Positions 1 to 32,102 of a stretch of 32,102 bases of DNA are shown piece by piece. The first letter of the stretch is position 1. Every line of letters begins with the position of its first letter. Source of the stretch: an uncultured Chitinophagales bacterium (GTDB lineage: Bacteria > Bacteroidota > Bacteroidia > Chitinophagales > JAHDHT01); NCBI GenBank assembly GCA_938023075.1, contig CALHDG010000040.1, forward strand, positions 1 through 32,102, written 5' to 3'. Position numbers and translations under genes: made by a program. A model generated the notes under the pieces. The model saw only the letters and a list, made by a program, of their open reading frames with translations. It searched no databases and had not been told where the DNA came from.

Positions 1-1
1 T

Positions 2-391
2 ACCACACAGAGTTATATCGAATTTCAAGCACATGAAAAATTGACTACCGAGTCTATAGAAAATATGAAAATTACTGCTGCTTTAACCGTTTTAAGTGCC
101 TGCGAAACGGGTTATGGTTTTGTACAACATGGTGAAGGCGCGATGAGTTTAGCTCGCTCTTTTTATTTGGCTGGTTGCCCCAGTTTAGTAGCAAGCCTTT
201 GGCGAGCTAGTGATGAAAGTTCTGCCAAGCTGTTGTTGTATTTTTATCAATTCTTAACAGCAGGAAAAACCAAGGATGTAGCTTTACAACAAGCTAAATT
301 ACAATATTGCGAAGAAGGTGGTTTAAAAGAAAGCCATCCCTTTTATTGGGCGGGTTTTGTGCAGTATGGGAATAGAAAGGCCTTGTTTTGA
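2..391 (+). CDS. CHAT-domain protein, C-terminal part (5' end outside the window)
   Basis: The frame is open from the first base of the window to the stop at 389-391, so this is the last ~129 residues of a longer protein. CHAT domains are caspase-like (clan CD) cysteine peptidases, often fused to TPR repeats. Visible hallmarks are the SACETG motif carrying the presumed catalytic Cys, followed by GEGAMSLARSF, the VASLW segment, and the terminal HPFYWAGFVQYG typical of the family's C-terminus. The catalytic His and any N-terminal TPR or sensor region would lie upstream and cannot be checked. A TTG at 41 is only an internal codon, not a credible start. The gene converges on ftsZ with 68 nt between the stops. 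Its function is unknown; CHAT proteins are proposed to act in proteolytic signalling or defence. Confidence 0.9.
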   Translation, partial: TTQSYIEFQAHEKLTTESIENMKITAALTVLSACETGYGFVQHGEGAMSLARSFYLAGCPSLVASLWRASDESSAKLLLYFYQFLTAGKTKDVALQQAKLQYCEEGGLKESHPFYWAGFVQYGNRKALF

Positions 392-405
392 AAAATGCAT
401 TATTT

Positions 406-451
406 ATTCGTGCCACGACTGTTAGTTCGGCTTACAAGTCGTGGCACGAAT
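406..451. terminator. Long perfect hairpin between convergent CHAT gene and ftsZ
   Basis: Positions 406-420 and 437-451 are perfect 15-bp inverted repeats (core GTGCCACGAC / GTCGTGGCAC). The 16-nt loop can itself pair partly (GT.AG with CT.AC). It lies between two convergent stop codons, so a bidirectional terminator is the natural reading. A T-run follows after about 10 nt only in the ftsZ direction, so it is not a textbook intrinsic terminator. It could instead be a copy of a dispersed palindrome. Confidence 0.6.
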
Positions 452-459
452 GCCATACT

Positions 460-1896
460 CTAATCCGGCGGATTATGCAAATACAAATTCTTCTTACCCA
501 GTTTACCTTTCTGGGCATCTTCATCAAATGAAATGCTAAAATCAGAATGATGGCTTTCATCCGATGGAATGGCATCGGTTAGTTCCACATTTCTTCGTTT
601 GTATGCCGGCTCTTTTTCCATTTCGTTTACATTGCGTGGGGTACTCAACTTTAAACTTAAATTTCGTAAGCGCTTTTTGACTTCAATACTTTTTTTCAGA
701 TCTTTCAACTCTTCATCCTCCGCAGTATTGTCAACAGTTGCTATTGTTGGCTCTGGTTGTTTGGTAAACAATTTCATGGCATCGGCTTCTTTTTCTGCCA
801 ATTTTTTTTCGTAGGCTTCTTTATCAAATGCCAGTTCAATTTCATTGTCTGGTTCAACCGGTTGCTTCACTTCTTCTTCTAACTTATGCACTACTCTGCC
901 CGAACCAGAAAACTGCGTGATCTCTTCTTGCTGAATTTGCTCAAAACCGGTAGCAATAATGGTGATGCTTAATTTGTCGCCCAAATTGGCATCATTGCAG
1001 TTACCCCAGATAATTTCGCAATCGCTACCAATTGATTCTTGTACGTAGTCCGTCACTAAGCCAATTTCGTCCATAGTTACCTCATTGGTTCCTGAAGTAA
1101 TGTTGAGTAATATATTAGTGGCACCGTGCATATTTCCATTATTTAAGAGCGGCGTATTAATAGCATTTTGGGCAGCTTTCACAGCACGATTGTCTCCCTC
1201 AGCAACGCCGATACCCATAATAGCCACACCACCGGCACGCATCACAGTATTCACATCTTGAAAATCAACATTTACATAACCTGGAATCGTAATAATCTCC
1301 GCAATACCTTTGGCGGCGGTTGTTAAAACATCGTCAGCACGAGCAAAGGCTTCTGATAGTTTTAAGTCACCATACATTTCGCGTAAACGATCGTTAGAAA
1401 TCACTACTAAGGTATCCACCGATTTTCTGAATTCCTCTACCCCTTTTTTGGCTTGCTCAATTCTCTTTTTGCCCTCAAAAGAAAATGGTGTGGTAATAAT
1501 ACCGACGGTTAGTACGCCTAACTCTTTGGCTACTCTGGCAATTTCAGGTGCACCACCGGTTCCGGTTCCACCACCCATACCGGCAGTTATAAACAACATT
1601 TTGGTATTGGAGTTGAGCACCTGTTTAATTTCATCAATGGATTCAATGGTTGCATCTCTGCCTACCTCAGGTTTGTTACCTGCACCAAGCCCATTGGTTT
1701 TGCTGGGACCCAATTGAATTTTAATAGGTACAATACTGGATTCTAAGGCTTGTTCATCTGTATTACAAACTATAAAATCTACGCCTTCAATACCTTTGCT
1801 AAACATGTGATTGACTGCATTACTACCGCCTCCGCCTACACCGAGCACTTTAATAATAGAGCCTTTGCTTTTTGGATTATCAAATTCTAATGCCAT
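460..1896 (-). CDS. ftsZ: Cell division protein FtsZ
   Basis: FtsZ is the tubulin-like GTPase that polymerises into the cytokinetic ring. The 478-residue product has GGGGSNAVN at about 20-28, the tubulin signature GGGTGTG at 108-114, and the T7 catalytic loop NVDFQDVNTVM at 209-219. The core ends near residue 320. It is followed by a long charged linker of ~140 residues and a C-terminal tip ending YLHNPPD, which resembles the conserved Bacteroidota FtsZ tail thought to bind FtsA and other partners. The start at 1896 gives the usual Bacteroidota N-terminus (short acidic lead, then KGSIIKVLGVGG). It is the last gene of the dcw cluster, 53 nt after ftsA, and is followed by a hairpin at 406-451. 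Confidence 0.98.
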   Translation of the reverse strand: MALEFDNPKSKGSIIKVLGVGGGGSNAVNHMFSKGIEGVDFIVCNTDEQALESSIVPIKIQLGPSKTNGLGAGNKPEVGRDATIESIDEIKQVLNSNTKMLFITAGMGGGTGTGGAPEIARVAKELGVLTVGIITTPFSFEGKKRIEQAKKGVEEFRKSVDTLVVISNDRLREMYGDLKLSEAFARADDVLTTAAKGIAEIITIPGYVNVDFQDVNTVMRAGGVAIMGIGVAEGDNRAVKAAQNAINTPLLNNGNMHGATNILLNITSGTNEVTMDEIGLVTDYVQESIGSDCEIIWGNCNDANLGDKLSITIIATGFEQIQQEEITQFSGSGRVVHKLEEEVKQPVEPDNEIELAFDKEAYEKKLAEKEADAMKLFTKQPEPTIATVDNTAEDEELKDLKKSIEVKKRLRNLSLKLSTPRNVNEMEKEPAYKRRNVELTDAIPSDESHHSDFSISFDEDAQKGKLGKKNLYLHNPPD

Positions 1897-1949
1897 ATCT
1901 AAAATTTTTTATATTTTAACAATTATTTTTATTTATCTAAACTTAATAT

Positions 1950-3251
1950 CTATTTAAAATTATTTACTTCTTCGTCTACAAACCATTTTTTACTTTTTTC
2001 AAATATTTTTGTAAACCAACCTAAGGTGTTTGCCGTACCTTGATTTTTCAATTTTTGAAAATTATCTACTTTTATATCATCCATCGTGTTTTCTAAATCT
2101 CTAAAACCTTTTAAAATTAAACCAATAGAAGTAGCAAACATTGGGTGCATCAATTCTTCTTTTGCGCCACGTGTAAGGTGTTCATTCGGATAACCAATTC
2201 GGCAATCAAAACCAGTTAAATACTCTACTAATTGATTTAAATTTTTGAGTTGAGAACCGCCACCCGTAATGGCTATTCCGCCAATTAAACGATCAATATA
2301 TCCGCTCACTTTTATTTCGTGCAACACCTCTTCAATTATTTCTTCCATGCGCGATTGAATAATACTCGACAAAGTTTTCACACTCACTTCTTTATGCTTT
2401 CTTCCTTTTAAACCCGAAATAGAGATCATCTGATTCTCCATCGATTTTAAAGCCAATGCCGAACCAAATTTAATTTTGAGTTGTTCTGCTTGTCTTCTCA
2501 TTACCGAGCAACCTTCTTTAATATCTTCGGTTACAATGTTGCCGCCAAAAGGAATGACCGCTGTATGTCTGATCAATCCGTTATGAAAAATTGCCAGGTC
2601 TGTTGTGCCTCCGCCTATGTCTACTAAGGCTATACCGGCTTCTTTTTCTTCGTCGCTTAAGGTGGCTTGGGCAGATGCTAAGGGTTCCAATATCATGTCT
2701 GCCACTTGTAATTTTCCTGCTTCCACACAACGTTGTATATTTTTTGCCGCTGTAATTTGACCGGTTACGATATGAAAATTGGCTTCAATCCGGTTGCCTG
2801 ACATGCCAATCGGATCTTTAATGCCTAACTCATTATCAATAGTAAACTCTTGCGGTAACACATGAATAATCCGATCTCCAGGATCGATGTTGAGTTTATA
2901 CATATCGCTCATCAGCTTTGTAATGTCGTTTTCATCAATCACTTCATCCGTTCCATTTTCTCTTACCAAAGAGCCTCTACTTTGTACGCATTTAATATGC
3001 TGGCCGGCAATACCCACATACACACTCGCAATATCAATATCTGCCTGATCTTCTGCCATTCGTACTGCCTTTTGTATGGCATCTACCGTTTTGTTAATAT
3101 TGGCAACTACGCCACGCATTACACCCGTAGAATCTGCTCTACCCATGCCCAAAATTTCTAACTTGCCATATTGATTTTGCTTTCCCGCAATGGCAACCAC
3201 TTTGGTTGTTCCAATATCTAAGCCTACAATAATTTCTTCTTTTTCTTCCAT
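1950..3251 (-). CDS. ftsA: Cell division protein FtsA
   Basis: FtsA is the actin-like ATPase that tethers FtsZ filaments to the membrane and recruits later division proteins. Actin-fold nucleotide motifs are visible: GLDIGTTKVVAIAG near the N-terminus, DIGGGTTDLAIF in the middle and ITGGGSQLKNL later. The C-terminal segment around LGWFTKIFEKSKKWF looks like the amphipathic membrane-targeting helix. I chose the ATG at 3251. It overlaps the ftsQ stop as TAATG, like several junctions in this cluster, and gives a typical N-terminus (MEEKEEIIVGLDIG, 433 aa). An in-frame ATG at 3278 would add nine residues and overlap ftsQ by 28 nt; it is less likely. Confidence 0.96.
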   Translation of the reverse strand: MEEKEEIIVGLDIGTTKVVAIAGKQNQYGKLEILGMGRADSTGVMRGVVANINKTVDAIQKAVRMAEDQADIDIASVYVGIAGQHIKCVQSRGSLVRENGTDEVIDENDITKLMSDMYKLNIDPGDRIIHVLPQEFTIDNELGIKDPIGMSGNRIEANFHIVTGQITAAKNIQRCVEAGKLQVADMILEPLASAQATLSDEEKEAGIALVDIGGGTTDLAIFHNGLIRHTAVIPFGGNIVTEDIKEGCSVMRRQAEQLKIKFGSALALKSMENQMISISGLKGRKHKEVSVKTLSSIIQSRMEEIIEEVLHEIKVSGYIDRLIGGIAITGGGSQLKNLNQLVEYLTGFDCRIGYPNEHLTRGAKEELMHPMFATSIGLILKGFRDLENTMDDIKVDNFQKLKNQGTANTLGWFTKIFEKSKKWFVDEEVNNFK

Positions 3252-4030
3252 TAGCTTGCCGGTTGTTTTAATGAACAAACAATTTGTTTTTCGTATTTTA
3301 ATTTTATTGATTCGTAATTATATTCCGTGATTAGTCCTTTTTCATAAAAGTTTAATAGCTTTTTAAACTTGTGTTCCAGGTTTTCAATCGCACCCAACTC
3401 AATTTCAAAGTTGCCTACTTTGGGTATGATGATGAACTCCTGATGTTGATTTACATAAATTTGTTCGACCATAGCCTGCCAAAGTGGTTCTTGATATATA
3501 AAATTCGCCAATTCAAAAATATGTTGACCAATAGTAGAAGTAATTGTTCCATTTGGCAATTGATTATCATTGATATAGCCCGATACTATTGGTACGCGAG
3601 CCGTATAGTTTTTAGAAACCTCAAATTTTTGTGCTTCATCATCTATATAATATCCTATATTTTTATTATTCACTACTCTAACTAATGGCTGCTTTTCTTT
3701 TACCTTAATCGTCAACTTTCCAGTATTATCCATAAATACATCCGCTTGTTTTACAAAAGGTATTTCTTGTAAGATGGCTTCTATCCGGTTAATGTCAACA
3801 GAATAGATTTTTTTACCTTCTATATTAGCATCTACTTTTTGTTGTACTTCTTTTAAAACATCAGCTTCTTGTAAAAATTGATTTTGATCAAACTGTATTT
3901 CAATAGCCGTGCAAATATTTTGTTGATGTTGAGTGGTGGTTGCCCAAAGCAAGAAGACAAAACCAAGCAAAGCCATTAAGCTACCTGCTTTCCAAAGCCA
4001 TGATTTTTTATGTTGTGTAGCTGCTTTCAT
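3251..4030 (-). CDS. ftsQ: Cell division protein FtsQ
   Basis: FtsQ is a bitopic membrane protein that links the cytoplasmic divisome to FtsL and the septal synthase. The 259-residue product has a basic N-terminus, one transmembrane helix at about 14-31 (SLMALLGFVFLLWA), and a periplasmic part. That part starts with a POTRA-like domain (about 40-108, around NRIEAILQEIPFVKQADV) followed by the FtsQ beta domain. Sequence conservation in this family is low, so the call rests on topology, the POTRA pattern and its place between murC and ftsA. The start overlaps the murC stop as ATGA (4 nt) and the stop overlaps ftsA by 1 nt. Confidence 0.9.
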   Translation of the reverse strand: MKAATQHKKSWLWKAGSLMALLGFVFLLWATTTQHQQNICTAIEIQFDQNQFLQEADVLKEVQQKVDANIEGKKIYSVDINRIEAILQEIPFVKQADVFMDNTGKLTIKVKEKQPLVRVVNNKNIGYYIDDEAQKFEVSKNYTARVPIVSGYINDNQLPNGTITSTIGQHIFELANFIYQEPLWQAMVEQIYVNQHQEFIIIPKVGNFEIELGAIENLEHKFKKLLNFYEKGLITEYNYESIKLKYEKQIVCSLKQPAS

Positions 4031-5406
4031 AAGTCTGCTTTTTTAGATTGAAATAATTGTTTAATAGAAGGAATGAATTGATCAATATCTCCCGCTCCTG
4101 CAATCAACAATATGTCAACTGATCTGTTATTGAGTTCCTCCATTAAACTTTCATTAGCACATACTTTTGCGTTGGAATGATGCATCTTTTGAACGATCAT
4201 TTCCGAGCTTACTCCTGCTATTGGCAATTCTCTTGCAGGATAAATATTCAATACAATAACCTCGTCTGCCATATTTAAACTCTTTGCAAATTCATGAACT
4301 AAATCTTGCGTTCTACTATATAAATGTGGCTGAAATACAATGGTTATTTTTTTATTGGGATACAAAGTTTTACTCGCCGAAATTAAAGCATCCAACTCAA
4401 CAGGATGATGTGCATAGTCGTCAATTACCACCAATGAAGGGGTGTTTATAATATATTCAAATCTCCTCTTAATTCCTTTGAAAGTCGTCAAGCCTTCTCG
4501 AATTGCCTCCAAAGAAGCACCTGTTAGATAATTTAAAGCAGCTGCTGCCGTTGCATTTTCAACATTGTGTTTACCAGGTAAATTGAATTCAATATCTTCA
4601 ATCATATCTCCATCTAAAAACAAATTGAACAACTGCTTTCCGTTGTTAACCCTAAGCTTATAAGCATAAAATTGTGCAGCTGCTTTTTTATTAGGCTCAT
4701 CTTCTATTTTATAAGCACAAGAGTTATTTTTTATTTTATTCGATACATAATGATGAACCAGCAATTGTCCTTTAGGCATTATAGAATCACCAAACTGTTG
4801 GTATGCATCAATCAGGTTTTCATAGTTTTTATAGATATCAAGATGATCTGCATCAATAGCTGATATTACCGCCAAGTGAGGTTGTAGCTTTAGAAATGAA
4901 TGATCATATTCATCCGCTTCTACTATCATGTAATTGCTCTCTCCATAAACAAAATTGGAGTTGTAGTTGGTACAAGTGCCCCCAATAAATGCCGTAGCAT
5001 CTAAACCGGCACATTGGGCAATCCAACTAGTTAATGCGGTGATGGTTGTTTTACCGTGTGTACCAGCAATAGCTATTGTTTTATAATTTTCCGCTATTTT
5101 CTGTAATACCTCCGACCGTTTATACACGATATAGTCATTATCTCTGTAGTAAGATAAAATTACATTTTCATCAGGAACAGCAGGTGTATATACCACTAAT
5201 TCAGCTGCCTTATCCAATTGTTCAACTTCATCTTTAAAATACACTTCTATGCCCTCTGCAACCAATTCGTCAGTTAGATCAGTTTTGGTTTTATCGTAGC
5301 CTGCCACATTTTTTTGTTGCTTTTTAAAGTAGCGCGCCAAGGCACTCATCCCGATACCACCGATACCGATAAAATGAATATTTGATATGTCCTTTAAGGC
5401 TTTCAT
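4027..5406 (-). CDS. murC: UDP-N-acetylmuramate--L-alanine ligase MurC
   Basis: MurC catalyses the ATP-dependent addition of L-Ala to UDP-MurNAc, the first amino-acid step of the peptidoglycan stem. The N-terminal Rossmann motif HFIGIGGIGMSALA (residues 11-24), the Mur-ligase P-loop GTHGKTT (115-121), the EADEYDHSF segment and the DDYAHHP motif are all present. The length of 459 aa is normal for the family. I chose the ATG at 5406, which overlaps the murG stop as TGATG. A TTG codon at 5409 would add one residue and is a weaker choice. It overlaps ftsQ by 4 nt at its 3' end. Confidence 0.97.
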   Translation of the reverse strand: MKALKDISNIHFIGIGGIGMSALARYFKKQQKNVAGYDKTKTDLTDELVAEGIEVYFKDEVEQLDKAAELVVYTPAVPDENVILSYYRDNDYIVYKRSEVLQKIAENYKTIAIAGTHGKTTITALTSWIAQCAGLDATAFIGGTCTNYNSNFVYGESNYMIVEADEYDHSFLKLQPHLAVISAIDADHLDIYKNYENLIDAYQQFGDSIMPKGQLLVHHYVSNKIKNNSCAYKIEDEPNKKAAAQFYAYKLRVNNGKQLFNLFLDGDMIEDIEFNLPGKHNVENATAAAALNYLTGASLEAIREGLTTFKGIKRRFEYIINTPSLVVIDDYAHHPVELDALISASKTLYPNKKITIVFQPHLYSRTQDLVHEFAKSLNMADEVIVLNIYPARELPIAGVSSEMIVQKMHHSNAKVCANESLMEELNNRSVDILLIAGAGDIDQFIPSIKQLFQSKKADL

Positions 5407-6515
5407 CAATTTTGTTGAGCTACTTTAGTTACAATTCGAGCGATGTCTTCGGCGGCATTCGGTTTAGCCAATTGTTTAAAATTATTACTTAAAGTTTGTT
5501 TTCTTGGTTCATCATGTAGCAAGTTGATTATGGTTGGAATAAGTTGTTCATTAGCGTCTTTATCTTTAACTAAAATAGCAGCATCTTTTTTAACCAAAGC
5601 CATCACATTTTTGGTTTGATGATCTTCTGTTACATTAGCAGAAGGCAATAAAATAGCGGGTTTGCCAATAATTGCCAGTTCCGCAATCGTTCCTCCTGCA
5701 CGAGAGACAATTACATCGGCGAGTTGGTAAGCACAATCCATTCTGGTAATGAAATCTGTTATGATAATGCGGTCTTCATAACCCTTACCATACGGTTTAA
5801 ACTCTTCCAAATATAATCGACCGGTTTGCCAAATCAACTGCACTTCACTTGCAATAAGTTGATCAAATTGAGTTGCCATTGCTTCATTAATTGCCCGTGC
5901 ACCAAGACTGCCGCCTGTAACAAAAATGGTTGGCTTATTCGCATCTAATCCAAATTCTGTTGCAGCTTCTTCTCTACTTACATCAATATTAATAATTTGG
6001 CTACGAATAGGGTTGCCGGTAATTTTAATTTTATCTTGATCAAAATATTTTTCCATTCCCTCATAAGCCAAACATACTTTTGAAGCACCTTTACCCAATA
6101 AGCGATTGGTTATTCCCGGGTAAGAATTGGCTTCTTGTAACACCGTGGGCACCCCCAACCATTCGGCAACTTTTAAAGTTGGTCCACTAGCGTAGCCTCC
6201 TACCCCAACAGCTACCTGTGGTTTAAATTTTCGAACTATAAAAAATGCCTTTACTAAACTCACCAATAATTTTACAGGAAACAATATATTTTTTAACGTC
6301 AATTTTCTTTGAAAACCACTAATCCACAAACCTTTTATTGGGTAGCCTGCTTTGGGTACTTTTTCCATTTCTAATTTACCTGTTGCTCCAACAAATAATA
6401 TGTCAATTGATTGATGCATTTGTTTTAATGCATTAGCAATTGCAATAGCCGGAAATACATGACCACCGGTTCCTCCTCCACTTATCAATACTTTCATTTC
6501 TTTTACACCAATCAT
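5406..6515 (-). CDS. murG: UDP-GlcNAc transferase MurG (lipid I to lipid II)
   Basis: MurG transfers GlcNAc from UDP-GlcNAc to lipid I at the inner face of the membrane, producing lipid II. The glycine-rich G-loop SGGGTGGHVFPA is at about 12-23. GVGGYASGP and the second-domain G-loop VTGGSLGARAIN follow, and the UDP-binding SRAGGTIAELAIIGKPAILLP segment lies near residues 270-290. The start at 6515 forms an ATGA overlap with ftsW. An in-frame ATG at 6497 just before KVLISGGG is a possible alternative that would remove six residues. The order ftsW-murG-murC is the usual one in dcw clusters. Confidence 0.97.
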   Translation of the reverse strand: MIGVKEMKVLISGGGTGGHVFPAIAIANALKQMHQSIDILFVGATGKLEMEKVPKAGYPIKGLWISGFQRKLTLKNILFPVKLLVSLVKAFFIVRKFKPQVAVGVGGYASGPTLKVAEWLGVPTVLQEANSYPGITNRLLGKGASKVCLAYEGMEKYFDQDKIKITGNPIRSQIINIDVSREEAATEFGLDANKPTIFVTGGSLGARAINEAMATQFDQLIASEVQLIWQTGRLYLEEFKPYGKGYEDRIIITDFITRMDCAYQLADVIVSRAGGTIAELAIIGKPAILLPSANVTEDHQTKNVMALVKKDAAILVKDKDANEQLIPTIINLLHDEPRKQTLSNNFKQLAKPNAAEDIARIVTKVAQQN

Positions 6516-7651
6516 TTCCTTGCTAATTTTGGTTTATACTCTAATTCCTCTATATATCTACTTACACTTAATATAATACCAACCGCCAAACTAGTAAATA
6601 TTAAAGAGGTACCGCCCATACTAATTAATGGCAATACCAAACCGGTTACTGGTAAGAGTTGAACGGTTACTGCCATATTCATAAAGGCTTGAACTGCTAA
6701 ACTTATACTCAAGCCAACGGCGAGTATCGCACCGAAAGCATTGGGAGATTTATAAAATATTCTAATGGTTCTTAGTAATAATAACAGGTATAGAAAAATG
6801 ACAAATGCTCCACCTACCAAGCCATACTCTTCAATAATAATGGCATAAATAAAATCGGAATAGGGATGTGGTAAATACCGGCTTTGCTCACTGTGTCCTG
6901 GTCCCTTGCCAAAAACACCACCACTCGCTATGGCTATTTCTGATTGTTGCGATTGCCAGACTTCCTCTTCATTATCTACATAATTAATAATACGATTTTT
7001 CCAGGTTTGTAATCTGCCGGAATAACCCGTCATGGCGGCTACTGATATAAAAGCAAAACTTAAAAAAGCCACAACAAAAACACTCATAATCAAATGTTGC
7101 GTTTGTATTCTGCCAATAAACATCAATAATAAACAGGTGAAAAATAATAGCGCCGCACTGGATAAATCGGCAGGAGCGATTAAACCACAAACGATAATTA
7201 ATGGAATAAAAATTTTCAGAAAGGCACGATTCCCTTGTTTAATTTTATTTTGATGAACGGTTAATATTCGTGCTGTATACATTATCATTGCCAGCTTAGC
7301 CAAATCTGCCGGTTGAAAACTTAAATTGAGTACCGGTAATTCTATCCAACGGCGTGCATAATTCAGTTCGGCTCCATAAAACATGGTTACAAACAACAAG
7401 GGTATGGATATCCATAATAAAATTTGCCCAATCCGGCTGTAACGGGTATACGTTATCCGGTGGCTTAAAAACATCAACACTAAACCAAAAACAATAATAC
7501 CAAAATGTTTTAATACATAAAATTCAGTATTGCCATTGCGATATTTATACGCTAACGATTCGGTAGAGCTATACACCACCAACATCGAAATAAGCGTTAA
7601 CGCAATAACGATACCCCAAATTATTTTATCTCCTTTCAGGTATTTGAACAT
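6512..7651 (-). CDS. ftsW: Septal peptidoglycan polymerase FtsW (SEDS family)
   Basis: This is a SEDS-family glycosyltransferase that polymerises lipid II at the septum together with the class B PBP encoded upstream in the same cluster. The 379-residue protein is almost entirely hydrophobic, with about ten membrane helices. It carries the diagnostic SEDS segment GKGPGHSEQSRYLPHPYSDF, followed by IIIEEYGLVGG, and a late LPVTGLVLPLISMGGTS motif. RodA is the alternative SEDS member, but the location between murD and murG favours FtsW. It is 44 nt downstream of murD, one of the wider gaps in the cluster, and overlaps murG by 4 nt. Confidence 0.95.
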   Translation of the reverse strand: MFKYLKGDKIIWGIVIALTLISMLVVYSSTESLAYKYRNGNTEFYVLKHFGIIVFGLVLMFLSHRITYTRYSRIGQILLWISIPLLFVTMFYGAELNYARRWIELPVLNLSFQPADLAKLAMIMYTARILTVHQNKIKQGNRAFLKIFIPLIIVCGLIAPADLSSAALLFFTCLLLMFIGRIQTQHLIMSVFVVAFLSFAFISVAAMTGYSGRLQTWKNRIINYVDNEEEVWQSQQSEIAIASGGVFGKGPGHSEQSRYLPHPYSDFIYAIIIEEYGLVGGAFVIFLYLLLLLRTIRIFYKSPNAFGAILAVGLSISLAVQAFMNMAVTVQLLPVTGLVLPLISMGGTSLIFTSLAVGIILSVSRYIEELEYKPKLARK

Positions 7652-7695
7652 TCTAATTTTTATTTCCGAAGTTTTTTTATCATTAATATTTTTGT

Positions 7696-9036
7696 CTACA
7701 ATTGCCTTACGGCTTCTTTAAATTTTTGTCCACGCTCTTCATAATTTTCAAACATATCAAAGCTGGCGCATGCTGGTGATAACAAAACTACATCTCCACT
7801 TTCTGCCAGATTAAATGCTTGTTCAACCGCCGCTTTCAACTCTTGTTTGTTTACAATAGAGGGCACTTTATTTTCAAAAGCCAAATGAATTTTTTCCGCT
7901 TCTTTACCTAAACTCACAATAGCCTTTACCTTATTTTTTACCAAGTCTTCTATTAGAGTATAGTCGTTTCCTTTATCTACTCCACCGGCTATCCAAATAA
8001 CCGGCTTCTCCATAGTTTCTAAAGCATACCAAACCGAATTAATATTGGTTGCTTTTGAATCATTAATGAATTCAACTCCTCCTATTTTTAAAACGGTTTC
8101 TAAGCGGTGTTCTAAATTCGTAAAATCGAATAAAGATCTTCGTATCCGTTTCTTTCTTAAGTTTAGCAACCTGCCCGCTATACCTGCTGCCATTGAGTTA
8201 TACAAATTATGTTTACCCTTTAAACCTAATTCACTTATTGTTACTTCCATATTCTCTTCGTTGGTTTCTATTATGAATTTATCCTTCAAAACAAATGCTC
8301 CATTTTGAGTTTGATGTTTAATTGAAAATGGATGCATTATTGTACTGGTATTTTTTTTGCTTAGATGCTTTTGGATCGTCTCGTCATCATCACAATAAAT
8401 AAAATGTTGCTGTTTAGTCTGGTTTTGAATAATCTTAAATTTAGCGGCTGCATAGTTTTCAAAATTATATTGATAACGATCTAAATGATCGGGTGTAATG
8501 TTCATTAAAATCGCTATATCGGGCTTAAACTGTTGAATATCATCTAATTGAAAGCTACTAATTTCTAACACATAGTAGGCATATGGCTTTTCTGCCACCT
8601 TTCTTGCAAAACTTTCTCCAATGTTGCCTGCAATCGCCACATCTAAGTTTTCATTTTTTAAAATTTGATAGGTTAATGAGGTCGTGGTGGTTTTACCGTT
8701 ACTTCCGGTAATGCCTATTATGGTTGCCTCTTGTACAAATTGATAAGCAAATTCTATTTCTGAAATAATCGAAATATTTAAACTTCTTAGCTTTTTAATA
8801 ATCCCAGCTTTTTCAGGAATACCGGGGCTTTTAACTACTACATCTGCTTTAACAATCAACTCTTCTGTATGCTGTTGTTCTTCAAATGGAATAGAAGCCT
8901 CACCGAGTTCATTTTTATAGTTAGGTTTTATTAATCCATAATCAGAAACGAACACCTCATAACCTTTTTGTTGAGCCAACAAAGCTGCCCCTACCCCACT
9001 TTCGCCTGCGCCTAATATGACTATTCGTTTGCTCAT
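7696..9036 (-). CDS. murD: UDP-N-acetylmuramoyl-L-alanine--D-glutamate ligase MurD
   Basis: MurD adds D-Glu to UDP-MurNAc-L-Ala in the cytoplasm, using ATP. The N-terminal dinucleotide-like fold ([17 protein letters not shown]), the P-loop [13 protein letters not shown] at about 108-120, the [11 protein letters not shown] motif, and the HRLE and NDSKATN motifs of the central and C-terminal domains are all visible. The C-terminal [19 protein letters not shown] is characteristic of MurD. The 446-residue length is normal. The start overlaps the mraY stop as ATGA. Confidence 0.97.
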
Positions 9037-10292
9037 CTTAATTTAATAGTTACAAAGGTTAACAAAGCCAATAGAATAGTAGTTAGCCAAAAGCGAACAA
9101 CAATTTTGGTTTCAGGCATTCCCTTTTTTTGATAATGATGATGTAAAGGACTCATTAGAAAAACCCGTCTACCTTCTCCATATTTTTTCTTCGTGTATTT
9201 AAAGTAAGATACCTGAATTACGACAGATAAATTTTCGACCAAGAAGATGCCACATAAGATAGGTAGCAGCAATTCTTTTCTAACCATAATACCCAAAACG
9301 GCAATAATAGAACCGATTGTTAGCGATCCGGTATCACCCATAAAAACAGAAGCCGGAAAAGAGTTATGCCACAAAAAACCAATGCATGCTCCAGTAAAGG
9401 CACCTGCAAAAATTACTACTTCGCTTATGTTGGGGATATATAAAATGTTCAAATAATCGGCTGCTATATAATTGCCCGATAAATAGATAAATAAACCTAA
9501 AGTTCCACCAATAATAGCAGATACACCTGTTGCCAATCCATCTAAACCATCGGTCATATTAGCCCCATTAGATATAGCGGTTATAATAAATATGATAAAA
9601 GGTATATACAATAGCCACGAATACTTTCCCCATGCTGAATTAAACATGGTAAAAAAAGAGGAATAATTTAAGTTGAGGTCTTTTATAAAAGGAATAGTGG
9701 TAATGGGAGCTTTTACATCAACCAAATTAGTTACAATTCCATGTTGATCAACTCGTTCATGTTCATCTTGCAATTGATAATAACCGGTTAAATTTTTGAT
9801 CTCTTTTTTATCTATAGTAACTTTTACATCGTTATGAAAAAACAGAACAGCCCCAACTAATAGCCCCAAGGTAACTTGACCAAATATTTTGGTTCTACCT
9901 CGTAAGCCTTTTTTATTTTTTCGAAATACTTTAATATAATCATCTACACCACCAATAAAACCCGCCCAAATCGTTACAACAATTAATAATACAATATAAA
10001 TATTTTCGAATTTAGCCAGTAACAAAGTTGGGATTAAAATAGCGGTGATGATAATCAAACCACCCATAGTAGGCGTGCCTTGCTTTTCCTTTTGTCCTTT
10101 CAAACCCAAATCTCTAACCGTTTCACCTACTTGTAAGCGGTGTAACAAATTGATGATCCGCCCTCCAAAAAGAATGGTAATAATTAAAGATAACATAACT
10201 GCCGCTGCCGCTCTGAAGGACAAAAACTCAAACACGCCTGCCCCACTAATGTTGAACACCTCATCCAGATATTTAAACAGATAGTATAACAT
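9033..10292 (-). CDS. mraY: Phospho-MurNAc-pentapeptide translocase MraY
   Basis: MraY is the polytopic membrane enzyme that attaches phospho-MurNAc-pentapeptide to undecaprenyl phosphate, giving lipid I. Catalytic motifs are present: the DDY aspartates at 117-119, the NMTDGLDG loop at about 245-252, FMGDTGSL, and the HHH triad at about 384-386 within [12 protein letters not shown]. The 419-residue protein is longer than the ~360 aa of Escherichia coli MraY. The excess is a hydrophilic insert at about 150-210, between two membrane helices, which I believe is common in Bacteroidota homologues. It overlaps murE by 1 nt (TAATG) and murD by 4 nt. Confidence 0.97.
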
Positions 10293-11758
10293 TAGCTTGC
10301 GAAGTTTTTAAAGGTTTCCAGCAAAATCTGCTTATCATCAAAAGGGTATTTTACATTTTTTATTTCTTGATATTTTTCATGTCCCTTACCAAAAACACCA
10401 ATGATATCTCCACTTTCGGCAAGGTAACGTGCCATTCTAATGGCTTCTTTTCTGTCGGTAATTCTTACTACTTTTTTGCGGTCTGTCGGTGAAAGTCCTT
10501 CCATCATATCATCAATAATAGCATCCATTTCTTCTGAGCGTGGATTATCTGAAGTGAGGATAACCTTATTACTTAAGGCACAAGCAATGGCAGCCATTTT
10601 AGGTCGCTTGGCTTTATCCCGGTCTCCTCCTGCCCCAACTACTGAAATCACCGTCTCATTACCGGTTCTAATTTTGTTAATCGTTTCTAACACATTTTTT
10701 AAAGCATCGGGTGTATGCGCATAATCGATAATACCAATAATTTGATGCGTTCGATCGTACACATGATCAAAGCGACCTTCGGCAGCTCGTAAGCGACTGA
10801 TCTCATTTAAAATTTCATCTCTGTTGGCTTCCAACAAAGTAGCGGTTGCGTAAACTGCCAATAAATTGTAGGCATTAAATTCACCTACCAACAAGGTGTT
10901 CACTTCGGTATCATCTAAGTTTAACAATAAACCGGTTAAAGAATTTTCAATGACTCTGCCTTTAAAATCTGCCAAACTTTTAATGCCGTAGGTATATTGT
11001 GTGGCAAGGGTATTTTGAAACATGATCTTGCCGCGTTTATCATCAATATTGCTTAAAGCAAAAGCCGTTTTCGGTAAGCCATCAAAAAACAATTTTTTGG
11101 CTGCCAGATATTCATCAAAGGTTTTATGATAATCTAAATGATCGTGCGATAGATTGGTAAATACACCGCCCTTAAAAGTAATGCCTTCTACCCGTTGTTG
11201 CACCATAGCATGCGAACTCACTTCCATAAAACAATAAGCACAACCGGCTTCATTCATTTGATGCAACAACTGATTCAATCGCAAGGTGTTAGGTGTGGTG
11301 TGGGTTGCATCGTAGGTGGTATTACCTACTTTATATTCAATGGTTGAAATTAAACCACAATGGTAACCTAAGTTGGAAAATAACTGATACAACAAAGTAC
11401 AGATCGATGATTTTCCATTGGTGCCGGTTACCCCAATTAAATTAATTTTAGCGGAGGGATTGTCATAAAAATTTTTAGCCAATACACTTAGAGCTGTTTG
11501 GCTGTTCTTCACTTTTAAATAGGCAACTTTAGGATTAATTTCATTCGGCAATTCTTCACAAACTACTACCACAGCCCCACTTAATATTGCTTTTTCTATA
11601 TATTGATGCCCATCTACAGCAATACCTTTTATAGCGACAAACAAATCGTGGTGCTTTACCGCTCTTGAATCAAAAGCGATATTGCTAATGTTAATGCTGT
11701 TGTCGCCCAACACTTCCAACAAAGCTACTCCATATAATATGTCTCTTAGTGCCTGCAT
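10292..11758 (-). CDS. murE: UDP-MurNAc-tripeptide ligase MurE (meso-diaminopimelate type)
   Basis: MurE adds the third stem residue to UDP-MurNAc-L-Ala-D-Glu. The P-loop [10 protein letters not shown] is at about 109-118, with TTPNTL and SSHAM nearby. The C-terminal domain carries DNPRSEE (D404 to R407). The DNPR motif is the established marker of enzymes selecting meso-diaminopimelate rather than lysine, so mDAP-type peptidoglycan is predicted. [11 protein letters not shown] near the end is also typical. The gene shares single-base TAATG overlaps with both ftsI and mraY. murF, which often follows murE in other phyla, is not here. Confidence 0.97.
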
Positions 11759-13872
11759 TAACTTAACTCAATTCTAATAATTGCTCCATTTTTAAATTGC
11801 ATACCCGGTTTTATAGATTGCTTTTGTACTTTTCCTCTTCCGGTAAAAATCACTTTCAAGCCATGATTTTCTAACAGATAAATCGCATCTTTCAAACCCA
11901 TCCCTTTTACATCGGGTGTCATCTTTTCTTTTAACTCATAAGTGTTTAACAACAATTTGTCGGTCGTGGTTTTTGGCTGCGTCCATTCATTTTTAGAATG
12001 ATCAGCAACCGGATTTTCAAAATATGCTGACAACATCAAATAATCTTCTACTGCTCCTTTTTTAGTTTGGGCATCTACCAAAATCATATTTGAATTTTCT
12101 TTTAATATAGGATGTAGTGGTTGATCAATCGCATGAATTTGCTCGGCAATTCTTTTAAAAACCGGAGCGGCTACGGCATTCCCATAATATTCTTCTCCTT
12201 GTGGTTTAGTGATTACCACTGCGCAACTATATTTTGGATTTTCTTTGGGAAAGAAGCCAATAAAAGATGCCTGATATTCATTTTCATAGCCTTGCCTTCC
12301 TTTCGATATTTTTGAGGTGCCTGTTTTTCCACCATAATTTAAAAAGTCGGATTGTATATTTTTTGCCGTTCCTTTTTCAACAACCTTTACCATTAAATTT
12401 TGTAATTGTTTAGCTGTTTGCTCACTGCAAATTCTTTGGGTACTATTGTTTGAATATGATTTGATAGTTTCGCCAACTTTTATTACCCGTTCTACTAAAT
12501 AAGGTTTTACATGTTTTCCATCATTCGCAATTGCATTATAAAATGTAAGCCTTTGCAAAGGAGTTAAACTAAGGGAATAGCCAACCGATAGCCAAGGTAA
12601 AGTTACGCAGTCGTTCCACGCTTTATCTTCAGTGTTCATAATTACCGGTTGAGGTTCGCCTACAATGCTGATACCGGTTTTTTCATCCAACAAAAAATCG
12701 TGTAAGTAGTTGATAAAATTAGCCGGCTTATTACCAAAATGTTTGACCACCGTTTTGGCAAAACCTACATTAGATGAAACCGAAAACACTTCTTCCAAAG
12801 TAATAGTACCTCTAAACTTAGTAGAGGCATCTTTCATTTTTTCTCTGCAAAACTGATGCGCTCCATGATCTACTACAACTTTATCGTTAATATCAACTTT
12901 ATGGCTTTCTAACAAAGCCGCCATAGTAGCTACCTTAAAGGTTGAACCCGGTTCCGCATTTTCGCCCACTGCATAATTATAGGCTTCTATGTATTTTTGT
13001 TTTTTGTTCAAACCCAAATTGGCAATCGCCTTTATTTTTCCAGAAGCTACTTCCATTACAACAGCACATCCATGGTCAGCCTTATGATTGATTAATCCTT
13101 CTAATAAAGCCTGCTGTGTAATTTGCTGAAAATCAACATCAATAGTAGTGCTTATGTCTGCTCCATTAACCGGTTCAATATTATCTTTTTTATCAAGCGG
13201 CAGCCAACTCTCTCCTACCCTGCGCTCAATACACAAGCCTTTTAAACCCGCCAACTCTTTATTAAAACTCGCTTCTAAACCAACGGCTTGAATGCCGTTA
13301 CCTCTATCTGAACCTAAGGTACGTCTTGCCAATTCGCCCCAGGGCCAGGTGCGTTTATGTTCTTTGGTAATAATTAAACCACCCTTGTTTTGTCCCCGTT
13401 TAAACAGAGGCCATTGCTTAATTTCTTTAACCTCCTGAAAATCCATATTCTTAAATATAGATATATAGCGTTTATAATTTTTACGGGCATTTTGCAGTTT
13501 TCTTTTCATACCAGCTTTAGAATAATGTAAAGTAGGATCTGCGAACCGCGTTTTAGTGAAGGTGCTGATCTTTTCGGATAGTGCATCAATATGTTCATTA
13601 AAATCTTCCGTACTAATACCTTGCGCATTCGGATCAAAATAAACATCAAACTTGGGAATTGAAGTTGCCAATAAGCGACCGTCGCTACTATAAATATTAC
13701 CTCGTTCTGCATCAAAAACTTTTGGACGACTGTTTCGGGCAGCCTGTTCCAATAAGTCATCTCCTTTTGCAGTTTGGATGTAGAATGCCTTACCCAAAAT
13801 GATAATTGCTAATAGCAACATGCAGCTAAAGGCAACATACAATCGAATTAATATTTCTTGTTTGATGGTCAT
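11758..13872 (-). CDS. ftsI: Septal transpeptidase FtsI (class B penicillin-binding protein with PASTA domain)
   Basis: This class B PBP crosslinks septal peptidoglycan with FtsW. The 704-residue protein has one N-terminal membrane anchor (about 9-31), a dimerisation/pedestal region, and a transpeptidase domain. The three active-site motifs are S310-TF-K313 (in AEPGSTFKVAT), S366-S-N368 and K516-T-G518. The last ~55 residues form one PASTA domain (TPDVKGMGLKDAIYLLENHG, then the GRGKVQKQSIKPG turn). A C-terminal PASTA is common in Bacteroidota FtsI but absent from the E. coli enzyme. It starts 7 nt after the ftsL-like gene and overlaps murE by 1 nt. Confidence 0.96.
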   Translation of the reverse strand: MTIKQEILIRLYVAFSCMLLLAIIILGKAFYIQTAKGDDLLEQAARNSRPKVFDAERGNIYSSDGRLLATSIPKFDVYFDPNAQGISTEDFNEHIDALSEKISTFTKTRFADPTLHYSKAGMKRKLQNARKNYKRYISIFKNMDFQEVKEIKQWPLFKRGQNKGGLIITKEHKRTWPWGELARRTLGSDRGNGIQAVGLEASFNKELAGLKGLCIERRVGESWLPLDKKDNIEPVNGADISTTIDVDFQQITQQALLEGLINHKADHGCAVVMEVASGKIKAIANLGLNKKQKYIEAYNYAVGENAEPGSTFKVATMAALLESHKVDINDKVVVDHGAHQFCREKMKDASTKFRGTITLEEVFSVSSNVGFAKTVVKHFGNKPANFINYLHDFLLDEKTGISIVGEPQPVIMNTEDKAWNDCVTLPWLSVGYSLSLTPLQRLTFYNAIANDGKHVKPYLVERVIKVGETIKSYSNNSTQRICSEQTAKQLQNLMVKVVEKGTAKNIQSDFLNYGGKTGTSKISKGRQGYENEYQASFIGFFPKENPKYSCAVVITKPQGEEYYGNAVAAPVFKRIAEQIHAIDQPLHPILKENSNMILVDAQTKKGAVEDYLMLSAYFENPVADHSKNEWTQPKTTTDKLLLNTYELKEKMTPDVKGMGLKDAIYLLENHGLKVIFTGRGKVQKQSIKPGMQFKNGAIIRIELS

Positions 13873-13879
13873 GGTTTAG

Positions 13880-14251
13880 CTAATCCTGTGGCATTTTTTG
13901 TGGTGGTTCGGTAAACGTTTTTAAGCCTATATTGTGCTTATTGATTAAGTTGGTGATGTTGTTTTTACTCATCAATTTTTCTGCTTTTGCTTTTTTGGTA
14001 AGATATTCCCAACGCAATTCTTCTACTTCTTTATTTAAGTGAGATACATCAGAAAAAACTTTTTCTGCACTTCGGGTATTTAAAATATAGAGTAAGCCTA
14101 ATAGGGTTACAAAAATCAAATAGGGTATGTTATCTAACATCCAATTCCAGCTTATGCCATCGCCAACATCCACCATTTTTTTGCGTGGTTTGTCTAAGTG
14201 TTGTTCAACTTTAGGCTCCGGTTTTAATCTTGGTTTATTTACTGCTGTCAT
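13880..14251 (-). CDS. ftsL: FtsL-like bitopic division protein
   Basis: This small protein (123 aa) has the FtsL layout: a basic, proline-rich cytoplasmic N-terminus (1-40), one membrane helix at about 42-58 (IPYLIFVTLLGLLYIL), and a periplasmic heptad-like stretch (about 61-95, LNKEVEELRWEYLTKKAKAE) expected to form a coiled coil with FtsB/DivIC. FtsL proteins share little sequence, so the call rests on size, topology and position between rsmH and ftsI. In Bacteroidota it often carries a generic 'FtsL-like' name. It starts 3 nt after the rsmH stop, in a translationally coupled run. Confidence 0.8.
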   Translation of the reverse strand: MTAVNKPRLKPEPKVEQHLDKPRKKMVDVGDGISWNWMLDNIPYLIFVTLLGLLYILNTRSAEKVFSDVSHLNKEVEELRWEYLTKKAKAEKLMSKNNITNLINKHNIGLKTFTEPPQKMPQD

Positions 14252-14254
14252 GGC

Positions 14255-15160
14255 TTATAATTTTTCGGCTATTCTTAATTTGGCACTTCTTGCTCTGGGG
14301 TTTTCTGTAATTTCCACCTCAGATGGTAAGATGATTTTTCTATTGATTGCTTTTAAAGGTTTGGTAATTTTTCCATAAAAATCTTTTTGAATTACTCCCT
14401 CAGTATTACCCGAGCGAATGAAATTTTTCACAATTCTATCTTCGAGAGAATGATAGGACATCACGACCAACCGTCCACCAGTCACCAATAGTTCTAAACT
14501 TTGTTTGAGCATTTCTTTTAATGCAGTTAACTCTCCATTCACTTCAATACGAATAGCCTGAAACAATTGCGCCAGGTAACGGTTTCGTTTCCCTTTTATC
14601 CAAGGTTCGATGGTTGCAATTAGTTCTTGTGTTGTGTTTATGGTTTGTGCTTTTCGTTTTTCGCACAATACACTTGCCAGCTTTCGGGCATTGTTTAACT
14701 CTCCGTAGTAGTAAAAAATATCAGCCAATTGTTTTTGATCGTACTCATTAACTACTTGTTGTGCTGTTAAGTTTTGTTCTTGGCTCATCCGCATATCCAA
14801 ATCTGCATTAAATCGGGTAGCAAAACCACGCTCTTCATTATTTAACTGATAAGAAGAAATGCCTAAATCTGCTAACACTCCATGAACTTGTGTAGTCTGA
14901 TGTAATCGCAAAAACTTTTGAAGATGTTTAAAATTATGAGCAACGAAATGAAAGCGCGGATCGGTTATTAAATTTTGTTGAGCAGCTTCGTCTTGATCAA
15001 AAGCAAACAATTTTCCATTGTCATTCAGTTGATTTAAAATAGCTTTACTATGTCCGCCACCACCAAAAGTTACATCAACATAAGTACCGTTTGGTTTTAT
15101 ATTTAAACCAGCCATACACTGCTGTAGCATTACGGGTATGTGATATATATCTGCCACCAT
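14255..15160 (-). CDS. rsmH: 16S rRNA (cytosine(1402)-N(4))-methyltransferase RsmH (MraW)
   Basis: RsmH methylates N4 of C1402 in 16S rRNA, tuning the ribosomal P site, and uses S-adenosylmethionine. The SAM-binding motif DVTFGGGGHS is at about 29-38. GVLADLGISSYQL, FATRFNADLDMRM and the late VVMSYHSLEDRIVKNF motif are all characteristic. The length (301 aa) is normal. It is the second gene of the dcw cluster; its start overlaps the mraZ stop by one base (TAATG). Confidence 0.97.
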   Translation of the reverse strand: MVADIYHIPVMLQQCMAGLNIKPNGTYVDVTFGGGGHSKAILNQLNDNGKLFAFDQDEAAQQNLITDPRFHFVAHNFKHLQKFLRLHQTTQVHGVLADLGISSYQLNNEERGFATRFNADLDMRMSQEQNLTAQQVVNEYDQKQLADIFYYYGELNNARKLASVLCEKRKAQTINTTQELIATIEPWIKGKRNRYLAQLFQAIRIEVNGELTALKEMLKQSLELLVTGGRLVVMSYHSLEDRIVKNFIRSGNTEGVIQKDFYGKITKPLKAINRKIILPSEVEITENPRARSAKLRIAEKL

Positions 15161-15648
15161 TAAGCATCTTCATTTATTTTGTTTACTGGCTCCTCAATAA
15201 AGCCATTGGCAAATAGAGCTTTTGCAGCTTCTTCAAAGCTTTTTTCGGTATTCTGTATATACTTATCAAACTCCGGCTTCGCCCAAAGCACCAAGCTTTC
15301 TCCTACTCCTTGTACAATAAGCTCGCCTCCTTTCTCTGCTTTCAATAATTCTAATATTCTTGCAGAAAGTACCACTCTATCATTATCATCAATTTTTAAA
15401 TCGACTGCATTATTGAAGAAGTGAGTTGCAAAAACACTGTAATTCGAATCAAATGGATTTTTTTTACTTTCAATGAACTTGACCATCTTTTCCCACTTGG
15501 GTTTGGTGTCAAGATAAAACACGCCATCCAAGCCTTTATAGAAATAGAGTTTTCTATAATCGGCAATCAACTCTTTGAACCGGGTTGGAATTTTGAGCCG
15601 GTTTTTGGAGTCCATTTTGGTTTCTATGGTTCCGAAAGCGGTAAACAT
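15160..15648 (-). CDS. mraZ: Transcriptional regulator MraZ
   Basis: MraZ is a DNA-binding protein of the AbrB/SpoVT fold that represses its own dcw operon in the bacteria where it has been studied. Two copies of the swapped-hairpin motif are visible: DSKNRLKIPTRF near the N-terminus and DDNDRVVLSARILE in the middle. The C-terminus is somewhat long (162 aa against about 145-150), ending in an acidic tail. It is the promoter-proximal gene of the cluster. Three GTGG boxes with exact 10-bp spacing lie 22-46 nt upstream of the start, matching the known kind of MraZ operator and indicating autoregulation. Confidence 0.95.
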   Translation of the reverse strand: MFTAFGTIETKMDSKNRLKIPTRFKELIADYRKLYFYKGLDGVFYLDTKPKWEKMVKFIESKKNPFDSNYSVFATHFFNNAVDLKIDDNDRVVLSARILELLKAEKGGELIVQGVGESLVLWAKPEFDKYIQNTEKSFEEAAKALFANGFIEEPVNKINEDA

Positions 15649-15669
15649 TTATTTACAGAAAGTAAAATT

Positions 15670-15694
15670 ACCACTTTATCCCACTTTTTACCAC
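15670..15694 (-). promoter_or_regulatory. MraZ operator: three GTGG direct repeats at 10-bp period
   Basis: Read on the - strand the boxes are GTGGT (15694-15690), GTGGG (15684-15680) and GTGGT (15674-15670), separated by A-rich 5-mers so that box starts are exactly 10 bp apart. MraZ is known to bind tandem TGGG/GTGGG-type repeats with this helical spacing upstream of mraZ. The boxes end 22 nt before the mraZ start codon. Confidence 0.85.
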
Positions 15695-15707
15695 ATTAAT
15701 TCCTTAT

Positions 15708-15716
15708 TGTGGATAA
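15708..15716 (-). promoter_or_regulatory. Consensus DnaA box TTATCCACA
   Basis: The - strand reads TTATCCACA, a perfect match to the strong DnaA box. It lies 14 bp beyond the outermost GTGG box, within the likely promoter region of the dcw operon. It is a single site with no visible cluster and no dnaA gene nearby, so it is not an origin. It could be a DnaA-responsive control site or chance. Confidence 0.4.
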
Positions 15717-16031
15717 GTTTTGCAATTTTTATGAGTATTTTGGTGTAAACATGTGCTAAACAGCCTATTTTAGATGTGAATAAGCGTTAATTGTTCTATA
15801 TTAAATTGAACAAATATTTTCAAGATAGTGGACTAATTTCCCCAAATAACTGAAATAGTGGTGTCGTTCCAAAATTTGAAACTTTATAATCAGACTTGTT
15901 TTCGCTTTACTGAAACTTTGTTCTAAATCTTAAAATAATTTCATCATACTGCAAATTGTTTATATTCTTATGTTATTAACCTGTTGGCTATACATTTGGA
16001 ATGTATTTAAAAAGTGATGAAGTTGGAAGTT

Positions 16032-16147
16032 TAGCCCCGATAACAGTGGTTATGCTGCTTGAAGCGTTTGCCCTTGTGCGGTGGCGCAGCATTTGAACGG
16101 ATAGCGGGTAGCCCGTTTCTAAATGGTTTCCACTGTTTCGCTTCTAA
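16032..16147 (+). repeat. Dispersed structured element, copy A
   Basis: This ~116-bp stretch recurs at 27303-27417 with the same order of conserved blocks: TAGCCCCGAT, CAGTGGTTATGCTGC, GCAGCATTTGAACGG, AGCGGG, and TGTTTCGCTTCTAA at the end. ATGCTGC (16052-16058) pairs perfectly with GCAGCAT (16086-16092), enclosing a loop that differs between copies. CCCG (16036-16039) can pair with CGGG (16105-16108). Conserved stem and flanks with a variable loop suggest a structured RNA or DNA element. From memory, elements with AGCCC..GAT...GCGG...CGGAAAGCGGG cores are frequent in Bacteroidota intergenic DNA and may match the Rfam Flavo-1 motif; I could not verify that. Confidence 0.7.
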
Positions 16148-16201
16148 AAAATATAGTTGTTTATATTCAAGATTAATATATATTTATCATAGTGATTTCA
16201 T

Positions 16202-16987
16202 TTACTCTTTATTGTACCAATACACCGAAGTTTGAAAGTCTGCTTCCCGAAAACCGAAGCTTTTATAAATATCCAAAGCATGATAAGAGGGTTCAGCAGC
16301 AATAACCAATTGTTGTAATTGCTGAAATGCAATATGGCAGATATAATTAATTAAAGTTTTACAAATACCTTGTCGGCGATAAGCGGCTTTGGTTAGTACA
16401 CTTTGAAACCGACCGATACCTTGTTGATGAAACAAGCCGGCAGCGGCTACTAATTCGTTATCAAGGTAAGCTCCATAAAAATTACCGTTTTTCTGCTGGT
16501 TTAATTGTTGATATAACTTTGCCCTTCCTTGCATAAATTGCCGGTATGAGGTAGCTTCAAAGCCGTTAGGTTTTTCTTCGCATTCTAAATCAATCCATTG
16601 TTGCCAATCTGCTTTGGTACTAAATGAACGAATGTTTAGGTCTTCATTTTTTTGCTTTAAACGAATGAAATTGGTTGGGCTAGCAGCCAAAACTGAAATC
16701 AATTGCAAGGTATAGCCTGTTTGAAGAAATGATGAAAGATGCTCTTTTACTTTACCCGACCAGCAAAAGGTAAAATGCCTGATGCGTTCATCAGAAAAAT
16801 GGCTTTTAAATTGTTTTTCTAATTTGGCTTTTTTAAAATTTTCAGGCATTTGTTTAAGTAACAAGAAATTACCATAATAAAAATAAGGTTCATTAGGGCT
16901 TTTTACCACTATGTAATTAGGATAAGTTGTTATTTCTTTATCGGTTTCAAGAAAAAATAGATCGGTTAAATATCCTAGGTTAGTCAT
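16202..16987 (-). CDS. GNAT family N-acetyltransferase
   Basis: The 261-residue protein has a GNAT fold in its C-terminal half. A beta strand with QSVLTKAAYRRQGICKTL carries the acetyl-CoA pyrophosphate-binding R/Q-x-x-G-x-x motif (R204-R-Q-G-I-C209). It is followed by LVIAAEPSYHALDIYKSFGFRE, the usual motif-B ending. The N-terminal ~115 residues resemble no specific domain I recognise and may be a degenerate second GNAT lobe. The substrate is unknown; GNATs acetylate amines on small molecules or proteins. It stands alone between the dcw promoter region and a repeat-rich spacer. The start at 16987 is the only ATG giving the full N-terminus. Confidence 0.88.
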   Translation of the reverse strand: MTNLGYLTDLFFLETDKEITTYPNYIVVKSPNEPYFYYGNFLLLKQMPENFKKAKLEKQFKSHFSDERIRHFTFCWSGKVKEHLSSFLQTGYTLQLISVLAASPTNFIRLKQKNEDLNIRSFSTKADWQQWIDLECEEKPNGFEATSYRQFMQGRAKLYQQLNQQKNGNFYGAYLDNELVAAAGLFHQQGIGRFQSVLTKAAYRRQGICKTLINYICHIAFQQLQQLVIAAEPSYHALDIYKSFGFREADFQTSVYWYNKE

Positions 16988-17024
16988 GCTAACTTTTTTG
17001 CAAATTCAATTTCTGAATGGAAAA

Positions 17025-17063
17025 ATTCGAAATTCGAAATTCAGCGTTCGATATTCGATATTT
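17025..17063. repeat. Short tandem tract of ATTCGAA / ATATTCG units
   Basis: ATTCGAA occurs twice in tandem (17025-17038) and is followed by ATTCAGC and then GTTCGATATTCGATATTT (17046-17063). The last 18 bases recur with one mismatch at 23249-23266. Tracts of this kind are common between Bacteroidota genes; no function is implied. Confidence 0.6.
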
Positions 17064-17168
17064 TTTGATTGGTCATTTATTGAATAATGAATGTTGATTG
17101 ATTATTAATGTAGGTTCTACTACGATTTTTATTAGAAACCTTATTAAAAGTTTTTAAACTACCCCGAC

Positions 17169-17229
17169 CTTTTTCTTTAGAAAAAGCCCATCTACCGATG
17201 TGTCGGTACAGGCTCTTCAAAATTTGAAG
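17169..17229. repeat. Three consecutive palindromes
   Basis: The first is C-TTTTTC / GAAAAA-G (17169-17175 with 17180-17186, 4-nt loop). The second is TACCGA / TCGGTA (17193-17198 with 17203-17208, loop TGTG). The third is CTTCAAA / TTTGAAG around a central A (17215-17229). Three hairpins within 61 bp are unlikely by chance and may be the end of a lost mobile element or a small structured RNA. Confidence 0.5.
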
Positions 17230-17313
17230 GGGAACTAGTCCGGCTTTCCATACATAATAACATAAAACTGCATTCACTAAAATGATAGTATACCTTAATG
17301 TACAAGTAAATTA

Positions 17314-17331
17314 CATTCAATATATTGAATG
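17314..17331. repeat. 18-bp perfect palindrome
   Basis: CATTCAATA is followed immediately by its reverse complement TATTGAATG. It lies 15 bp beyond an unannotated stretch and 22 bp before the decayed element copy. It could be a dimeric regulator site or part of a repeat. Confidence 0.4.
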
Positions 17332-17353
17332 ACATTTAGATAGAATTGCAAAG

Positions 17354-17395
17354 GCATCCCGTTTACGAAAAGACGGCATTGAGCGGAAAGCAGGA
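17354..17395 (+). repeat. Decayed partial copy (C) of the dispersed element
   Basis: The block GCATT-GAGCGGAAAGCAGGA (17376-17395) matches the 3' half of copies A and B (GCATTTGAACGGAAAGCGGG). It is preceded by a short stem CCGT/ACGG (17359-17362 with 17373-17376) in place of the longer hairpin. The 5' AGCCCCGAT half is not recognisable, so this is read as a truncated relative. Confidence 0.45.
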
Positions 17396-17445
17396 CCACA
17401 CTTTATGCAAGCCCTCACTTTACGTTTCAACATTATTTTTATTCG

Positions 17446-18297
17446 TTACTGAAAATCTAACAACTCTATATCAAAAACAAGGGTTGAATTTGCCGGTATT
17501 TTTGGACCCTGTGCCCGGTTACCATAACCCAAGGGAGATGGAATAATCAGCTTACCCGAGCCCCCTTTTTGAAATTTTGGAATGCCTTCATCCCAACCTT
17601 TAATTACCCTGCCTTGCCCGAGTGGAAATTTAAAAGATTGATCTCTATCTTTTGAAGAATCGAACTTTGAACCATCTAATAAAGTACCGGTATAATGCAC
17701 TTCAACCCTTTGCCCTGGCTTAGGGAAACCACCTGTACCCGGCTTATCAATTATATAATATAAGCCACTTTCAGTTTTTTCTACTTTTAAATTATTATCA
17801 GCAATGTATTTATTAATTAAACCGGCTTCTTTGTCAAGCTGAGCGGCTTGAGCTGCGGCTGCTTCCCGCTGTTGTTCTTCGGCAGAAGAAAGTTTAATCA
17901 TTTTGATTACATATTCCAACTCGTCATCGGCTGTTAAAAAAGCTGGCAATTGATCTTTATAAACCGAGCTGGCTTTTACTACAAAATGGGCACTATCGCC
18001 GGCACTCATCATTAATAAACCATCATTTATAGCACCGTTAAATAAAGTAGGCTGAAATTTAAAATTTAGCGGCTGTGGATTAGTAAAGGTATTAAACAAA
18101 ACAGAATCATTTTTAGTTGCTTTATACAGCATGTTCAGGGTTAAAAAATCATCCATTTTAACGGTGCGCCCATCGGCATCTTTTACCATTTTATATTTCA
18201 TACCACTTTGGGTACTTTGGTAATTAGAATTATTGCAGTTGCTAAAAAATGCAAGCAATACTAATGCAAGCATACTGTTGGTAAACATTTTGATCAT
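17446..18297 (-). CDS. FKBP-type peptidyl-prolyl cis-trans isomerase, probable lipoprotein
   Basis: The 283-residue protein begins with a hydrophobic signal (about 4-18) followed by C21 in a relaxed FFSNC lipobox, so an acylated envelope protein is likely. Residues ~35-137 look like a degenerate FKBP fold (MDDFLTLNMLYKA, SAGDSAHFVV, LEYVIKMIKL). An Ala/Gln-rich helix (137-160) follows. Residues ~190-283 form a canonical FKBP domain with GQRVEVHYTGTLLDGSKFDSS, VIKGWDEGIP, and STLVFDIELLDF at the end. It would catalyse prolyl isomerisation of exported proteins. It starts 6 nt after the DHH phosphoesterase and is probably co-transcribed. A lipoprotein FKBP in a T9SS-bearing organism recalls GldI of gliding bacteria, but this assignment is tentative. 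Confidence 0.9.
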   Translation of the reverse strand: MIKMFTNSMLALVLLAFFSNCNNSNYQSTQSGMKYKMVKDADGRTVKMDDFLTLNMLYKATKNDSVLFNTFTNPQPLNFKFQPTLFNGAINDGLLMMSAGDSAHFVVKASSVYKDQLPAFLTADDELEYVIKMIKLSSAEEQQREAAAAQAAQLDKEAGLINKYIADNNLKVEKTESGLYYIIDKPGTGGFPKPGQRVEVHYTGTLLDGSKFDSSKDRDQSFKFPLGQGRVIKGWDEGIPKFQKGGSGKLIIPSPLGYGNRAQGPKIPANSTLVFDIELLDFQ

Positions 18298-18303
18298 TTC
18301 TAT

Positions 18304-19332
18304 TTATTTCTTTTTATGATTAGTAACTTTTAAATCTTCGTACAAATGTAAAACGCTTTCAACTTTTTTCACAGCTTCTAACAACGGCATTTTTAAACTA
18401 CCTCCTGAAGCATTGCTGTGTCCTCCTCCATTAAAATGGGTGCGAGCCATTTCATTCACCGAAAAATCGCCTTTTGAACGTAAAGAAAGTTTTATTTTAT
18501 CTTGTTCTTCCTTAAGCAAAACCGAAACATCTACATTTTTTATACTCAAAGGTTGATTCACCAAGCCTTCGGTATCGCCTCGTTGCACATTATACTTATG
18601 CATTTCTTTAATTGATAAAGGTAACACGGCTGCTCGTAAACCTTTTATGGTACGCATTTTTTGCCCCAAGCAAAAGCCCCAAAAACGAACCCGTCCAAAG
18701 CTATAACTGTTGTATATTTCTTGATTTGCTTTTACTACATCCGCCCCAGCTTCAATTAGTTTACCGACAGTTGCATGCACATCTTTAGTAATTGAATGGC
18801 TAAATTTACCGGTATCGGTTAAAATGCCCATATAAATACTATCAACTACTTCTTGGTTTAAATAAGTGAACCAATTATTTTTCTCAATAAATCGGAAGAC
18901 TAGTTCTGCGGTTGAGCAAGCACTGGTATCAGATAAAATGAAGTCTGCAAAATCTTGCGGTTGCAAATGATGGTCGATCATTACTTTATATGCTGATGAC
19001 TTTTCTACAAGTGGTTGCAACTCCCCTACCCGTTTTAAATCGTTGAAGTCTAAGGCAAAAACAGCTTCGGCTTCTTCCAATGCGGTTAGTCCTTTTTGTT
19101 TGTGGGCTTCACTCCTATCGAAATAGATAATTTTATCGGTGGCTTCCAGGTATTTTAAAAATTGAGGAAAATCGTTAGGTACAATTACCTGAACCTGGTG
19201 CTTCATTTGTTTGAGCAAATGGTAAATAGCCATAGAAGCACCAACGGCATCTCCATCTGGATTAACATGGCAAATGGTTACAACTTTGCGTGGTTTTGAA
19301 AGAAAATCAGCAGGTTCTATATTTCGACTCAT
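18304..19332 (-). CDS. DHH/DHHA1 family phosphoesterase (NrnA-like)
   Basis: This is a manganese-type phosphoesterase of the NrnA group, whose members degrade oligoribonucleotides (nanoRNA) and, in some cases, pAp or cyclic-dinucleotide products. Metal-binding motifs are in order: HVNPDGDAVG (22-31), LDFND (94-98), the name-giving D120-H-H122, and a later D in TDTGKFSHS. The C-terminal DHHA1 substrate-binding motif GGGH is at 302-305 in HFNGGGHSNASGG. The length of 342 aa is normal. It is the first gene of a two-gene unit with the FKBP lipoprotein. A perfect TAnnTTTG box at 19343-19350 puts the transcription start only a few bases before the ATG. Confidence 0.93.
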   Translation of the reverse strand: MSRNIEPADFLSKPRKVVTICHVNPDGDAVGASMAIYHLLKQMKHQVQVIVPNDFPQFLKYLEATDKIIYFDRSEAHKQKGLTALEEAEAVFALDFNDLKRVGELQPLVEKSSAYKVMIDHHLQPQDFADFILSDTSACSTAELVFRFIEKNNWFTYLNQEVVDSIYMGILTDTGKFSHSITKDVHATVGKLIEAGADVVKANQEIYNSYSFGRVRFWGFCLGQKMRTIKGLRAAVLPLSIKEMHKYNVQRGDTEGLVNQPLSIKNVDVSVLLKEEQDKIKLSLRSKGDFSVNEMARTHFNGGGHSNASGGSLKMPLLEAVKKVESVLHLYEDLKVTNHKKK

Positions 19333-19342
19333 ACATTATTGG

Positions 19343-19350
19343 CAAAGGTA
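19343..19350 (-). promoter_or_regulatory. Bacteroidota -7 promoter box TACCTTTG
   Basis: On the - strand 19350-19343 reads TACCTTTG, a perfect match to the Bacteroidota TAnnTTTG element. It ends 10 nt before the ATG of the DHH phosphoesterase, implying a very short leader. No clear -33 TTG element is visible at the expected distance. Confidence 0.45.
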
Positions 19351-19469
19351 ACAGTTTTTTTTAGATGTTTTCGATAAGATGGGGCTTGATTCTTCAAAGC
19401 CATCTATGAGAGACACGAAGGGAGAGGAAGTTATCTTTCAATAAACATTTTACTTTAAGGAGTGATTGT

Positions 19470-19508
19470 AATAAAAAATGCGCTCAACCAATACAGCAGA
19501 GCGCATTT
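19470..19508 (-). terminator. Intrinsic terminator of the C10 protease gene
   Basis: The 10-bp stem AAATGCGCTC (19476-19485) / GAGCGCATTT (19499-19508) has a 13-nt loop. On the - strand it is followed directly by a T-rich run (complement of the A-run at 19473-19478). It lies about 105 nt after the protease stop codon and is the clearest intrinsic terminator in the window. Confidence 0.85.
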
Positions 19509-19612
19509 ATTTCAGAGAGTTAAATTCTTACTTAGGAATGCTACAAAAATAAATATACCATTTGACTTTGTCAGAATTGGAAAATTTATTTTCTTCTCAT
19601 TCCTTATCTTTT

Positions 19613-22471
19613 TTATTCTTTTATAAATTTTTTGTGTATCAAATTATTACCCTGGTTAATTTCAATGAAATACATACCAGCAGTTAGATAATTAACTTCG
19701 ATAGATTTTATAGAAGCATTAGCTTCAACAGCTACAGTTTTCACCAAATCTCCGGCTATATTATAAACCTTAATAGTGTTGTTATCTAATTGGTTTTGAA
19801 CTTGAACAAATAAAACTGTACTGGCTGGATTTGGATAAACTTGCAAATCATTTAGGCTACCGTCTGTAAGTTTAGTTACTTGGGCTAAACTCATCGGAGC
19901 TAGATCGCTTTTAGCAACCAAGCCGCCACCTACTGTAAAGCTAAATGAATCGGTATAATCTGACCAATTGCCAGGAGAACACTCATGTCTCAATTGAAAC
20001 TCGTACGTTATGCCAGATACTAAACCAGTTGCTACTTTATAATACAAATCTGAAATATCGCTTAACATCCAATCAGAGGTTCCAACCGCTCTGTATCTAA
20101 ATTGGTTTGGTATAGCACCCATTGGTTGTGCAGCATATAAATAAATGCTGGTTAAACTGGCTGGACTTGACAATAGATCTGAACTTAAGGTAGCACAATT
20201 AGAAGGCATTGGTGGCTCGGGCGGATTAGGTGGCGTAACGGTGGTTTGTCCGCAAGACCATGAATCGGAAACTGGAGCGCTTGATAAATAGGTTTCTATG
20301 CAAGATTCGCTTGAACAATAGAAGGTACCATTGTATAAATACAAACTTCTGTTGCCATTAGCTTCGTTAATGGTTAAGAAGGTATATCTACCAAAGTCAT
20401 ACAAATTAATAGTTTCGCCATTACAGTTTTGCGGAGAAACGATATCGGTAATCCAAGGGTAAACCTGAAAAATAGCACCACCATCGCCTTGATACTCAAT
20501 ACAAGTTAATTGTATTGGACCGCCATTGGCAACAGAACAGGTGTTAAAGCCCATATAGGTAAAATCATAATTCACTTTCGTACCATCAACAAAAGTGAAA
20601 TTGCTACCCTCAGGAAAATAAGGATCATACACCGTACCGTCATCATCTCTTAAAAAGTAATAGCGTTCTCCGTTGTCGCATAAATCATAAAAAAAGGTAC
20701 CTGAATTTCTTGCACAGTCTGGTTCTACTACTTCGCATTCATTTTCTAACAAATAGGTAATTACCGAACCACGTGGAACCTCAACATCCAATAAATTTCC
20801 GTTACAATCATAATAAGAAACAGCAGCCCAAGGATTACATTTTTCAGCAAAACCGTATACATATTCAAAACCGTCTGTATTATAATAATATTGAAACAGG
20901 TTGTGTGAATCTCTGTCAAAGCCAACTAAAGCATAAAAATCAGGAGCAGCAGAAACGCTTACATTATTACAAGATTGTCCTTCGCCTTTGGTTCTAAATG
21001 ATTGTGAAGCAGAATAATCTGACCATAAACCACCACAACAATCTCTTCTAACCTGAAATTCATATTCTGTACTCGGGGCTAAATTTCTAACATAACTGTA
21101 ATAATTTTGAGTAACTGGAAATTCTGTCCATATGGTAGTACCTATTTCTCTATAACGGAATTGAATTTGCTCATCTAAATTATAGTTATGGTAGTTAATA
21201 AAGGTAGAAGTTTCTTTTAATGCAGAAGTATAATATTCACCAGGTGCCTGACATTGGGTTTCTGCAGGAAAAACATCATATAAAACTGATCGGTTCCAGT
21301 AATAAGTAACATCAAATGTTTCTGGCTGATCTTCTAAGGTTTTCCAATCAGAACCACTGTCTAAAAACCAACCATTGTTATCGCCTCTCCAACCCCAGTT
21401 AAAGTGAAAATACTCTTGTCCGGTGCCTTGCGAAGTATCGAAATAACCGTAGCCATCCGCTACCCAACAATGTCCCCATCCGGTAGCCAAGTCATCGCCG
21501 GTTAAAATAACCGGATGTGCTTCATCTAAATTTCTTTTAGCAATTTCAGCAAAGTACTCATTGGTACTATCATCAAAAACTTTTGCTTCGTGATCAAAAT
21601 TGAAATAATCTACAAAAGTATTTCTAACATAGCTCCAATAGGTTTTAGTGTAGGTTGGGCTGTATTCTGTATTGGTTGCCACACCCATATGATAAATGAG
21701 TTGAGCCACATCATCGTTATAAGTTGTTAGCTCATCTGGCATGTTTGCCCAATTATAATTCGATCCGCAAAAATCTGCAGAAAGCGAACCATATCTGGCA
21801 TCACTAAAAGAATTGTTTCCGTTTCCTTTTGTTGGATAGTTATAGTATTTAATTAATTGCGCCATAGCAATAGGCACACAACCTCCCCAAACTTTGCCAT
21901 CTTGTCCTGCTTCTGCATCGGCAGGGCAAAAGGCATTAAAGTATATTCCTTGATCCCATTTGGTTGTGGTCAAAGGCGGTACTACAATATCAAATTGCTG
22001 CAAGTTTTTAGCACTTTTGCTATCCATTGAGCGAATTTTTTTCCACTCGTTATTAATTTTTGCGGATGCTTTTATGCCACTTCTCTTAATGTAGTCTATC
22101 CGCTGTTCATGTACTGATAAATGCCCCCATAAACCAATATTTCTTTCATCGTCATGTACATCAATATTACTTTCGGAAGAAAAGGCTAATACTGCATTAT
22201 AATTATCTTCAGCAGATAAAATAACGAAACCAGTTGGTTCAAAGTTAAAAATATAACAGCTTGTTTCATTGGTATGCTCGTCAACCTTCACAAATGAAGA
22301 ACTAAGCTGAACATTTTCTGCCTTAAAAGATGCATTAGTTAATGACTGCATCATGAAAACGTTTTCAGCCATGTGCTTTGCGTCATCTAATGTTATTTTT
22401 TTTGCACTGATGCTAAAAGAAACGGCAAAAACGAATAAGCTTATTAGAAAAACTTGTAGTCTTTGTTTCAT
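19613..22471 (-). CDS. Secreted C10 (streptopain-like) cysteine protease with T9SS sorting domain
   Basis: The 952-residue protein has a signal peptide (1-23) and an inhibitory SpeB-type propeptide (about 24-150, including the FVILSAEDNYNAVLAFS segment). The C10 peptidase domain spans about 165-400. Its catalytic residues are Cys198 in WGGCVPIAMAQ and His334 in GWGHCWVADGYG, with the supporting FNWGWRG (358-361) Trp. A fibronectin-III-like domain (about 405-497), a Cys-rich region (498-745), a Pro-rich linker (746-757) and a second fibronectin-III-like domain (758-848) follow. The type IX secretion sorting domain (about 876-952, LQVYPNPAST to the C-terminal KKFIKE) ends the protein. It is predicted to be secreted or surface-attached and to degrade proteins. 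It is transcribed alone and has a strong terminator. Confidence 0.95.
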   Translation of the reverse strand: MKQRLQVFLISLFVFAVSFSISAKKITLDDAKHMAENVFMMQSLTNASFKAENVQLSSSFVKVDEHTNETSCYIFNFEPTGFVILSAEDNYNAVLAFSSESNIDVHDDERNIGLWGHLSVHEQRIDYIKRSGIKASAKINNEWKKIRSMDSKSAKNLQQFDIVVPPLTTTKWDQGIYFNAFCPADAEAGQDGKVWGGCVPIAMAQLIKYYNYPTKGNGNNSFSDARYGSLSADFCGSNYNWANMPDELTTYNDDVAQLIYHMGVATNTEYSPTYTKTYWSYVRNTFVDYFNFDHEAKVFDDSTNEYFAEIAKRNLDEAHPVILTGDDLATGWGHCWVADGYGYFDTSQGTGQEYFHFNWGWRGDNNGWFLDSGSDWKTLEDQPETFDVTYYWNRSVLYDVFPAETQCQAPGEYYTSALKETSTFINYHNYNLDEQIQFRYREIGTTIWTEFPVTQNYYSYVRNLAPSTEYEFQVRRDCCGGLWSDYSASQSFRTKGEGQSCNNVSVSAAPDFYALVGFDRDSHNLFQYYYNTDGFEYVYGFAEKCNPWAAVSYYDCNGNLLDVEVPRGSVITYLLENECEVVEPDCARNSGTFFYDLCDNGERYYFLRDDDGTVYDPYFPEGSNFTFVDGTKVNYDFTYMGFNTCSVANGGPIQLTCIEYQGDGGAIFQVYPWITDIVSPQNCNGETINLYDFGRYTFLTINEANGNRSLYLYNGTFYCSSESCIETYLSSAPVSDSWSCGQTTVTPPNPPEPPMPSNCATLSSDLLSSPASLTSIYLYAAQPMGAIPNQFRYRAVGTSDWMLSDISDLYYKVATGLVSGITYEFQLRHECSPGNWSDYTDSFSFTVGGGLVAKSDLAPMSLAQVTKLTDGSLNDLQVYPNPASTVLFVQVQNQLDNNTIKVYNIAGDLVKTVAVEANASIKSIEVNYLTAGMYFIEINQGNNLIHKKFIKE

Positions 22472-22656
22472 AATATATTTAATTTTTATTTGGAATTAAA
22501 ATGATAAAATTGTTTTAAAAGCTAACACATAATCAAATGATTAAAATAAAAGTGACGAGTAACCGCTGATTCAATAGTATGACCCAATCGGAACACTTTT
22601 GTAACTATTTATACGAATCATTTGTCAAAAGTTGTCAAATAGCTTAATGTTGGAAG

Positions 22657-22664
22657 CAAATGTA
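22657..22664 (-). promoter_or_regulatory. Candidate -7 box TACATTTG upstream of the C10 protease
   Basis: The - strand reads TACATTTG, matching TAnnTTTG. It would give a leader of roughly 180 nt for the protease gene. No matching -33 TTTG is seen at the right spacing, so support is moderate. Confidence 0.35.
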
Positions 22665-23248
22665 CGGGCTTTTTGAAAAGAAAGCGATAACACTTTTTAG
22701 CCTTTGTCTAAACTTAATTTATCTAATTTCTACCAATAATTAATTAACACATTGTCAATCAAATAGTTGTATGAAATATCGAATTTTTATTTGTCTACAT
22801 ATTATATAATTACTTACTTTAAAAAGATAAAAGAAAAAGATACTTAAAATGAGATAACAGTTGTGTTGTCTTCCTTTTTTAATAATACTTGTTTAGGTTG
22901 ATGTCCTGTATCCAATCAAAAAAATAGATGAAATGATATACTTTCCTATCAATTCATTTATTTTGTTAAGCTTAAAAAACCTTAAGGTATAATTCAAAAA
23001 TATCGGTCCATTTTTACCTTTGAGATTTTCCGATCTACTTCATTAAAAATACTCGTCTTAACACCACTAAGCCTGCGTTTATTAACTTGTATATCAAAAA
23101 ATCACTTTGCTAAAATTTGAACATTTATTTTATCTTCATTCCTAACCGTATGACTAACATTTAGTCCGGTAGTTAACCAACTTATTAATAGGTTTAATAG
23201 CAACGAAGTCGTTAGCTCCTTTTTACAAATCATCATTCAAAATTAGGT

Positions 23249-23266
23249 GTTCAATATTCGATATTT
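23249..23266. repeat. Second copy of GTTCRATATTCGATATTT
   Basis: This 18-bp sequence matches 17046-17063 with a single mismatch (A for G). It is not associated with a gene start or end. Confidence 0.5.
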
Positions 23267-23295
23267 ATATTGAAATGATGAGTTGAATTAAGTAA

Positions 23296-23320
23296 GGGAA
23301 TAGTTAGTTCCCCTTTTTTT
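23296..23320. terminator. Hairpin with T-run after the MetE-like gene
   Basis: GGGAA (23296-23300) pairs with TTCCC (23308-23312), followed on the + strand by CTTTTTTT. On the - strand it lies 26 nt after the MetE-like stop and reads A-run, GGGGAA, loop, TTCCCTTACTT. It could terminate that operon, although the T-rich tail is better on the + strand. Confidence 0.45.
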
Positions 23321-23346
23321 GTTTATTACTATTTTACCAAATAAAT

Positions 23347-24492
23347 CTAACTCCATAAACGTTTACTCGCTATTGCGGCTCCTTCTGCCATACTGGCTAA
23401 TTTGGCATATACAATATATTCATCAACCGCACCAAAACCGGCAAAGGTAGAAAAGCCACAATCGGTACCGGCAATAACGCGCTCTTTACCAACTATGTTG
23501 GCAAAACGTTCAATTCGCTCAGCAACCAATGCTGGATGTTCAATAAAATTGGTGGTAGAATCTAACACACCCGGAATTAAAATTTTATCCTCAGGAATGT
23601 TGGCATCACGAAAGGTTGTCCATTCGTGAGCATGTCTTGGGTTAGAGGTTTCAAACAATAAACCCTGGGGCTTGGCTTTTAAAGCTATGGGTAATACTAA
23701 ACTCATCGGTGCATCATAATGATGTGGACCTTCGTAGTTGCCAAAGCAAACGTGCATCCTTACCCGGTTGGCTTCGATATTACGAAGGGCATAATTCAAC
23801 ATTTCAATATGTTGTTCAGCCAAACGGATGTAATTTTCATCCGTTTCATTTTTAAAAATCATATGTCTGCCCAAACCAATATCCGGCGAATCTAATTGTA
23901 AAATAAAACCAGCTTTAACAATAGCTTCATATTCGGGGCGCATTGCTTCGGCTAAGGCTTCCAAATAGGCATCTTGACTATTGTAATGTTTATTGGGCAA
24001 AAACAAAGCAATTACGCCCGGCGAGGCTGCATTCATAAATTGACCAACCGGTTTATTTTCGGCAGTAGCTGCTTTAAAATTTTCAATATCCTCCTCCAAC
24101 GGAAGGCTGCTCTTTACTTCAATTTCCGAAACACAACACGGGCGTGAGTAGGTTGGCGTTCCACCACCTTTAGCAGCCCGTTGCAAAAAACCCGGAAACT
24201 CTTCCAAATCTTTGGGTGCATTGCGTGGACTATCGCCTTCAAAACCTGTTATCCGGTCTTTAATGTAGGTGGCATAACTAATTTTGCTCATTTCGCCATC
24301 ACTCACAATGTCCACCCCCGCTTTTATTTGACGGGCAACCACCTCACGCACCGCTGTTTTTATAGTCTTGCTAAAAATTTCAGCATCTACCACCTCGCCT
24401 CGTTCTTTTGCAAACACTAAATCCGTTACCGCTTTCGAACGTGGCAAACTGCCTACGTGTGTCGTTAAAATTCTATCCGTACTTTTATGCAT
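23347..24492 (-). CDS. MetE-like (cobalamin-independent methionine synthase II family) zinc protein
   Basis: This protein matches the C-terminal, zinc-bearing half of MetE; there is no N-terminal MetE domain. The zinc ligands of the family are visible: H247 and C249 in MHVCFGNYEG, E281 in LLFETSNPRHAHEW, and C345 in GTDCGFSTF. THVGSLPRS lies at the N-terminus and SDGEMSK follows. Such stand-alone proteins include archaeal-type methionine synthases and epoxyalkane:coenzyme M transferases, so the true substrate is open; a thiol alkylation is likely. I place the start at the ATG at 24492 (MHKSTDRILTTHVG, 381 aa). An upstream ATG at 24618 would add 42 unconserved residues and overlap the preceding gene. 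It is last in a probable four-gene operon, 82 nt after the SnoaL-like gene. Confidence 0.88.
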   Translation of the reverse strand: MHKSTDRILTTHVGSLPRSKAVTDLVFAKERGEVVDAEIFSKTIKTAVREVVARQIKAGVDIVSDGEMSKISYATYIKDRITGFEGDSPRNAPKDLEEFPGFLQRAAKGGGTPTYSRPCCVSEIEVKSSLPLEEDIENFKAATAENKPVGQFMNAASPGVIALFLPNKHYNSQDAYLEALAEAMRPEYEAIVKAGFILQLDSPDIGLGRHMIFKNETDENYIRLAEQHIEMLNYALRNIEANRVRMHVCFGNYEGPHHYDAPMSLVLPIALKAKPQGLLFETSNPRHAHEWTTFRDANIPEDKILIPGVLDSTTNFIEHPALVAERIERFANIVGKERVIAGTDCGFSTFAGFGAVDEYIVYAKLASMAEGAAIASKRLWS

Positions 24493-24574
24493 CCTATTAT
24501 TTTTATTTTTTAAACATACGCAATTTATCAACTCTTGACAAATTACAATTGTAATAATAATAGCAACTTTGAAC

Positions 24575-25669
24575 TTACGGAGTACTCCGGTTAATCCGCC
24601 GCATCCGTGCCAACACATCTAAGCCTTGCTCGTTTAGGTAATGCAACAAATCAATAAATACCCAATTTTCGGCGAGTTTGTTGCCTTCTCTTCGGTAAAT
24701 ATCTACTACTCTCATGGGAGCGTGATTATCATTTGCAGGCAAGCCTAAAAAACCGCCACTGTTTTTGTTGTTTAAATTGGGCCAGCCAAAAAAGCCGCAA
24801 TAGTCTCCTTCTGCAATTCGTGCGATGTGTCCGTTAAATACTTTATCGTACAGGTGGTCACGAAAAGGATATTGGTGTTGCTGTTGGTAACGTTCAATCG
24901 TGTAAGATGCACCAATGCCGCAAGGTCCGTACCAAATCATATCGTCTTTCCAGGTTTTGGCTAAAAGTTCCGGTGGGCAGCGTTTGGCATCATTGGTATT
25001 GAGGCTGTTTAAATCGGCTATCATTTGGTTCAACACGGCTAAAGTCAAATCCGCTTCTTTGGGTTCTTGTATATCATATAATAAACCATCGTGCGTGCGT
25101 GGTCCGGGGTACATAAAGTGAGTGCCGGTCATAGGCGGTAATGGATAATGACCGGCTTGATGCATCACACTAATAAGGTCTAAAAACAAGGCGGTTTCAG
25201 CAATTTTACCTTCTTCTGTAATGCGGTGAAACTCTGCAAAGCGCAAAAAAGCCATCTTACCAGTAGAAGGAATACCCAACCAATTCTGGTCAAATAAGCC
25301 CAAAAAGTGTCCCATATGGACTACCCAAACGGTTTTGCCTTCATCGCAATCGTTGGCACCGGCGAAAAAAATATCGGTTCTTCTTTGTAGCATATTTTTG
25401 GGTGTTTTGGCCGTTTTGGGTGTTTTGGGTGTTTTATATGATGTATCTCTTGAGGCAAAAGCTTGCCGGAGAGGTAACCAAAACTCATTTACTACATCTT
25501 CGGCAGTATGTTTTTCATAGAAGGGATGCATGCCTCGCCAATGATAATTTTCGGTAGTGTATTGTTTTAATACTTCGCTTAATTCGCTATCCGCAGCTCT
25601 ATCAAAATCGTTAATATAGTTTTGAACGATTTGTTTTTCTTTTTGAAAATTGGTTTTATGATTTGGCAT
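24575..25669 (-). CDS. Tandem SnoaL/NTF2-like protein
   Basis: The 364-residue protein appears to consist of two SnoaL-like (NTF2-fold) halves. The first (about 8-200) contains YHWRGMHPF, VWVVHMGHFLG and LRFAEFHRITEEGKI. The second (about 210-364) contains DMIWYGPCGIGASYTIERY and the closing RVVDIYRREGNKLAENWVFID. SnoaL-like proteins bind small hydrophobic molecules and act as aldol cyclases, hydrolases or hydroxylases. The RVV..YR.EGN...ENWVFIDL pattern is the usual C-terminal strand pair. A low-complexity insert, (TPK)2-TAK-TPK, at residues 80-91 is encoded by a 9-bp tandem repeat. It lies between the SDR gene (37 nt) and the MetE-like gene, suggesting a joint pathway. The reaction is unknown. 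Confidence 0.8.
   Translation of the reverse strand: MPNHKTNFQKEKQIVQNYINDFDRAADSELSEVLKQYTTENYHWRGMHPFYEKHTAEDVVNEFWLPLRQAFASRDTSYKTPKTPKTAKTPKNMLQRRTDIFFAGANDCDEGKTVWVVHMGHFLGLFDQNWLGIPSTGKMAFLRFAEFHRITEEGKIAETALFLDLISVMHQAGHYPLPPMTGTHFMYPGPRTHDGLLYDIQEPKEADLTLAVLNQMIADLNSLNTNDAKRCPPELLAKTWKDDMIWYGPCGIGASYTIERYQQQHQYPFRDHLYDKVFNGHIARIAEGDYCGFFGWPNLNNKNSGGFLGLPANDNHAPMRVVDIYRREGNKLAENWVFIDLLHYLNEQGLDVLARMRRINRSTP
25397..25432 (-). repeat. In-frame 9-bp tandem repeat encoding TPK units
   Basis: The + strand shows about four copies of TTTTGGGTG (one as TTTTGGCCG). The unit is a multiple of three, so copy-number change would lengthen or shorten the protein by three residues without a frameshift. 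It codes for T-P-K-T-P-K-T-A-K-T-P-K in the SnoaL-like protein. Confidence 0.85.
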
Positions 25670-25706
25670 GGACTAAGCTTTCTTTTTATATTAGAAGTAA
25701 TCAAAC

Positions 25707-26447
25707 TTACAACAAAGGTCTTCCCCCATCAACCGTAAAAATACAGCCGGTAGAGAAAGTAAAATTTTCAACGATAGAAACCAGTGCTTTTGCCACATCT
25801 TCGGCTTCGGCAATACGGGCTAAGGGGGTTTTGCTTTTTTGCTCATCAATATATGCTTTCGGGAAGGTTTGTGCATACTCGCCCATTACCCAACCCGGTG
25901 CCAGCGAAACTACTCTTATTTTGGGTGCTAAAGCCCTTGCTAAAGAGCGCGTCATTGAATCCATAGCTGCTTTGGAGGCACAATAGGCGACATTGCTCCC
26001 AACACCGGTTCGCGCTGCAATGGATGATATGTTGACAATAATGGAGTCTTCTCCTTTTTGTAGAAGCGATTTAAAAGCTCTTACACAAGCAAAGGCTCCT
26101 CTGCAATTCAACTGGAAAATACGATCAAACCATTCGTCATCTAAGCCTTCTAAATCATGGTGAGGAACCGGTTTGGTAATACCGGAGTTATTCACCAACA
26201 CATCTAATCTACCGTATTGTTGCTCAACAAAATCAGCCATTTGCACAACTTGCTCACTAACCGTAATTGAACATTTAAAAAGGTGATGACCTTCATTTGC
26301 AAGGCTATTTAAAGTGGCCTCTGCTTTAGTGCGATTGGTATGATAGTTTACAACAATCCGGTAATTGGCTTTGGCCAACTGCCTGCAAATTGCTGAACCA
26401 ATGCCACCACTTCCACCGGTTATTAATGCTACTTTTTTGTTTGCCAT
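25707..26447 (-). CDS. Short-chain dehydrogenase/reductase (SDR), FabG-like
   Basis: This is a classical SDR of 246 aa. The cofactor motif TGGSGGIG is at about 10-17, NNSG at 86-89, and the catalytic tetrad is N114, S142 (in VNISSIAAR), Y155 and K159 (in YCASK). The LAPGWV segment and the C-terminal TVDGGRPLL are typical. The NYHTNRTKAEAT segment after beta-2 lacks an acidic residue at the usual position and has basic residues nearby, which favours NADPH. It could be annotated as a 3-oxoacyl-ACP reductase, but the neighbours (SnoaL-like and MetE-like, not fatty-acid genes) suggest a specialised ketone/alcohol step. It starts 5 nt after the Uma2 gene. Confidence 0.93.
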   Translation of the reverse strand: MANKKVALITGGSGGIGSAICRQLAKANYRIVVNYHTNRTKAEATLNSLANEGHHLFKCSITVSEQVVQMADFVEQQYGRLDVLVNNSGITKPVPHHDLEGLDDEWFDRIFQLNCRGAFACVRAFKSLLQKGEDSIIVNISSIAARTGVGSNVAYCASKAAMDSMTRSLARALAPKIRVVSLAPGWVMGEYAQTFPKAYIDEQKSKTPLARIAEAEDVAKALVSIVENFTFSTGCIFTVDGGRPLL

Positions 26448-26452
26448 TATTT

Positions 26453-27052
26453 TTATGAGACGCTACTCGCAGAATTATCAAACTCCACATTCCGGTAAAT
26501 TAAGTTGAATGGAATGTCAACTTCAATAGATTCAATTTTTAAAGTGGCTGCTTGTCCTTCAAAGCGTTTAAAAGCCCACAAATTTTTGGTATTTCTTATC
26601 ATAACATCAATTTGTTGTTTGTTTTGCGATACTAAAACGTATTCTCTAAATGAAGATATGGATTGATAGAAATGAAACTTATCGCCTCTATCGTAGCTTT
26701 CGGTGGAATCTGATAATACCTCTATAATAACGGTTGGATTGGTAACTGAATTTTGCTCTTTATTGGCATTTTTAATTTCACCACAAACTACCATGGCATC
26801 AGGATAGAAAATTCGGTTACCTTTTTCAACATATAATCTAATGTCACTATTAAAGGTTCTGCAATTAGACCCATCGGTACCTGGTTTTTCATTTAGAAAA
26901 CTGAAAATATTACCTCCAATTGTTCCGTGCTCAATTGTACCGCCAGCCATCGCAAAAATTTGTCCATCGTGGTACTCGTATTTTTGGTTTTGTGCTTGGC
27001 TAAGTGCTATATATTCTTCTATACTAACTTTATTTAAAGTGATGGCTTCCAT
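26453..27052 (-). CDS. Uma2 family (DUF820) putative restriction-fold endonuclease
   Basis: The 199-residue protein has the Uma2/DUF820 pattern of a PD-(D/E)xK nuclease fold. It carries KYEYHDGQIFAMAGG near the N-terminus, HGTIGGNI, FYPDAMVVCG with the candidate metal-binding Asp, and VIIEVLSDSTESYDRGDK with Glu and Lys in the catalytic arrangement. The biological role of the family is unknown; copies are numerous in cyanobacteria and some Bacteroidota. It is the first gene of the probable operon with the SDR gene (5-nt gap). Whether that link is functional or incidental cannot be judged. Confidence 0.9.
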   Translation of the reverse strand: MEAITLNKVSIEEYIALSQAQNQKYEYHDGQIFAMAGGTIEHGTIGGNIFSFLNEKPGTDGSNCRTFNSDIRLYVEKGNRIFYPDAMVVCGEIKNANKEQNSVTNPTVIIEVLSDSTESYDRGDKFHFYQSISSFREYVLVSQNKQQIDVMIRNTKNLWAFKRFEGQAATLKIESIEVDIPFNLIYRNVEFDNSASSVS

Positions 27053-27507
27053 TGGCTACTTATTTTTAAGTGTAAATTTACGATAAAAGTTGGGTAAGGC
27101 TGACATCTTTTTTAAAAAGGTGATAGCTAATTAATTAAATACTGAACGGAAAACATCATACAATCTATTCCACTTTCTTTTTTTAATTTAGATTGCTTTC
27201 ATTTTATTATCAGAACTCCTCTTTTAAAGATGCCATCTTTATCACAATTTTATTTATATTGCGTTAAGGAAAAATATATAAACCCGACCGACGCATTCAA
27301 AATAGCCCCGATTGCAGTGGTTATGCTGCCTGAAGTGTGGGCTTTGTCGCGTAGCCGCAGCATTTGAACGGAAAGCGGGCTGCCCCTTGGTAAACAGCCA
27401 AAATGTTTCGCTTCTAATCATTTAAAAAAAGGCATTTTATTGAGTTCGCTAAAAAAAACGACAAATAGAAACATCCGGCTTGTATCAAAACCAATTAATT
27501 AAAGTAT
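27053..27507. other. 455-bp divergent intergenic region (Uma2 gene and susC)
   Basis: The spacer separates the leftward Uma2 operon from the rightward susC and should contain both promoters. I found no perfect TAnnTTTG box on either strand; the nearest + strand match is TATATTGC near 27255. Copy B of the dispersed element (27303-27417) occupies its right half, 90 nt before the susC start. Confidence 0.5.
27303..27417 (+). repeat. Dispersed structured element, copy B
   Basis: This 115-bp copy matches 16032-16147 in block order and length. ATGCTGC (27323-27329) pairs with GCAGCAT (27357-27363), and CCCG (27307-27310) can pair with CGGG (27376-27379). The stem and the blocks CATTTGAACGGAAAGCGGG and TGTTTCGCTTCTAA are conserved, while the loop sequence differs. 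It lies in the leader or promoter region of susC in the same orientation. Confidence 0.7.
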
Positions 27508-30500
27508 ATGAAATTGAAATGGATATTGTTGATGGTGGGCTTGTTGGCAGGTCAAATCGTGCTGGCGCAACACAAAGTGTCGGGAACGATTACCGATGCC
27601 AAAACAGGCGATGCCTTAATTGGCGCAACCATTGTTGAAAAAGGAACATCGAATGGAACGACCACCAACTTAGATGGGAATTTTTCGCTGGAAGTGGCAG
27701 ATGAAAACGCAACACTAACCATCAGCTACGTAGGCTACAAAACGCAGGAAATGGCGGTAGCTGGTCAACAAAAATTAAGCCTTGCGATGGAAGAAGGCGA
27801 ATTTTTAGACGAAGTGGTGGTAACAGCTTTGGGCTTGTTAGAAAGGAAATCGAAGTTAACTTATGCAACCCAACGGATAGATTCGAAAGACCTTAATATG
27901 TCGAGAGTGGGTGATGCCGGGCAGCAACTCTCGGGGCAAGTGCCGGGTTTGGCAATTACTACAAGCAATGGTTCGGCGGTGCAATCGTCGCGGGTAATTT
28001 TAAGGGGTGAATCGTCGTTGAATGTGAACCGCAACCAACCGCTTTTGGTGGTAGATGGCGCGTTGATTTCTAACGAATATATTGGTATTGGCACCGATGC
28101 CCATACGGGTAGTTTACCCATTGATTACGGCAACTCATTAACTGATTTAAACCCGGATGATTTTGAAGATATTACAGTATTGAAAGGTCCGAAAGCAGCT
28201 GCTTTATATGGCTCGCGCGCTTCAAATGGGGTGTTGGTTATCCGCACCAAATCGGGCAAGCAAAAGCAAGGTTTGGGGGTGGAGTTTTCTACCGGTGCTG
28301 CCTTTGATGTAGTGAACCAATTTTGGGATGAGCAGTTTGAGTATGGCGGTGGCGGCTACGATTCTGCTTCTGATTTGTATAACCAATTCCGTTCAGATTG
28401 GGGTGGCAATTTTGGTCCAAGAACCGATGGAAGTTCGGTTGCACAATCTACCCCTACAGACCCGTCACCGGATGCGACGGCATTTCAGCAATTGGCTGAT
28501 AGACAAGGTTTTTTCGATATGGGCTCGGGCTTTAACAACAATGTGGCATTGTCGTTTGCCAACGATAATATTTGGGGACGTTTGTCGGTGGGCAACTTAA
28601 CTAAACAAGGCATCATACCCAATACAGCATACCAAAAAAATAATGTGAGTTTACGTTTAGGTACCGATGTAACCAATCGTTTACGTTTAGATTTTTCGGG
28701 AAATTATATCACCTCCCATTCGGATAATGTGCCTGAAATTGGCTATGCCTTTGGCGAAAGTTTGATGTTCCAAATGTTGTGGGTGATGAAAAATTTTGAT
28801 TTGGATGCTTACCAGGATTATTGGCTACCGGGTCAACAATATCAACAGCAAAATTATTTTTTAAGTTGGGGGGTCAATCCATACTTATTAATAAATGAAA
28901 ATTTGAACGGCTTTAACCACAACCGTACCTTCGGCAATGTAAAAGCCACTTACCAATTTTCGGATAATTTATCCATTTTTGCCCGGCTTTCCAGAGATGG
29001 GTATGATGATTTGCGGACATCGCGCAAAGCACCCGGTCAACCAACTGTTCCTTTTGGAAGGTATCGCGAGCAAGATGTAAGCCTCACCGAAACCAATGCC
29101 GATGTGTATTTAACTTACACGCAAAATTTTTCGGATGCCATAGAGTTTGAAGGCAATCTTGGTGGCAACTTATTTAATCAAACCATTTTTAATAAAGTAG
29201 CCGAAACGAGGAACTTAGCCATACCCGGCATTTACAGTTTGGGCAATGCGGGCGACGTTCCTTTGGTAGACCAATACAATGCACAAAAGAAAATCAACAG
29301 CGTATACGGAGCTTTAAAATTTGGTTTTAATGAAATGTTGTATGTTGATGTAACGGCGCGAAATGATTGGTCTTCTACTTTGCCAGCTGATAACAATTCT
29401 TACTTTTATCCTTCCGTTGGTTTGAGTGCTATCTTATCAAAAATGATGGATATGCCTGAGGCGATTTCTACGGCAAGATTGCGAGCAAGCTATGCAGAAA
29501 CAGGCAACGATACCGACCCATTTTTAACTAACCGAGTGTTTGCTACCGGCTTATTGCCCGGCTCTATTTCTAACTCTAATTTGTTAGTGAACCCCGAGTT
29601 GAGACCGGAAAGAACTTCGGCAATTGAAATTGGTTTGGACTTGGATTTGTTTGAATATCGTTTCGGACTTTCAGCCGATTATTATCAAAACACCACGCAA
29701 GACCAAATTTTAAGAGCCGATATTTCGCATGCTTCCGGTGCCACGGCTAAGTTGATTAATGCAGGTAAGATAAACAGTTCGGGCGTTGAAATATTAGCGA
29801 ATGTTAAACCAATAGTGAACAGTAATTTTAACTGGAATTCGATGTTTAACTGGCAAACCAACCAAGCAAAAGTAGTTGAATTAGAAGAAGGTGTAGAGAC
29901 CTTTATTATTGCACAAGGGCCAGAAGGGGCAACTATTGAAGCTCGTCCCGGCGGATTAATGGGCGATATTTATGGAAGAGGTTTTGCCCGCTCACCCGAC
30001 GGACAAATTATATACGACACGGGAACCGGTATTGCGATCCCTCAAACTGCTAACGAAAAAATTGTGGTCGGCAATTATAATCCGGATTGGACTTTGGGTT
30101 GGATAAATTCTTTTAATTACAAAGCTTTAAATTTGAGGTTTCAGTTAGATTACCGGCAGGGTGGTGATTTTTATTCCTTAACCGGTTCGCAGTTGTACCG
30201 TTCAGGTTCGGTTACTGAAACTTTAGAATATCGCGAAAAAGATATTACGCCAGTGGGTGTAGTTGAAAATGAGGATGGCACTTTCAGCACCAATACAGTT
30301 ACTTCTCCGGGTTATGATTATTATAGAAATTATTGGCTAAGAAGTAATATTGAAGCCAACACTTACGATGCTACTTTTTTAAAGCTAAGAGAAATTGCTT
30401 TGGGCGTTAATCTGTCAGATGTCATCAAGAATACAGCTCCGGTTTTTCAAAATGTGCAACTGTCTGTTTTTGGTAGAAATTTATTTACGTGGACGAAGAC

Positions 30501-30627
30501 CGATTTTGTGCGCCACTTCGACCCTGAGGTAATGACCTTTGCTGGTGGCTCGTACATTCGTGGTTTTGAAACTGGTCAGTTGCCTGGCACGGCTACCTTT
30601 GGTTTTAATTTGAAGGTGGGTTTGTAG
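27508..30627 (+). CDS. SusC/RagA-family TonB-linked outer membrane transporter
   Basis: The 1039-residue protein has a signal peptide (1-20, ending VLAQ). A carboxypeptidase-regulatory-like domain (about 23-110, HKVSGTITDAKTGDALIGAT through TISYVGYKTQE) and the linker motif EVVVTALG follow. The plug (VPGLAITTSNGS, the LLVVDGALIS segment, VLKGPKAAALYGSRASNGVL) leads into a long 22-stranded barrel ending in Leu (FGFNLKVGL). SusC proteins form a TonB-driven gated pore with a SusD lipoprotein lid, importing glycans or peptides. The substrate is not predictable; no glycoside hydrolase or regulator is nearby in the window. GC content is visibly higher than in the toxin-antitoxin genes that follow. 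Confidence 0.96.
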   Translation: MKLKWILLMVGLLAGQIVLAQHKVSGTITDAKTGDALIGATIVEKGTSNGTTTNLDGNFSLEVADENATLTISYVGYKTQEMAVAGQQKLSLAMEEGEFLDEVVVTALGLLERKSKLTYATQRIDSKDLNMSRVGDAGQQLSGQVPGLAITTSNGSAVQSSRVILRGESSLNVNRNQPLLVVDGALISNEYIGIGTDAHTGSLPIDYGNSLTDLNPDDFEDITVLKGPKAAALYGSRASNGVLVIRTKSGKQKQGLGVEFSTGAAFDVVNQFWDEQFEYGGGGYDSASDLYNQFRSDWGGNFGPRTDGSSVAQSTPTDPSPDATAFQQLADRQGFFDMGSGFNNNVALSFANDNIWGRLSVGNLTKQGIIPNTAYQKNNVSLRLGTDVTNRLRLDFSGNYITSHSDNVPEIGYAFGESLMFQMLWVMKNFDLDAYQDYWLPGQQYQQQNYFLSWGVNPYLLINENLNGFNHNRTFGNVKATYQFSDNLSIFARLSRDGYDDLRTSRKAPGQPTVPFGRYREQDVSLTETNADVYLTYTQNFSDAIEFEGNLGGNLFNQTIFNKVAETRNLAIPGIYSLGNAGDVPLVDQYNAQKKINSVYGALKFGFNEMLYVDVTARNDWSSTLPADNNSYFYPSVGLSAILSKMMDMPEAISTARLRASYAETGNDTDPFLTNRVFATGLLPGSISNSNLLVNPELRPERTSAIEIGLDLDLFEYRFGLSADYYQNTTQDQILRADISHASGATAKLINAGKINSSGVEILANVKPIVNSNFNWNSMFNWQTNQAKVVELEEGVETFIIAQGPEGATIEARPGGLMGDIYGRGFARSPDGQIIYDTGTGIAIPQTANEKIVVGNYNPDWTLGWINSFNYKALNLRFQLDYRQGGDFYSLTGSQLYRSGSVTETLEYREKDITPVGVVENEDGTFSTNTVTSPGYDYYRNYWLRSNIEANTYDATFLKLREIALGVNLSDVIKNTAPVFQNVQLSVFGRNLFTWTKTDFVRHFDPEVMTFAGGSYIRGFETGQLPGTATFGFNLKVGL

Positions 30628-30639
30628 AATTCTCATTTT

Positions 30640-30660
30640 AATAAACGATATTTGAATAAT
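30640..30660. repeat. Left imperfect repeat flanking the toxin-antitoxin pair
   Basis: AATAAAC-G-ATATTT-G-AATAAT lies just before (and reaches into) the antitoxin start. The same three blocks recur at 31223-31248, directly after the toxin gene. AT-richness makes chance similarity possible. Confidence 0.35.
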
Positions 30661-30871
30661 GCAAGAAAACAAAATTTTAGAAGAAATTTTAAAGTTGCCG
30701 AAAGCTAAGCAACTTTATGTTGTAGAAAAAACCATGAATTCTATTCGTGCAGCCGAAGAAAAAAATGAAATGGAAACGGCTGCGAAAATATTGCAATCCG
30801 AATACGAAGAAAATGAAGAATTAACCATTTTTACACAACTCGATTTCGATGATTTTTATGAAGCAAGGTGA
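30659..30871 (+). CDS. Putative antitoxin of a MazF/PemK-type module
   Basis: This is a short (70 aa), highly charged protein with a helical N-terminal part (ILEEILKLPKAKQLYVVEKT) and a strongly acidic C-terminus ending TQLDFDDFYEAR. I do not recognise a specific DNA-binding family. Size, acidity and the 14-nt overlap with a downstream MazF/PemK toxin are what identify it as the antitoxin. The acidic tail probably wraps the toxin. The LPKAKQLYVVEKTMNSI region resembles short antitoxins described as DUF2281 or addiction-module components, without certainty. It starts 31 nt after the susC stop. Confidence 0.75.
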   Translation: MQENKILEEILKLPKAKQLYVVEKTMNSIRAAEEKNEMETAAKILQSEYEENEELTIFTQLDFDDFYEAR

Positions 30872-31199
30872 CATTTGGACTATTAATTTAAACCCAATTA
30901 TAGGAGCCGAAATAAAAAAAATAAGGCCTGCCGTAATTGTGAATGATAATACATTAGGTAAATTACCTTTAAAGATAATTGTTCCATTAACCGACTGGAA
31001 AGAGGATTTTAAATTTGCACCTTGGATGATAAAAATAGCTCCAAATGAAGAAAATGGGCTAAATAAATTATCATCAGCAGATTGTTTTCAAGTTCGTTCA
31101 GTATCAATCAAACGATTTGAAAAGAGATTGGGCGAAGTTTCTATAGAAATTCAAGAAAAAATTAAAGTAGGTCTAAAAAGGATTCTGACAATAGCATAG
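30858..31199 (+). CDS. MazF/PemK-family toxin (mRNA interferase)
   Basis: MazF/PemK toxins are small ribonucleases that cut mRNA, usually at short specific sequences. The N-terminal signature GDIWTINLNP...GAEIKKIRPAVIVNDN is clear. It is followed by the hydrophobic strand LKIIVPLTDW and a second conserved stretch, LNKLSSADCFQVRSVSIKRF, in which the S/D residues of the family active site lie. I chose the ATG at 30858, which gives MKQGDIW and 113 aa, the usual family length. An ATG at 30849 would add three residues. It overlaps the antitoxin by 14 nt and sits between susC and susD, an unusual place for such a module. Confidence 0.9.
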   Translation: MKQGDIWTINLNPIIGAEIKKIRPAVIVNDNTLGKLPLKIIVPLTDWKEDFKFAPWMIKIAPNEENGLNKLSSADCFQVRSVSIKRFEKRLGEVSIEIQEKIKVGLKRILTIA

Positions 31200-31222
31200 A
31201 AATATCATTCTACAATTATTAA

Positions 31223-31248
31223 ATAAACTCCATAAATATTTAATAATA
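31223..31248. repeat. Right imperfect repeat flanking the toxin-antitoxin pair
   Basis: AATAAAC (31223-31229), ATATTT (31237-31242) and AATAAT (31243-31248) repeat the left copy with a longer spacer. It overlaps an AT palindrome, ATTTAATA-A-TATTAAAT (31239-31255), located between the toxin stop and susD. Confidence 0.35.
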
Positions 31249-31266
31249 TTAAATTTAATTTGCAAA

Positions 31267-32102
31267 ATGAAATTACATAAATATATAATACTCCTGATTT
31301 TTATTAGTTGCTCCCTAAGCTGTACTAAAGATTTTGAAGAGATTAACAACAACCCGCTTGCCCCCACCGAAGTAAATCCGGGTAGTTTGTTGAGTAGCAT
31401 AATTTTTGAACCACTCAACGCGCATTTAGATATACAAGTGTGGCTTACCAACCAAATTATGCATTACACCGTTTGGCGTAACGAAAATAATTTAGACCGC
31501 TACGATATTGCCGCAGGTGATAGTTTTTTCTCAGAATATTGGAAAGCCAACTACCGCGCCATGATTGATTATAACGACTTAGCAAAAAATGCAAGCGAAC
31601 CGGAGTTACAAGCTTATGCCTCTGTTGGTAAAATAATGAATGCTTTTTATATGGCAACTGCCACCGAATTGTGGATTGATGTACCCTATAGTCAGGCAGG
31701 ATTAGGCTTAGATAATTTGCAACCTGTTTATGATAATCAGCAAACCATCTACACTCAAATTTTACAAGATTTAAAAGATGCCAACAACGAGTTAGCTGCC
31801 AACAGCAGCTTTCCGCAAGGCGGCGATGTGTTGTTTAGTGGTGATGCCATGCTTTGGAAAAAGATGGCAAACTCTTTGCGTTTGCGATACCTGTTGCGCT
31901 TATCGAACAAAGCTGAAGTAAACGCCGCATCAGAAATTGCTACCATAGTTGGTGACCCGGAAACCTATCCTATCATCACCAACAATAGTGAAGCTGCCAT
32001 CTATAATTTTAGTGGGGTCGCTCCTAATACTTCAAACTTTTCTACTACTGCCGGTTCCCTCAATGCCTCTGAACGATTTATAGCAAGCCTATCCGGTGCT
32101 GA
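31267..32102 (+). CDS. SusD/RagB-family outer membrane lipoprotein (3' end outside the window)
   Basis: The frame is open from the ATG at 31267 to the end of the window (278 codons, about half of a typical ~480-550 residue protein). The N-terminus MKLHKYIILLIFISCSLSC is a lipoprotein signal; the lipidated Cys is most likely C19, followed by TKDFEEINNNP, a common SusD-like opening. ELWIDVPYSQA, the YTQILQDLKDAN segment and the MLWKKMANSLRLRYLLRLSN motif are typical of the SusD-like_2 group with TPR-like helices. It would act as the ligand-binding lid over the SusC pore. It is separated from susC by the toxin-antitoxin pair instead of following directly. Confidence 0.93.
   Translation, partial: MKLHKYIILLIFISCSLSCTKDFEEINNNPLAPTEVNPGSLLSSIIFEPLNAHLDIQVWLTNQIMHYTVWRNENNLDRYDIAAGDSFFSEYWKANYRAMIDYNDLAKNASEPELQAYASVGKIMNAFYMATATELWIDVPYSQAGLGLDNLQPVYDNQQTIYTQILQDLKDANNELAANSSFPQGGDVLFSGDAMLWKKMANSLRLRYLLRLSNKAEVNAASEIATIVGDPETYPIITNNSEAAIYNFSGVAPNTSNFSTTAGSLNASERFIASLSGA

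Follow-up and report, generated by a model that had tools for sequence, protein, structure and literature searches.

The repeat found in the window (the whole stretch of 32,102 nucleotides analysed here, from an uncultured Chitinophagales bacterium) represents, judged by its sequence, a divergent Flavo-1 lineage (Rfam RF01705) of high copy number. In our preferred reading, to which we assign a probability of roughly 0.5, it is an intergenic cis repeat of about 150 nt whose structure is under selection, which sits at the borders of transcription units and which is partly mobile. The observations behind this reading are the family and its copy number, the covariation of its stem, carriage of some copies in a MITE, site-specific insertions into others, and persistence at one orthologous site with turnover of the apical hairpin.

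Three copies occur in the window, all on the plus strand. An ungapped alignment of 92 nt between the first two (16032-16123 and 27303-27394) shows 78% identity; the ATGCTGC/GCAGCAT stem is common to both and the enclosed loop differs, as the first-pass annotation had described. With a model of 154 positions, trained on 80 copies of the genome with both window copies among them, these matches extend to 16001-16155 (136 bits, conserved core 16032-16112) and 27272-27425 (134 bits), which puts the length of the element at about 150 nt instead of the 115 bp given at first. The genes next to copy 1 are both on the minus strand: mraZ (15160-15648) and, past the 3' edge of the copy, a gene for a GNAT acetyltransferase (16202-16987), whose antisense stop codon is 46 nt away from that edge. 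Copy 2 lies in the divergent gap between an Uma2 gene (minus strand) and a SusC-like gene with CarbopepD_reg_2 and TonB plug domains (27508-30627, plus strand). This context is roughly the one noted initially; a special role at susC or dcw finds no support, copy 1 being antisense to mraZ at a distance of 384 nt. The third copy is weak (nhmmer match 17371-17433, E 5e-4; absent from the covariance-model listing at E<=1). Its right part spans 17346-17441, with outer edges set by eye, and ends 5-12 nt from the stop codon of an antisense FKBP-type peptidyl-prolyl isomerase gene (17446-18297, minus strand). It had been taken for a truncated copy; it is real, and on sequence grounds it is a split copy instead of a simple truncation, interrupted by an insert of ~219 bp whose positions 51-167 remain at 17008-17123 (plus strand), the right part of the copy running to about 17441. 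By eye, the segment from ~17305 to 17345 looks like the end of this insert; 17124-17300 is a stretch between the two insert parts inside the split copy.

In the genome (6.12 Mb, 288 contigs) the core pattern occurs at 341 places and the reversed pattern at 1, so the dispersed repeat is real and not due to chance. The RF01705 covariance search places at least 146 copies, at least 72 of them over the gathering cut-off of 42 bits, both counts being lower bounds with 150 of 1826 candidates scored. Copies 1 and 2 match RF01705 at 30.1 and 27.2 bits, under this cut-off, while 72 of the 146 listed places pass it, and we therefore speak of a divergent Flavo-1-like lineage; the link to Flavo-1 suspected from the window was right in kind. 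A profile search (nhmmer) returned 180 matches, 12 of which were set aside as partial. Among the 168 core-spanning matches, 146 reached both model edges with enough flank and were used for counts of terminal inverted repeats (TIRs) and gene context; the gene-context test covers the 134 that are flanked by a gene on either side. A coding repeat was rejected, as element lengths vary by single bases and the frames close (by eye).

With Flavo-1 the element shares the AGCCC.GAT / GCGGA.AGCGGG core and nested pairs with internal loops: the consensus pairs CCG/CGG, UU/AA and GC/GC and the loops between them are present in the alignment of the window copies. Both are intergenic, multi-copy and from Bacteroidota. 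The element differs in an outer AGC:GCT helix and a 3' linker of ~31 nt, which fall outside the Rfam pairs, in an apical base that is mostly TTATGC...GCATTTGA instead of UCCUUUU, and in the carriage of some genome copies within a MITE. Within the order, 9 of 59 genomes have RF01705 matches at E<=1e-10; within the class, 6 of 247 genomes have them at E<=3e-16, a strict threshold that does not measure prevalence. An IspG fragment matches mostly Bacteroidota and some Ignavibacteria, at identities of up to 80% (79% to an uncultured Chitinophagales MAG), which by itself makes a placement in Bacteroidota safe and no finer one. In the comparison set the genus is represented by one genome and the family by two. 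In the second of the family (G001), 6 of 7 pattern matches show a core that is related to the present one yet distinct (by eye), AGCCC.GAT..AATGGAAACC..GGCTGACC.GCGGG on contigs 9, 216, 228, 242, 255 and 385, perhaps a further variant of the motif.

The structure is supported by covariation. Information content goes up at about -31 before AGCCC and down at about +43 after GCGGG. Within these limits AGC:GCT and CCCG:CGGG are followed by UU:AA and GC:GC, set apart by fixed purine-rich internal loops, and then by a freely changing apical hairpin. In 80 aligned copies (chosen from a k-mer-diverse set of 125 of the 146, mostly stand-alone, with a few of odd length omitted) the 18-pair stem is 98.8% standard-paired and 15 of the 18 pairs are changed on both sides. 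Compensatory double-change cells number 226; shuffled alignments give 55.6, and slid controls, in which pairing drops to 28-46%, give no more than 47. The outer AGC:GCT helix covaries as well (GC 70 to AU 10; CG 76 to AU 4) and is also visible, with a short linker, in other families of the order. An alternative outer stem, GAAG..CGAAG with TTTCGCTTC (RNAalifold, RIBOSUM scoring), was dropped because covariation favours AGC:GCT on overlapping 3' letters. Single-sequence folding was likewise dropped as evidence for structure: for copies 1 and 2 the z values are -1.27 and -0.63 (plus strand, not significant) and -1.67 and -0.39 (minus) as RNA, and -1.76 and -0.83 (plus) and -2.42 and -0.45 (minus) as DNA. 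Three of the four strands are non-significant as RNA or DNA, and no minimum-energy fold was matched with the covarying stem.

We note that this conserved structure is compatible with more than one kind of molecule. One alternative is a family of transcribed structured RNAs, the category under which Rfam lists Flavo-1, each with its own promoter, acting as an sRNA or antisense to the 3' end of a convergent neighbour; we regard it as possible, with the odds clearly against it. It gains from the wobble tolerance of the plus strand: among 2537 cells in the 146 copies 18 are G.T and 2 are A.C (p 0.0004; apical pairs of the UCC-type subfamily omitted, because they are shifted), which identifies the plus strand as the folded one. 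The rarity of wobble stands against it: G.T makes up 0.7% here, compared to 11.8% G.U (28 of 237 pairs) in a control of 11 tRNAs from all loci examined (Fisher p 2e-19). The structured RNA proposed in the first-pass annotation is supported as to structure, by the covariation, and is unestablished as to RNA, in view of the rare wobble, of the mixed orientation of copies and of a published F. psychrophilum transcriptome. In the sections consulted of the respective papers, Flavo-1 is listed as 'RNA? y, cis-reg n' (PMC2864571); in F. psychrophilum its matches lie sense and antisense, often outside transcribed regions (PMC9723704), and the candidate ncRNAs of F. columnare have no Rfam match (PMC5395568). 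The consulted parts of the Flavo-1 / RF01705 literature, which include PMC9029176 and PMC3733652, give no function and do not establish the motif as a transcribed RNA.

Gene context in this genome (G000; simple ORF calling, >=100 codons) bears on the same alternative. Of 134 copies, 95 are followed on their 3' side by an antisense gene, a share that is 45.5% for random intergenic positions (p 3e-9); in tandem gaps 50 copies are antisense and 18 sense (p 1e-4). Among 51 stand-alone copies with an antisense 3' gene, 37 end no more than 50 nt from its stop codon; where stand-alone copies face a sense start, 1 of 21 comes as close to it. Window copies 1 and 3 follow this antisense-stop rule; copy 2, in its divergent gap, does not. 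A transcribed RNA would suit such an edge facing antisense stop codons, and would also suit the promoter-like site that closely precedes the conserved 5' edge in 8 of 64 stand-alone copies (TAnnTTTG or TAnnnTTTG, at -42/-43 relative to AGCCC); these sites are mostly confined to one subfamily of related copies (by eye), which weakens the argument. A cis-regulatory leader or riboswitch was rejected: 39 of 134 copies precede a gene in sense, and no fixed sense-leader position at one gene class is seen.

Orthologous sites indicate what is kept over time. In two genomes of another family (G058 and G045) an orthologous copy lies 16 nt past the stop codon of an antisense gene; the flanking genes are 91-93% identical, the core is nearly unchanged and the adjoining gap cannot be aligned. 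In genus g102 ("Flavobacterium-like", an inferred label) the element is found just upstream of the same small gene in 8 of 28 loci examined, and upstream of another gene in L328 and L329. Mean identity among the eight copies is 0.89 in the core, 0.47 upstream, 0.49 in the spacer and 0.51 in the apical hairpin; the core value is biased upward, as the search pattern itself fixes much of the core, and a looser pattern gave the same eight places. The first 600 bases of the small gene match at 0.74 in six of the g102 loci. The apical hairpin is replaced among these copies yet always self-complementary, with a long unrelated arm in L319. By eye, the eight copies lie upstream of a promoter-like site and not clearly within a transcript, a further point against a transcribed RNA. 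Gene context in g102 differs (AS 7, AA 3, SA 2, SS 1; n=13), and the antisense-stop rule is therefore not general. L170/L317 has a disrupted copy (by eye), and in L309 and L320 most of the gene is matched with no element.

A second alternative sees in the repeat a miniature mobile element that is purely selfish and of no use to the host, and whose covariation would result from palindrome-perfecting template switches and recognition by a transposase. We consider it unlikely, though to be taken seriously. Presence at the same locus differs among species and hairpin types are common to copies at different sites (by eye), as this alternative would have it; the retention of the core at orthologous sites, where the intergenic DNA around it has been exchanged, argues in the opposite direction, as does the failure to obtain a clean empty site. 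The element is absent in ten relatives (L170-L179), which may reflect loss or rearrangement, as the site in G122 has no syntenic partner upstream. Gene conversion among copies could, as an alternative to selection, also be a source of alike cores with swapped arms.

Mobility itself is supported for a part of the family. Flank alignment identifies a unit of 246-254 bp (one of 239) that encloses the element and ends in GACAAGTTTATC...GATAAACTTGTC. Among the 146 copies, both TIRs are found in 40, one in 26 and none in 80; hence 66 copies are inside the MITE. The 40 copies with both TIRs show exact 8-bp flank duplications in five cases, 9 bp in one and 2 bp in three. Inverted repeats, unit length and the 8-bp duplications in some copies resemble those of TIR MITEs in general; the middle, which here is the Flavo-1 structure, differs. 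These units speak for a selfish element, against which stand the 80 copies without TIRs and the search for an autonomous parent, which found none. The non-autonomous mobile element suggested from the window is supported for the TIR-bearing subset, and the window copies belong to the 80. Ends similar to GACAAGTTTATC also occur away from Flavo-1 copies in L066, L070, L077, L084 and L089, possibly as other members of the MITE or its parent.

Other elements use the repeat as an insertion site. The ~219-bp insert is found within at least 13 copies, breaking them at CCCCGATT^ (GATT^); it has one orientation relative to the element wherever readable, and TTGCAGCGG resumes at its far end where intact. 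It lies in L031, L032, L034, L038, L040, L043, L061, L067, L068, L076, L089 and L091, and neighbours 4 of 4 left-only and at least 4 of 7 right-only partial matches, including that of the window. The insert is partly palindromic and occurs as a tandem pair in L034. At the same GATT^ base begins an IS110-family element (PF02371, PF01548) in L091, where the 3' non-coding side of the transposase gene (L091:55-1375) starts exactly at this position of the Flavo-1 copy. This suggests Flavo-1 as an IS110 target; for IS621, REP elements reportedly serve as target. In a third alternative Flavo-1 would be a folded-DNA recombination or landing site and not an RNA. Its core would be read as ssDNA or an extruded hairpin, its apical arm would be a cassette that copies exchange with one another, and GATT^ would be exploited by bridge-RNA (IS110) elements and by others. 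We hold this to be improbable, the least likely of the readings considered. In integron attC sites, too, the stem is conserved, the spacers are unpaired and the terminal structure varies; unlike these, the element occurs as single dispersed copies, and no cassette arrays were seen.

Y1 transposases (RAYT) as movers are unsupported, which also speaks against a selfish element. No intact copies were found by pattern near Y1 transposase genes in 35 loci (~1.5 kb on each side, several cut by contig ends), and a profile search of the nine Y1 loci of this genome gave L091 only. The latter is an apparent Y1-linked match, yet contains the IS110 gene and an IS200-like unit, which break the copy. REP/REPIN sequences with TnpAREP (RAYT) are alike in being short, high-copy, intergenic imperfect hairpins, often located past stop codons and used as targets of insertion sequences. 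The element differs in that the aligned copies, when read through, show no GT[AG]G foot, and in not flanking TnpAREP genes, beside which other hairpin repeats sit in this genome. TnpAREP-like proteins of 183 aa (L093, C233 near 19053) and 188 aa (L097, C216 near 11239) carry NHIH and YIHNNP/YIHYNP and resemble subclass 2.6 as given in the part of PMC6006769 consulted. Their genes adjoin repeated hairpins CCTCGTTTGTAACGAGG and CAAGTCTTTTCGACTTG, the first of which ends ~4 nt before the Flavo-1 5' edge in about five loci (L031, L033, L040, L048, L083). No replication-strand bias is seen (75 of 146 copies on the G-rich strand, a weak test), so the ssDNA-transposition route receives no help from it.

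The constant bulged core, the replaceable paired arm, the scarce wobble, the single folded strand and the placement at gene borders lead us to the preferred reading, in which the element works in cis and is recognised in its folded form. Selection would hold the plus strand in one bulged stem, and the element would act in cis as a folded single strand, its core read by a putative protein, at borders between transcription units; pairing would be the sole requirement on the apical arm. Spread would be partly as cargo of the TIR MITE, and the element may offer a safe landing site to the IS110 element and another site-specific element. As to the folded strand, ssDNA or a cruciform is somewhat more likely than RNA, since wobble is scarce and consistent transcription is lacking in the published data. 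Since 2010 Flavo-1 has figured as an orphan among the 'sRNA' families of Bacteroidota. The scarce wobble, the mixed orientation and the replacement of the apical arm around a constant core at one orthologous site make this label doubtful, and the outer helix, one spreading route (the MITE) and a repeated, base-exact insertion target are added to the description of the family. If the cis or DNA reading is true, annotating every match as an sRNA would be wrong.
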